Source: Gautieria morchelliformis
Lineage: Eukaryota > Basidiomycota > Agaricomycetes > Gomphales > Gomphaceae
Direction: 5' to 3'
Assembly (NCBI GenBank): GCA_015179125.1
Contig: WHVA01000121.1
Coordinates: forward strand, 185,162 to 249,161
Length of the DNA: 64,000 bases
The notes under the pieces: generated by a model
Told to the model about the DNA's origin: nothing
The model's database searches: none
Seen by the model: only the letters and a program-made list of their open reading frames with translations
Program-made: the position numbers and the translations under genes
Shown: positions 1-64,000 of the stretch, in pieces
Position numbering within the stretch: the first letter of the stretch is position 1
How the letters are laid out: every line of letters begins with the position of its first letter

Positions 1-565
1 TCGTGGTAACGCGTGATACGTATCCCTGTGGCATCGGGGAAGTTGGGGGGTGTGATCGGGTCAATTTGAGTGGGTATATGATGATCCGGCGGTCTCGGGT
101 ACTAGTGCCGTAGTGCGTATATTCCGAGAGAGGGGTTATCGGAGTATTGGTCGTGATATGGGGTTGTGTTTTAATATGTCAATATTGTTTTCTTTAATAC
201 TTTCAACAATGATTCCGCTTCTGGGAGAACTTCCACCAGTTCTGTTCGCCTTGCCAGTTCCACTCCAATTTCCAACTTCCACTCTCGGAACAGTGTCGGA
301 AATCAAGCGACTCACGTAATAGGTGGCATCAAGGGTCAATCAAGGGTCAGGGTGGTCAGGGAGATGCAGGGTTGATGGCGGGTGCCAAGTGTTGTCCCTG
401 GCTGTGCAGCGTAGTATAATACGGGCTCGCTGACATTGGGGGTCCTTAGACTTTTCTCTTTGGATTTCCCCTTGTCAGGTGAGAATCCCCTCTCCTGTAT
501 ACTCTGTTCATTTATACATACTTTGGATTTCCCCTTGTCAGTTGTGTGGTAGTGTGATCTCCACA
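1..565. other. no recognisable gene
   Basis: I see no coding region that I can support here. The short open frames on both strands lack recognisable motifs. The stretch leads into the cysteine-rich relic that follows and may hold its upstream exons or promoter. Confidence 0.4.
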
Positions 566-1963
566 ACCAGCCAGGGTTGCCCTTACAGAAGGTTCGTCCT
601 GACCTTCGGGGAGCCTTGCGCGAAGAGGTGGAGCAGTGGGCTGCCGAGGCTGAAGAACTCCAGGTAAGAGAGCTCCCTTATCAAGGATTTCGCTGACCAC
701 CCCATCACAGGCCGAGCTGCGTGCCACATTGCATGTTGAAGTGATCGTGGATCCCGACTTCGAACGTCCGTCGGAAGTGGACGACCTGGTGAGGGAGGTG
801 AAGGAAGCGAAAGAGTGGCTCAGGAGTGTGGGTTTCTTAGTTAGCCCAGAGTTCCTTGATGCCGGGATGAACGCGGTGTCAGAACCGATAGCGTCGCGAG
901 GCCCGTCGAAGGAACCCGAGGTAGTGGGGGGTGCTACGAAGGAGCCCGGAGTCGAGGGGGACAGTATGCGGGAGTCTGAAAGTACGTGACACTTGTTTGT
1001 TCACTGGCCTCCTGACTTGAAGTTCTCTCGAAGATCCCGCTCACGCAGCTGAGCCTATCCCTGGATCACCTGGACAATCAGCCACAGTCCAGCCCGTGCG
1101 CATGAAACGGTGACCCATGTTCCTGTCGTCCGAAGACGAAGGCGAAAATACTCGGACTCCGAAGAAGGCTCGGAAGGAACGTGCTCAGAGTCTTTCGCCA
1201 GAGATTGTCACAGTTGAGCTGACTCCTGCCCACCGTCGCAAGGGTAGGGCGAATGCGCTGGTTACATAATCGGACAAGGTTCCACAATCGGTAGCGAAGC
1301 ATGGTTACCCCAAGCATGTGTATTTGCTCGGCTGGCTGATTTATAACGGGGTAAGCAGCATAGTTTTTTGTTGAAGTAATTCCCCCGCTGACTGTGTGCT
1401 TCTCCGTAGCACGAGGTACTGAAGAGGCCTGCGAAGTGTGGGTGATGCCTTCACTATGGTCACACCTGCAGTGGTGAGGCGGGGAAGATGTGTGGGCGAT
1501 GCATTCGTGATCGCCAGGGCTGTGTCGCGGCAGAGGGTAAGTCTCCTCCTTTTCCATTCCTCCTACACCGTCCGAACTCATGTGGAGTCCTTGTCCCTCC
1601 TCTAGAGTACGTGGCAAAGGACGAAAAGGATGGTCGAGAGCCGGAGGTGAAAGAGCGAGGGTCGAAGGGGAAGAGCAAGGCGAAGGCGAAGGAAAAAGGG
1701 TCGACGACAGGTCCGTCCTCTATTTCGTCAAAGGGCGTCCTTGGTAAGCCTGTTGTGCCCCCCTTCCAAGCATCTTTGGCTGATTCTCAGATACCTCTGA
1801 AGGCACCCGAACATCTACGCTGGCCGGCGAGGAGAGAATGGAGGAGCTGGTGGAGAGGTCGGAGGAGCTGATGAGGAGTGTGTCCCGGAAGTTGAACGAT
1901 TTAAGCGGAGAGGTGTTAGAACTAGAGGGGGTCCAGGCGATGATCAGGGAGCTAACGAAATAG
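566..1963 (+). pseudogene. relic of a fungal cysteine-rich, coiled-coil protein
   Basis: Pieces in different frames resemble an expanded family of uncharacterised Agaricomycete proteins. An exon ending in EELQ (about 570-663) appears to splice at GTAAGA into an acidic exon (712-986) with VDDLVREVKEAKEWL. A basic and acidic patch with SSEDEGEN lies near 1128. A Cys cluster at 1437-1530 reads CLHYGHTC then MCGRCIRDRQGC, preceded by CG and a TGA where a residue should be. The C-terminus (about 1830-1963) has the helical pattern ERMEELVERSEEL and ends IRELTK. The frame breaks near 1109, and stops at 1268 and in the Cys cluster indicate decay, although unrecognised introns could explain some of them. 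Cys pairs suggest zinc binding; no function is known to me. Confidence 0.45.
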
Positions 1964-2310
1964 AATAGAGTCTGTGATAATTTTTGTGTGAACATAGAAG
2001 CATTGTTTCTCTTGAAGCGCTAGATGGTGTCCTAAGCCTTAGGTCTCTTCGGGGACTTCGCGTGAAAGTAGGCGAAAGTGGCTATAAGAGAATCCAACTG
2101 GAGGTGGTGTTCGCGAAGTTGTGCGAAGAGCGCCGAGGTGATTGCCAAGTTTTCCGAATGTAGGGGTTGTGAGGGTTTGTATAATGCCTAAGCACTCATC
2201 CCCCCCTTTATGGTACACGTCGCCCCGACGGGTAAAATGCGTTGGGGTGGTTCGGGACGCTGTTGGAAGACAGAATGGTTCGCTATCCATGTCGGATGTC
2301 GAAGAGTAAT

Positions 2311-2810
2311 AGAATGGTCCAATTGCCGTGTTTGGGGCGTGGCCCAAGGATAGCGGGGACGAATAGCGAGCAGCAATATGGAGGACTCGGCAGAGTGATG
2401 CTTGATAGGCTGTACGGGGGTAGTGAATAGTTTGCCGTCCACGGCGAACGTCTGCACGAAAACAGAAAGATTCGGGATAGGAAAGGGCAAAGAAAAGAAA
2501 AGACACCTGGTGGAAGGACCGAGGTGGGATAGAGTGGTCCAATCGCCATGTTCGGGGCGTAACCCAAGGATAGCAGGGACGAGTATAAAGCAGCGATATG
2601 GAGGACTCGGTAGAGTGATGCTCGATAGGCTTTTGCTGAGGTAGCGAATAGTTTGCCGTCCATGTTGAACGTCTGTGTGAAAACAGGAAGATTTGGGATA
2701 GGAAAGGGCAAAGAAAGAAACGACACCTGGTGGAAGGGCCAAGGTGTAATAGAGTGGTCCAATTGCCGTGTTTGGGGCATAACCCAAGGATAGCGGGGAT
2801 GAGTTTTCGG
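2311..2810 (-). repeat. about 221-bp tandem duplication in gypsy linker
   Basis: A unit starting at the motif TGGTCCAATTGCCGTGTTTG begins near 2314, recurs near 2534 and again, partially, near 2755, giving about 2.3 units of about 221 bp. Units differ by scattered substitutions. The same segment occurs only once in copy B (about 34400-34560), so the duplication arose in copy A or its close ancestor. The region encodes the low-complexity linker between protease and reverse transcriptase. Confidence 0.8.
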
Positions 2811-3279
2811 AATGTGTGTTGAAGGTAACTAAAGAGTGTTATGTGGTGAAAATATCTATCGAAGTGGAGTTTGCTGAATGAGATGAAGATCTACGTGTTT
2901 GGCGAACGAGACAAGTAGTGGCTAGTGTGCTAACAAGGAGAAGGAGACATCGTTCGAGAATTGGGGCAGTGAATTTTGAGAACTAGGATGAGAGGGGAAG
3001 GCATCGGACACTGAGAAGGTGTACATGGATGGGGAGAGATGAAGGGGACAGGATATTCGAAGCGAACAGATACGGGGATTCGTACAGAGTGGGTAAGGTC
3101 ATTGTTCGAAGGAGTAAAAAACGATCCATTCTTAACACCACAGAGGGATCGCAAGCTTAGTCTTCCGCGGGAAAGCTTTCGCTATCTTCGGGAACCTCTT
3201 CGAGAATCGCAACCTGAGGGTCGCCTTCGAGAGTGAAGATAGCTCTGTCAGTGGTTGAGGCAGACTCTTGAAAGCGGCA

Positions 3280-4460
3280 CCCCTTCGCGTGATGTGTGGG
3301 GGGTTCGCCGCAATAAGGGCAAAGGCCTTTGGTTTTTCGTCGCTCTTTCTCGGCTTCAGTCAGACGTCCGGTAGCATCGAGGATGCCGGAAAGATCTTTC
3401 TGTTCGTCAGGCTTGGCTGCGGCAGAGGGTCTGGGTCGAGCGTTAGCATGTGGTGTAGAAGAAGGTTCGGAAGAGGAAATGTGGTCATGTGGCGATTGAC
3501 ACGATGGGTGTCGAGCATTTTGAGCCTGCGAATAGCTCGCTCAGATACCTGGATGATGTCGGCCTGACCGAAAAGACGATTATGTTCGTTGACAAAGATA
3601 AGCCAGTTGCTCTGAATGGGAGGTTCTGGGAACTGAATGAGAAAAGGTTGCCACCAAATCAAGGCAATGTCGCTGAGGTAGGATGCTGCGTAGGAGACTC
3701 GCTGTCGCTCCTGCTGGAACTTTCAGGGCTTGTTGTCAAAGACCATAATACAACTAGCGATGAATGTTCGGAGAAGGCGGGGTTCTTTCCCTGTGAATTT
3801 GTCAGGTTTCGCAGCATCGGAGTCACCATCAGGGGCGGCCTGAGGGTAGGCGAAAGGAAAGGGATAATAGGGATTCCACGGGAACCCTGGTTGCGGCCAA
3901 GGCCCTCCACCAAAGGGCGGAGGTGGGCCAGGAGGTCCGGGGGGCCCGGGTGGCCCGGGAGGCCCGATCGGAGGCACTCCGAAATGGGGAAATGGTGGCC
4001 CGAGAGGTGGTGGAGGAGGCGGTGCAGGCCTGCTAGGTGGGGCAGGAATCTGTGCCGGAGGTTGCTGCGGGGGAGGTCATCCCATGAAGGGGTGAGGTTG
4101 TCCCGCGAATGGAAAAGGCGCAGGTCCACCAGGTGGGGCAGGAATCTGGGCCGGGGGCTGTTGCGGGGGAGGTTGTCCCACGAAGGGGAGAGGTTGTCCC
4201 GCGAATGGAAGAGGCACAGGCCTGCCAGGTGGGGCAGGAATCTGGGCTGGAGGTTGGTACAGGGGAGGTTGTCCCACGAAGGGGTGAGGTTGCCCTGCAA
4301 ATAGAGGCGGGGCACTGCTGAAAGGCAAAGCATTCGGATCATAAGAGGGCACGCCAGTAACGGGATAGCCAAGATGTTGCTCGGGCGCAGGGTCAGCGTG
4401 ATGTCCCTGGTCTGCCAAAGGTGCCTCGCGAGGGGGAGTAGGTTGAGAGCTGACTCGCAA
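3280..4460 (-). pseudogene. gypsy gag remnant with Pro/Gly-rich N-terminus
   Basis: The N-terminal part (from about 4460) is a Pro/Gln-rich repeat, followed by a GPPGPPGPPGPP run at about 3970-3920 and the conserved gag segment PDKFTGKEPRLLRTF near 3800. The frame then reads IMVFDNKP, meets TGA where relatives have Arg, and resumes with KFQQE. The capsid-like segment IWWQPFLIQFPEP and LKMLDTHRVNRHMTTF follows to about 3490. Frame changes separate the Pro-rich N-terminus from the capsid part, and the zinc-knuckle region near 3300 is degenerate. The protein cannot be made as it stands. Plus-strand open frames here are antisense shadows. Confidence 0.8.
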
Positions 4461-4578
4461 TTACCATTGCCACGCCGTTAAACGCACGATCGACATCTTT
4501 GGACTGACTTGGTAGTCATCGCTGGGTCTACCACCTCCTCTGATCAACCCTCTTCCAATGGTGTTCTGGTAATTGGAT

Positions 4579-5612
4579 TGTCATGACCTGTGTATTTCCT
4601 GCACCTTGTTATCCCCATTTCCCCTTTCGCTACTCCTCCCCAGTGTTCGCTCAGCTTCGCCCTCCACCTCGACCTTTCCTCCTCTATGTCACCTCTGTTC
4701 ACCCTTCCTCGCATTTCGCTGAACGACCATTTGCTGCTCGCATCATTCGCCAGCAGGCACACCATCAAATCACGATCGACATCCCTATCCGGCATCATGG
4801 CTCGTCAGTAACTCCATCAGCTTCTCGATCCAACCCCCTTTTGGTGTTCATATGAGCAGGGTGCGTTCGCGGGACGTCCTACCCATGGGTCGTGTGGGAT
4901 CAACCCAGTAGATGGAGAACCCATGCAGGGCAGTGTATATGTGGGCCCCAAGACATGATTTCATACACAGGTGTCTTCGCCACCTTCACCCTCCATCGTT
5001 TCATGTTCTCCCTCTTCTCTCATTCTATTGTATGTTTATTTCATCTATGTTGTATCATGACTGCGCACCCCTATCCAACCCTGACTCGTGACGGCCTCTT
5101 TCCTATTCGCTGATACCTTACGAGCATTCGATATAAGTAGTTTACATTCGCATGTATATTCCCCAGTTCAATTATCATACGTCGTCCCTCTTGTGCAAAC
5201 TTGACCTCGCTGTGGTCATCGTCTTAAGCCTTCTCTTGGAGATTTCCATCTTCGACTAGCAGAGGACTTAGGCATCACTGGTGAGTTCTCATACTTCATC
5301 TTCGTTACCTTAGCCTTCGAACCATTTTCTGAGCTGTTGGCGAAGGGCTCTGAAGGAGCACCTTCGCCGGCGAAGGGATTGTCGAGACTTAGACAGCCCT
5401 TCCGTGAGACCTTGCACGTTACATCGTCAAGTGCCATGGGCTATTTCGCTACAACTGTAGATAGGGTGAGCCCCATTTGGGCAACCCTCTTACCTTGTGA
5501 ACATTCATTGGTTCATCTATTCGCCGAATGGCATACTTATTCGCACAAGTTATTCAGGCATTCGCTGTGTTCACTAATACACGATATTAATGCCTAAAAA
5601 CCAATCTTGACA
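4579..5612 (-). repeat. LTR of gypsy copy A (5' LTR, 1034 bp)
   Basis: The ends are short inverted repeats TGTCATGACC (plus-strand left) and CAATCTTGACA (right), so on the minus strand the LTR starts TGTCA and ends TGACA. It aligns along its length with the split solo LTR at 31371-33921, which fixes both borders. Because only one LTR of copy A is present, no target duplication can be scored. A plus-strand TATA-like motif is not evident. Confidence 0.85.
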
Positions 5613-5784
5613 GACTACTAACAATCTACTTTATAGTCTAGAGGGAACAATGGTGAGATAAAACAATAGTGACTGCACACAAGCTATCTATTATGCGATG
5701 AACAATGGAACCCTGAGATAACAATGGCACCCTAAGTTATTTGTCATATAGTGTGACACAGGTGACACGGTTTGCTTGCATCAC
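5613..5784. other. intergenic between LTR and hAT MITE
   Basis: A short AT-rich stretch holding no feature beyond the left copy of the 8-bp target duplication, TGCATCAC, at 5777-5784. Confidence 0.5.
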
Positions 5785-6330
5785 TAGGGCTGCGCACCGT
5801 GCCGTAAACCCACGGCTGTACGGCGCCGTGTTACGGCCACGGCACCCGTACCGTCAAGGGTCTGTGTCCTGTGCCGACGGCACGGTATACGGTACGGGTT
5901 GATGCCGTATGCTACCGTACAAATACGGCCGTGTATGGCAATATACGGCATGCATTGGTAAACGCCGAAAACCAGTTAGCCGAGCCCAAAAAGGCATTGC
6001 CTGACGGGTGCTACTGCTGGCACATACAGCGGGCCTGCCTAAATAGTCTGCATCGGCTGACATAAAGGGTAGCTACCTGTATAGGTCACATAAGCCCAAC
6101 ATACTAATGCTGTGCAATATCATATCTACACGGATCAGTCACTAACTGACCCTCCAATGGCTTGATTATATAAGTATTGCCGTCAACTGTAATACGGACG
6201 GTACGGTACCCATACCGTACCGTCAGAGGGGAGAGGTACTGAAAGTACGGACGGTATACAGTCTACCGTACCCGTCAACCCACTGTACATTGTACGGCCG
6301 TATCCGTAATACGGACGGTGTGCAGCCCTA
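5785..6330. mobile_element. non-autonomous hAT-type element (MITE), 546 bp
   Basis: The left terminus reads TAGGGCTGCGCACCGTGCCG and the reverse complement of the right terminus reads TAGGGCTGCACACCGTCCGT. The element is flanked on both sides by the identical octamer TGCATCAC (5777-5784 and 6331-6338). An 8-bp duplication and a TAGGGCTG start are typical of hAT transposons. The interior has no credible gene; it is packed with near-palindromic TACGG/CCGTA motifs in both orientations next to each end, which may be transposase-binding subterminal repeats. Confidence 0.9.
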
Positions 6331-7814
6331 TGCATCACCCTCGCATTGCCATTCCTACAACTTCCTACAACTTCTTGACTGTTGCATGCAGTACAACTCT
6401 GCATCTGATGTTTCACCCCCACTGTACAAGAGGGAATGAAAGCAATGACAACCATCCCGGCATCCCCTGGAACCACTAGTGAGTCCATGAGTCCCCATCT
6501 ACCACCTGCTTCGAGCCCTTCAGAGTCTTCCCTCACCTGCAGACACCAACACCAGCTCCTCGAGTGGAAATGTGTTGCAAAACCTAACTGGCCTCTTACT
6601 GAATCCAGTGAGAAACCCCCCCCCCCCAAAAAAAAGAGGACACTTTGCATCTCAGAATCAACAGAACGCACATGCTTTGAAATAAAAAATTTGTCTGACA
6701 GTGCAACATTCATCTGCTTTGATACATACATTCTTCCATGTCTGTTTTAAGTGCTGCGCCAGACTCATCTATGGGGCGATGGGTTTGAACAAACTGCAGG
6801 TATTTGCAGAGGACTATATGACATTTACAGCTGTTCCAGGTACATAAGGCAGAGTCTGAATTTTGACTCTGTGACAGCCATTCAGAAAGGAACATGTATA
6901 TCTCGATAACTAGTCCATAATAAGACCTGATATTTTGTAAGAACTATATATAATATAGTATCTACCATTCATCCATGTGTTAGTGTCGAGCAGTGTGTTG
7001 AAGAGGATATCAAGTGCTTTGCAGAGATGGTAGTCAAGTAAGACAGGGGGTATAGTACATGCCAGTTGGGATTGGCCTTAGTGTTGCCTAGAATGTCAAT
7101 ATAAGGTTCTTGTAGTAGCAGTATGTCCCAGTCTTTGTGGATCGGTGAGTTGATAAGGTCGTAGTGTGCTTTGCCGGGCTTGTTCAGGCTTTCTCATCAA
7201 GGAGATACCGCTACCTCTACACCTCGCCCTTCCAGTCTTGTTTAGGAGTCACTACTTCTGTGCCTTCGACTAGTGGGAGTGAACGGTGGGTGCCTTTAGC
7301 CATCCGCACAGAGGCCGCTACGGCACTCGTGACCCACAAGCGGGAAGTGTACGGTTGGGAGGTGCGCTAGTCAGAAGACGGAGGCTTCATCCCAAGCTCG
7401 ATCCTTAGCTCAAGCTGACTAACGATGAACTGCGGGCGGTAGTTTCCAGTTCGGAGACAGATACCCTTCGTGTCCATGCCAGCAAGACTACGATGGACCA
7501 GTAATTGCCAAGGTCTGACTTATATTTACGTATACAGCACATATATGAGCCGTGGATCTCTGACCGAACTGACAGAACACGGCCCGCACAGGTCACGTCA
7601 CTCAATCAGTGGCTACGTGACAGCCCACCGCATGGAAGAGACCTTATCAACCGAAAGAAGGACCTCCAGCAGCAAGTTCATGGCTATTCTTCCCGACGTT
7701 TTTCCACATGGTCCAAAATGATTAGAACTCTATTTGACTCGCTCATTTGCTGTATAAGTATCCTTCGTATATCAGACCTGTGAGTGCACGCCGTGTGGTC
7801 TTTCAATCTCTAAC
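6331..7814. other. gene-free stretch upstream of S28 peptidase
   Basis: No coding region is supported. It contains a C10-A8 homopolymer junction near 6617-6636 and AT-rich sequence. The last few hundred bases should include the promoter of the peptidase gene at 7815, but I see no distinctive element. Confidence 0.4.
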
Positions 7815-10800
7815 ATGTTGAGGTTGACCATCTTGTTGTGCGTTGCCGCACTAGTGTCGGCGATCAGAGGCAAAGAGCGACATCCCAACTTCCCCCTGCG
7901 TCCCGCAGTGCCTATCCCGCCCACCCCAGACACTCCGCTCACAGACAGGTCTGGCGCACCATTGCCTCCCTTGAACACGACGTACTTCTTCGATCAACTT
8001 ATCGATCACGCGAATCCCTCAAAGGGAACATTTAAACAACGTTTTTGGACCACGTAAGGCCGTGTACATTCTTCTCTGAGGCAGCGTAAATTTACCTTCA
8101 AGGCAGCTGGCAATTTTACGAACCAGGTCTGTAAATACGCCACATCTTTAAAGGTCTATCTCTCTAAGTGTATTTCAAGGCGGACCTGTCATCCTATTCA
8201 CACCGGGTGAAGCCAATGCAGCATCATTCACCGGCTATCTCACCAATACGTATGTTGACCTCTTAAATCGCAAACCTAAGCCTCGTGCCTCATACCTATG
8301 GCTCTTCAGGACCATCAATGGTCTCATTGCTCAAGCCAACAATGGCTCCACGGTCGTTCTGGAACACCGCTTCTTCGGCCTATCTAACCCCATAAATAAC
8401 CTCGCCGACGATAGTCTCCAACTCCTCACTATTGATCAGGTACGTTGACATTGGCAGGGTGCTGAGAAAATTGTGCATCTTTCCGCACGGGTTGCATTTG
8501 CCCTGAGCGCGACACATTGTTCTATGGACCGGTTGGGTTTGTGGTCCGCGAGCCCCGTCGTTGTGTTTGAAAATTGGCCTGGGGGGCTAAATACTGGGAG
8601 GGGGCGTTGGCGAGCCCAGTATGGTGTTCCAACTTATGGTCTCCACGTGTGTTTCCTCCTGGCCAACCCATTTCACAGTCCAGGAATATTATATTGACGT
8701 GACTTACACCTCTTAACTGTTCAGTGTTATGCAGACCTTTTTCGCTGCATTTCCCGTCAGCTCTTTTCGCTATCCATCTTTCTTCTCGTATTCTATCAGC
8801 ATATCGTAGACTCGTTCACCGACACGCCTTGACATTGACAGGCTGCGAAAGACCTCGCATACTTCGCCAAAAATGTGCAGTTGCCGCAACCTAATGGAGA
8901 TAAAATCAACGCGGATGCCGTGCCATGGATTTTGGTGGGCGGCAGTTACAGTGGTACGTGCTCGGCATGTTATTTTTCAGTCCGTATTGTTCGTCACCGA
9001 GAAGGGTTCATGGTTGTTATGATGTCGTTCCTTCCGACATCAAGCAGCTATTTCACCCACATGTTATCCTGCAACCATGGGGCTGCTTTCTTTTATTTAT
9101 CACTTATTATTTCCCTGTCAACCAGGGGCGTTAACTAGCTGGACCATGGTGGAGTACGCGTGTTGCTGGCTTTCTGAACTCTGTCCATGAGAGCTGACGA
9201 TGTCCATATGAAAGCCAACCTGGAGTCTTCTGGGCGGGCTACGCGTCGTCAGCGGTCGTTGAGGCAATTATGTGAGTTCACAATTTGTACCCTCGCATTT
9301 TGTTGCCGCATACAATACCCACGCCCAGTGACTATTGGGCGTACTTCGAACCCATCCGCCAGAATATGCCGAAAAACTGCTCTGCAGACATCGAGGCAGT
9401 CATTACGCACATTGACCAGGTATTTACCAGCGGTACACCGCAAGAGAAACAGACCATCAAAGCGACCTTTGGCTTGGAAGACGTCACGCACCTTGACGAC
9501 GCAGCAGGATCATGTACGTGTGCCAAGGTTTCAGCTTAGCCCCTGGCCCTAACGAAGGCTTGTTCGACTCCAGTACGCAACATTCTCTGGGACTGGCAAA
9601 GCCTCCAGCCATACGTCGGCCCAAACGCGACTTTTTTCCAGTCATGTGATGCGATAGAGGTCAAAAACGGCGTGAACGCACCTGCCACTGGCTGGGGGCT
9701 CGATCACGCCCTCTCGGCCTGGGGCTCATATTTCAAGAACGTGTATCTGCCGCAGTGTGAGTACATTGATGCAATTTGTTGGGGAATGTACTTATTGTCA
9801 TTTTGATCCGCAGTATGTGGCACCACTAACGCAGAGTGTGTTCTACCTGAAATTACGACCATGTTCTTTTAGCTAAGTGTCGCTGGATGCATTGCTGCTT
9901 AGGGACTGCCTTGGGACATATAACACGTCTCAGGCATTCTGGACGGATACAAGCGTAGACAACGCTAATCGGTCATGGATGTGGAGTGCGTACCGTTTCA
10001 TTACGCGATTTTTTGTATATCCTAACATGTCCTCTCACCCACTATGCAGTGGTGTAAGCTTTAGCTCCACTATGCAGCTTTCGTGGGAGCCCACCTATCA
10101 TTAGTTGCAATGAAGTAGGTTACCTCCAAGAAGGTGCGCCCATAACATGGCCCAGTCTTGTGACGCGGCTTGTGCAGCCATCTTATGACGAGGTACGTTT
10201 TCTGTCGTCTTTTGGTCATTGTTTGACATTCATTCCCATTGACTTTTATACCCACAACCATCCGTAGCGCCAATGTAGCCAATATTTCCCCAAGGCGTTC
10301 CCGACACCACCGACTCCCAAAGCCGTGAACACCAATGCAAAATTCAAGGGTTGGAATGTGAATTTAGATAGGCTGTTCTTTGCAAATGGGAAACGTGCGC
10401 CCCCATGCTTTCTTATGACTCCCTCGGTCACTCACGCAAGGTTTGATTTCTTTATGTGATGTTCGCAGAGGACCCATGGCGCGAAGCGACTGTCTCCAGC
10501 GACTTCCACCCCCGCTTATCTTCCCCCTCGCAGCCCATCTTCGTTGGCAACGGGTTCCACTGCTCTGACTTGCTCGTGGAGGCTTCAGTGGACCCTACCA
10601 TCAAAGTGGTGACGGATGCCGGCGTTGCAACATTGACAAGGTGGATCAGTCAGCGGCCTGGAGGCAATTCCACCATATCGGCACCGGATTCCGCGCCATC
10701 CCCGCCGCCTTTCGTGCCACTGAGTATCCCAGGTAGTGTCGCAAGCGCGGCGCCGGAGGCCGTTCCTGCTGTGGCGACCCAGGCAACAGGCCCCCCGCCA

Positions 10801-10869
10801 CCTACCTCTGGAGGGTCAGGACAGTTTGCGATTCCGAATGCCATGGTGAGGCAGAGTGTGGTGCTTTAA
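7815..10869 (+). CDS. secreted serine peptidase, family S28
   Basis: This multi-exon gene encodes an S28-type (prolyl-carboxypeptidase-like) peptidase that should cleave peptides outside the cell. The N-terminus MLRLTILLCVAALVSA is a signal peptide. The first exon ends in the family segment FFDQLIDHANPSKGTFKQRF. Further landmarks are GGPVILFTPGEANAA (8178-8224), TVVLEHRFFGLSNP (about 8350), the nucleophile motif GGSYSG (about 8940), VFWAGYASSAVVEA (about 9220) and NCSADIEAVITH (about 9380). Near the C-terminus lie LFFANGK, DPWREATVSSDFH and GNGFHCSDL, which carry the expected catalytic Asp and His. A Pro/Ser/Ala-rich tail of about 60 residues follows. At least ten introns are needed, including a 402-nt intron (8440-8841), a 20-nt exon (8107-8126) and an apparent 4-nt exon (10050-10053). 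No inactivating lesion is forced. Confidence 0.88.
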
Positions 10870-12101
10870 ATCGAGGCTCGATATACAGTTTGGTGCCTCG
10901 TCGAATACCCTAGTGAATACATGTCTTGAGCTTGCTTCATCATTTCGTGGCAGGCATGCATAGCAGCTATGGTTGACGTGTGGGACGAGGCTTTCTATTA
11001 CGCAGTAGACGCGGGCTGAGGACTGGTGGCGCCCTTCAACTCCTTCTCACAAGTCCCACGCACGGCTCCACTCGCATAGCATTATTGGGGCCCTCTATTC
11101 ACCTTTATCCCAAACTATTACCTTGCAGTTTCATTCAACTGTCGACTACCAACGCGAACGGTTTACCTCCTGTTTGCAACACCAGGGATTATTTTCTGAT
11201 TCTCGCAGGGGTGGCATTCTGATCAAGAACTTAAGTGCTGACCCTTTCCACCAACTTATTCACTCTACCGCTGATAGAGATGTTCCCAATTATACGCACG
11301 AACATATATACTCAATGGGCGTGTTTCATAATGTCTCTTTATATGAGATACCCCCAAAACAGGCCCTTCAGCTCATCAATGCCGACGATGACATTCCTTC
11401 CCCGGGGAATAAACATCACGTACTAGTAACCAGTCCTGTGCATTTGCATGCTGTATATTCCCGCTATGGCGCGAGGCACTGCGAACGCTGAAACAAACCA
11501 GCTATGTAAGATGGTATACCGGGATTATTGGATAATGGGTGGGAGTGTGCTTGCGGTTCAAGCGTTTCAACTGGCTTTCGGTTGCCAGTGAAGCCGTGGC
11601 CGTGGTAGCTGCAGAGTTTGATCTGAGATGCAGCCACATCACTGAGAAAAATATGATCTCTAGGTATCACCGTCCAGGACGTCCGAGTCCAGCTCCAGCT
11701 GATGATCATTGGTCACGGTAAACGTCACCACGATCGTACATTCGGTACGATTATCACGTCTGGTATAGCGAATCACAAGCCGTCTGACACCTAGATACCT
11801 TGATACTGGCATCATTGCAATCGGGGCTCACGAGGTATGATTATGGTGAGTTCCAGCAATAAATTTCTCCCATGGTCTTCAATCACCATTGGCTTAATTA
11901 CCAACGGCCTGACACGGAGATACATATGCCTAATCTTTGCCCGTATATAGCTCATTAGATGGCCAATGAAGGGTATATAAGATGTAATGTAGCTGCATTT
12001 ACAACATACTACAGACACTTGAGCCCCTCCCGGCCTACTCAGAGGCATCCAAATATTTTTCTAATAAGGTGTCAGTTAATTCCCAGTGCAGAACTGTTCA
12101 C
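10870..12101. other. gene-free stretch; one unrecognised 122-codon ORF
   Basis: The only ORF of note is plus-strand 11123-11491, 122 codons, rich in His and polar residues and without a motif I recognise. It may be the 3' region of the peptidase locus or chance. The rest shows no gene, RNA or repeat that I can support. Confidence 0.3.
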
Positions 12102-13595
12102 CTACACTTTCCACCATCTCAACAAGGCTTTGCGAGGCTGGGCCATGCGCTCAGGGCCTAACAGGTCCGCGACGGAGTGATAAAAGGTCTGATAGTCGAA
12201 TCGTCCAAGATCGCCGCCGCCGGCATAGAACGCTTTTTGTGAGGATAAGCCGAAATGTACCTGCAGGTACCCATGAGGTCAAATCAGACATACCAGGAGA
12301 ACACGCACCACGGTCGCAATGTAACTTAACGATGGGATTGAGATATCGGTCATGTAATTAAGGTACGCATTGCCATTCCTGCTACGTGTACCAGTTCCCC
12401 TGCCATTCCTGATACGTGTGCCAATTCCCCTGCCATCGATAGCACTGGGGCCGAGCATTACGGCACGATATGCCTGGATATCATCAACAGAGCAATGGGA
12501 ATATGATCACAGTAAGAGATGATAGATACACGCACACGGACGAGTATCTCGCTGCGCAAGAAACCAGACAATAAATTATCAGGATCCACCTCGTCATTTT
12601 CGTACAAGAACACAGGATAATCCTGGGGCCGGAAAGTTTCAATACCTTCTTTAACGCGGCGGCGAAACCTAGATGTGTGTTAGTGATAGACATTGATATG
12701 CAATGACATTATATACTCCTCATCCTCATCCCACTGCTTGACTTTTTGGGCACTCACGAGCAGCCGCCCGATCTGAGGATGGTTGAATCCTCGGCTTTTC
12801 TTTTCGTCCGCCCCCAGAGCCGGGCGGAATGCGCGGAGGGATTGCATAAGGTCCTTGACGCGTTTGACGTCTTCACTGCGTCCACGGGCACGTGCATACT
12901 CCATCTGGCTCACAAAGCGTCATCGGGAATCTGGAATTTCTTCTGGGAGTGAGACTATTACATTGACAACTACCTCTTTAACACCACGCGTCCGAATCTC
13001 TTCTGGGAGACAAGGGCAGATATCGACGAGTCGCTCGTATTGTTGCCGGGCGGCGCGAAGGCTAGAATACGAAATGATCAATGAGTCCAGAGGAAGAGGG
13101 GGAAGCGTTACTCGGCATCAGCAGGGTCGGCTTCAGATGGGTCACGCAGACCTTCGTTGATGATGATTTCGAATCGGCGCCACATTTCTACGGTGCGACC
13201 GAAATGTCGCGCTGGCCTCGAAAGAGGGTCGATGTCCCTATGACAATGGCAAGGAAAGATTAGTGGATACCGAGTACATATTAACGTGATGCAAACGGTT
13301 TCTTGCGCTTGCGCCATGTTTCGTGTTCGGATTCGGTACCGGAAACGAAACCAGTGCTGCCTGCAGATTCCGTCTGGACCCGAGCTCCTTCACTCATGGA
13401 CATCAACGTGGGATTGCGCGGAACTATCAACGGAAGCCTCTCTCTATGGTGTGGAGAACGGGATCTCTGGGACCAGCGACGCTTCTGGAGTTGCTTCTCT
13501 GTCTCATAGCGGGTGGCATGCGCCTCAGCAGAGTTGCGCTCATGCTCGGACTGCCGAATATTTTGGCGCTGACAATCTGGACAGTTGAGCGGCAT
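12102..13595 (-). pseudogene. DUF6698-like fungal protein, broken
   Basis: Minus-strand exons assemble into a member of an abundant, uncharacterised Agaricomycete family (DUF6698 from memory). Order from the start: a charged N-terminus from 13595; RHFGRTVEMWRRFEIIINEGL (about 13220-13150); LVDICPCLPEEIRTRGV (about 13020); SEDVKRVKDLMQSLRAF then KSRGFNHPQIGRLL (about 12870-12760); YPVFLYENDEVDPDNLLSGF (about 12600); ISIPSLSYIATVVR (about 12340); and FDYQTFYHSVADLLGPE (about 12200). A TGA replaces an expected Arg in DSR-stop-RFV (about 12930). The frame stops at 12102-12104 just after LRWWKV, where relatives continue. A 30-bp unit is duplicated in frame near 12370-12430. Function unknown. Confidence 0.7.
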
Positions 13596-15087
13596 GCGAC
13601 GGCTCTGACTTGTTGGGAGAGTACTTCAAGTAGACAGGCGTGAGCAGCAGCCAGTATGAGGGTCAGTGGGATGCATCAGATACGTGACCGACCGTGTCTG
13701 TGACCGGGACTCCGCCGCCTCCGACTCAGTCGGATCAGGACGGCCCGTGAGTGCTTTCCTCGTATAGCCAAAAACTCCCAAACTCAATTCATCACCAACA
13801 CCACAGTTCCACATAATCGAGCGCGTCTTGTCTACGCCACGCCACCTCTCAGCGGTCGCTGGGACAGCCTTAGGGCAGCTTTTCCGACCAGCATCTCCTT
13901 GTAGAGTGACTTCTCTCGGGACTGAACCATCCATTAGCCCTGCCTCTCTCCGCTTTCCCTTACCCCCGAGCCTCCCTAACATCCCTCCCCCCCGGCAGAC
14001 CTAATACTACTCTAGTCACTGGCGCTCAGCCCTCAGCACTAGGTTCTCCGCGCCATCCATGCTCAGCTAATGCTCAGGCTTGCGATTCGTAATCCTGACG
14101 TTTGCCTGAGGTTGGCTGCCCAGCCTTGTACCGGATGACAAGATGCTGACTATTCTCTCGCTATACTGGTAACGTTCTGGCTCGCAATTTGTTGCTTGGT
14201 TTTCAGTGCTCGCGCAATACATCAGCTCTGAATATTCCTTGTTTTATACTGTGGCCGATGCTGTTATATGTCCCATGCTTGGCGGCCTCCCGACCACACT
14301 ACTGTAAAAGGTATTTGATATCGTACACCATCGCGGTATCATCTTCCCGCCGGTGGTCTTGAGAAATTAGTGCTATGCGCAACATCAGTCTACTTCGTCT
14401 TTGGAAATGATCATCTTCTCACTCGTTACTACAATCATCTGTCCTGGTCACTCTAAGCTCGCGTTGCGTATCCACTGGCAGCCTCATGGACAAGTGGTAC
14501 TGGTTGTCATGTACGTATATATAGGCCTTTTTATTCCCTATCCGACATTTGGAAGCATCTGGCTGATATTGTACCTTCTTTTTCCGCTCACTGGGACTCT
14601 AACTCACCCTCATGCCCCCAACCCACCAGTGACGGGGATTTGCTGACTAACGCCTCCATATGCCCGACTGAATACTACCGAATTCTTTAGCTAAGGTCTA
14701 GGGCAGGATAGGAACAGGCCTACTCACCTACGGGGAAGCGATAGGTCCAAAAACATCTCCTGATCTTTTGGAGTTCGACGTTACAGTAAACGTTCAGAAC
14801 CGCGATCAACTACACGTCACACTCAATTCCCAAAATCGTACCCGCGACGTTCCATATCTCTCGTCTCCTAATGACCAAGCACTTTGTATTTGTAAGTACA
14901 ATTAGTTTGGCTAAGATTATAAGGCAAGTATCATATGATTACTTGTACATCTCTTTCAATCCGTTCCATTTACTAACAAACTGTGGTCACAACCAAATTC
15001 ACAGTATATACCAAATCCAAGGGGCCACGCCTCGCCAAACCCCTGCCAAGCTTACACCCCCTTCCCCTCCCTTCCCAGCTTTGAGCA
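13596..15087. other. gene-free stretch
   Basis: No coding region, RNA gene or repeat could be supported. A minus-strand ORF at 13626-13982 lacks family resemblance, and the plus-strand ORFs at 14401-14646 and 14871-15140 look like chance frames in AT-rich sequence. Confidence 0.35.
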
Positions 15088-16598
15088 TCACCGCTTCTTG
15101 GTCTTCATCCTTTCTGCGAAAGATTTCGCTTCCCCTTTGAGTTTCTGTATGAACGATAACTGATAGAACATGGGGGATTATGGTGAAAACGATCAGATCA
15201 AGGCAAGGAAGATGATCGTTGACATATCAGTGGATGCACAACCGGGCCTGAATGGGCTGGCCGTACCTTCTTGTTATGACCTCCCGCTTTTCCATTTTCT
15301 GTGCCGGTCACACTGGCGGCACCTTCGCTGTCTCCTACGTGCACAGCCGAACCAGTACCACTGCTCGTCGTATCCTTTCCTTCAGCTTGAGAGACGGTAT
15401 CATGTGCATGGGTCGTGTCGGCCTTCGTCTGCGTAACCTGATTGTTTCCCTGTTTCAAATTTGTTTCTGCAGCAGCGTTCAGTGTAGTCCGGCGCTTCGA
15501 AATCGAAACCGAAACCGAAACCTCACCTGTATCTCTCGTCGTCTCCACGACGACTACGCGAGCAGCAGCCTGTGCATCACGGTCGGGGGATGTGAGCGTT
15601 CCCATGCGAGGGGGGCTCGGGGGTGGAGATGCTGTCACTGGGGACTGATTATTTCTGGATAGGTTGGTCGTCTCCTCAGAGCCTGCAGTGGAGGCGGGTT
15701 GTTGAGAAATGGTGCGACCCATGTTCCCGTTGGGATTGGCAGTGGTGCGCGAGTCTGTCAGAGGCTCAGGAGACTGTGAGAGATGGTTTGTGTATTCATG
15801 TGTATCTTCGGCTGACTGTGGGGAGACGAGACTCTCGGTGGAAGGGGGGTATGGCCCGTTAGTGGAGTGGGCGGGAGGTGATGCTTTGATAAATAGAGAT
15901 GAAGTGAGGACGAGGAAGAGGATGGGTTACCGTATCCATACCTATCCTTGGATTCATAGATGCACCACCCTCGGTTACTTCCTTCTTACTCACCTCGGGT
16001 ACCTTTGCGACGCCTGCTGGTTCCTTCGACCCTGGCAGCGACCCAACGCTGCCCTGGGAGGGCGCAGTGTTCGACTCTGGGTCGTTGGTGGAAAGGGGTG
16101 TCTCCTGAAATCCTGGTGTCCGATATTTATAAGTGTTTGGGGAGAGACAAGAAGACAATACCTGTGTCTTCCCTAAGGACGCCAACGCCCTCCAGCTTGT
16201 CAACGACACTGGTGGGGAGATACTGCCGTGCTGCATGTTCAGCTGTAGCATACACTCCCTCTACTCCGTTCTGAGCTGTCATGTACACGCCCTCAACACT
16301 CTGTTTCGCAGTCTGCCCGAGTTTTGTTGAAGTCGATGATACTTCCGCTGCACGACCATACTGTTAGCATATACGAAGCGGAGAAGAGATGAAATCTCAA
16401 CGTGCGCGGCTGGGATATGGGGAACGCCCCAGGTAATTCTCGCGCTGGGGTCGCAGTAGTGTTACTGGCCTCGGTGGCACCCTTGCTCAATGCGTGCTGC
16501 TCGATGGCGCCCTCAGTCTCCTTCGCCCATTCGCCTGCTGGTGTTCCAGACTCTGGTGAGAGGGATGGTGGAGTATCGGAGCGATGAGGGGTGGTCAT
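15088..16598 (-). CDS. GVGxLPG-motif, late-embryogenesis-like disordered protein
   Basis: The start MTTPHRSDTPPSLSPESGTP lies at 16598. The next exon (16361 to about 16160) encodes an amphipathic, LEA-like stretch with TAKQSVEGVYMTAQNGVEGV and YLPTSVVDKLEGVGVL. An intron opening GTATTG and closing CCAG leads to the exon with GSVGSLPGSKEPAGVAKVPE, a motif repeated in hydrophilic Agaricomycete proteins. A long Ser/Thr-rich exon follows, then a short last exon ending KSFAERMKTKKR and a TGA at 15088-15090. The whole is hydrophilic, of low complexity and without membrane segments. A protective or structural role of the LEA type is only an inference. Splice choices in the middle (15720-15950) are uncertain. 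Confidence 0.65.
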
Positions 16599-17945
16599 AG
16601 TTGAGAGGAGAGTAGAGTGAATTCAGGCATAGTGATGTCATTTTGGCAGGGGAGTGACGTATAGGCGGGTGTGGACCACCTGTGAGGCGCCCATTGAAGG
16701 CTACGTCTGTCTAGACCAGCCATTCTTTCATGCATGAGGGCATGAGCGTTCAACGTTCAACGTTTGCACATATAGCGGGCGGTGGCCAGGCGTAAACGTT
16801 TATAGACGTGCGGCAGGGCGTCGTAGGTAAATCTCAGCATCAACTCTCCTACGAACTTATGCGCGCGCACAGGTGACAGCAGGCTGTAAGAAGTATCCAG
16901 CTCAGTATCCAGCTCAGTCTGTGTCCCTCTTCAATGCAAAAACGGGGTCTCTTAAGTTCGCTGCTGCGCTTGTTGACTCCAAGCTGTACGAATCAATGGA
17001 CCAGCCATGGCGCACATACGAGTATTACGACCATTTACTCACGTCACGCGGCCCCACCACGGTGACCTTTGAGCCGAGCCAATATTTGGCATGTCGTCAC
17101 GCGTCACTAAGTATTTGAGCCACTGTACAGGCGTCACGCGGCAGCGCCGTCAGATTGGGCCTGTATCGGGGCCGTCCCAGCGACTTCGGCTTGGGGAGTG
17201 TTTTTTCTAACCTCACTTACGCTTACGCTTACTGAACCCGATGACACGATCCCGGGTCAAAGTTAATGCAAGTCTTTGACTGGTGCTGTTTCTCCCCGGC
17301 CAATAAGCACCAGGCAAATGGGTATCCATCTCTACATCAATTAAGGACAGCATTCCTGTTTTTTTCTGTTATTTCCTTTGTTCGTCTGAGACTCCGGTCA
17401 TACAGGCAAGAAAGAGTGCTAAGCCCGGTTCGCTTGGCCGTGACTACACTGGCCGGCTGTCCATTCTTCGGAATACCTACGTTCTTGTTTTAGACGGGCA
17501 AATCTCGTATACGCTTCACCTGGCAAGGTCGCGAATATGAGGTTCCCGCCACACTGCTCGTCAAGTGCCCATCTTTCCCATTCTTACTGGCTCATCCCTG
17601 AAAGTCTGCGTCCAAGAGGCCTCAAGTTATAAGCAGATCCCTCTCCGATGTGAAACAATCGAGTCTGAGCCTCTAGATTGAACTAATGCGCGTAACAACT
17701 ACTCCACCAGAACTGCAAGAAACCGGACTTCACCTATTGGTGTATCTAATATATCTGAAAATTTCCCCGTTTAGTACGGCTGTATATGGTGGTCATGCCG
17801 TGCATAGTCATGAGCTTGCGTACTTCTTCGGCGTCAGGTTGTTGAGTCACTTGCGGTAAACGCTTTGGTAAACGCTGTAGTATAAATGGCTTGAACAGAT
17901 AAGACGGTAAGGACCTCACGTTTCTAAGACATATCTTGCTAAAGA
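16599..17945. other. intergenic, divergent promoters
   Basis: The stretch lies between the minus-strand GVGxLPG gene and the plus-strand dehydrogenase and must hold both promoters. The 11-bp phrase GTATCCAGCTC is repeated near 16895 and 16906. I see no further gene. Confidence 0.4.
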
Positions 17946-18997
17946 ATGCCATCATACGTCGTGACTGGTGCATCTAGGGGTATTGGCCTCGAATTTGTTC
18001 GCCAATTGGTGAGCCGCTGTGTTGTTCACCGGATAGTCATTTACACCTCTTTTGAACAGAGCGAACATCCTGAGAATGTTGTCTTTGCGTTAGTAAGGGA
18101 TGCTGCCGCTGCTCGTGCGGTCCCATTATCCCCACTGAAGAGTGCCGGTCCGAACGTGCATATCCTCGAAGCGGATGTAACTGACCACAAGGCATTAAAG
18201 GCGAGAACTTATCTGTGTACTGACCTTGGGATATTGTAATCACGAGAACGGCAGACTGCAGCAGGAAAGGTGGCAGAACTGACCGGTGGTAAATTGGACG
18301 TGTTAATCAACAACGCAGCTGTACTCAACGGGGAAAATGATTGGCGAACCTTGCTCGATTTGTATGTGTTAAATAATAGCGATAGCGGGTCCTGATCGCT
18401 TAGGAGTATGTTATAGCGAAGGGGAAGAACAGCTTCTGGAGGAGGAATTCGAACATACAGTGAGTGATAAATTTCGAGGCTGGTAGTCCCTAACCAGGTT
18501 CATTAGTTCAAAGTCAACGTTATGGGTGTCATCCACAGCATAAATAACTTCCTTCCTCTGCTGCGAAATGGAAACACAAGGAAAGTGGTCACGATTAGCA
18601 GTCGCGGTGGCGATCCAGACCTCGTTCTGAAAACAGGCCTCTCCCAAATGGTTGCATACGGAGCATCGAAAGCGGCAGTAAACATGATCGTTGTTAAGTT
18701 CGCAATCAAACTTCAAACAGAGGGATTCATCGTCTTCGCCGTGTCTCCTGGCCTGGTGGATACGTCTGCAACTGCTGCAGCTAAGGGTGGGTGATTCGTC
18801 CCGTAGAGAAACCCCATACTCAATATTGTCCAGGATCTGCGAAGAATTCCGAATGGATTGCTAAGTTCGAGGACAACATGATCAATATGAATCCCAACTA
18901 CCAGGGAATGATGACCCCCGATGTATCTGTCAAAAAGCAACTGGAAATCATTGCAGGGTCTACTTTAAAGGAGACCGGCGGATTTCTCTCGGTATAG
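17946..18997 (+). CDS. short-chain dehydrogenase/reductase (SDR)
   Basis: Six exons (17946-18008, 18060-18200, 18255-18361, 18417-18459, 18507-18786, 18834-18997) sum to 798 nt, 265 residues, in frame. The protein starts MPSYVVTGASRGIGLEFVRQ, which holds the TGxxxGIG nucleotide-binding loop. DVLINNAA follows, then VTISSRGG with the catalytic Ser region and YGASKAAVN with the catalytic YxxxK. FAVSPGLVDTSAT is the usual substrate-side motif. It should be an NAD(P)-dependent cytosolic oxidoreductase; the substrate cannot be told from sequence. The second intron (18201-18254) appears to begin GC rather than GT, because no GT donor keeps the frame. Length and motifs suggest an intact gene. Confidence 0.87.
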
Positions 18998-19527
18998 AGC
19001 GTTGGCAAGAATTACCACGAGTGAGGAATAAGCGTTGTTCTGGAGAACCACGCTGTCTCAGTAGTACCGTCATGAATTTCAGCGTGTAAATGGATATATG
19101 TATTTGTTATATGGCAATGTTCTTGGGGAATGGCACAGATGGGGCACCTGCAAAAGTTGTTTGATCGAGTGCCTATTTGAAAAACGGGCCCTGTAGCTCT
19201 TGAGTAAGTGTCTTCGTAAAACAGGTTACATCAAGGGAAAATTACAGTACTTGCCATGCGTCACGCCCTATCATGGCACCACTAGTTCCCATGCAGTCGG
19301 TTCTGTACAACCCGGATGCAGGGTTTCAGCTCTCAGATTTCAACACCATCATGACAAAACATCGACTCCGGAGTCTTAGTTAAGTCCTCCGCATAACATT
19401 GGCCCGGCAATCGCCGGTGCCGTCATTAATCGTTCGATACGAAGTCTTTTGTATTTGCAAGTCGGACTGGCGTGATACTTAGATCCTTACACCTGTCCCT
19501 TCGACGATAGCTCTAACCACTGCAAGT
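18998..19527. other. intergenic
   Basis: About 530 bases between two plus-strand genes, probably the 3' end of the SDR transcript and the promoter of the farnesyl diphosphate synthase. No distinctive element was recognised. Confidence 0.4.
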
Positions 19528-21041
19528 ATGACCTCCAACGTGCAGTCGTCTTCGCAAGGCAAAAAAGACCGTTTTCTAGATGTGTTCCCCAAGATTCAAG
19601 CAGAGTTACTGGAATACCTTGATGTTAATCACATGCCAGAAGATGCTAAACAATGGTTCAAGAGGGTATGTGTTCCGAGTTGCAAAGTGCTGTTTGCTTC
19701 ATTGTTCCTGCAGAATCTCGACCACAATGTTCCCGGTGGAAAGCTCAACAGGGGTATATCTGTAGTGGACACGGTGGAAATACTGCGCGGTGAGCAGCTA
19801 TCTGACCAGGAGTACTTCGAGGTTGCATTGCTGGGCTGGGGTGTGGAGCTCGTAAGCAGCTATTTTACTTGTTTATTCGTTGGCTTGATTGTCCGGCTCA
19901 GCTCCAAGCGTTTTTCCTCGTCTCAGACGACATGATGGACACATCGATCACCCGTCGCGGACAGCCATGTTGGTACCGTATCGAGGAGCCCCTGAAAGTT
20001 GGTTTGATTGCCATAAACGACTCGTTCATGCTGGAAGGCGCTATCTACTACCTATTGAAACGACACTTCAAGTAAGAGCCACAATTGCATTATGCATCAC
20101 AGGTTGTCATGTTTTGTCTCGCAGAGGTCGTTCATATTACAGCGACCTTGTGGATCTTTTCCACGATGTAGGCTGTTTCGCCCCACCCTTAGCCACGCGC
20201 TTACATCACCTTGCAGATGACGTACATGACAGAGTTAGGTCAACTCGTAGACCTGACTGCTGCCTCAGAAGGCTCCATAGATCTCTCCAAATTCTCTCTT
20301 GCCAAGCACCGTCTCATCGTAGTGTATAAAACTGCCTATTACTCCTTCTACCTTCCCGTCGCCCTTGCCCTGATGTACGCTGGAGTCCCCGTCCCCGCTC
20401 AACTACCAACTCTCGCACGAACCATCGCCATCAACAACGAGACCCTCCCCAGTCTCAACGTACAAAACGGTAAGAGCACCGAGGACGACCCATACCAGCT
20501 CGCATTGGATATCCTCCTACCCCTTGGAGAGTATTTCCAAGTACAAGACGACTACCTTGACTGTTTTGGGAAGAACATTGGCAAAATTGGAACTGATATC
20601 TTGGATAACAAGTGTAGTTGGGTCGTTTGTACCGCCTTGCAGGTATGTCTCGAGGCCTGCCTGGTATATTGCTCCAGCATGCCATATGCGTTTCGCTCTG
20701 AGTTTATTGCTGACACAGTTGCTGCGTGACAGCTCGCAAGCCCCGAGCAGCGTGAAATCCTTGACACTAACTATGGTCGCAAAGACAGCGCGTGCGAGGC
20801 TCGATGCAAAGCCGTGTTTGAGGCGCTCGGGCTGCGTACGCGCTATGCGACCTATGAGGAGGACGCGTATACCCGCATCAATTCGCTCATCGATACGGTC
20901 CCAGAGACCAACTATGGCGGTCCTGTGAGTGAACCACTGGAATGCCGTGGTTCTTTCCTGTTACTAACATGGTGCCAGGTAAAGCTGAAGCGGGAAATTT
21001 TCCGCAGCTTTGTGCAGAAGATCTATCGCAGGCAGAAGTGA
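19528..21041 (+). CDS. ERG20: farnesyl diphosphate synthase
   Basis: The enzyme condenses isopentenyl and dimethylallyl/geranyl diphosphate to farnesyl diphosphate for sterols, quinones, dolichol and protein prenylation in the cytosol. Seven exons (19528-19662, 19714-19851, 19902-20071, 20125-20167, 20217-20642, 20733-20924, 20979-21041) total 1167 nt, 388 residues, with standard GT-AG borders. Visible landmarks are [13 protein letters not shown], the first Asp-rich motif in [29 protein letters not shown], the helix with [14 protein letters not shown], and the second Asp-rich motif in [16 protein letters not shown]. The C-terminus ends KIYRRQK. The protein is longer than the typical 350 or so, because about 25-30 residues (around [17 protein letters not shown]) are inserted before the second Asp motif. 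No lesion is seen. It is convergent with the NAP1 gene. Confidence 0.93.
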
Positions 21042-21519
21042 ACTTCGTTTTATTTGCTAAGTACTTGACAGCAGCATGGAGCATGGATACGACCAGGATA
21101 GACTATATAGAAGGTATCTAGTGATTGGGAATGTCAACAGTTGCATACGATACACTAGACAAAGATACCATCGCACACGCCGGAAAGGACATATCAATTA
21201 ACTTGGAACTGTAAAGCAGTGACGCCGGACATGGAACGGGAAGATGGCGCATGAGCAACTACTGACCCTGAAGCAACTATACGGGACGGTCAGAGTGGAA
21301 AGGGTGAATGATAGGGAAGTAACGATGCCAGCCTGGTGGATGAAAATTGTTAAAAGAGCTCGTAAGATGACGGATAGTGGGGAGTAGATGTGTAGATGGA
21401 GGTAACCGCATACTAGACACAGGCAAACCGACTCCTTTTATATATAAAACATCGGGCTCATTCCTGCGTTCGTGTGGATGGATCTGTGATGCCGATATCA
21501 TGCGTGGAGCCAAAGGCGA
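21042..21519. other. convergent intergenic region
   Basis: The 3' ends of the farnesyl diphosphate synthase (plus) and NAP1 (minus) genes face each other across about 480 bases. Terminators or polyadenylation signals must lie here but none stands out. Confidence 0.4.
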
Positions 21520-23278
21520 TCATTGTTGCTTGCAGTCCTGAGGATCGACGTTGCCGGCGCCAGTTTGGTTGCCCCGGCGAGGTGGGTTGGCGCGGCGCGA
21601 AAGGGAATTGTCCTGTGGCGAAGGAATGTGTTTGTGAGAAGAGTTCAGAGGAAAAAAACAGCCATAAGCGAATAGATAAGAACGGCGGTGGGATGGGGAA
21701 AACGGCACAGAGAACGTCAATTATTGTCTGAGCTGGGAAGGGATTACTATGCCAGAGCCATGAGTGGGATGTCATGACGCGGTACAAGGTAGCAAGGAAA
21801 GTGGATAACATGACGCAGCCCAAAAGGCCAATCATGAACCCACCTCGTCGATGTCTTCATCGTCTTCGTCCTCATCATCCTCATCAAACTCCTCAATATC
21901 CTCCTCATCCTCAGAATTGAGGCTCATGTCATCGTATTCAAGCGCTTTTCCAGTGAAATAGTCAATGGCGCGCGGAATGATCTGGATACGCGTATCTCAG
22001 AGTTGATTCCGATAGAACGATAGGCCGACTTACCCGTTCCTTCATATCCTCTCCGATTTGATAGTCCAGCTCGAGTCTTTCCTCAAGATCTTCTAGCTCC
22101 TCGTCATCAACATCTCCGTTCTCAAGAGCATCCTCTGCGGGTGGGACGGGGGGTGAGAAGAAGTTGAAAAACGATTCGGTGGGATGGGCTTTGCGGATGA
22201 GGCGGGTACGGTTCGTGTCTGTAGTGACATTGTCAGACGGAGCCGAAAAGGTGAAACGTCGCTACAATCATGGCTCACTCTTATTCCGCTGCTTCTTGAT
22301 CTCAAAGCTTTTTGTGAGATCCTTATCCTCTTTCCACTGGATCTCACTTCCCAACGCATGGTCATACACAAAGTCGCCCTCGTAACCAAGCTCATCGCGG
22401 TATATGTACGTTTTTGTTAACACCGCGTTGTTGAAAAAGTCGTTCTCAGTGAAGTGAAACGTGAGCTTGAAGCCTAGCGCAGAAGGGTCGGCTCCGGTCT
22501 TATTGCCGTCTTCAGGCAGATATGTCACGCGAATGTCAGTAAGATGCTTTAACGCCTCGGCATCCCGCTCCGTAATTAGGTCGCTTATGCCGACATGGTT
22601 CCGCAATGCCGTAAGCCAAAATTCAGGGATACCTGGACCCGGGTTTGCGCGGGTCACATTCGGGGAGACGGATGATGGCGGAAGAGGGGTGTGGGAGGGG
22701 TCATCCTTGAGAGACTGTGCTTCGCCAGCGACGATCTCCTCCTGAGTGGGGGCAGAGTGGCCCAACGTTATCTCCAACCGGCGATCGAACAAGGGGGTAT
22801 ACAGCGCAAGATACTGCAGAGGGTGTGAGGAAGGAACAAATAATACGTCAACGTCATCGGCACACCTTGCGCTCAAGTTCCAAAACTTCTTTTTTATGCT
22901 CCATCTGGAGCTTCGTGAACTCATTCTGTACACCCTTGAGGCCTTCCACATTGCGCTTAACCTCAAGGGGGAGGCTCTCGATATACCCTGAACTCTTTCC
23001 AACGAGGTTGTTAAGTTTGCCTTGAACGAGTTGGGACAGGATGGCCTGCTGTTGTGGACCTAGGCCACTGATGCCAGCGGTGCCAAGGTTATTGCCCGCT
23101 CGTCCGGGGGTGGGAGATGGTGGCTCGTCATCGCCATCGTCCTCACCGCCCTCCTGAATGTCGGGGACGGTAGGACGCGAGAGCTGTTGTGTGATGGGCG
23201 CCGCGGTCAAAGGCGTATTTTGGGGTGTCGGCGCTGCAATGGAGGACTGAGTGGCCGGGATGTTCACGTTAGAGCTCA
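21520..23278 (-). CDS. NAP1: nucleosome assembly protein 1 (NAP1)
   Basis: A histone chaperone that binds H2A-H2B and shuttles between cytoplasm and nucleus. The start MSSNVNIPATQSS is at 23278. After an acidic linker comes the NAP helix with LPLEVKRNVEGLKGVQNEFT and LQMEHKKEVLELERK. The next exon continues YLALYTPLFDRRLEI and GIPEFWLTALRNH. The earmuff/core region shows GFKLTFHFTENDFFNNAVLTK, KTYIYRD and GSEIQWKEDKDLT. After an intron comes ESFFNFFSPPVPPAED and a long Asp/Glu-rich tail. A last exon, after an intron of about 230 nt, gives RRGNQTGAGNVDPQDCKQQ and TGA at 21520-21522. The terminal CKQQ is a CaaX-type prenylation signal, as in animal NAP1 proteins. The gene looks intact. Confidence 0.92.
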
Positions 23279-24840
23279 TCGTAAGAGATGGAAGGTGGTG
23301 GACGGGGTAAAAAAACCTGGAGGCTATTTGGCTGGTGCCCACAGGGATCCACCACGCCACACTGACAAATCTGTCACATTTGAAATAAACCGTTGTGCCT
23401 GCAGATTGCAGCAATTTGTCTTTGTCCGCGAAAACGCGCGTTCTGTAATACGTGCTTTACTCGATGACCGGTAGTAAGTGTCGGTGATGAAAGAGTTATT
23501 GTAAGACGATGATACTATGCAGAGTCATTACTATTATTTAAGTTGCCTTCAAGAATTTCCTTGCCAGTGGCAGGACACCACTACAGGCCGGAAGGTGAGA
23601 TTTTATCCGATTGTTGACAGGTCGAATCCGATGAAAAATAATTAATCGTATCCGACGTGCGATGAATTTCGATGGGCCTACCGATTGTTGACCAGCCGAT
23701 CAGTTGTGAGCGGTTGGACTCGAACAGTAAGTGATTCCCCGGCTTGATATGCAATACCTTCCTCCAGCTATTCGTACCGTTCGAGGGAAATTTCGGAACG
23801 GTGAGCTCGGGCCCACCGAAGCTTTGCTGAGTGTTCAATACACTGATTATACCACTACGGGGGAAAGTCAGGCACTTTGGATGCGATTTAGGATAATACC
23901 CATGGAATGGTTGGGCTGGTACCGGATTTCAACATGTGAGGAGAGGGATGGCATGGACGCGTATCCTGCCATAACACACCGAAATATCTGGACCATAGGA
24001 TTAGTCCATCTGATATAAATGAGATATCGAACACAAGGTTCGATTGACGAAAACACTGGTCCTACGTGTGGCCCAAATAATAAATCCGGCTGAGTGAAGG
24101 CCATGGATACATCATGTAGCCAGGGCTTTATCCATGTCACGTTCCTCAATCGGCTAGTAGTTGCCAGTAGTGATGTAATGGATCGAGCCCCCAATCGTGG
24201 ATCTCCTTAAGGAATGTAAGCAGCTGAGCTCGTTGATCCAAGGCGTCGAAAACGATATTCTGGAGACAATCAATAACGGACTTGACATCAGCGCCGCAGG
24301 AGTTTGTGATCGCTGTTTGCTTTAGCGGTCAGATCAGTGCTTGCATCCAACCAGTGTCCCAGTGTCTTAACATCTTGGGGCTTTTCGGCGGCATGGCTGC
24401 AGGAATTCCTTCTACTGACTCACGCACGCCATCAAGCACGTGTTCTGTGTCCAAATACTTAGCTGAAAGAGTATCTTCTTGTCTCTAAATGCATTCTTCA
24501 TGCTACAACCAGAGATGTAACACTTGAGAACAGCGAGCGTAGCGACGCAGGTTAATTGGCCCTGTGCTGATTGTCATGTGAGCAGAAAGGTCCTGCCAGT
24601 GAGAGCGCAGACTTGCCATAGCTGTACCCACAATGAGGTGCTGGTGATTGAAATAAGTAGTTTCGTGACGCAACAGACACTGCCTTATAATTACACATAT
24701 CACAGCCATATCACTGTTATAGAGGTTGCATCCTGGCTGAGTTGTTGATGATTTTTTCAAATTCAAACACCGCCGGTAAATGACGTCACTGGGTCGCACC
24801 CACGACATCACACTGTCTTCTGCCATCCAACACTTCCAGC
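23279..24840. other. mostly non-coding; weak coding-like relic on minus strand
   Basis: Between about 24470 and 24150 the minus strand reads as a protein-like segment (HVLDGVRESVEGIPAAMPP, then a stop, then VKSVIDCLQNIVFDALDQ and LLTFLKEIHDWGLDPLHHYW). I do not recognise it; it may be a fossil exon. Nothing else in the stretch is supported. Confidence 0.3.
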
Positions 24841-25404
24841 ATGTCTACTCGCAAACGCAAGGGTTTCTCTAACTCAAACACCCCCAAAAAATCAAGTCTC
24901 CCTCCGTCACGTAAAAGCAAGGCTAGTGCACAGCACAAAACGACCCCACCCTTTTCTGGCGTGCGATTTAGTACATTCATCTACATTCTATCCGGCCTGG
25001 CTCTCTCCTTCATCGCTTTCAATTTCTGGAGAATGTTGCAATTGAAAACCGCTACTGGAGGATGGTGGCCACTGCTAGGAAGGAGCGCTTTCCGCGCTGG
25101 GGGAGCTGGCTCTTCACGTGGATACAACACAAAGGACGGGAGGGGTGAATATGGAGAAAAAAATGGCGTGGAGAACCTCATCGTTTCACTTGCGGAAGCG
25201 CTAGATGTACCATCACATGAACTGGCTTCTGCTGTAGCGGAGGCCGTCAAAAACCATGCGCCACCCCAAAGCTTGAGCTCAATATCTGCATTCGGCGCAA
25301 TGCATACTATGACCGCAATCAAAGATCCTGAAGAGCTGCCTACAGAGGGTGTGGGAGACAGGTCAACTGCCTTCGCTGGATTCGATGACCCAGTCATGGA
25401 CTAG
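24841..25404 (+). CDS. small single-pass membrane protein, uncharacterised
   Basis: This intronless frame encodes 187 residues. The N-terminus is strongly basic (MSTRKRKGF, then repeated Lys/Arg and Ser to residue 37). One transmembrane helix follows at about residues 43-62 (TFIYILSGLALSFIAFNFW). After it come a Gly-rich segment, and a region with ENLIVSLAEALDVPSHELASAVAEAVK that would form two helices, somewhat like a small helical adaptor domain. The positive N-terminus suggests that end is cytosolic or nucleoplasmic. Codon use and the clean single frame support a real gene. No family was recognised, so function is unknown. Confidence 0.7.
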   Translation: MSTRKRKGFSNSNTPKKSSLPPSRKSKASAQHKTTPPFSGVRFSTFIYILSGLALSFIAFNFWRMLQLKTATGGWWPLLGRSAFRAGGAGSSRGYNTKDGRGEYGEKNGVENLIVSLAEALDVPSHELASAVAEAVKNHAPPQSLSSISAFGAMHTMTAIKDPEELPTEGVGDRSTAFAGFDDPVMD

Positions 25405-26589
25405 ATGGTACGTTCAACTTAGACTGCCAAATGCAACTGAACCGACGTGGTATATATCGGAAAGAAAATGTTATATACATTTTCGTGGATAGCATACCAG
25501 GGGTGTCCGAGTTGATCAATCGACAGCTACAAGAATGGCTCCAGACCAGGGCAACGATTCGAATATATGCCCACGTATCTCCTCACTGCTCCGTTTATTC
25601 GTATGGCTTCGGTATACCGATCTTGAAAGTGGGGAAATAGTAATGACGAACCGAATTCATAGCGTTACTCCCGAATGAGGTATTCCCGTTGACGTGGTTG
25701 CGAATAGGAAAACTGCAACGGCCTCCGGATCAACGTTACGTCCTTCCTGGTGGTACCGTTGAAATCGGTACCACGTTCATCTTCACAAAAGTCCAGAGTA
25801 TGTGCAAACTCGTGGACCCATGATAATAACTCGACCGAACGCCAGAAGTTGACATTCCTGGTACTCTAGCGAGCCTCGGCTGGCATGGTGCGTGAGTGCC
25901 CTATCCTTAGTAGAGGCAGCACATTAGACGCAACTGTGGAAATGCACGCACAATGAATGCCTCGTTGTTCTGCTGACCACGGCCGACATGCATCTTATCG
26001 ACGTTGGTTTGATACGCGTTCCCAGACGCCAGGTGAGAATGAATGGCCAGTGTCACAATATGGAGGCGGAGACTCCTTCCAGCAAAAAAAGTTGCCTCGT
26101 TTCACGGCCCAAGCCATTTACCTCGCCGCTCAGAGAAGCCTAGATAAATCCTTGCTCTCACAAACCCATTTTCAAGACTTGCGATCCAAAGGTCGAGTGG
26201 TGCATCCGCGATTTGGAGGACTCAGCCAAAAGAGGGGGTTGTCAGAGAAAAGGAAGGAGAGTCACCACAGGGCACCAGAGTAAAGGAGACTCACGGGCGA
26301 GTTGAGCGAACAGGAAGACAAGGTCTCTAGTTCCGAATCTAAAAGGGCGTTCAGGCCGAATACAAGGTCCCTGTGTGCAGAGGGCTGCTCGTTGAGAGTT
26401 GGGATTCCATCGCTGCTATGGTCAGGAAACCCAGGGTCAATGCATGTCAAGTGTGCCCTGCTAGAATAGTGTCCCTCACAGGAGTTGTCGGCTCGGGAGC
26501 GGCACAAGGTGCGATGTTTTCAATTCACCGCCTTTCCTAGGCACGGGGTGGTCTGTCAGGAGAGAAAACCTTCTTATAGGAATCACAAG
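25405..26589. other. gene-free stretch
   Basis: No gene or repeat supported. ORFs at 25957-26283 and 26262-26507 show no family resemblance. The stretch leads into the degenerate LINE fragment that follows. Confidence 0.35.
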
Positions 26590-27060
26590 GAGCAGGGTGA
26601 CAGTAAGATGGAACCGGGGCACGAGGCAGTCAAAGGAAACGAGAGAGCAGAGGAGGAGGCAAAAGGAGCGGCCAAAGGAGAGTCCACCTGCGATGTCGAC
26701 GCACCGAGCTCGTGCCGAGGAGAGCTGCAGAGAAACCGCAAGACAAATGAACAAGCACGGATCATGTTCGAAAAATCACCGAGCCTGAGAGCCCGACGCC
26801 CACGGGCCACGAAATAGACCCGTCAATGCCACCGTCGGCGTTCACAAGGCTATGTAGAGGACTCATGTGCGCACACAGCTCGCTGCTGATCCAACGCAGA
26901 GACCCCCACCTGTCCCGCATGTTTTAACAGCGACGAGGCCATGCACAACACGAAGCCGACAGCTAGAGCAGAAAATCAAACGCTCCTTTCCCGACGTATA
27001 GCCCCGCTGGTCCAGCTCATCAACGACAGAGGTTCAGAAGTACGTTCGCAGAGGTGGCAA
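26590..27060 (+). mobile_element. LINE (non-LTR) 3' fragment, RNase H relic 1
   Basis: Near 26605-26690 the plus strand reads PGHEAVKGNERAEEEAKGAAKGES, the RNase H segment of fungal non-LTR elements, with a one-base frame change just before it (VRW is in another frame). Downstream near 26905 lies TCPACFNSDEAMHN, resembling the C-terminal Cys-His motif of such elements. Stops and frame changes show an old fragment. A related fragment is at 36640-37700. Confidence 0.6.
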
Positions 27061-27907
27061 TGACATGCCAGCGCAGTAAGCACCACATCGCTTCAAGTTC
27101 ACGGACAAGCGGAACAGCGCTAGATAGGATACATAGACCACAAATATGTCGACGAAACACGTATGCGTCATCTTTTGGGCTAGGCCCCAAAAGACAAAAA
27201 TCGAGTCGTGAATTATACGCAGTACTACGGTATGCCAGGCCTAGAACTTGTAATCGTCGGCTGCAATAACGATTCCTTGACTTTGATGCTAGACGATGCT
27301 GTCCCACAGGCTGATCCGCGCGAGGCTTCAGCGAGGCTGATTATATCAATGTGGCTTATGAAGAGAGGCAAAATAATACGTCGAATTACGTAATGCGTCT
27401 CGTCACGGTGCTATGTAATCTTATCCGGTCATGTTTACCGCCGTAGCTCGCGTGGCACTGATCAATGTGTTTTGAATCTTTCGCATACTTCGGCCAAATC
27501 TGTGGAGCACTTGATGTAGTTGAGGCTGGCCATCAAGTGCGCTCCTTATATCGTACTACAGTAACTATACTGCTGGTGCAAAACTCCAAGTTCGCAACAG
27601 ATGGAGGTTGCTTTACACTGCTTTAAGTTCCCGTCATCTCCTGGTCTGATGAGCCCTACAGGTCGGCCTGAGGGTCGTCCCTCTGGGGATGTATAGCACC
27701 CATATATATATATCATCTGAGTCCAGTGCTCCCCACCTTTCGCCTTGCTTCTAGTTAGAGCTGGTTCTCTTTTTCTTCTCCTCATTCCTCGTTTCTTTTA
27801 TTCTTCTTGTCTTAATTTACTCGGCATTCCCTAGTTCATTCCACGCTCCTTACGAGAACCTGAAGCAACAGATTCGTCTTCGCTCTACCCTATATTTCCC
27901 CGCCAAT
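27061..27907. other. gene-free stretch upstream of DUF7223 gene
   Basis: No gene supported. The last 250 bases are pyrimidine-rich (CTTCTTGTC, TTCTTCTCC and similar), as often seen just upstream of fungal start sites, and include a (TA)n-like run near 27700-27715. They probably form the promoter of the gene at 27908. Confidence 0.4.
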
Positions 27908-30900
27908 ATGCGGAACCTTGCCTTTATAATTATTGCCCTCATCACGACCACGCAGGCCAACGATTGGTCTGTACCATGCACCTCCGGCTCATGTCAGTAC
28001 CAGTGGACAGGTAACAACAAAACAACACCTGGTTCCATGATTCTCGTAAGTGGACACTCCATGATCTTAGAATATAGATACTCATACAGCGCCCATAGAC
28101 GGGTCCGAATCAAGTGCTTTCTGGTGAATAGGAATTACAAGATCGCTTCCTTTCTCATCACCCTGATCTCCCTCCTCAGATATCACGCCAGCTGCCGGCT
28201 GGAATGTCCTGGATTGTGACCCCAGCTGGTCCAATGGGACACACGCAGTCCGCATGGTGTGCTCGGGAACTCCTCAGCAGATGTCGCTTTGTAACCATCT
28301 GTTCGACCACGGAGGGGCCCCAGACACCGTTGTCCGTCTTCCCCAGAATGTTTGTACTGATATGCCACTCTCAAGGTCAAATCCATGCTGATATTGCACA
28401 CCAAGTGCGGAGCTGGGCCCTTTGCGCACGTTAAGAGTGCATCCAATGCAACGAACACAACTGTGCCCTCACATCTTACTTCTAACGCTACTTCAACTCC
28501 CGGCAACATGTATAGCCTTGTACTTGATTACGATTTTGAAAGTATCCCCGCGTCGTGCGTTTTGTATTCGCCCTCTTTCGTGCTTGACCTGACGACAACA
28601 TTGGATTGACATATCCTGGAATTCAGCCGAGGTACCCTGTCACTCGCGCTTGCTTCCTCCACTTCCCCGACGAGGCCACTTACTCGCAGAGATTTGGCTT
28701 ATCTTCGGAAGCGTGGTCGTGCACGCAACTTTGCGCGCCACCTTGAGCGCGACCTCGAAATGCGCTTTGGTATACCCGGTATACATTTGCCTCCTGGTGC
28801 GTCACACGCATTCCATTGATTGAAGACACCGAGGTATTAATTTGATGTAGCGCTCACGTCGGTGGTGGGTGACGGTAAGCTATCTCTTTATTTTTATTTT
28901 TATCAAGATATACGTGCTCATGAGACGCTATCGGGTGATATAGTCACATCAGCGGCGGGAGACGGTAAGTGTTATCTAGTGATCCATTCATTATTTCTAA
29001 TCGCTTTCTAAATTTACGAACTTTTGAACAGTCACTTCTGCTGCCGGCCATGCTGCTTCAACCGTTGCTTCAGTGGCTACCCAAGCTGCTTCAACTGTTG
29101 CTTCTGTCGCCACCCAAGCTGCTTCAAGCGCTGCTTCTGTTGCCACCCAAGTTGCTTCAGACGCTACCTCAGTCGCCAGCCAGGCTGCTTCGGTTGCTAC
29201 CTCAGTCGCTTCTGGCGCGGTTTCTGTCGCTTCACAAGGTAATTTCAAATCCTGGTGTCCTGTCTAGACTTATACTAATCCATTCTATGACTTCTGTCTC
29301 CATCTGTCGCCACTGCCGTTGCTGTAATGCTCTATGAAAAGTCGGACAAGGTAGCTCATACTTCCTTTCAGACCGCGTGCCTCTTACCCTTATGCTTCCT
29401 CTGCTTTTTAGTGATCCAAAATACGACTAGAGTCGATCAGTCCCTGAATTCCAGCGTAATCCCCATCACGCTTTCGCAAAGTTTCACGCTGCTCCACACA
29501 TCCCTCGATTGTTCAACAAGCCAGAGTTCTATCTCAGCCACCCTTGACATCGGCGTGGATGCAGAGATAGATGCCCAGGTCCAGTTTGGGTCCACATTCG
29601 TCGGAACGCTCGTTCCCCTTAATCTTGAGGATGTATGTGCTCCATATTCCCAATAACATGCGTGTACTGAATCAGAATGGCAGATATCGCTTTCTGCAGG
29701 TAAGCAGTTTCGTGGGCCATCGTCCCCATATGAGCCTGTTGAGTTTATGGAACGTGCCATGTTGTAGCCCTCGACGGAGATATAAATGCCATTTTTAACA
29801 TTCAAGCGCAAGCCCAGGTATAAAATATTCGATCTTTGCTCGAACCTATTTCTTACCACCCTGCAGGGAACATTCGACACTGGAGTCCTTCAGCTATACC
29901 AAAGTGGGCTGCCGGGACTCAGCATTCCAGGAATTTTTGACCTTGGCCCTGTGTTCACCATTTCAAGCCAACTTCAAATGGAAAACCTCAATATGGAAGC
30001 GAATATGAACGTCACCACCGACTACAAATTTTCTAATCTTGGACTGGTGTTCCCTCCGGGCAAGGGACAGAACTCCGGCACGGCGCAGCCCAATAATGGA
30101 GGAAATGGTCAGCAGATCAACATGGTGCACCACAGAGCAACAGTTACTAACCGACCTCTCAATTCCAGCATTGAAACTTGCTGCATCACCGCCTGCTGTT
30201 GATGTTTCAGGCCAAATCATTCCAAGTTTCATCCCCCGTGTACGTGGCTTACTTCCATGTTCTCAGCCTTCGGGAGTTCAAATGTTGTGTCCTTAGTTCG
30301 ATTTTGGCATCATTCTGGGCAATGGCTTTTTGCAAGCCACAGTCTTCATGAACGCGGATATTTCGGGAACAGTAGATTTGAGTTTCAAAGCTGGCCAAGC
30401 AAATACCACCACCGTCGATCCGAATGCTGGGAGTGGAAACTCCACCATTCCTTCCCCCGCATCCGGCAATGGAACGCAGTCCGGAAACGGTCCAGCAAAC
30501 TCTACAGCGAATGGCAAATCCACTATTCCCGTTCCACCATCTGGCAACGGAACGTCTTCCAAACGGGCCGTTGCATCGCGTGGATCAATCGCAAACGAAA
30601 AGCGTGCCGCAGTCAGTATAGACGGTTGTGTCAACGTGACGGGTGCCATAAACATCACCGGCGGCATGGTTGGGACGCTAAAGCCGCTGTTCAGTGCCTC
30701 TCAAACCTATGAGGTTTTCTCAACGTCTTCATTGCTGACACAAGTGAGTCGCGTGGTTACGCATGTCTCGTTGCTTCGCTCACTCAAGCTGCTCTGAAGA
30801 AATGCTTTGGCAATGGAAAGCCCCCACTTGTCAAAGCGAGAGCTATTTCTGGCGGATCCCCTGCGGCACGTGCATATGCGCTTGTCCACAGAGGTCCCAA

Positions 30901-31075
30901 CGTGGAGCATGTCAGTAGACTTCCCAGCGTAGAAAGAAGAAAGGCGCCTGCTTCCAACCGTCCGAACGAGGTCAAACCCCAACAGTCTAAGGGGAGCAAG
31001 AGCAGCCTGTCTTGCGGCATCGCAGGGGGCCTCCCGTCTGTTGACCCGCTTTCGTTGCTGACGAACCTTCTTTGA
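27908..31075 (+). CDS. secreted DUF7223-type protein with Ala/Ser/Val repeats
   Basis: A many-exon gene for a secreted protein of a mushroom family (DUF7223, from memory). MRNLAFIIIALITTTQA is a signal peptide, followed by a Cys-containing N-domain (SVPCTSGSCQY, then GWNVLDCDPSW and SLCNHLF near 28200-28300, and CGAGPFAHV near 28410). Then come LVLDYDFESIP, RRDLAYLRKRGRARNF (about 28690) and small exons coding TSAAGD (28851-28963). A repeat of the type ASVATQA runs from 29040 to 29240. The C-terminal domain has SATLDIGVDAEIDAQVQFG, TGVLQLYQSGLPGLSIPGI, FNADISGTVDLS-like and CVNVTGAINITGG motifs; Asn-x-Ser/Thr sites suggest glycosylation. It ends LLTNLL and TGA at 31073-31075. Probably a cell-surface protein; function unknown. 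Its last third is duplicated at 41028-42121. Confidence 0.75.
28851..29240 (+). repeat. repeated 21-24-nt exons and Ala/Ser/Val-coding tandem repeat
   Basis: Exon 28851-28874 and exon 28943-28963 (21 nt), plus the first 21 nt of the exon from 29032, encode the variants LTSVVGD, VTSAAGD and VTSAAGH, each joined in the same phase. The third exon then runs into a 33-bp-like repeat coding ASTVASVATQA and variants to about 29240. Confidence 0.7.
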
Positions 31076-31336
31076 CCTATTATCCTGACTGTATGGTACA
31101 CAATTAATTCTTAATTGCTTGACCGACGCCAAGCGGTTTCTGTTGCTATTTCCTTGTGCTTATCCCTGAATCTGGCCCACATACTCATAAGTTTCTCGGT
31201 GTTGTGTATAAAGGGACGGGGAAGGGTGATGCTTTACCGGGCAAGAAGCATACTGATGTGGTGGGGGTTCAGAGTGGGAAGTGGGGAATGGAGAGGCCGC
31301 AGAGCAACAGCCTGCGCTGGGGGGTGGGTGTTTTCG
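30237..31336 (+). repeat. segmental duplication, source copy
   Basis: From GTGTACG before ACTTCCATGTTCTCAGCC to GGGTGGGTGTTTTC this segment matches 41028-42121 in the same orientation at high identity. It covers the last exons and 3' flank of the DUF7223 gene. The right border coincides with the start of gypsy copy B sequence. Confidence 0.9.
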
Positions 31337-31940
31337 TAAGGGTGATGTGGGGGCAAGTTTTTGGCTTTAGTGTCATGACCCATTTATTCCTGTATCCAGT
31401 TACCTCCATTTTCCCTCTCATCACTCCACCTCTATGTTCACTCCATTCGCTCTTCGCCGAATTCACCGAACGGTTATTCACTACTCGCATCATTCGCCGG
31501 TAAGCATGCCATCAAACACAATCGACATCCTTTACCCGGTATGATGGTTCATCACTGGTCCCATCATCTTCCCGACTCAACCCCCTTTGGGTGTTCCTAT
31601 GGCTGGAATAAATTCGCGGGATGTCCTACCTGTAGATCATGTGGGATCAACCCAGTAGACCAAGACTCCGTGCAGGGTAATGTCAGAACCATCCACACCA
31701 AGCGTAAGATCCCAATGTTGAAGACCCTGCACTAAGAAGGGGTGCCTGTTCTGGTTGGTCGAAAGCGATAAGAAGAAGGACAAGTCTGAAGTAGACAAGC
31801 CTCAAAGTAAGAGATTGAGAGAGGAGAGACGATAGAGAGAGCAAGGTATCCTCAAGTGCTTAAGGGCACAGTATATGATAACCAAACTAGCGAAATACAT
31901 GGAGCAAGCTCCAGTATTTATCTACTTTGGAAAAGGGGGA

Positions 31941-32184
31941 TGAGTCAGAAGATAATAGGAGGGATGAGTCAGAGTGAGTCAGAGTGAGTCAGGTGAGTAT
32001 GAAAAGGGGTCAGAACAACAAGAGGGATGAGTCAGAATGAGTCAGAGTGAGTCAGGTGAGCCATGAAGAGGAGTCAGGACAATAAAGCTGATATGGTACA
32101 CAATAGGGGAAACTGAGTCATAACGAGTCAATGAAAACAAGAAGAGTGAGTCATGAGGAATACTGGTAAATCAAGAGTGACTCA
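31941..32184. promoter_or_regulatory. cluster of ten TGA(G/C)TCA bZIP-type sites
   Basis: The heptamer TGAGTCA, or TGACTCA once, occurs about ten times in 244 bases, several in short tandem units such as GAGTCAGAGT. This is the consensus site of Gcn4/AP-1-type bZIP activators. Lying in an LTR, the cluster could act as an enhancer, but repeat expansion without function is also possible. Confidence 0.5.
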
Positions 32185-32754
32185 TGGAGACAATAATGAG
32201 TTGTCCTAACCCCTGAGCCAACCAACAATCTGGAACCACACATCTCTGCTCCAGACACACAGCCTCTGAGGCAATGCTTGACTTTCCAAGTCAATCGAAG
32301 GGGGTGGTGTAGGGTTAGGTGGTTGAGAGGGTTGGAAGTGATCGAAACAATATGGGTCATAGCTGGTGCTAACCCCGCTTTCCAATATCTGAATCTCTAC
32401 ACTTCTCTTGCCCTCATGCACAAAGGGAATATAGTGCATAGGCAACTCATCCTGAGGAAGGGTCGAAGAAGAGTTCATGGGGATCAAGGCTTCCCCAATC
32501 CATGCTGTTGGCACTCATCCTGCCAGATTGTCACCTGGTGTGGACCGGTGATGGTGCCTGAATGCTTGGTGACATCTGCATAGGGAATGATGGCATAGGC
32601 CCACATGTGGGACTGACAGTGAAGCACATGGCACTGGAGGTGATGGCTCAACTTGGGCGGATGCTCACAACTTTTTATTACCTGTAGCTTCACCCATTTT
32701 ATTCTCAGATTATAGAAAAGAAGAGGATGAAAGTACATGCCAATCTTATTGTTG

Positions 32755-33120
32755 GGATATAAATAAATTTACGTTTGTCCCTCCCCGAGCGGCGGCTCTG
32801 CCAACGAGAACACATCTTCTTACTTTTACGCCTCTTCTTATTTTTTCTACCCAATTTTAAGATACACTATATCATTATAACTATTCATACTAATACTCCT
32901 ACTCATATCTATTAGAAGTATCTATCCAACTATCTGTTATTCTATCTTGTAGTCAGATACTCTCTCATATGTATATATATCTCCGAGATGTTTAAACATA
33001 TACAGAATATTCTAATAACATCTATTATTCTCCTTATAAATACTACTATATATTCCTATACGTTGTTATTAATACTCTTATAATATATATTATATACTCA
33101 TATATGCTGTATCACATGAC
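32755..33120. repeat. AT-rich low-complexity tract within LTR-like insertion
   Basis: Composition changes sharply after the phrase GAGCGGCGGCTCTGCC near 32790 into A/T-rich sequence with many TATA and CTATT runs, ending before CACATGACC near 33117. No ORF. It may be a separately inserted piece, but no terminal repeats or target duplication were found. Confidence 0.4.
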
Positions 33121-33921
33121 CATTTCGATTATCCTCCTTGGGGTATGAAGATGTGATGGTAGTGGTCTGATGAGACAATTGAGGGAAAATATTCCGTGTA
33201 AGCGCTCAGTGCCATTGGTGAAATAAACTGGTTCATGACAGGTAACATGTATGCAGGTCTCAAGGCGTGTTTTCTTACATAGGTACCTTTGTCCTCTCTC
33301 CCCCCCATTGTTTCACGTTCGCACTCCTCCCTTCCTCCATTGTATATGTGTTTCATCTATTTGTATCCTGACTGCACACCCCTATCCAACCCTGACTCAT
33401 GACAGCCTCTTTCTTATTCGCTGATATCATATGAGCATTCGGTATAAGTAGTTTACATTCACATGTACATTCTGCAGTTCAATTATCATACATCTATCCT
33501 GTGCAAAACTTGACCTCACTGTGACCATCGTCTTGCTCCCTCTCCTGTAAATTCCTATCTTCAACCAGAGGAGGACTTAAGCACCACTGGTGAGTTTTCA
33601 TACTTCACCTTCATTACCTTAGTCTTCATACTATTATCGGTGCTGTCGGCGAAGGGCACCGAAGGAGCACCTTCGCTGGCGAAAGGATTGTTACTGTTAG
33701 ACAACCTTTCCGTGAGACCTTGCACATTACATCGTCAAGTGTCACGGGCTATTTCGCTACGACTGTAGATAGGGCAAGCCCCGTTTGGGCAGCCCTCTTA
33801 CCTTCTGAACGGTTATTGGTTCATCTTATTCGCCGAACTACATATTTTGTTGCACAAGCTATTCGGGCATTCGTTGTGTTCACTAATACACGATATTAAT
33901 GCCTAAAATCCAATCTTGACA

Positions 33922-36340
33922 TTTAGCACGTGAGAAGATATTGAAGAAGTTGTGGTACTCATTTGGTACCACAGTTTTGAACATCTCCAGTTCATCCATT
34001 GGCAGGGGGTTTTTGTGAAGGAGGGTAATCAGAGCTGGTGCGTTGCCTACAGCCTGAAGCAAAGTGGGTTCTGGGGTAGTAGGATGCATGCCCAACATGA
34101 ACGTTTCTTCTTCGCCGAGCTTCATGATTAGCTCGAAGGTGGCTGTGACGATTAGGCTTATATGCAGTGTTGTCCTCCTTGTAGGAGGCGGATCCAGAGG
34201 TGAACAAGAGAATGGAAGGTGGTTGTCAGTCAGCGATTCTACAAATGGTGTACAGGGATGAGGAGGACTTGGAATAGGTGCAGGCACTGTTTTTGGTTGA
34301 ATAGTTTTGGTTTCTATTATGTTTTCTCCTTCAGCTGAAAAGGGGTGGATAAGAGTATTGGGAAGCAACATGGAGGACTCAGAGGGGTGATTCTCAATAG
34401 GTTTCACTGAGATAAGTAATGGTTTGCCATCCACGTTGAACGTCTGTTGTTAATCAGAAAGATTTGGAATAGGAGCGGGAAAAGAAGTGAAATCTGGTGG
34501 AAGCACTGGGATGTAAGAGAGTGGTCCAGTTGCTGTGTTTGGGACATAACCCAAGGGTGGTGGGGACATGTTTGAACCATGAACTGATGGTGGCAAAGGC
34601 ATTGAGGTAGTGTGGAGTTCAGGAATGCTGCCAAAGATAGCTGGAGGGGAAACCATTATGCAGGCCATAGCGACCATTATAGGTGGTAGTATGCAAGTGG
34701 TGCCAAAAGCAAAGGTGATCGAGAGGGTACCCCAATCGATGATGGGCTTTGTAGAGCGAAGCCACAGAAGCCCAAGAACAATAGTGGCCAAAGGGTGTAA
34801 TTTTGTGACTAGCAAAATGTCCTGTGAAGAGGAGTCACTGAATGTGAGAGTAGTATCAAGATATTCATGAATGAAACCACCCGTAGCTGGCTTTCCATCG
34901 AAAAGGCAGAGAGTGATCGGCAAACGATGTGATGTACATGTGAAGCCAGGATAGGAGGAGAATGAGCTGTCAATGAAATTTGAAGTAGCACCAGAGTCGA
35001 TGAGAGTAGGAATGGAGTTGGAGAGACTGGGAAGGTGTACATGGATAATGAAAGATGAGTCGGAATGGGAACCAATGGATAAACTGATGGTACAGAGTGA
35101 ATGAGAGTGCTGTTCAAAGAAATAGGATGGCCCATTGTTAACACCGCAGAGGGATCACAAACTAGTTTTCTGCAGGGGAGTCTTCACTATCTTCGCAGAC
35201 CTCTTGAAGAGTGGCAACCTGGGGATCACCTTCGAGGGTGAAGATCACCCTACCAGTAGTTGAGGCAGGCTCCTGATAATGGCACCCCTTTGCATGCTGT
35301 GTGGGGGGTTCACCACAATATGGATAAAGGCCCTTGGATTTTCGTTGCTCTTTCTTGGCTTCAGTGAGATGTCCGGTAGCATCGAGGATACCAGAAAAGT
35401 CTTTCTGTTTGCCAGTAGCTGCTGCAGGGGGTCTGGGGTGAGTGTTAGCACAAGGTGTGGAGGATGACTTGGAAGAGGAAGGGAGACGAATGGAAGTTGT
35501 AGTCTGCCTTTCACCTTGGCGTTTCCAGTAGCGATTGTCAATGTGAAAAGCCTGACATTTAAGATCATTGAAGGTTTTGGGATGTTAGTAAGAGAGCATG
35601 TGGTCTTTGATATGCTTGGCAAGACTGTTATAGAAAGCATCGTGAAGGGCGGTATCATTCCACTCGATGTAAGAGGACAACTCAGCAAAAGTGGTCATGT
35701 GGTGATTAACACGATGAGTGTCAAGCATTTTGAGTTCACAAATAGCTTGCTCAGACACCTGTATGATGTTGGCCTGACTGAAAAGACAATTAAGCTCATT
35801 GACAAAGATATGCCAGTCACTCCAAATGGGAGGTTCAGGGACCTGGATGAGAAAGGGTTGCCACCAAATCAAAGCAATGTCACTGAGGTAGGATGCTGCA
35901 TAAGAGACTTGTTGTTGCTCATGCTGGAACTTTCAGGGCTTGTTGTCGAAGACCAAACAGAACTAACGATGAATGTTCAGAGAAGGTGAGGCTCCTTTCC
36001 TGTGAATTTGTCAGGCTTCACAGCATCAGAATCACTGTCTGGGTTGGCCTGAGGGTATGTGAAAGGAAATGGATAATAAGGGATCCAGGTGAATCCTGGT
36101 TGCGGCCAAGGCCCTCCACCAGGAGGCAGAGCTGGGCCAGGAGGTATAGGGGGGCTGGGCTGGGAGGCCCAATCAGAGGTACTCCAACATGGGGCAAAGG
36201 CAACCTGAAAGGTGGTGGTGGAGGAGGAGGAAACAGAGTGGGTGCAGTGGCAGTGCTGTACAGAGGTGGGGTTGAGAAGTAGGCGGTCAGACTATATATG
36301 GGCACCAAGCAAGAACACACTGTATTCTAAGCTGAATTTG
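33922..36340 (-). pseudogene. gypsy copy B gag-protease remnant
   Basis: From about 36300 the minus strand encodes a Pro-rich N-terminus, then PDKFTGKEP (about 36020), a frame change, and FDNKP followed by the same TGA as in copy A. WWQPFLIQVPEPPIW and LKMLDTHRVNHHMTTF follow, then AELSSYIEWND and IKDHMLSY (about 35585), more complete than in copy A. The zinc-knuckle area reads GLYPYCGEPPHSMQRGC in one frame. The protease has the LIDSGAT active-site motif and, in the next frame, TTLTFSDSSSQDILLVTKL and LGLLWLRSTKPIIDW. Frame breaks prevent translation. Confidence 0.8.
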
Positions 36341-36639
36341 TAGGAGTGGCCATGGGATCCAAGCTACTCAATGTGAAAAGGGGGCAGAGGTATGTAATTT
36401 GTTATGAAGTGAGGATCGTCCGGCATTTTTCCCGCTATTTCTACTATTTTTCCTAGCCTTGTAGGTAGTATTCTTCTTCTTGTTACACTTGTGTCACCTG
36501 TCACCATTGCTAACACCGGTGATTGCCATTCCGGTGTTCCATGACGTTCTACCGGTTTCTACCCCTATGACCGTGAGTTAACAGTGTCCTTGCTAGTGTC
36601 TACTCTCTCGCACGTTGCGCTTCGTGTTCTGCTCCATCT
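36341..36639. other. sequence between gypsy copy B and LINE relic
   Basis: About 300 bases with no coding support. No LTR matching 4579-5612 is found here, so the 5' end of gypsy copy B is missing. Confidence 0.4.
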
Positions 36640-37700
36640 GTCTCTATCTCCCTTCTTATCCCTCAATTACATAATTGGCACTGACAATCAAGCAGCATGC
36701 AGGCATGCTATCCTGATCACTGAATGCCCAAGTTACATAAGCAATCACACCAGCAATAACAGGGCCAGACAGATAAGAAAGGAATGATGTTGGAACTTGC
36801 TGGAACAAGAAGGGAAACAACAGAAAACAAGACAGAAGGATGCTGAAGGCTAGGAGAGGCTCAGGGCCCCCGATCACATGTCGCAATAAAGTGCATGCTG
36901 TGGTAATGTGCAAGTGGTGATAATGCACATTAGCAATAATGCACATTAGCAATAATGCACATCAGCAATAATGCACATTGGCAATAAAGCGGTGTGTGAT
37001 TAGGGTTCCCCTGACAACCGGCTCAGTACATAGTGAATGCACTTCACAGGCACATACAGGGAGTCACAGAGCAGCAGCCAGGGGCAAAGGTGGTCATAAG
37101 GTGGGTACCAGGGCACAAAGGGGTGAAGGGAAATGAGAGGGCTGATTAGGAGGTGAAGAGGGCGGTGAAAGGGGAGTCAAACGAAGAGAGATTCATACCC
37201 ATCTAGTGCAGGGGTCAGCTTCCAAGGAGCAGGGCAGCAGAAATACGAAGGTTCCAGAAGCAGATCAGAGGGGAAGTAAAGGCAGTTTTTTCAAGGTCAC
37301 TGAGGGCTGTAATTGCACACAAGATTGATCCATCCATGCCGTCGAATGCATACACAAGACTTAGCCAAGAGCTGCCACAAAGACATGTTAGCCTCCTTGT
37401 TCAGCTCAGAATGGAACATGCAGAGCTGAATAAACACCTCTACAAGATTGGCAAAACAGACACACTGATATGCCTGGCCTGCAATCACACAGAGGAAACA
37501 GTGTATCGCTTCTTGTTCAGATGCCCAGCATACGCGAAGCAGAGGGAAAGGACCAAGCGAGCTCTCCGGAGAAGTGCAAAATTAGTGATGCTAGGCAAGC
37601 CCAAGGCCCTACCTCACCTGTTTCAATACTGTAGCAACTCAGTTTGGACACAGTAGAGTATTATAGACCAGTAGTCCGATAGATGGGACTTCCAGGAGAC
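36640..37700 (+). mobile_element. LINE (non-LTR) 3' fragment, RNase H relic 2
   Basis: TDNQAACRHAI near 36685 resembles the middle of a LINE-type RNase H. After a non-matching stretch holding a 16-bp tandem repeat, VVIRWVPGHKGVKGNERAD appears at about 37090, then a TAG, then EVKRAVKGES. The C-terminal part from 37336 reads KIDPSMPSNAYTRLSQELPQ, LLVQLRMEHAELNKHLYKIG and the Cys-His motif LICLACNHTEETVYRFLFRC, ending at 37654. The 3' flank to about 37930 is probably the element's untranslated tail. This is a dead fragment. Confidence 0.75.
36920..36983. repeat. 16-bp tandem repeat, four units
   Basis: Four head-to-tail copies of ATAATGCACATTAGCA with single-base variants in units 3 and 4. It lies inside the LINE relic, between the two RNase H pieces. 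Confidence 0.9.
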
Positions 37701-38917
37701 TTATGAACCATTTAGTTTTCTCCTCAGTGATAGTCAACACTAAGAATATAATTGAAAGTTACCTATTTAGTTTTCTACATGTTTTTCAGTTAAATACTAC
37801 GAAGATACACTAATAAACTCACCTCCTCAGTCATAGTCAACACTGAGGAGGGAAAGCTATGCATTGGCCTGTTTCACTTGCATATACTTGGTTCCAGCCC
37901 TTTAGTGCCCATCTGGCACTGGAGGGCTAAAAATGTCACGCATTAGTGAACGACTGTAGCCCAAAAAGGAAATTTGTCCACAACCACCCACAAAGGGTCA
38001 GTTTGGCTGAAAATGAAAAGAGATAGTAATACAGCCTCGAAAAAAATCAAGGAAAATATTGACCATATAGGCATTGACGAAACCACGACATTGCATATTG
38101 TCACCAGTGCCGGCCCCGGCACGGCTGAACAGTTAGATTAGGGAGGACATTAATAGCTTCGGTCTTGCGTGACTGAAGCAGGTACATAGAGAGGAAATTT
38201 TAAAAAATCATAGAATGAAAGCCGGCATAATTTTAGGTCAAAATTGAAAGAAAAAACAATATATGAAGGAAATGTTGGGTTTGAAGTCTGGTGCATATAT
38301 GCACCCAACAGATACATCCATGACACAAGGAGACTTGGGAAGATGTATGGAAACCTAGAACTCCAGCAGTGATGGGAGAGGGGAGCATAAGAGGAAACAG
38401 CAAGGGGAATTCTGCAGTGCCAGGCACAATGACACATACTCCCCACCAAATAAAGCGCAAACAAGCCCAGGGCTTCGCCCATGGTGCACATGCGGAGATA
38501 GAGAAGAAAAGGACAGGTAGAACATTATGTTGGCAGGCGCTTTGTAGTTAACGTCTTACAAAGGGCATTGCCCCAAAAGACAATAAATTGGATTATGAAA
38601 AAGAAAAAAAAAAGATTCGCGCATCGTCGCTTCGCACGGGACAAAGGCTACAGTCGCTGCTCAGTACAGATTGGAGTGGACTTCTTACTACACGGTTCGC
38701 TTCGACCGTGCAATGCAGGTCTCGCCTGATGGTCATATGGACGAGCTTTGCGCCGCTTTTGGTTCTGAACTCGGACGCATCGTAGTTTGCTCCTTGACAT
38801 CGACCCAGAGCTACGACTATATTATTTTACGCTACTTCCCCCCTCAGCATTTGTCCTTTTCCCGGCGCCGTGAGGTCTCTAATTGACTTTCGCCTCGGAA
38901 ATTTGCTACCTCCGAAT
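37701..38917. other. gene-free stretch after LINE relic
   Basis: The first part looks like LINE 3' tail: the phrase AGTCAACACTRAG recurs near 37730 and 37837. The rest has a poly(A)-rich patch near 38600 and no gene that I can support. Confidence 0.4.
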
Positions 38918-40377
38918 TCAACCTAAGGAGTTATGTCGCGCCTGAACGGATACAGAAGAGGCCGCCGGCAAACTGTACGATCCTGAATCGGCATTAGCGA
39001 CAGCGGTGTCGCCCGCGCTGTTTGAGGGGAGGGCCAGTCCCTTCTCGAGGCGGCGCAGACGGAATATAAATCGGCTGAGCGTGATGGTTGACATTGGCCA
39101 TGATATGCTAGTAGTAGTTGTGAGCTTCAAGATTCGTCGTCTCAATATTCTATCTGGTTTCTCACCAGAGTCCCAGAAGATAAAGTTCACTGCCAAATAC
39201 TGAGGCAAACAAGCTAACGGCGCGGAGGCCTGGAGGATGATGTCAATAATTCCCATTTCGCCGAATTATTTCACAAACCAGCCAGGATCTGGGATGTCAT
39301 ATTAGTTTTCTCCTGTGAGGTCCGCTTTACTGCTGTACAGACCAGAAACACAATAACACCGTCCCGATATAATGCCACAGTGAAGGCAGTCTGTTGCGTC
39401 CGAGGTCGTGCGCATGCGTTCCAGCCAGCCAAAGACAACACCAGACCGTCAAAGACCATCTACCAGAAGAGCTTTAGCGACAATCAATGGCACCTGGCAC
39501 CCACTCAAGGTGCATTCTCAGGTCGGAAACCCACCCCCGGAACCCATACTCCGACAGTTACTTGATGTCCGCCAATGGGGAAGACGCATAGGCTCACAGA
39601 TGGCACGACCTCGGCGTTTGCTGCGGCAAGCATTAGCACATGCGAGCCATGAAATTAAGTAACTCAACATACCAACAAGTTTTGTTGCAAGGATCACGAG
39701 AGATATAGCTGCGGCTGAAAATGTACTGAAACAAGAGAAAAGGAGAATACCCAATATGAGACGCTGGCGCCCCCAGAGAACAGATACTCGTAGCATAACG
39801 AGAGCATCCGCGATGCCTGTTGAAAAGATGGAAAGAGCGGCTATCATAGCTATGGCTTGTTTACAGCTGAGTTGAATACAACATTAGTTTTGAATGAGGG
39901 AGTCAGGGACGGACGGACTGCTGGGAGTCAAGTTGTCAGCTACATGCTGAGTGTAATTTTCTGCACAACTTACGTTGCGTTCCAAAGGACGTGAGATACC
40001 CGCCATTACTACACCATGTCAGTCCTGAACTAGCACACACGCCAGGTGGACGCTTACTATGATTGATAATGGTAAGACCAGCAACCGCGGAATAGCGATA
40101 CAAGAGGAAAAAAAATCGCGGTAAACTTCCTGGTGTCTTCTGCCCCCAAATAAACTCGATCTCCTGCATGAACGAGTTCATAGATGGCAGTTAATATTAA
40201 GAGTCTTACCAACCTGAGGTAAAGAGGCCAGGTGTTCCAAGAGTAGGACGATATATACTGAAGCTACAGTACTGAGAGCTTGACGTGACTGCACAAATTT
40301 CCATGACCATGCCACGCACCTATTACATAGCGATAGATATAAAGCTCCGATACTAACAGATCAACGGTGGGTGACAT
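38918..40377 (-). CDS. DUF6533 seven-helix membrane protein
   Basis: The best model starts MSPTVDLLVSELYIYRY at 40377, splices into SRQALSTVASVYIVLLLEHL and then EIEFIWGQKTPGSLPRFFFLLYRYSAVAG (about 40160-40085), the signature of the DUF6533 N-terminal helices. Later exons give AIAMIAALSIFSTGIADALVM and LRVSVLWGRQRLILGILL (39850-39760), VFDGLVLSLAGWNAC with YRDGVIVFLV (39460-39330), then LPQYLAVNFIFW, and a C-terminal STITLSRFIFRLRRLEKGL with a Ser/Ala-rich tail, ending 38918. This is a very large family of uncharacterised plasma-membrane-type proteins in Agaricomycetes. No forced lesion, but the exact splice sites near 40230 and 39660 are uncertain. Confidence 0.72.
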
Positions 40378-40893
40378 GCGTTCTCATGTAGGCGAACAGA
40401 GAAAGTAGTGTAAAGAACAAGAATACTGGAGTGCACAAGTGCTTCTCGGGAACGCGGACTCAAAGTAGTATACTTAGTCACGCTAAGAAGGTCTGCCTAG
40501 TTCGTATTCATAGTGCTATGTATACTTATAGGCACTCCGTCGGAAGCAATTTCGTACAGTACGGTAACGTGGGAGCGATGGAAAGTGGCTATACTGATGT
40601 ATCATGTCATATTATAGCGCTCACTGATGCCAACCCTATTTCAATGGCATCCAAAGTAGGAGAAGCTGCTGGCATGCGAATTATCTGCGTGGCAATTCCG
40701 CCGCCAATCCTGGGCAGGGACTCCAAGGGGGAGAATCGATTCGGATTGGGAACTAGAAACATCACCTCGACTCAAACCGACTCAAAATCTGTGGCAGCAG
40801 GCGCCGTGAGGCACCCAGTATATATTTTACTGATATGTCGACCTGTCAACTGGCACCTGAACATCGGGGCCGGAATATCAGCTGAGTTTTAAC
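40378..40893. other. intergenic
   Basis: A 153-codon open frame lies at 40431-40892 but lacks family motifs and ends at the transposon-like end; I do not support it as a gene. Nothing else was seen. Confidence 0.3.
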
Positions 40894-41027
40894 TAGTGAT
40901 GGGCATGGCCGGCCTGGGCCAGGCCGAGCCGCCAATAGGCCGGTGCCAGGCCAAAGCCGTTGGCGCATCCGGCTCCATGGCCCGACTCAGGTTTTGCCAG
41001 GCCAAAACCGAGTCAGGAAGCCGTGGC
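40894..41027. mobile_element. putative hAT-like end with GC-rich subterminal repeats
   Basis: The sequence TAGTGATGGGCA at 40894-40905 recurs at 54950-54961. Both are followed at once by GC-rich, self-complementary motifs (here GGCCGG, CCAGGCC, GGCCTGG repeated over about 130 bp). Such ends are typical of basidiomycete hAT elements. The matching opposite end, TGCCCATCACTA, was not found, so the assignment is tentative. Confidence 0.4.
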
Positions 41028-42121
41028 CCGTGTACGTACTTCCATGTTCTCAGCCTTCGGGGGTTCAAATGTTGTGTCCTTAGTTCGATTTTGGCATCAT
41101 TCTGGGCAATGGCTTTTTGCAAGCCACACTGTTCATGAACGCGGATATTTCGGGAACAGTGGATTTGAGTTTAAAGCTGGCCAAGTAAAGACCACGACCG
41201 TCGATCCGGATGCTGGGAGTGGAAACTCCACCATTCCTTCCCCCGCATCCGGCAATGGAACAGAGTCCGGAAACGGTTCAGCAAACTCTACAGCGAATGG
41301 CGAATCCACTATTCCTGTCCTACCATCTGACAACGGAACGTCTTCCAAACGGGCCGTTGCATCGCGTGGATCAATCGCAAACGAAAAGCGTGCCGCAGTC
41401 AGTATAGACAGTTGTGTCAACGTGACGGGTGCCATAAACATCACCGGCGGCATGGTTGGGACGCTAAAGCCGCTGTTCAGTGCCTCTCAAACCTATGAGG
41501 TCTTCTCAACGTCTTCGTTACTGACACAAGTAAGTCGCGTGGTTACGCATGTCTCGTTGCTTCGCTTGCTCAAGCTGCTCTGGAGAAATGCTTTGGCACC
41601 GGAACGCCCCCACTTGTCAAAGCGAGAGCTATTTCTGGCGGATCCCCTGCGGCACGTGCATATGCACTTGTCCACAGACGTCCCGACGTGGAGCATGTCA
41701 GTAGACATCCCAGCGTAGAAAGAAGAAAGGCGCCTGCTTCCAACCGTCCGAACGAGATTAAGCCCCAACAGTCTAAGGGGAGCAAGAGCAGCCTGTCTTG
41801 CGGCATCGCAGGGGGCCTCCCGTCTGCTGATCCGCTTTCGGTGCTAACGAACCTTCTTATCCTGACTGTATGGTACACGATTAATTCTTAATTGCTGGAC
41901 CGCTGAACCGACGCCAGGCTGACGTTTCTGTTGCAATTTCCTGGTGCTTATCCCTGAATCTGACCCAGATACTCATAAGGTTCTTGGTGTTGTGTATAAA
42001 GGGACGGGAGGGGTGCTGCTTTATCGGGCAAGAAGCATACTGATATAGTGGGGATTCAGAGTGGGAAGTGGGGAATGGAGAGACCGCAGAGCGACAGCCC
42101 GCGCTGGGGGTGGGTGTTTTC
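41028..42121 (+). pseudogene. duplicated 3' part of DUF7223 gene
   Basis: This is a near-identical copy of 30237-31336. It lacks the upstream exons and signal peptide. One base is deleted near 41170 relative to the source (TTTCAAAG versus TTTAAAG), and a 9-base deletion near 41857 removes the original stop, so the last frame runs on to 41891. It still encodes CVNVTGAINITGGMVG. It cannot make a full protein. Confidence 0.88.
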
Positions 42122-42317
42122 TATATACCACTTGTCTTGCTACGTGATTATAGTAGTGCCAGTGCAAATACTGAAAGCCTGAAACACATTGCGGTAATTA
42201 AGAACTATATCTGTACATTGCACGCTTCAGTGTACTAGTAACTATTCGCTAGCTATAGGTTGAAGAGTTATGTAGACTTATAACAATGATCTTGTATTTT
42301 TCTCGAGATCTCATCGC

Positions 42318-42420
42318 ATAGTCATAACACGTACTGCACTTACACGTACGCGACCGGGCGTATCAACTTACGTCCCTCCCAGCCCCGCGCGTTCTGTCAT
42401 CTGTGGTTAATTCAGGGATG
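42318..42420 (+). repeat. junction sequence X, left copy
   Basis: This piece, from CATAGTCATAACACGTACT to TTAATTCAGGGATGC, matches the reverse complement of the centre of the inverted repeat (about 45465-45590) with short gaps. It sits directly before the truncated dehydrogenase fragment. Confidence 0.7.
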
Positions 42421-42422
42421 CA

Positions 42423-42749
42423 ATGCTAGGACAAGGTTTTGCTCAGGCACGAATGTGGCTTGCTAAGTCTGTTCACCCTCGAGACTCCGTGGGTTTTATA
42501 ACGTTAACAGGCGAAATCGAAGACGACGTCCGGGCATTCATCAGAGGGATGCCTGACATCGTTTCCGCCGACGCCTCGGGTCTCCATACAACAGTTGTCA
42601 ACAACAACGCGGAGGTCGAAATGTTGTTGATGGTCGAACCATCAGTTGATCCTGAATTTCTAGAACAGGACGGTGGTGAGGTAAAGTGGGGTATGGCACG
42701 AAGGTATGTTCTGGCAACACCAAACATTCCGAATGGCAGGTTTCAATAA
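42423..42749 (+). pseudogene. 3' fragment of quinate/shikimate dehydrogenase
   Basis: The frame encodes QGFAQARMWLAKSVHPRDS, EIEDDVRAFIRGMPDIVSAD and a tail. It aligns with the C-terminal end of the complete dehydrogenase at 48476-49580, starting at the residues after GIEAMI. The right copy stops at NVEVDR; the left copy reads on for some 40 residues after small indels. With no N-terminal or nucleotide-binding part it is a dead fragment produced by the rearrangement. Confidence 0.88.
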
Positions 42750-43358
42750 ACGCATAGAACGACACCTATGTGGAGTGGACGAAACAGATGCGGTATGCGG
42801 ATCGTGATACATGCATCATGCTTCTTGCGATTATTTAAAACCATGAGTCAAGTCTTTCAAACAAAGGAGCCTCACACAGTGACACAAGTAGCATGTGGAT
42901 ATATACCAGGCCGATCCTACAGGAATGCAGTGCTCGAAGCCTGCTGTTCAGTATTCACACTATCCTGACAAACAGCCAGAGAATTTTATATTTTGTTTCC
43001 CGACGCTGCGTTACAATACGGTGGCACTAAATCTCCCGGAACTACGCGGAGTATTAGGAATTACTGAGTACTCCGCAGGACATCTCGGCCAGATTACTTT
43101 GGTATTATGTTTCTCTCTGCCGCCAAGCCGAATGTGAGGCCGCTACCAAAGTTGAGCAAGTTGTAGACAGTAGTTTGTTCGAAGAGGAACTGCTGACTTT
43201 GAATCAAGGCATGTTCGGAATATATGTCCCCGACTCCAGGCACTTCTGGGGGTCGCGAGATTACTGAAAAGTATTTTCATCATATATGGACAATGGACGG
43301 AGAGAAGAGTCTTTTATCTCGAGGAGCTCACCAGCCATCTAACTCCTGAAGCCTGATC
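42750..43358. promoter_or_regulatory. upstream region of left permease
   Basis: About 600 bases between the dehydrogenase fragment and the permease start, mirrored by 47733-48475 in the right arm. It should contain the permease promoter. The phrase CATCTCGGCCAGATTACTTTGG and neighbours are shared by the two arms; no binding site was identified. Confidence 0.5.
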
Positions 43359-45221
43359 ATGCAACTGTCTTTGAAGGAGGACCGTCCAACACCGAAAGAG
43401 GTCTATAACTTTCGAATGTATCTCTTTGCTGTCATGGTCAGCTTTGGGGGTACTGAATTGGGTTACGATTCTGGATTTATTGGTACGTCAATAGTCTCCC
43501 TCTAACATTCCTCCTACTCCATCTGATAGTCACGTCGAATCTTCAGGTTCGACTCTTGCATTACAGTCGTTCAAAGACGCATTTAGAATGAACAACTTAT
43601 CCACTGCAGCAGTGAACAATATATCTTCTAACATCGTGAGCGTGTTTCAGGGTGGTTGCTTTTTCGGCACGCTTCTTGCCCTTCCTATATCCGACCGCTA
43701 TGGCCGTCGCATATCCCTTATTGTTTCCAGCATCTTTTTCATCATCGGCAGCTTGTTTCAGACTTTTGCAAATGGAAGTTTGAACATGATGTATGCTGGC
43801 CGAACACTCAATGGCTTGGGCGTTGGCAGTGCGAGCAGTGTCATACCCGTATTCATAGCCGAGTTCTCACCTCCCGCAGTCCGAGGACGCGTCGTAGGCA
43901 TTCATGAGGTTATGTATCAAATTGGAGCCCTTGTGGGGTAAGTGTAACTGAGTGGTTTATATTCTCTCCACTGACACGTGAAGTCAGATTTTGGATCAAC
44001 TACGGCACCGCGTTGCACATTCCGAATAGCTCCACAGCGCAATGGCGAATCCCGATCGCTGTGCAAATTATTCCTGGGAGCCTTCTTTTCGTATCTATGT
44101 TTGTTGTGAGAATTCTTTTTTCTGCCTCAATGTGCCTCACTCACGATGTGCAGGTATGGGAGAGTCCTCGATGGCTCGCCCAGCGTGGGCTTTCCAACAG
44201 ATGCCTATCCACACTCTCTCGGGTTCGAAAGCTGCCAAGGGACCACCCATACATATTGGCTGAGATGCAAGACATGCGCTCACAGCTAGAACGTGAAGAC
44301 AAAGTCGGCGGCGGAGCATCATATTGGCAACTCCTCAAAGAGCTCTCAAAGCGCGGCCATCGCAACCGAGTCGGACTAGGCGTCGGCATGATTGTTTTTC
44401 TAAATATTTCTGGGGCAAGTGCGATAAATTACTACTCACCCACGATCTTCCGAAGCCTCGGTGTTGCTGCTCCAGATGCCGCACTTTTTGCGACTGGCAT
44501 TTATGCGGTTGTGAAACTGGTTGTCGGCGTCATTTTCCTGGTGTTCCTCGTTGACCGTATGGGCAGACGTCGTGTGTTGCTCATAGGCTCCGTAGGTTCG
44601 GCGGTGTCGATGTGGTATATCGGGGTGTACATATTCCTTGGGAAACCCTCGCCAACCGATGCTGGTAGGTCTCCAGGTGGCTGGGCAGCTATCGCTGCGA
44701 TCTATATCTTCGGGATATTCTATTTTGCGAGCTGGAATGGCATTGCGTGGATCATCCCAAGTGAAATATTCACTGTACGGACTCGAACTCTGGGCGTGAC
44801 AATAAGTTAGACCTACTATCACCACGCTTGCACTCATTAACCGCTTTTCCATTCGCGCAGCAATTATGACTCACTGGTAAGATAATTCTAAACCTTCTCT
44901 CAAGCGATCTTCTTGTCAAATGCGTTACTCACGAATTCCAGGCTGATGCAATTTGCCATGACGAAATCTACTCCATTTATGATCACAAGCCTTGGTTATG
45001 GAACCTATTTCTTCTTTGGCGCGTCTATGTCGATATCTTTTGTTTGGGTCTGGTTTGTTCTTCCGGAGACGAAGGGATTACGCCTCGAGGATGCGGGCAT
45101 CATATTTGGTTTGCCAGAGAGTCATAACAGTACACCCGAAGAGAAATCACAACAGCAACCGGAGGATAGTGATGAGAAGGATACAAATGTCGAACCGACC
45201 ATCGAGAGTCTGGATATATGA
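43359..45221 (+). CDS. MFS quinate-permease-like transporter, left copy
   Basis: A sugar-porter-type MFS protein, closest to fungal quinate permeases (QutD/Qa-y), expected in the plasma membrane for proton-linked quinate uptake. Six exons (43359-43482, 43547-43937, 43988-44105, 44154-44805, 44861-44876, 44942-45221) give 1581 nt and 526 residues. Visible family marks are GYDSGFIG, DRYGRRISL, GRTLNGLGVGSAS, PAVRGRVVG, WESPRWLAQRGL, LVDRMGRRRVLL, WIIPSEIF and PETKGLRLED. In helix 7 the motif reads FLNISGASAINYYS, whereas the right copy has FQNLSGINAINYYS, so a Gln and an Asn of the substrate site are replaced. The frame is open throughout. It faces its twin tail to tail. Confidence 0.9.
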
Positions 45222-45411
45222 TGAATGGTAGTCATTGTAGTCATCGACTTGCCACCGGAGTACCGGTTCTATCAAGATATCTTTCTCAGGTGCACCACGG
45301 CACTGTACTGGCGGCGAGAACACGAGTACGTGATCGTGATTTGGAGTTAAGAACAGCCGGACACTTTTAAGACCGTGTATGACGGCCTGTAGGAAGTCGG
45401 GTCGCGTGTTG

Positions 45412-45600
45412 ATCTGTCCACCTACGCGCGGTCGGTGCATGCACCTGCCAATTAACAGAGAACGTGGAGAGCTGAGGTCGAACCTCCCTGAGGAATGAAC
45501 CCCAGAATGGGGCTGGGAGGGGCGTACGTTGATAAGCCCGGTCACGTACGTGGTAAGTGCAATAAGTACGTGTTATGACTATGCATTTAGGTTGGGGGTT
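45412..45600. other. centre of inverted repeat (junction sequence X, right copy)
   Basis: The unpaired loop between the arms. Its reverse complement contains CATAGTCATAACACGTACT, CACGTACGTGACCGGGC and CCCTCCCAGCCCC, all also present in order at 42318-42420. No gene. It contains palindromic CACGTACGTG. Confidence 0.75.
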
Positions 45601-45873
45601 GACACGCGACCCGACTTCCTACAGGCCGCCATACACGGGCTTAAAAGTGCATGGTATGTAGGTTCAATTATAGAGACCGCTAGCCAGATCCGAACACCGC
45701 AGTATTCCTTCCACACTGAGTGTCATATATGATCGAATCATTCCGGCCGTTCTTAGCTCCTAATCACGTACTCGTGTTCTCGCCCCTACAGTGCTGTGTT
45801 GTACCTCAGAAGGATATCATTGATAGAACCGGTACTCCGGTGGCAAGTCGATGACCACCGTGACTACCATTCA

Positions 45874-47732
45874 TCATACATCCAGACTCTCGATGGTCGG
45901 TTCGACTGCATCCTTCTCATCACTATCCTCCGGTTGCTGTTGTGATTTCTCTTCGGGCGTACTGTTATGACTCTCTGGCAAACCAAATATGACGTCCATA
46001 TCCTCGAGGCGTAATCCCTTCGTCTCCGGCAGAAGGAACCAGACCCAAACAAAAGATATCGACATAGAGGCACCAAAGAAGAAATAGGTTCCATAACCAA
46101 TGCTTGTGATCATAAATGGAGTAGATTTCGTGATAACAAATTGCATCAGCCTGATATGCGTGAGTAACGCATTTGATAAGAAGATCGCTTGAGAGAAGAT
46201 TTAGAATTATCTTACCATTGAGTCATAGTTGCTGCTCGAACAAGCGGTTAATGGGTGTGAGCGTAATAGTAATAGTAGGTCTAACTTATTGTCACGCCCA
46301 GCGTTCGAGTCCGTACAGTGAATATTTCACTTGGGATTATCCACGCAATGCCATTCCAGCTCGCACAATAGAATACCACGAAGATATAGATCGCAGCGAT
46401 AGCTGCCCAGCCACCTGGAGACCTACCAACATCGGTTGACGAGGGTTTCCCAAGGAATATGTACACCCCGATATACCACATTGACACCGCCGAACCTACG
46501 GAGCCTATGAGCAACGCACGGCGTCTACCCATACGGTCAACGAGGAACACCAGGAAAACAACGCTGACAACCAGTTTCACAACCGCATAAATGCCAGTCG
46601 CAAAAAGTGCGGCATCTGGAGCAGCAACACCGAGGCTTCGGAAGATCGTGGGTGAGTAGTAATTTATCGCATTTATCCCAGAGAGGTTTTGAAAAACCAT
46701 CATGCCGACGCCTAGTCCGACTCGGTTGCGATGGCCGCGCTTTGAGAGCTCTTTGAGGAGTTGCCAATATGATGCTCCGCCGCCGACTTTGTCTTCACGT
46801 TCTAGCTGTGAGCGCATGTCTTGCATCTCAGCCAATATGTATGGGTGGTCCCTTGGCAGCTTTCGAACCCGAGAGAGTGTGGATAGGCATCTGTCGGAAA
46901 GCCCACGCTGGGCGAGCCATCGAGGACTCTCCCATACCTGCACATCGTGAGTGAGGCACATTGAGGCAGAAAAAAGAATTCTCACAACAAACATAGATAT
47001 GAAAAGAAGGCTCCCAGGAATAATTTGCACAGCGATCGGGATTCGCCATTGCGCTGTGGAGCTATTCGGAATGTGCAACGCGGTGCCGTAGTTGATCCAA
47101 AATCTGACTTCACGTGTCAGTGGAGAGAATATAAACCACTCAGTTACACTTACCCCACCAGGGCTCCAATTTGATACATAATCTCATAAATGCCTACGAC
47201 ACGCCCTCGGACTGCGGGAGGTGAGAACTCGGCTATGAATACGGGTATGATACTGGTCGCACTGCCAACGCCCAAACCATTGAGTGTTCGGCCAGCATAC
47301 ATCATATTCAAACTTCCGTTTGCAAAAGTCTGCAACAAGCTGCCGATGATGAAAACATTGCTGGAAATAATAAGGGATATGCGACGGCCATAGCGGTCGG
47401 ATATAGGAAGGGCAAGAAGCGCGCCGAAAAAGCAGCCACCCTGAAACACGCTTACGATGTTAGAAGATATATTGTTCGCTGCTGCAGTGGACAAGTTGTT
47501 CATTCTAAATGCGTCTTTGAACGACTGTAATGCAAGAGTCGAACCTGAAGATTCGACGTGGGTATCAGATGGAGTAGGAGGAATGTTAGAGGGAGACTAT
47601 TGACATACCAATAAATCCAGAATCGTAACCAAATTCGACACTCCCAAAGCTGACCATGACAGCAAAGAGATACATTCGAAAGTTATAGACCTCTTTCGGT
47701 GTTGGACGGTCCTCCTTCAAAGACAGTTGCAT
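45874..47732 (-). CDS. MFS quinate-permease-like transporter, right copy
   Basis: Mirror copy of the left permease with the same exon layout, including the 16-nt exon near 46216-46231. It starts at 47732 (MQLSLKEDRPTPKEVYNFRM) and ends with ESLDV and TGA at 45874-45876. Family motifs are as in the left copy: GYDSGFIG, DRYGRRISLI, PAVRGRVVGIYEIMYQIG, WESPRWLAQ, DRMGRRRALL and PETKGLRLED. Helix 7 reads FQNLSGINAINYYS, keeping the Gln and the SGxN of the sugar-porter binding motif, so this is the more likely working copy. It lies downstream of, and in the same direction as, the complete dehydrogenase. The pairing of transporter and dehydrogenase supports quinate as substrate; shikimate or a related acid is possible. 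Confidence 0.92.
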
Positions 47733-48475
47733 GATCAGGCCTCAGGAGTTAGACGGCTGGTGAGCTTGTCGCGATAAAAGAAACTTCTCTCCGTCAGCGG
47801 CCCCATTCCCATGATGAAATACTTGAGTCAGTACACTCGTGACCGAAGTGCCTCGGCCCGCAACGGTTGCCGAAATCGTGAACATATTTAACGTGCCTCG
47901 ATTCAAAGTCCGCAGTTCCTCTCAGAATAAACTACAGCAACTCTGTATCACTTTCTCAACATTGGTAGCGATCTCACTCACTATACGGCTTGGCGACAAA
48001 GAGAACCATAATACCAAAGTAATCTGGCCGAGATGTCCTGCGAAGTTCTCAGTAATTCCTAATACTCCCGGCTCCCGGGCATAGTTCCAGGAAATTTAGT
48101 GCCACCGTATTGTAACGCAGCATTGGCAAATCAAGATATAAAATTCTCTGGCTATTTGTGAGGATAGTGTCAAGAGAATCATGAATAGCAGGCTTCGAGC
48201 ACTGCACTCCTGTAGGCTCGGCCAGGAATATATCCATATGCTTCTTGTGTGAGGCTCCTTTGTGTCGAAAGACCTGGCTCATGTTTTTAAATATTCGCAA
48301 GAGGCATGGTGCATGTATGCCGATTCTTCCACTCCCCTTAGGCGACTTTTATGCGTTTATTGAAACCTGCCATTCGGAAAGTTTGGCGTTGCCAGAACAT
48401 ACCTTCGTGCCATACTCCACTTTGCCTCACCACCCTCGTGTTCTAACAATTTAGGATCAACTGATGGTTCGACCA
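47733..48475. promoter_or_regulatory. region between dehydrogenase and right permease
   Basis: About 740 bases mirrored by 42750-43358. It should hold the 3' end of the dehydrogenase transcript and the permease promoter. No gene, and no site identified. Confidence 0.5.
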
Positions 48476-49580
48476 TCAACGATCGACCTCCACGTTGTCG
48501 TCGTGTGGAGACCCCTCGTCGGCCGAAACGATGTCAGGCATCCCTCTGATGAATGCCCGGACGTCGTCTTCGATTTCGCGTGTTATAAAATCCATGGAGT
48601 CTCGAGGGTGAACGGACTTAGCAAGCCACATCCGTGCCTGAGCAAAACCTTGTTCTATCATTGCTTCTATGCCAGAGACCACGATCCAGCCAGCTCCCCC
48701 AGCATGCAGCATGAGCGGTGTAGTTCGAGGCTTGTAGCACATGTCTAAAAAGACACGCTTATTCCCACCCGAGCTGGAGGACGGAGAGGAGAAAATCCTT
48801 CGTGCGCACACATCAGCGGCAACCTCTTCCGGTGTGACGGGAGCGACAGCAGGTATACAGCCAACAGCGATTTGGACGTTGACGGCATCGGCGGGATCAG
48901 AAATGGGAACGCATGGGATTTGTGGAAAGTGTACGACTAGAGCCTCGAGCTCGGACATGTCACGGCCCACAAGGTATATGGGCGCGCACTCCAGCGATGC
49001 GAGTGCGTAGACGGCAGCCCGTGCTGCACCGCCACCTCCGAGTACGAGACCAGCAACACCAGAAACTACTTGTCCAGCAGCGGGTTCTGTGCATGGAGCT
49101 GGTCCAAGATATTGAAGGAGGACAGTTCTAATGCCAAGCCAGTCACTGTAACATGGGGGGAGGAGGGTGTCGGGATAGACTCGATTGTACGAGAGTGATT
49201 TCATACGTGTTAGTTCCAACGAGCACCTTTTTATCTCGCTCATCGCATTCTTGCACGAGAGTATTCACGGCGCCAATGGCGCGTGCTTCGTCGGTCACCT
49301 CGTCAAGAATACACCCGATGGTAACTTTCAGCGGCATTGTCACACTCGCCCCACCAAAGTCCTTCGCCCGACAGATCTCACGTATCTGTCTCCCAATGTG
49401 AGTCACTGGGGTCAACTTGTATGTTCTGTCATGGAGTCCCAGGCGGGAAAAGATATAGTTGTGGAAAGCAGGTGAAGCTGAGTGTGCGATAGGGAATCCG
49501 AACAGGTGGTATACTTCCTTGGAAACTAGAGGTGAAAGGGATGTTGGTATCATGGTCTGCAACGGCAAAGAATCTGTCAT
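48476..49580 (-). CDS. quinate/shikimate 5-dehydrogenase
   Basis: NAD(P)-dependent enzyme that oxidises quinate to 3-dehydroquinate or interconverts shikimate and 3-dehydroshikimate, cytosolic. The start MTDSLPLQTMIPTSL is at 49580. The substrate-binding N-domain shows YHLFGFPIAHSASPAFHN (SxS motif) and FGGASVTMPLK with the catalytic Lys. AIGAVNTLV follows, and VGTNT leads across an intron (about 49216-49149, GTATGA..ACAG) to DWLGIRTVLLQYLG, giving the GTNTD motif. The dinucleotide loop is LVLGGGGAARAAVYAL, and further marks are YLVGRD and DMCYKP. The C-terminus has GIEAMIEQGFAQARMW. It ends at 48476-48478. All key motifs are present. A truncated copy lies at 42423-42749. Confidence 0.92.
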
Positions 49581-50018
49581 CTAGAGACCGTGCAATACCC
49601 AACACGGCCGATTCAGGAGACCGTAAACTGTCATCATATAAGCGCCCGCCTATTACGTAAAGTCGGACCTGCCACAATAATACGTTCTTACGTGAAACTA
49701 GTAAGCTTACGCTGCCTGTACCAAATGTCCCATTGATCACGGCAGTACAACTCATTTGCTTTATGGGATTATAGCCCCGAATATGCGGTGGAGGATATAC
49801 AGCGGCCAAGCGCATGTTTATGATACGGACAGGTACACGTCGTACAAGATACAGGTTCATGGCGAGGCACACGCGACGATAAGGAGAAACGTAGAGGTGC
49901 GTTGATGAGATACGCAACGACTGGAAAGATATCTGAGCAGGGGACATGGGCCAAAGAAGCAAAGCTAAGCACGGAGGCTCTAGAGGTGGACTAAGCACAT
50001 ACTGGTAAAACATGACAG
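49581..50018. promoter_or_regulatory. upstream region of dehydrogenase
   Basis: About 440 bases upstream of the dehydrogenase and downstream of the HMG-box gene. The minus-strand frame through it (49429-50013) shows no family resemblance. Presumed promoter of the dehydrogenase. Confidence 0.4.
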
Positions 50019-50644
50019 CTACTCATCGCTTCCCGGTTGGTCACCATCCTCTTCTTCACTTTGTTCTACTACCTTCTTCTTCTTTGATGCTGTAGATTTT
50101 TTCGGCTTTGAGGTAGAATTTTCCTTATCTTCAGTCGACTTTTTCTTCGGGCCCGCGTCCTGGCCGCGATTGGGATTTTCGGCGGCGTCCTTCCATAGAC
50201 CCGCGACCTGAAGGAAAAATAGCATGCGTGAGAACGGCATATGATGGTGAGGATGCAAGACGCGTTGAAAGGGATTAGAAACACGAGAAATAGTCAGCAA
50301 CGATGAAGGTGGGGTGTGGATGAAACAGGGAATGATTAATGATGACTCACAGCCTTGAACGCGTCTTTGTGCGACATTTCGGGATGATTGGCTTTGAAAC
50401 CAGCAAGTTTGTCTTTCATGAAAACATTATACGCGGATGGAGCGCGCTTGGTCTTCTCTTCTTTAGCTGTGAGTGGAGTGAATATGGTTCGAAAGGCGAA
50501 GAGACGAGTACATACCAGGCTTAGTTGCTTTCGTGTTGGCCGCCTTAGTGGCAGCTTTCGTCGATGTTTCTGGTGAAAGAAAGGCATCAATGATGTGGAG
50601 CTAGGCATCCGAAAAGCTGTCGTACGTGTGCTGGCTTTAGGCAT
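50019..50644 (-). CDS. small HMG-box (YABBY-like) chromatin protein
   Basis: A DNA-binding nuclear protein of the HMG-box class. Four exons: MPKAST at 50644, then TSTKAATKAANTKATKP (about 50580-50520), then KEEKTKRAPSAYNVFMKDKLAGFKANHP and MSHKDAFKA (to about 50352), then AGLWKDAAENPNRG and a Lys/Ser/Glu-rich tail ending QPGSDE with TAG at 50019-50021. KRAPSAYNVFMKD and the spaced W in AGLWKDAAENP are the HMG/YABBY core. The product is about 120 residues, basic then acidic, like fungal Nhp6-type or YABBY-like proteins. No lesion. Confidence 0.82.
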
Positions 50645-52718
50645 CGTGTGTTACAGGGGAGATTGTACGAAGGTGGTGAGAACTGAGGAGAGGTAAATAC
50701 TGGTTCGGAACAAGGAGCAAAATTGCACGAACGCATATAAAGGACAAATAGACGCTCTAGTCGCGACGCGGATGTCACGTGCCACATAGCCCAAACTTTA
50801 TTTGCGCACGGGCCTTCCTATTTGTACAGTGTTTGGTTGGCGTCATTTCATCGCTGTTTAAATCTTTGTTCATACTTATCCAATCAACGAGGAAAACTGC
50901 CACTGTTAGCCTTCGTGAGCCGTCCGCGGTTGGCACTAGCTCGTACCAACTTCAGGGCAGCTCGCAGCAACATTAGTAACATGTCTTGCCACCCCCTATT
51001 CATCAGACTTGTCCAACTGAGCTAATAGGGAAGCGACGTGTGCGAGGTCACGTGCGACCGCGGGGACACCGTCGGTCTAGTGTAAGGACATACCTACTGA
51101 AAAAACTGAATAAAGGGCAAAGCGAACCCGATGTAGTCTGTGTTTTCTACCTTCCGCTGCGGTGTTCTTCCCAATTTTCATTACAGTCACGCCTACTTCG
51201 CAGCACTCAACCTCAAGTTGGTTAGAACCCTTTCAAACCATATATGTACAAAGATGTAGTACTGTCTGCTATGGCAAACTATGTCGGATGCTAATATTCT
51301 TGTAGAGAGAATGTGGCGAACCATTCCCGCAAGACTTCTATGTGGCTTTACAGCAAATCCAGCTGAATTATACCGCTCCCATCGCAAAAGACATTCACGT
51401 TTCACTGCTGATGCCAAACAGCTCAACAGATGCACACGCCCGTCTGAGGTTGGCCACAATGCGATTAATGTAAGTAATCACTCTGTGATGATTTTACATA
51501 ACAAATCCATGCGGATTTACCGTAACTCCCGAATTCCAATGATTACAGTAACATATGTCTTTGCAGCATAATCTCGCCGACGCAGTACTGCTGGCATACC
51601 TTGTCTCTCTGAGGACATCATCTAAGACACTGGAGCCCATTCATCGGTCTGGTGTTGGAAAATACGATACTAACCTGCCCATAACTCTCTAGTGACCTGT
51701 GCAATGATTTCCAGCGGTGTCTTGATGCATACCTTTGGGCTCATCACGCCCTAATTAGGCAACGATATAATCTTTTCACCCCGGAACCATTCGGAGGTCC
51801 TCGCGGATCCTGGAAAGTGATATTGCGCTACCGGATGACTCAACTACGCTTCTCTGCTCCAGTTGCTGTATACTAAGCCAGAAGCCAAGACGAAAATAAA
51901 TGTATCCCTTCATTTAAAGCTTTAATCTTCACTGTCTTGCGATCAGTTACATAGTCTTCAAGGATTCCACGTTCGTACGACCAATCTTCAGTGGGGATGA
52001 TGAAACCTCACCGGCAGTAGCGCCATCACCCACTGGTGCAAAGGCGACATGTTCAGCAATTCGGCAATGCATTCAAAGAATGGTAATATAGGCCATTATT
52101 TCAAGTCGAGCCCAATAGCCCCACGCAGCAGTCACGGCGTATGATGGCATTCTTCGGGAGAGGTCTTTCAGAAATGATAATTGTCTAGCTCGAGTGCGTA
52201 TTATTTGATATATTTCCGCCGGTGACCAACAACCGCTGAGGTATAAAAGCCACTGATGCCAATGGCATATTCTCTAGCCCATCACCAGTAGATCTTAACA
52301 CCGAGCGACACCTCAGCGTCCAGCTCAGTGTCCCCTTCTGATACTAGATACTCTCTCTAATTAAGCGAAGTCGTGTCTCTTGCACCGACCCCTTGGTGAA
52401 CGCCTTCATTTACTCTCGACGCTCAAACCGGATATTCAGTGCATTGAAGCCTCGCCCGCCTATAACTCGACCTCCTGATTCATGGTCAAATAGCGTGACT
52501 CACGGCCATCTCAGTCGCCCTCGGCCGAGCTTCCAAACCATACCCATACGGACATTTCAAGCATTCATGGCAATAGCCTCGCGTGTGTCTGAGGAGCATT
52601 TTATCTAGACAGCAGGAATACTCCAATACAAAAGGGTACATGCATAATGGTTCATAGTCGTTAAGAATTTAGTACTTGACCTCAAGGAAGTTCTACGTCG
52701 ATCGCCTTACTTCCGGCT
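50645..52718. other. gene-free stretch
   Basis: No gene, RNA or repeat supported over about 2 kb. The ORFs at 51281-51571 and 51193-51459 overlap on opposite strands and lack motifs. The sequence near 50700-50800 should include the HMG-box promoter. Confidence 0.4.
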
Positions 52719-54616
52719 CTACAGGAACTCCATCACATCATCTGCGGGCAGTGATATCGCAGCCACTCTAAGTGCTCTCATTTGTTCTCGAGCACCTCGT
52801 GTATGGTTGTTAAATCGACCTAGAAAGGCCTGCGTAGCGTCACGAATGGGCTGCTGATGTTGTGTCCCCTTGTCTGCAAATACCGCGTACTCTTGCAAGA
52901 TACTGGCTCCCCCGGGCTACAGTAATTTATTAGTTGATCAAGCCCCACAAAAGATATCAAGAAGCACTCGCATGCTCTTTGATAAACGAAGTCACATCGA
53001 CTGCATGACCCTCAATTAGAATTACGGTACGCCTTCCGGAGAGCACAAAGTCTTCTAATTCTGTCCGTCCCCAGGTTGGTTTTCCCTCGGTGATTTCTTG
53101 CACCGGTAGGGAGCTCTGAAGCACCTGTGCGCGACGTTCTAGTTCGCGGGCTGCCACAGGATTCTTATTAGAGATAGAAGAGGCCTTCGTTCGAAGCATA
53201 TATAGTTGCGCTTTGAGAACATCTACGTCTTCTGTTCGACGCAACGATGGGATTAGAGGCGTAAATTTATGAAGGGGCCATATTAGCCAACGGCTGGGGT
53301 CCACATTGGTGAGAAATGGCCTGTAAATGACATTAGAGCGTGCAGCCGCTCAAAATATAAACGCAGGTATACCCATTTCTATAGTCAGTGGGAAATGCAT
53401 GCTGGAAGGCAACGCGTTTAGACAGCCTGGGAGAGCAATATATGTGAGGACGTAATACGTGCATGCTAAATGGGTGTGAGTCAAAATGAGAGGCGAGAAG
53501 TAAATTCTTACAAAGTTATGGTTTCCTTCGCCCCCGCTTAAGGCAGCTATAAGCTATTCCCGTCAATGAGCAACAGCGTTCGGTGGGGAACCACTAGACT
53601 AACCCAATCACCGCGGGCACTCATTTCGTCAGTGAAATGTTGCGGCCCTTGCCAATGTGCCAGCCTAATACGAGGAAGTGAGCCACGAATGACTTCAGGA
53701 CATAGACGTAAAACGCACGAATTCACGGAAAATATGCAATGCCAGACTGTGGCCATATCGGGGCCGATAAGTGAAACGCACGCAGCATTTAACGATCCAG
53801 ACTTACTAATTACACGCGCAACTAGGCCACCCCATACGAATCCTCCAAGAGGATCTCCCCACAGACAGCTGACAGCTGTGGGGAGAACAAACGACACGAA
53901 GATCGCTATAGGAACTAGAAAGCATACCGTGAGGCTCCATTTGCGTTCAGAACAATAGGGTCAGTACTATAATACTTGTGTTGCAGCCTTACTACCACGT
54001 CGCGATCAAGGTCGTTTTTGTCTACCAAGTTCCAACGAGGATAATTTGGTTTCATAAAGATCCACCCGACGTGAGAGAAGACAAGTCCCCTGGTGGCTGC
54101 GTATGGGTCATTGATGGGATCGTCCGTATACCTTGGTCATATTACTGTAAGGGCGCAAATAAGTTTGGCAGATTATGGTAGCAACGAACCTGTGATGGAG
54201 TCTGTGGCGCACAACCCACCACTAGAGGCCTTTAATGTTGGTCATGGTGGGCTCACAAACAGAAAGACGCACTCTAATTGAGCCCTGAAACCCCATAGTA
54301 CCCATGAGAGCCAATACGATCCGCAAGGGCTTCCGCGCAGTAAATGCTCGATGCGTCCACAGACGATGGTAGCCCATAGTAATTCTGGAGCCACCAACAC
54401 TATTTCAATATCTAAAGGGATGAGTCCAGGGTAATAGATGTCGCACCCCACCACCCCCATCTGATAGCACACTGCAGCCATCACCAATGTGGCAGTTGGA
54501 GTTGTCCTCCATGGCGAGACGAGAAGCGTGGCGACGAGAGCCGACAAATGGACTGCAATAAAGAATACAGCGTTACTCCACCACACTTGTGTGTCCGGAC
54601 GATAGGTCCTAGCCAT
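52719..54616 (-). CDS. OLE1: Delta-9 acyl-CoA desaturase with C-terminal cytochrome b5 domain
   Basis: An ER membrane enzyme that introduces the first double bond into saturated acyl-CoA, using its own cytochrome b5 domain. From 54616 (MARTYRPDTQVWWSNAVFF; an upstream exon is possible) the exons give GYHRLWTHRAFTARKPL (first His box), WWVVRHRLHHR (second box) and YTDDPINDPYAATRGLVFSHVGW. Then come CLWGDPLGGFVWGGL, FSVNSLAHWQG and GGEGNHNF with HAFPTDYRN (third box), followed by DPSRWLIWPLHK. The b5 part reads TWGRTELEDFVLSGR and VTSFIKEH, joined to PGGASILQEYA by an intron (52917-52971) that starts GCGAGT. The gene ends ADDVMEFL, TAG at 52719. About ten introns. All three His boxes are present; the gene appears intact. 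Confidence 0.88.
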
Positions 54617-54949
54617 GCAGAGAGACAAAGAACAAAATTTCAACCTTTCTTTTGGGAGTGAGATGTTTTATTGAGCTTCAGCATATCTTGGCATTGAATG
54701 GCCTGGCACAGTATTACCCTCCCATGCATGTCATGATTCACATGTGGCCATAATGGCGCCTTACGGTGACCAGGTATCGTAGCTTTGTCGTGGGACGAAC
54801 ATTGCGAGTTTACAGAATACTATATGTTGCCCATCCAGGGTATTTCTGGCGGATTCCGATGCCCTAATCCGCGACTAGGAAGCCATGGTACTATAAGAGT
54901 CCGCATGATATCCTACTCACCTGGTTGTTTGTTTCCTCTAAGCAAGCAT
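54617..54949. promoter_or_regulatory. upstream region of desaturase
   Basis: About 330 bases between the desaturase start and the transposon-like end. Presumed promoter; no specific site seen. Confidence 0.35.
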
Positions 54950-55400
54950 TAGTGATGGGCAGGGCCCGGCTCGGCTCCAAAGCCCCGGCTTGCGCTGGCT
55001 CGTGCTTGACAAATCCTGACAATGGTCTCAGACTCTCAAATCCCAACGCTTCACCCCTGTGCATGCCTCCGCTCATGAGGCCGTTTCCGTCAGGCGTGAA
55101 CGCGACGCTTAAAATCCGATCGCTGTGGCCCACGAGGCAGTCGAGGAGCTGCCCTGTTTGGGTATACCAGAGGCGCACGGTGGTGTCGTGATAGCCGGCA
55201 GTGACGAGATGCTCACCGGGGGAGAGATTACACCTCATCTACCTACTGGTATATATGGATGTCACAGCCCACACAAATCAGCATACCAAGCCATCAACAA
55301 CTCCCATCGGGCGACACGGTACCATAAGCGCCAGTCAACACCGGCTCGGCTCCGGCTCAGGGCCGCGGCCTGGGGTGGTGGGGAACAAGGATTTACCATA
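54950..55400. mobile_element. putative hAT-like element end carrying a WD40 gene fragment
   Basis: It begins with TAGTGATGGGCA (as at 40894), followed by GC-rich GGCTCGGCTCC and CCCCGGCT motifs. A WD40 fragment lies at about 55060-55240. Another GGCTCGGCTCCGGCTC motif lies near 55344. An inverted opposite end was not found, so the borders are uncertain. Confidence 0.4.
55060..55238 (-). pseudogene. WD40-repeat fragment (Tup1-like)
   Basis: The minus strand encodes HLVTAGYHDTTVRLWYTQTG, QLLDCLVGHSDRILSVAF and TPDGNGLMSGG, that is, the end of one WD40 blade and the start of the next. The wording resembles Tup1-type repressors more than other WD proteins, but this is a weak call. It has no neighbouring exons and is cut off on both sides, so it is a captured or left-over fragment. 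Confidence 0.6.
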
Positions 55401-55654
55401 GAAGCTCAACTGGATTAGATTGCCGGCCAACAAACAATGTGTCGCATGGGGTGCAAGTGGCGCCTCAGTTGCCGGTTGGTGTGTGACGAGTTGATTTTCC
55501 GTGGCTCTGCTGAGACTCTGCCTCAGAGCGATTCCAAGCGCATTGATGTCTTGCGTATTTTCCGGTAGACTATGCTTAAGGGTCTTGAGAACACTGTATA
55601 AGACGCCCACTGGCAAGGCCTGTTGACAATCAGGAACCTTTTGACGATCCCTAT

Positions 55655-56941
55655 ATGACATCCCAAAGCTCTACTTTTCGTGTATCACAGTATGCCCCCG
55701 CCAATGAGACAGAGGCTGATCTCATGTACGAGCGTTTGAACATTGACGGTGCTGTCCTTGGTGGCGTCGCGTATGGTGTGTAACATTTCCCCTTCTCACC
55801 ACCCTCATCAGATATTATTCTCAGTTCACGCTATTATGACAGGAGTCCATGCCACGCTATTTTTTCTGTGTCTTTCCTTACTTCTCAAACTGCGGAAGAA
55901 CGACCCAAAGAGCTCTTGGGCCTTCATCGCCTACATCACCCTTAACTTTGTTCTAGGATCCATCGGCAATGGTGTGACCATACGCTTCAATGAGATGACC
56001 TTTGTGGACAATCGGGACTACCCCGGTGGACCGAATGCCTTTTTCATGCAACAGAACAGCTTCTGGGCCAATGTTTTCGGTTTTGGCGTCTATTTCGTCA
56101 ACGGGTGGACTCAGGATGGCCTGTTGGTAAGTCACAAAAAATGAACAACTGGTGCTGAGGCTTATTTTCACAGCTCTATCGTTTCTTGGTAATATTTAGC
56201 TTCAATTACTGGGTGGTAGTGATTCCTTCCATGCTGTATCTCGTGTCAATTAGTATGTATATGTCTTGTTTATATTGAAACCAGACGACCTAACTGCGAG
56301 TAACGTATTGTCTCCCCCAGTAACGTCATGCCTCCTCTTAGCGCAAATGGCAAAACCAAACACAACCATATTTAGCCCCGTCAGCGTCAACTTTGCCCTA
56401 ACATACGCGTCTGTCTCGATTGGGACAACACTCCTCGTCACGATCCTTATCGTCTCCCGTCTGCTTCTCATGCGGTACAAGCTCCACCGGGTCGTCGGGT
56501 CTCGGGAAGGCAGAGACAGTCCTTATGTCTCGATATCTGCGATGTTTATAGAATCAGCTTGTCTAACCTCGGCCGTGGCACTGATTTTTATTATCACTTA
56601 TGCCAACAACGACCCGGCACAGAACCTTGTATTGCCGGTTCTCGGGCAGGTCCAGGTAGCACACTAACATTTGCACTGTGCCGTTAGGACATGAGGCTTA
56701 ACAGACCTGTTTTCAGTCCATTTCTCCGCTTCTCATCATCTTGCGGGTTGTCCAAGGGCGCGCATGGGGGAAAGACACCCTAAGATCAACAAACCTTGAC
56801 CCCGCATCGACCAAGTTAAACTTTCACAACTCTTCGTCCACTGGGTCGGGCGCATATGCCCCATCAGGTCTACAATCTAAGGTGGATGGCCCATCCAGCA
56901 GGAGCCCCAGTCCCACTTTCGGATATCCAGGGGAGGTCTAG
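55655..56941 (+). CDS. seven-helix membrane protein, uncharacterised Agaricomycete family
   Basis: The start MTSQSSTFRVSQYAPANETEA is at 55655. An intron after VAYG (GTGTGT..) joins to HAIMTGVHATLFFLCLSLLL, the first helix. Then come SSWAFIAYITLNFVLGSIGNG, FWANVFGFGVYFVNG, LYRFLVIFSFNYWVVVIPSML, TYASVSIGTTLLVTILIVSRLLL and ESACLTSAVALIFIITYAN, followed by SPLLIILRVVQGRAWGKDT and a Ser/Pro-rich cytosolic tail ending FGYPGEV at 56939. Seven hydrophobic segments and a short extracellular N-terminus with an N-glycosylation site suggest a receptor-like topology. Homologues are common in mushrooms but have no known role. At least four introns; no lesion seen. Confidence 0.72.
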
Positions 56942-57177
56942 CCAGCTGATATTGAGGATAAGGAATTGGGCAGGTCGGGGTAACACCTCCTTTTTGACTT
57001 GTATCAATATTTTCGAGTTTCATCACATCAGCAAAAAAAAAAGGAATTATCTATAGGGGTACTGCTTATATACCCAATTACGATACGGAGTCTGAAAGCA
57101 AGGGTTGGGAGCATTGGCTTTCTCAATGGTGCAGGAAGCCTGGCCCAGACCATGGCCCTAACAGATAATGACCATCA
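56942..57177. other. intergenic
   Basis: Short stretch ending with the left copy of TCA that flanks the CACTA-type element. No gene. Confidence 0.4.
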
Positions 57178-57503
57178 CACTAGGTGCAAGTCACTGTTTG
57201 TTTACCATAACCCACAGCATTAAATAGTGAAAAAAGAGGAAATCTCATAATAATTTGACACTATGGCAAATGATGAAGAATTCTTCCTTGCATATTATGC
57301 AGTGAATATGATTTATTTTGTCACAATTTATTTCTTATAAATGTTCATCTGGTTTTATTCAGATTTTCTTGATGTTCTAAATTGTAAACAAAAAGGATGG
57401 ATTCTTTACCATTTCCATAGTTTCAAATTATTACCAGATTTCCTCTTTTTTGACTATTTCTTGCTGTAGGTTACAGTAAACAAATAGTGACTTGCACCTA
57501 GTG
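57178..57503. mobile_element. CACTA-type MITE, 326 bp
   Basis: The two ends are long inverted repeats of about 90 bp: each, read inward, begins CACTAGGTGCAAGTCACT and continues through AAAAAGAGGAAATCT and TAATAATTTG. The termini start with CACTA and are flanked by TCA on both sides (57175-57177, 57504-57506), a 3-bp duplication as made by CACTA/CMC transposases. The interior of about 140 bp is AT-rich and non-coding. Confidence 0.88.
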
Positions 57504-58294
57504 TCAGTACCACTTCTAATAGAGGTGCAATGCGCACCAATCATCAGGTACCAGCCTGATGGTGGGGGAGATGGTGAATGATGTGAACGTGGAGGGAGAT
57601 CTGATGAATCATCTAAACAATGAACAAAGGTAATGGAAACATTCGAAGGGTGATGAGTTGAGCAGTGGGAGATCACACCAAAATAAACAAGTCATGACAA
57701 CCATGCACTGGATGTCCTGCGTGCAAGTTTGAGTGTCAGCATATGTTGCGGGAATGTGAGTGTGGGCACCTCAAAAACCACCAACCTCAAACACCTCAGG
57801 GTGTGCCACTTGGGCTACGGCATGCCATACAGGCTGTGTGCCGGTCCCACTTTGTACTCTTTGAGCACAATGGCACTTGTGTCAGGGGAACCCCCTTCCA
57901 AGTCTATTTCTGAGCTTGGCTTCAGTCCCAACCTGAGGTCTGAACATTGCCCAAGCACATCTCAAATGCAAAGCCAAGCTCCCAAACCTTTGGATTCCAC
58001 AGTAATCCTGGAGTGGCATCAGGGACATAGGTAGGGTGATGTGTGTCAGGCAGTAGCCATGGAGGCTTGGACTTATATCAGGAGTGGAGTGGGTGCCCCT
58101 GTCTTCGATCAGGGGTCCAGGGTATACAGGTAGCATGCTGGCAGCAGGGATCCACAGCTTTTCCGCATGAGTTCTGCTGTCTAGGAAGTGTTGCCCTTAC
58201 AGCAGGAAAAGCTCTTCCCTAAGGACTGGTAGTCGGGTCGCACAGTAACACCATAGGCAACTTCAGCATCAGTGACTCTGAGTCAGATTTCGGA
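57504..58294. other. leader region of gypsy-like element
   Basis: No gene. The stretch directly precedes the gag relic and has the same base composition, so it probably includes that element's LTR or untranslated leader; LTR borders could not be placed because no second copy is in the window. Confidence 0.35.
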
Positions 58295-59535
58295 ATGCCC
58301 TCCAAGCACACTGCACCTGACAACCCCTCCTTCGGCGTCATTCCTTCAGCTCTGAGCCAGACCCCAAGTGTCCTCTCGAATCCTGTGATGATGGATCAGT
58401 CCAAACAGATCCAGAATATCAAGGAGCAGCTCTGGGCCAGCCAAGTGAAGAATAAGGAAATAGCAAACACTCTACACCTCATCATGACGAAACTAGATGT
58501 GAGATCAACAGGCAAAGAGCTGAGGCAAGAAGAAGTGCGAGCCAAAGGGTTCAGGAGATTCCAAGATTTGGAAGATGAAGTCAAGCAGTTGGCAACCAGG
58601 CCAAAGCAAGGAAGGGTGAAGCCAGCAATGCCCTTGGATTTTGATGGTGACAAAGATCGGGATCAAGCCTTCCTGAACTCCCTTGCCCTGTATTTTGTGG
58701 TCAGTGGAGATGTGTTCCCCTCAGACCAAGCTCACATCCACTGAGCCCTGTCCTTTTTCAAGTCTGGCAGGGCTGCATGCTTCATGAACCAAGTTCTGCA
58801 TGCTGAGGCTAAAACCTGAACCCTGCACTTCTGGACCTGGTCAGACTTCAAGAAGGAGTTCACAGACCAATTCTGCCTGAGGGATGAGCAGCTGACTGCG
58901 TTCACCAAGCTTGAAGGGACTGGCTGGCATCAGTACAAAGACCCAATCAATGACTACATTGACCAGTTCCAGGAACTGATCAACCTGCTGGAATATGACG
59001 ATGACAAAATGAAAGTCATCAAATTCTGCCGAGGACTAGACCTGGGCTTGCAAAACAAGGTTTCCCTACTAGGAGATGGCACCCAGACTTCGACGATCCC
59101 AAAGGGTGGTACAAGGCCACTCAGAAGGTGTCCTGCAACTGAGATGTGAATGAGGTGTTCCTTGAGATGGGCAGAGGCCCAGCAAGCCCACCCATGTTGC
59201 TAGCACATTCCAGAGGGCAGCGGCTGTCCTGTCATTCAACTCCAAAGCCCTGATCCAGGAACCCAAGCTAGCCATGGCCCCAGTGACCCTGAAGGATGGC
59301 CCAGCCCTGATGGATGTGGACTGCATGCATCGAAGTGGCCACACCTTGGTAGCCTGTTACCAATGCCATAAACCAGGCCACTATGCTCAGGAATGCCCCC
59401 AAGCCTTCGACATCTGGACCATGACCCTTGATGAGAAGCTGGACATAATCCCTGAGCTTCTGGCTCTGGTCCAGGGCTGTCCACGAGTCCAGGTTCCTAC
59501 AGGTGACTCACAGTTCAACCTGCGATTTTAACCTG
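58295..59535 (+). pseudogene. gypsy-type gag relic with zinc knuckle
   Basis: From MPSKHTAPDNPSF the frame gives a coiled-coil-like segment (QIQNIKEQLWASQVKNKEIA), KPAMPLDFDGDKDRDQAFLN and FPSDQAHIH, then a TGA where relatives have Trp, and ALSFFKSGRAACF. Another stop follows AEAKT. The capsid-like part LHFWTWSDFKKEFTDQFCLRD, INDYIDQFQELINLLEYDD and IKFCRGLDLGLQNKV follows, then frame changes, then the zinc knuckle CYQCHKPGHYAQECP (about 59356-59400). It is cut by the hAT-like element at 59472. It is unrelated in detail to gypsy copies A and B. Confidence 0.82.
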
Positions 59536-60758
59536 CGGATCCAACTCCCACAAATCCAGGTGAACCGGCGCTTAAAAACCTGGCAAGTCCAGGTTTGGCT
59601 TTTGGAATGCCGCAGGTGACTTGTGAACCTGCCAGAGTATTCTGGGGGCGGTCATGTGACCACTCTGAACGCCGCTACCACCCGTGCTGGCTACCACCAT
59701 GGCACACAACGCCGCCGCCCGCTCCCACACACCCACACACCACCACTACCACCTCCACCACCACCAATGCACGCTCGCATGCGTGGCAGCCGCCACTGCA
59801 TGTGCCCCGCCCCACTCTCACACTGGGGCGGTGCACGTGTCTGCATGGTATGGTGCATGTGTGTGCAAGCAGGTGCATGCTGCGGTGGTGGCAAGTGGGG
59901 TGAGGCACGTGTACACATGTGTGCATGCATGTCCTCATGTGCAGGCATGGTGGCCACCACTGCACTCACCTGCGCATGAGGGCATGCGTGGGCAGGGGAC
60001 GAGAAGGGGGACAGGGATGGGGATGGGGACTGAAGGGAGTATGGCGAGGTGCGTGGGTGCAGCATGTGCAGGCGCGGCAGCCACCACCGCACGCGCCTGT
60101 GCACAAGGGTGCACGTGGGCAGGGGGCAAGAATGGGGACGGGGACAGGGACAGAATGGTGCGTGGCGAGGTCTTGTCTTGCTTTGATCTAATTTTGTATC
60201 AATTGCTAACCACCCATTCTATGTGCAGAGGCAGTAGCTGCACCCAGCAGCCAGTGTGTTGCACTGACAACAACTTCAACAGTCCCTATTCACCCTGATC
60301 TGACTGCACCCCCATCTCCTTGTAAACAAGACTATCCATTGCTCTTAAATTTTGTCCACACGTAATACTCTTTTCTTTGTATTGGTCTTGCATGCATCTT
60401 TCTGTAATCAATATTGTTGACATGATGTCTGCAACATGCCTGCCATGAACTGTATCTTTGGTTTGGTTTTTTAAAATAAAAAAATGTTGCCTGGGTCTTT
60501 CCATGGAGGAGGGGTGTCTCCGCAGGAGGAGACATGTACATGGCCGACGTCATGTACTCGCACGGGGCCAAGAGTGGACTGAGGTGAGTCAGCTCGGGAT
60601 AATCCGGTGAGTCACCTCGAGTCACCCGCAGGTTTAACCTGCAGGTCCAAGTCAACCTGCAGGAAAACTCAGGTCAAGTCCAGGTTCCACTTCTGGAAGC
60701 TGGCAAACCTGTGAGTCCAAATCCAGGTAACCTGCAGGTTAACTCGTGGACAGCCCTG
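59472..60758. mobile_element. non-autonomous hAT-like element, 1287 bp, in gag relic
   Basis: Both ends, read inward, begin with the identical 17 bp CAGGGCTGTCCACGAGT. Next to each end lie repeats of the palindrome AACCTGCAGGTT and variants (about 59520-59600 and 60630-60745). The middle (59690-60140) is a GC-rich tract of CCACCAC and GTGCATG motifs, without a credible gene. No clear 8-bp target duplication was found: left flank CTCTGGTC, right flank TGAGTCTGGTC, so TCTGGTC recurs only four bases away from the end. Confidence 0.75.
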
Positions 60759-61170
60759 TGAGTCTGGTCGACATAGGCTGAACAAATTCCAAGACAGTGG
60801 GGCCACCCATGATTTGGGAGGTGGCGGCAGATGCAGAGGAGCTGATGTAGGGTTTTGTGGATCACAGTGGGTGAAAAGTGTGCCCCCATTGCCTGTACAT
60901 AACCAATTATCTTGTCTCAAAGTTGAGAATGAAACACCTCCACCCACCTTATTTTCATGGGAAAACTTGGTCAAAGCCCCAAAAAAAAACCCACCTCTAC
61001 TTTCTGAACCTGCATTCCCTGGCCCCAAGCCTTCAAGTGCAGAATGTTGGATGTACGATGTCATACAGCACCACATGCACCCACATATGTGTCAGTACAT
61101 GTATTTCAACCGCCGCCGACCCCTTTTTCCCTCAGTTGTTCACCTCCTTCCTGAACGCCTGAGGTAAGAA
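60759..61170. other. sequence between hAT-like element and copia element
   Basis: A plus-strand frame (60814-61167) is open but shows no retrotransposon or host motif. It may be remaining sequence of the broken gypsy relic. The last part, from about 61138, belongs to the repeat described next. Confidence 0.35.
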
Positions 61171-61310
61171 CTAGCTACTACTCTCTCTCATCGTTATGCG
61201 TCGCTTACTTGTCATTACCTGCACTACAGCTAATCATAGTGCAGGTATAATACAGTCGTTCACCCCCTTCCTGAACGCCTGAGCTAATCGTAGTGCAGCT
61301 CCAACAGGTT
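61138..61310 (+). repeat. copia leader: repeated 24-bp phrase and possible primer-binding site
   Basis: The phrase GTTCACC, CCTTCCTGAACGCCTGAG occurs at 61138 and, with one base inserted, at 61258, 120 bases apart. CAGGTTATGGGCC at about 61303 resembles the complement of a methionine-tRNA anticodon arm, the kind of internal primer site used by copia elements. The LTR itself could not be delimited because the 3' copy is outside the window. Confidence 0.45.
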
Positions 61311-61428
61311 ATGGGCCAACCGCTGCACTATTGAATCCTAACCCTTCGTGAAGCATTCATCGTGCAGATCTCTTATTCGACAGGCAACACTTCCTCTTGA
61401 CGCATATAGCATTTTCTTTTCTCTCGCG

Positions 61429-64000
61429 ATGACTTCGTCCATCACGTCATTTATCCCTGAGAACTGGGCGAGACCCAAGTTCTCTAAGCTATTGTTAGGG
61501 GGCGAGAACTACAATTCTTGGTCCAGTGAAGCAAGGGCTCTTCTCGCTACGAGTGGCCTATGGAAGTACATCGATCAGAACGATCCTTCCTCTGTCTCCC
61601 CTCCTAACTCCCTTCCGTCTGAGAAAGCGCTTTGGACTGCGAAGAACACCACTCTCGTTTTCACTATTCAGCTCATGATGGATCCTTCTCTCCATCACAT
61701 CGTATCTGCCTGCACGACCGCCGCTGACGCCTGGACCAAGATCCATGACTCCTTTTCCACCCTCGGCCCGATGCACCAAGTCTCCCTCCTGAAGCGCGCA
61801 CTCTCCACTCGCTTCACTCCTGGCATCGATATTGATGTGACACTCCTCGCGCTCGAGCATACCATGAAGGACATGTTTGCCGCCGGCCCGATAAAGGAGG
61901 ACGACTGGATGATCATGATTTGTCTTAATGCCCTTTCTCATGATTTCTTTACTCCCATACGCGAGCAACTCGAGGGTATCCTCACCTCCACCAAGGACGG
62001 CATCTCATTTGATGGCCTCAAGGCTCGCTTGCGTTTCGAAGCCTCGAAGGTCCGCCATGCCAACCAAGCTGTTGCTGCCAAGGAAGCCTTGGCTGCTGTC
62101 TCCTCAAAGAAACCTCGGGTGATCTGCTCTAACTGCAATAAGCCCAGTCATCCTAAGGAGAAGTGTTGGCGCCCCGGTGGTGGTGACGAAGGGGGAGGCC
62201 CCAGAGCCCGTGCGAAGAAGGAGAAAGATCGTGAAAGCCCTCTCGCCGCCGCTGACGCTTCTGTTGTGGGGGAGACCAAGACTGAATCCACCAACATCGC
62301 TGCCGCCAAGCGACGCGTATCATCCACGACTGCGCCCTCCCCTCCTATCTCGTTCTACCAGCCAGACGACCACCTCTATGAGTCTGACTGGTCCTTCGCG
62401 TGCCTGGACAGGCTTGACCCAGCGTGTAGCGTCGACTGGCTGATGCATAAGCACGACACGAGGTCCCCAGAGCTGGCTCTTGCGGCGATAGACTCTGTTC
62501 CCCGATTCCTCGACTCCGGAGCGTCTATACACTGCACCCCGTGTAAAAGCGACTTCAGTAAAATCACACCCATCACGCCCCGTCCCATAAAAGGGATGAA
62601 TGGCTTCATTGCTGAAGCTATCGGCATAGGTGATGTAACGATGAACACTCTGAGTGGCCGTTCTATCACCCTCCGCGATGTCCTCTATGTCCCTGATGCG
62701 GCAATCAGACTCATCTCTGTAGGAAAGCTCGGAGACAACGACAACTACGTCTCCGTCTTCTCTAGAGATCAATGTCGTGTTTACAATCCGGAGAAAACTG
62801 AGGTACTTAGGGGCTGGACAGCTTCCGGCGGGTTGTACTTCGTCCCCACGGCCTCCTCCGCTCACGCCTACGCTAACATCACAAGGGCTCCTGCCAGTCT
62901 TGAGACCTGGCACAAACGCCTGGGTCACGTCAATTACCCCTCAATCATCGCGATGGCGAAGAAAGGTATGGCTACAGGTATGCCTACCGACCTCTCCTCC
63001 ATGCCAAAGGTTTGCAATCACTGCATTCTCGGCAAACAGGCAAAAACACCGGTACCAAAAACCCGCAAAGGGAAGAGAGCTGAGGGTACCCTAGACATTG
63101 TCTTTTCTGACATCACCGGGCCTGAGGATGTACCTGCCAGTGGTAAGTTTTACGCCCTGAACTTCATAGACGACCACTCTAGACAAACGTGGACATACCT
63201 TCTTGCTAAGAAGAGTGATGCACTCAACGCGTTCATCGAATGGCAAGCACTTGTTGAGCGACAATCCAAGCGCACCGTCAAAAAATTTATTACCGATAAT
63301 GGCGGGGAATATACCTCTAAGCTCTACGAAAAGTTCCTTATCAATCATGGCATTGAACACCTCCTTACCGCACCGTACACCTCTGCAGAAAATGGTGTAG
63401 TAGAGCGGAGTCACCGCATGCTCATGTCCAGGGCCCATGCGATTAGATCGGACGCCAACCTCCCTGCCAGTCTGTGGGGGGAGTGCATACTAACAGCGGT
63501 CTACTTAAAGAACCGAACCCCCACTAAAGCCCTCAAGGACAAAACACCATATGAGGTGTGGACGGGTGAGAAACCGGACCTCTCACACCTATGAGAGATT
63601 GGCTGCAGGGCGTTCGTCCTCATACAAAACCGCCATATCGCAAAGATCTACAACCGTTCGATTGAGTGTGTCTTAGTCGGATACTCACTAAACTCCAAAG
63701 CCTACCGTTGCTATAACCGGTCTACTGGCCAGATAATCACATCCCGCAACGTGATCTTCATCGAATCGCAAGATAATGATCCACGCCCGCTACACCCTGG
63801 TCTCGTCGTGGGGCACAATGCAGAGAGTGATAGCGATGACGAGGATTCCTACCCCAGAGAGGATGCGCAGGGAACGGACAAAAGGAGTGCGCCAGGTGAA
63901 AACACACACGGCGCTGCTGCAGGGGATGTACCAGATGTCGGAGGACCGACTCCTCAACCAGGGGGTGTCTGTCAGGGGACACCCTGTTTTCCATTTCCAG
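61429..64000 (+). mobile_element. Ty1/copia gag-pol, one stop codon, truncated by window
   Basis: From MTSSITSFIPENW a single frame runs to a TGA at 63592 and resumes directly to the window end. Gag has LLLGGENYNSWSSEARALL and the UBN2-like region; the zinc knuckle is CSNCNKPSHPKEKCW (about 62130). The protease is FLDSGASIHCTP (about 62510). The pre-integrase domain is WHKRLGHVNYPSI with CNHCILGKQ, and the integrase shows VFSDITGPE, FITDNGGEYTS and ENGVVERSHRML, which carry its D,D,E triad. After PDLSHL the TGA replaces an expected Arg, and EIGCRAFVLIQNR continues. Domain order protease-integrase marks it as copia. Reverse transcriptase and RNase H lie beyond the window. It is the youngest-looking element here. 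Confidence 0.92.

Follow-up and report, generated by a model that had tools for sequence, protein, structure and literature searches.

Within a window of 64,000 nucleotides of contig WHVA01000121.1 from the basidiomycete Gautieria morchelliformis, a sugar-porter permease gene is present in two inverted copies, the left one repeating the right in circularly permuted order. It is proposed, with a probability of about 0.57, that a ring of approximately 3.2 kb, made from 45486-48670, broke open at 45585-45601 and went back inverted at 42315|45410, and that the two permeases later underwent gene conversion while the left one (permL) escaped constraint or set off in a new direction. The features on which the argument rests are as follows (positions in the window).

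42316..42386, minus strand: piece a, which closes the left copy on its outer side; BLAST aligns it in inverse orientation with 45509-45584 (88%)
42387..42416, no strand: junction stretch, with gappy, weak similarity to ~45486-45508
42417..42749, plus strand: 3' remnant of the dehydrogenase in the left copy, lacking exon 1 and the greater part of exon 2
43197..43316, plus strand: stretch upstream of permL, poorly conserved (inter-arm identity per 60 bases 0.67 and 0.47)
43359..45221, plus strand: permL, a predicted 526-aa sugar-porter MFS protein (exons 43359-43482, 43547-43937, 43988-44105, 44154-44805, 44861-44876, 44942-45221)
43930..44392, plus strand: putative tract of gene conversion; the arms differ at 3 of its 463 sites and share introns 2 and 3 without a change
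44393..44419, plus strand: cluster of TM7 changes in permL (permR FQNLSGINAIN, permL FLNISGASAIN)
45362..45409, minus strand: piece b, which closes the left copy on its inner side; BLAST aligns it in inverse orientation with 45602-45649 (96%)
45410..45508, no strand: stretch that, judging by the block order, would have been next to 42315 prior to the insertion
45509..45584, plus strand: piece a', source of 42316-42386 by BLAST
45585..45601, no strand: 17 right-side bases without a left counterpart in the block alignment, the probable opening point of the circle
45602..45649, plus strand: piece b', by BLAST
45650..45741, no strand: 92 right-side bases for which the alignment shows no left counterpart, without a match elsewhere in the genome
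45874..47732, minus strand: permR, 525 aa (exons 47732-47609, 47544-47154, 47103-46986, 46937-46286, 46231-46216, 46150-45874)
46181..47588, minus strand: part of the permease, with its limits within introns 1 and 5, found broken or incomplete in dispersed copies
48476..49580, minus strand: predicted shikimate/quinate-type dehydrogenase, 347 aa (exons 49580-49207, 49145-48476)

Self-BLAST aligns 42417-45361 with 48667-45742 as an inverted repeat (89.3% identity over 3001 columns, with 30 gap openings). The first-pass annotation had described reverse-complement arms of about 3 kb between 42421 and 48664, ends that lie no more than four bases from those aligned here, with a complete six-exon permease in each arm, a full dehydrogenase in the right arm only and its 3' end in the left. 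This description is borne out, the spliced permease frames being open and their introns of the GT-AG type. It had not included two small inverted pairs, 45362-45409 with 45602-45649 (96%) and 42316-42386 with 45509-45584 (88%), which turn the plain palindrome into a circularly permuted copy. Three blocks are thereby collinear on one circle: left 45409 to 45362 corresponds to right 45602 to 45649, left 45361 to 42417 to right 45742 to 48667, and left 42386 to 42316 to right 45509 to 45584. On the donor, the start and the end of the left copy nearly coincide without overlapping, at 45584 and 45602, with 17 bases between them. Among the 15 circle joins tried, 48670|45486 gave the top score, with a weak extension: the local alignment score of 42387-42412, which would prolong piece a toward the join at ~45486, was equalled by 189 of 5000 shuffles.

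The right side is regarded as the source, since the dehydrogenase runs whole through 48667 on this side only; homology to the left copy stops at ~48667-48670, within the right dehydrogenase, and the left remnant lies inside a stop-to-stop frame at 42411-42749. The non-coding pieces, piece a included, found no match elsewhere in the genome search and, thus, piece a does not resemble a dispersed repeat.

In the ancestral arrangement, the right side would have carried the dehydrogenase gene and then the permease gene, both on the minus strand. Roughly 45486-48670, about 3.2 kb with the whole permease and the 3' end of the dehydrogenase, would have been joined end to end into a circle, itself a structure that we infer, which opened within 45585-45601 and was inserted inverted, some 80 bases from its own source, between the present 42315 and 45410. 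Such an insertion would explain both the cut-off of the left dehydrogenase and the position of one piece, within the palindrome on the right side and beyond it on the left. By eye, no target-site duplication is evident at the insertion of the left copy. Inverted reinsertion beside the source is not expected of a free circle and counts against it, and the 92-base gap at 45650-45741 needs one extra indel under this model.

The main rival is serial template switching (MMBIR/FoSTeS), in which a strand switch near 45410/45602 would have been followed by copying to ~48670, a jump back to ~45486, copying to 45584 and a return to the original template, with no free circle. Products of replication-based template switching usually sit beside their source, as the left copy does, both strand flips fall within ~200 bases, and the three junctions generated would be identical to those of the circle; however, template switching alone does not predict the 17-base spacing between 45584 and 45602, as an opened circle does, and we regard it as possible, although the less probable of these two routes. 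A third proposal, that an older inverted pair a/a' already flanked the site and that 45602-48667 was duplicated in plain inverted form between its members, makes the circle unnecessary and accords with a and a' being mutually inverted copies. Nevertheless, it requires two coincidences (a copy starting 17 bases from a' and ending 30 bases from a), a fold-back event at a/a' should have left piece a at the inner rather than the outer end of the left arm, and the two pieces are about as divergent as the long arms (88% vs 89%), all of which makes it highly improbable. The position of piece a also led to the rejection of fold-back replication primed at a/a', and tandem duplication with later inversion in place was discarded after being worked out by hand, as a' would then stand left of the inverted segment, unlike the order observed. 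An assembly fold-back, or mis-joined haplotypes, was likewise set aside as the main reading: the arms have diverged by 11% and through numerous indels, and the left copy shows a permuted order and a truncation on one side only. RIP was rejected too, inter-arm transitions in the flank 42417-43350 being near equal as raw counts (C>T 15, G>A 15, T>C 15, A>G 18).

After the proposed circle insertion, the permease genes would have exchanged sequence by gene conversion, at least over 43930-44392. Identity between the arms is uneven: in this 463-site core, which was delimited post hoc, after inspection, left and right differ at 3 sites, against 53 across the 942 sites that make up the rest of 43503-44911. 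Shuffling the sites 5000 times never gave so few differences in any 463-site window, shuffling blocks 5000 times gave them twice, and the longest identical run (196 bases) was equalled in 128 of 20,000 shuffles. It could be argued that selective constraint, and not conversion, keeps the permease arms more similar than their flanks, both frames being open and the right lineage looking constrained (9 synonymous and 4 nonsynonymous changes). However, introns 2 and 3 are identical between the arms, whereas introns 1, 4 and 5 differ, and codons 171-290 hold no synonymous difference in 86.8 sites, compared with 25 in ~286 elsewhere. Moreover, transposon-borne copies diverge from both arms about equally inside and outside the core, the copy L009 differing from permR at 58 core and 100 outside sites (Fisher 1.8e-6 against the left-right counts), and L010 at 56 and 108 (Fisher 7.6e-6 in the same comparison). 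Silent-site identity in the core thus appears far above that of its surroundings, beyond what constraint would explain; constraint by itself is very unlikely, and the permeases were probably homogenised in part by later conversion.

The two predicted products share 486 of 526 aligned residues. Both match Sugar_tr (PF00083) over the full length, permR with 397 bits and permL with 362 (Pfam cut-off 22.3), and permR reaches 398 bits with TIGR00879 (cut-off 237.8). When changes were assigned to lineages, by a three-way, unrooted comparison limited to 43503-44911 and to the aligned range of each copy, with L011 dropped, permL received 23 nonsynonymous and 8 synonymous changes and permR 4 and 9, with 2 unresolved (Fisher 0.015), an assignment that at many sites leans on three closely related transposon copies. 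With L011 included as a reference copy, 32 of the 56 sites that differ between the arms match the right, 19 the left and 5 neither. Other sugar-transporter paralogues (L049-L051, stretches 26-40% identical) are too distant for polarisation. The TM7 residues Q294 and N300 are lost in permL. The lineage excess, the lower Sugar_tr score and these losses indicate, at the level of sequence, that permL is not an equal second copy. Together with the diverged upstream stretch, the near-neutral nonsynonymous rate and the lost TM7 Q and N would fit a gene that has lost constraint or taken a new course, and a change of substrate, if any, may be surmised. The left copy is drifting from its original, and as a case of gene birth it is instructive, not unprecedented.

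Nine other contigs carry permease matches, all of them incomplete pieces lying between intron 1 and intron 5, and no further functional copy was found among them. When translated, six fragments contain stops (L009, L010, L011, L014, L015, L016), and three short ones none (L012, L013, L017). Five permease fragments include the 5' terminus of an element that is dispersed in the genome and flanked by 8-bp target duplications. Terminal inverted repeats and target-site duplications were found in all five distinct two-ended elements checked (L009, L014, L022, L024, L048), 8 of 8 duplicated bases matching in each; L011, a near-copy of L009, was not counted as distinct. A long relative of the element, L048, contains the KDZ-associated domains CxC5 (2.6e-8) and CxC6 (5.4e-23), and CxC6 matches, 85 in the genome search, also occur within or beside family ends on contigs C415, C342 and C442. 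In the six frames of L048 scanned, no KDZ transposase domain was detected, and in hAT elements 8-bp duplications are usual as well. Among titles and abstract openings in the literature, no description of KDZ elements with host gene fragments was found. The whole sequence of events is put forward tentatively, at somewhat less than even odds: duplication of the complete permease gene through a small circle, inverted reinsertion beside the source, conversion that kept the copy partly alike during a remodelling of its binding site, and a separate capture of the same gene by KDZ-type elements. If true, KDZ elements would be carriers of gene fragments in the manner of Pack-TYPE transposons.

The N-terminus of the permease presumably resembles those of quinate permeases of the QutD type, and it is on this resemblance, and on the neighbouring gene, that its designation as a candidate quinate permease rests. 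The neighbour is a predicted member of the shikimate/quinate-type dehydrogenase family, scoring 203.7 bits with TIGR01809 (shikimate dehydrogenase, AROM type; cut-off 196) and far below the cut-offs of the quinate/shikimate models NF009390 (39.5) and NF010631 (26.6). At the DNA level it matches only itself and the left remnant, and Shikimate_dh_N appears otherwise only in an AROM-like frame on contig C148. In exon-by-exon searches of the genome, class II dehydroquinase (QutE, PF01220) gave no match and no candidate, and type I dehydroquinase (PF01487) a single match, within the same AROM-like frame; as far as these searches reach, the qut/qa gene set appears to be incomplete. The first-pass annotation had read the locus as growing dosage of a quinate-use module. 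Part of that reading stands, as the permease is duplicated and adjoins an AROM-like shikimate/quinate-type dehydrogenase, and a pair of quinate permeases is described as dividing its work by pH in Aspergillus niger (PMC12610400). Nevertheless, the dehydrogenase is single, no PF01220 candidate accompanies it, PF01487 is confined to the AROM-like frame and the diverged permL has lost its TM7 residues, and growth of such a module is unlikely.

Inverted duplications often keep scant trace of their origin, and here a permuted 76-base block retains one, which makes the locus a testable, small-scale fungal case of duplication through a circle or through its template-switching double. One transporter gene has also taken three paths here: the original stays under constraint, its neighbour diverges, with part of it overwritten by conversion, and broken pieces travel as passengers in transposons.

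In eccDNA-mediated duplication, as outlined by Takahashi and Innan (2020), donor order is circularly permuted in the copy (efghijabcd), as in the left copy here (PMC7188851). The three human cases given there are ~20-130 kb long and 95-97% alike, two of them being intrachromosomal, over distances of 200 kb and 10 Mb, and a case in cattle is cited (PMC7188851). Unlike the human cases, the present copy is 3.2 kb long, 89% identical, fungal, inverted and adjacent to its source, and its permuted block of 76 bases falls below the 500-base minimum of that study (PMC7188851). As in the qa/qut cluster of Neurospora and Aspergillus, a PF00083 permease stands beside a shikimate/quinate-type dehydrogenase; unlike that cluster as described, class II dehydroquinase was not found here and the sole type I match lies in the AROM-like frame (PMC12610400). 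By analogy with QupA and QupB of A. niger, two permease copies might divide labour, although those proteins are 66% identical and unlinked, whereas permL and permR are 92% identical and belong to one inverted repeat (PMC12610400). Target duplications of 8 bp, reported for Zisupton and a Dileera lineage, and a long relative with CxC5 and CxC6, the clusters that Pfam associates with KDZ, liken the element to KDZ (Kyakuja-Dileera-Zisupton) transposons (PMC12730594). Unlike KDZ transposons as characterised there, the element includes a fragment of a host permease, introns and all, in some of its short copies, and the Kyakuja families of Agaricomycotina differ in having 7-bp duplications and no terminal inverted repeats (PMC12730594). 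Finally, the gene-capturing Helitrons of Pleurotus ostreatus are likewise fungal transposons bearing fragments of host genes, but they are rolling-circle elements, whereas the element described here has terminal inverted repeats and 8-bp target-site duplications (PMC4289320).

The dominant inverted repeat of the window, obtained by self-comparison, pairs 42417-45361 with 48667-45742 at 89.3% identity over 3001 aligned columns. The observation is sound, and the coordinates proposed by the first-pass annotation agree with it to within 4 bases. That annotation had also placed a complete six-exon permease in each arm and the full dehydrogenase in the right arm only, and both points hold: the two permease frames are open (526 aa in permL, 525 aa in permR), and two exons on the right encode a 347-aa dehydrogenase of which the left side keeps the 3' end alone. 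The window (C140:185162-249161, in a genome of 122 Mb and 1113 contigs) contains the following features.

43359-45221, +: permL, permease gene of the left arm
45874-47732, -: permR, permease gene of the right arm
49580-49207 and 49145-48476, -: shikimate/quinate-type dehydrogenase
45362-45409 / 45602-45649: small inverted pair
42316-42386 / 45509-45584: small inverted pair
41027-42121 / 30235-31335: pair of direct repeats (about 1.1 kb, 92% identity), one of which ends some 300 bases to the left of the inverted duplication
29786-30199: frame weakly like DUF7223 (under the cut-off), just left of the 30235-31335 repeat copy
57177-57504: short imperfect palindrome (about 330 bases) that matches its reverse complement at 72%
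61342-63591: Copia-type retrotransposon frame of 750 aa with gag, GAG-pre-integrase and integrase domains

Both permeases are sugar-porter MFS proteins, sharing 486 of 526 aligned residues and scoring 397 (permR) and 362 bits (permL) with PF00083; permR reaches 398 bits with TIGR00879.

The long arms are accompanied by two small inverted pairs. Read backwards, the left side follows the right-side order 45602-45649 (96%), 45742-48667 (89%) and back to 45509-45584 (88%). Placed on a circle of about 45486-48670, the left copy forms a single run whose two ends nearly coincide. Its only interruptions are a gap of 92 bases (45650-45741) and the junction stretch, and it lacks 17 bases (45585-45601). 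A genome search matched the small pieces nowhere else, so they are unlikely to belong to a dispersed repeat. The right side served as donor, because the dehydrogenase gene there runs whole past the stop point of the left copy; 42315 and 45410 would have been neighbours before the event. Where exactly the circle would have been joined is less certain: of the 15 joins tried, 48670|45486 gave the top score, but the added similarity at 42387-42412 is weak, being equalled in 189 of 5000 shuffles.

Takahashi and Innan (PMC7188851) regard circular permutation as the mark of a duplication that passed through extrachromosomal circular DNA (eccDNA); they do not rule out other routes, and advise caution for two of their three cases on account of complex changes on one chromosome. 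At this locus, we rate duplication through circular DNA as slightly more likely than not. The permuted copy could also have come from serial template switching at a single fork, a real rival because the copy was inserted beside its source and inverted.

A DNA search with 43500-44500 gave at least 16 matches: both arms of the repeat, plus pieces from nine further contigs (L009-L017; C193, C26, C505, C182, C200, C764, C358, C127 and C756). None of these pieces is complete, all lie between intron 1 and intron 5, and six contain stops in translation. Six start at one shared base in intron 1 (47588), and L009, L010, L011 and L014 end at one shared base in intron 5 (46181). Five of the nine carry the motif that marks the 5' end of a dispersed repeat, whose terminal inverted repeats are imperfect; three, C193 and C26 among them, have both ends. 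C193 and C26 (L009 and L011; C26 is a 15-kb contig) agree at 99.6% over 8.6 kb, flanks included; they are perhaps alternative haplotypes or a recent segmental copy, and were counted as one locus. In the five distinct two-ended elements checked (two with a permease piece, three others), all 8 bases of the target duplication match. The positions matched by the element ends (34 for the 5' end, 39 for the 3' end) point to more contigs where paired ends would enclose other middles; of these, L022, L024 and L048 were read end to end. The permease fragment keeps its introns and was therefore taken up as DNA. C200 and C764 share a segment of 3.1 kb (L012 1908-5002, L013 1928-5066; 91.5% identity) in which a permease fragment is joined to unrelated sequence.

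The element with the permease piece would be a Pack-TYPE-like gene-fragment carrier. Its 7.24-kb relative L048 (C160) encodes CxC5 and CxC6, Pfam cysteine clusters associated with KDZ transposases, and CxC6 matches lie within or beside element-family ends on C415, C342 and C442. The genome is rich in KDZ-associated elements, with 85 matches to CxC6 (PF18721), 83 of them above the cut-off. Six frames of L048 that were scanned showed no transposase domain, so the carrier is placed with KDZ elements by association.

Transposon-borne copies, compared over 43503-44911, also served as a yardstick for conversion between the arms. Between-arm identity per 60 bases is 0.47-0.73 in 43137-43316, then 0.92 and 1.0 from the permease start. 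In a core chosen after looking (43930-44392), the arms differ at 3 of 463 sites; they have the same introns 2 and 3 but not the same introns 1, 4 and 5, and codons 171-290 have zero synonymous changes over 86.8 sites. L009 differs from permR at 58 core sites and 100 in the rest, against 3 and 53 between the arms (Fisher 1.8e-6; 7.6e-6 with L010). Shuffling of sites never gave a 463-site window with so few differences (0 of 5000), and shuffling of blocks did so twice (2 of 5000); taken by itself, the longest stretch of identity stands out less, since 128 of 20,000 shuffles reached its length. Conversion between the arms, in either direction, is the best reading.

Changes within 43503-44911 were polarised with eight transposon copies (L011 dropped), each used only where aligned; many sites rest on three related copies. 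The permL branch of the unrooted tree has 8 synonymous and 23 nonsynonymous changes, and the permR branch 9 and 4 (Fisher 0.015; 2 coding changes unassigned); intron changes number 3 in permL and 6 in permR, 1 being unassigned. Judged against a ratio of about 3.2 nonsynonymous sites to each synonymous one, permL seems to be evolving nearly neutrally and permR under constraint. Some of the permL branch may be older, since the tree is unrooted. The permL frame is open and its GT-AG introns are kept. TM7 reads FLNISGASAIN in permL and FQNLSGINAIN in permR. In an alignment, the Q and the second N of permR also occur in the plant sugar transporter STP10; in such porters these residues bind sugar. 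The permL gene may be decaying or may have gained a new specificity. According to PMC12610400, two quinate permeases of Aspergillus niger split the work by pH, a precedent for the divergence of permease pairs; permL and permR are themselves putative quinate permeases.

The dehydrogenase product carries Shikimate_dh_N, scores 203.7 bits with TIGR01809 (Shik-DH-AROM; cut-off 196) and has four AROM polypeptides as best solved matches; the two quinate/shikimate dehydrogenase models listed for it fall far under their cut-offs, which leaves it a candidate quinate dehydrogenase. Its DNA matches only itself and the left remnant in the genome. In an exon-by-exon search of the assembly, perhaps incomplete, Shikimate_dh_N occurred in two places, this gene and a 776-aa frame on C148, which looks like AROM because it also holds the sole type I dehydroquinase match; no class II dehydroquinase candidate appeared. 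The proposed growth of a quinate-use module is only partly supported: the permease was doubled beside the dehydrogenase, but only the 3' end of the latter was copied, and the class II enzyme has no candidate.

The history recorded at this locus is one of inverted duplication in permuted order, then probable conversion and divergence at unequal rates. Each part of it is of a known kind; their combination is unusual. In PMC12730594, 8-bp duplications occur in Zisupton and a Dileera lineage and are usual for hAT, and the carrier is like all of these in its 8-bp target duplication; with its imperfect terminal inverted repeats, it is unlike the Agaricomycotina Kyakuja families, described there with 7-bp duplications and without such repeats. 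The left permease copy, for its part, shows the same permuted pattern as the duplications that Takahashi and Innan (PMC7188851) attribute to eccDNA.
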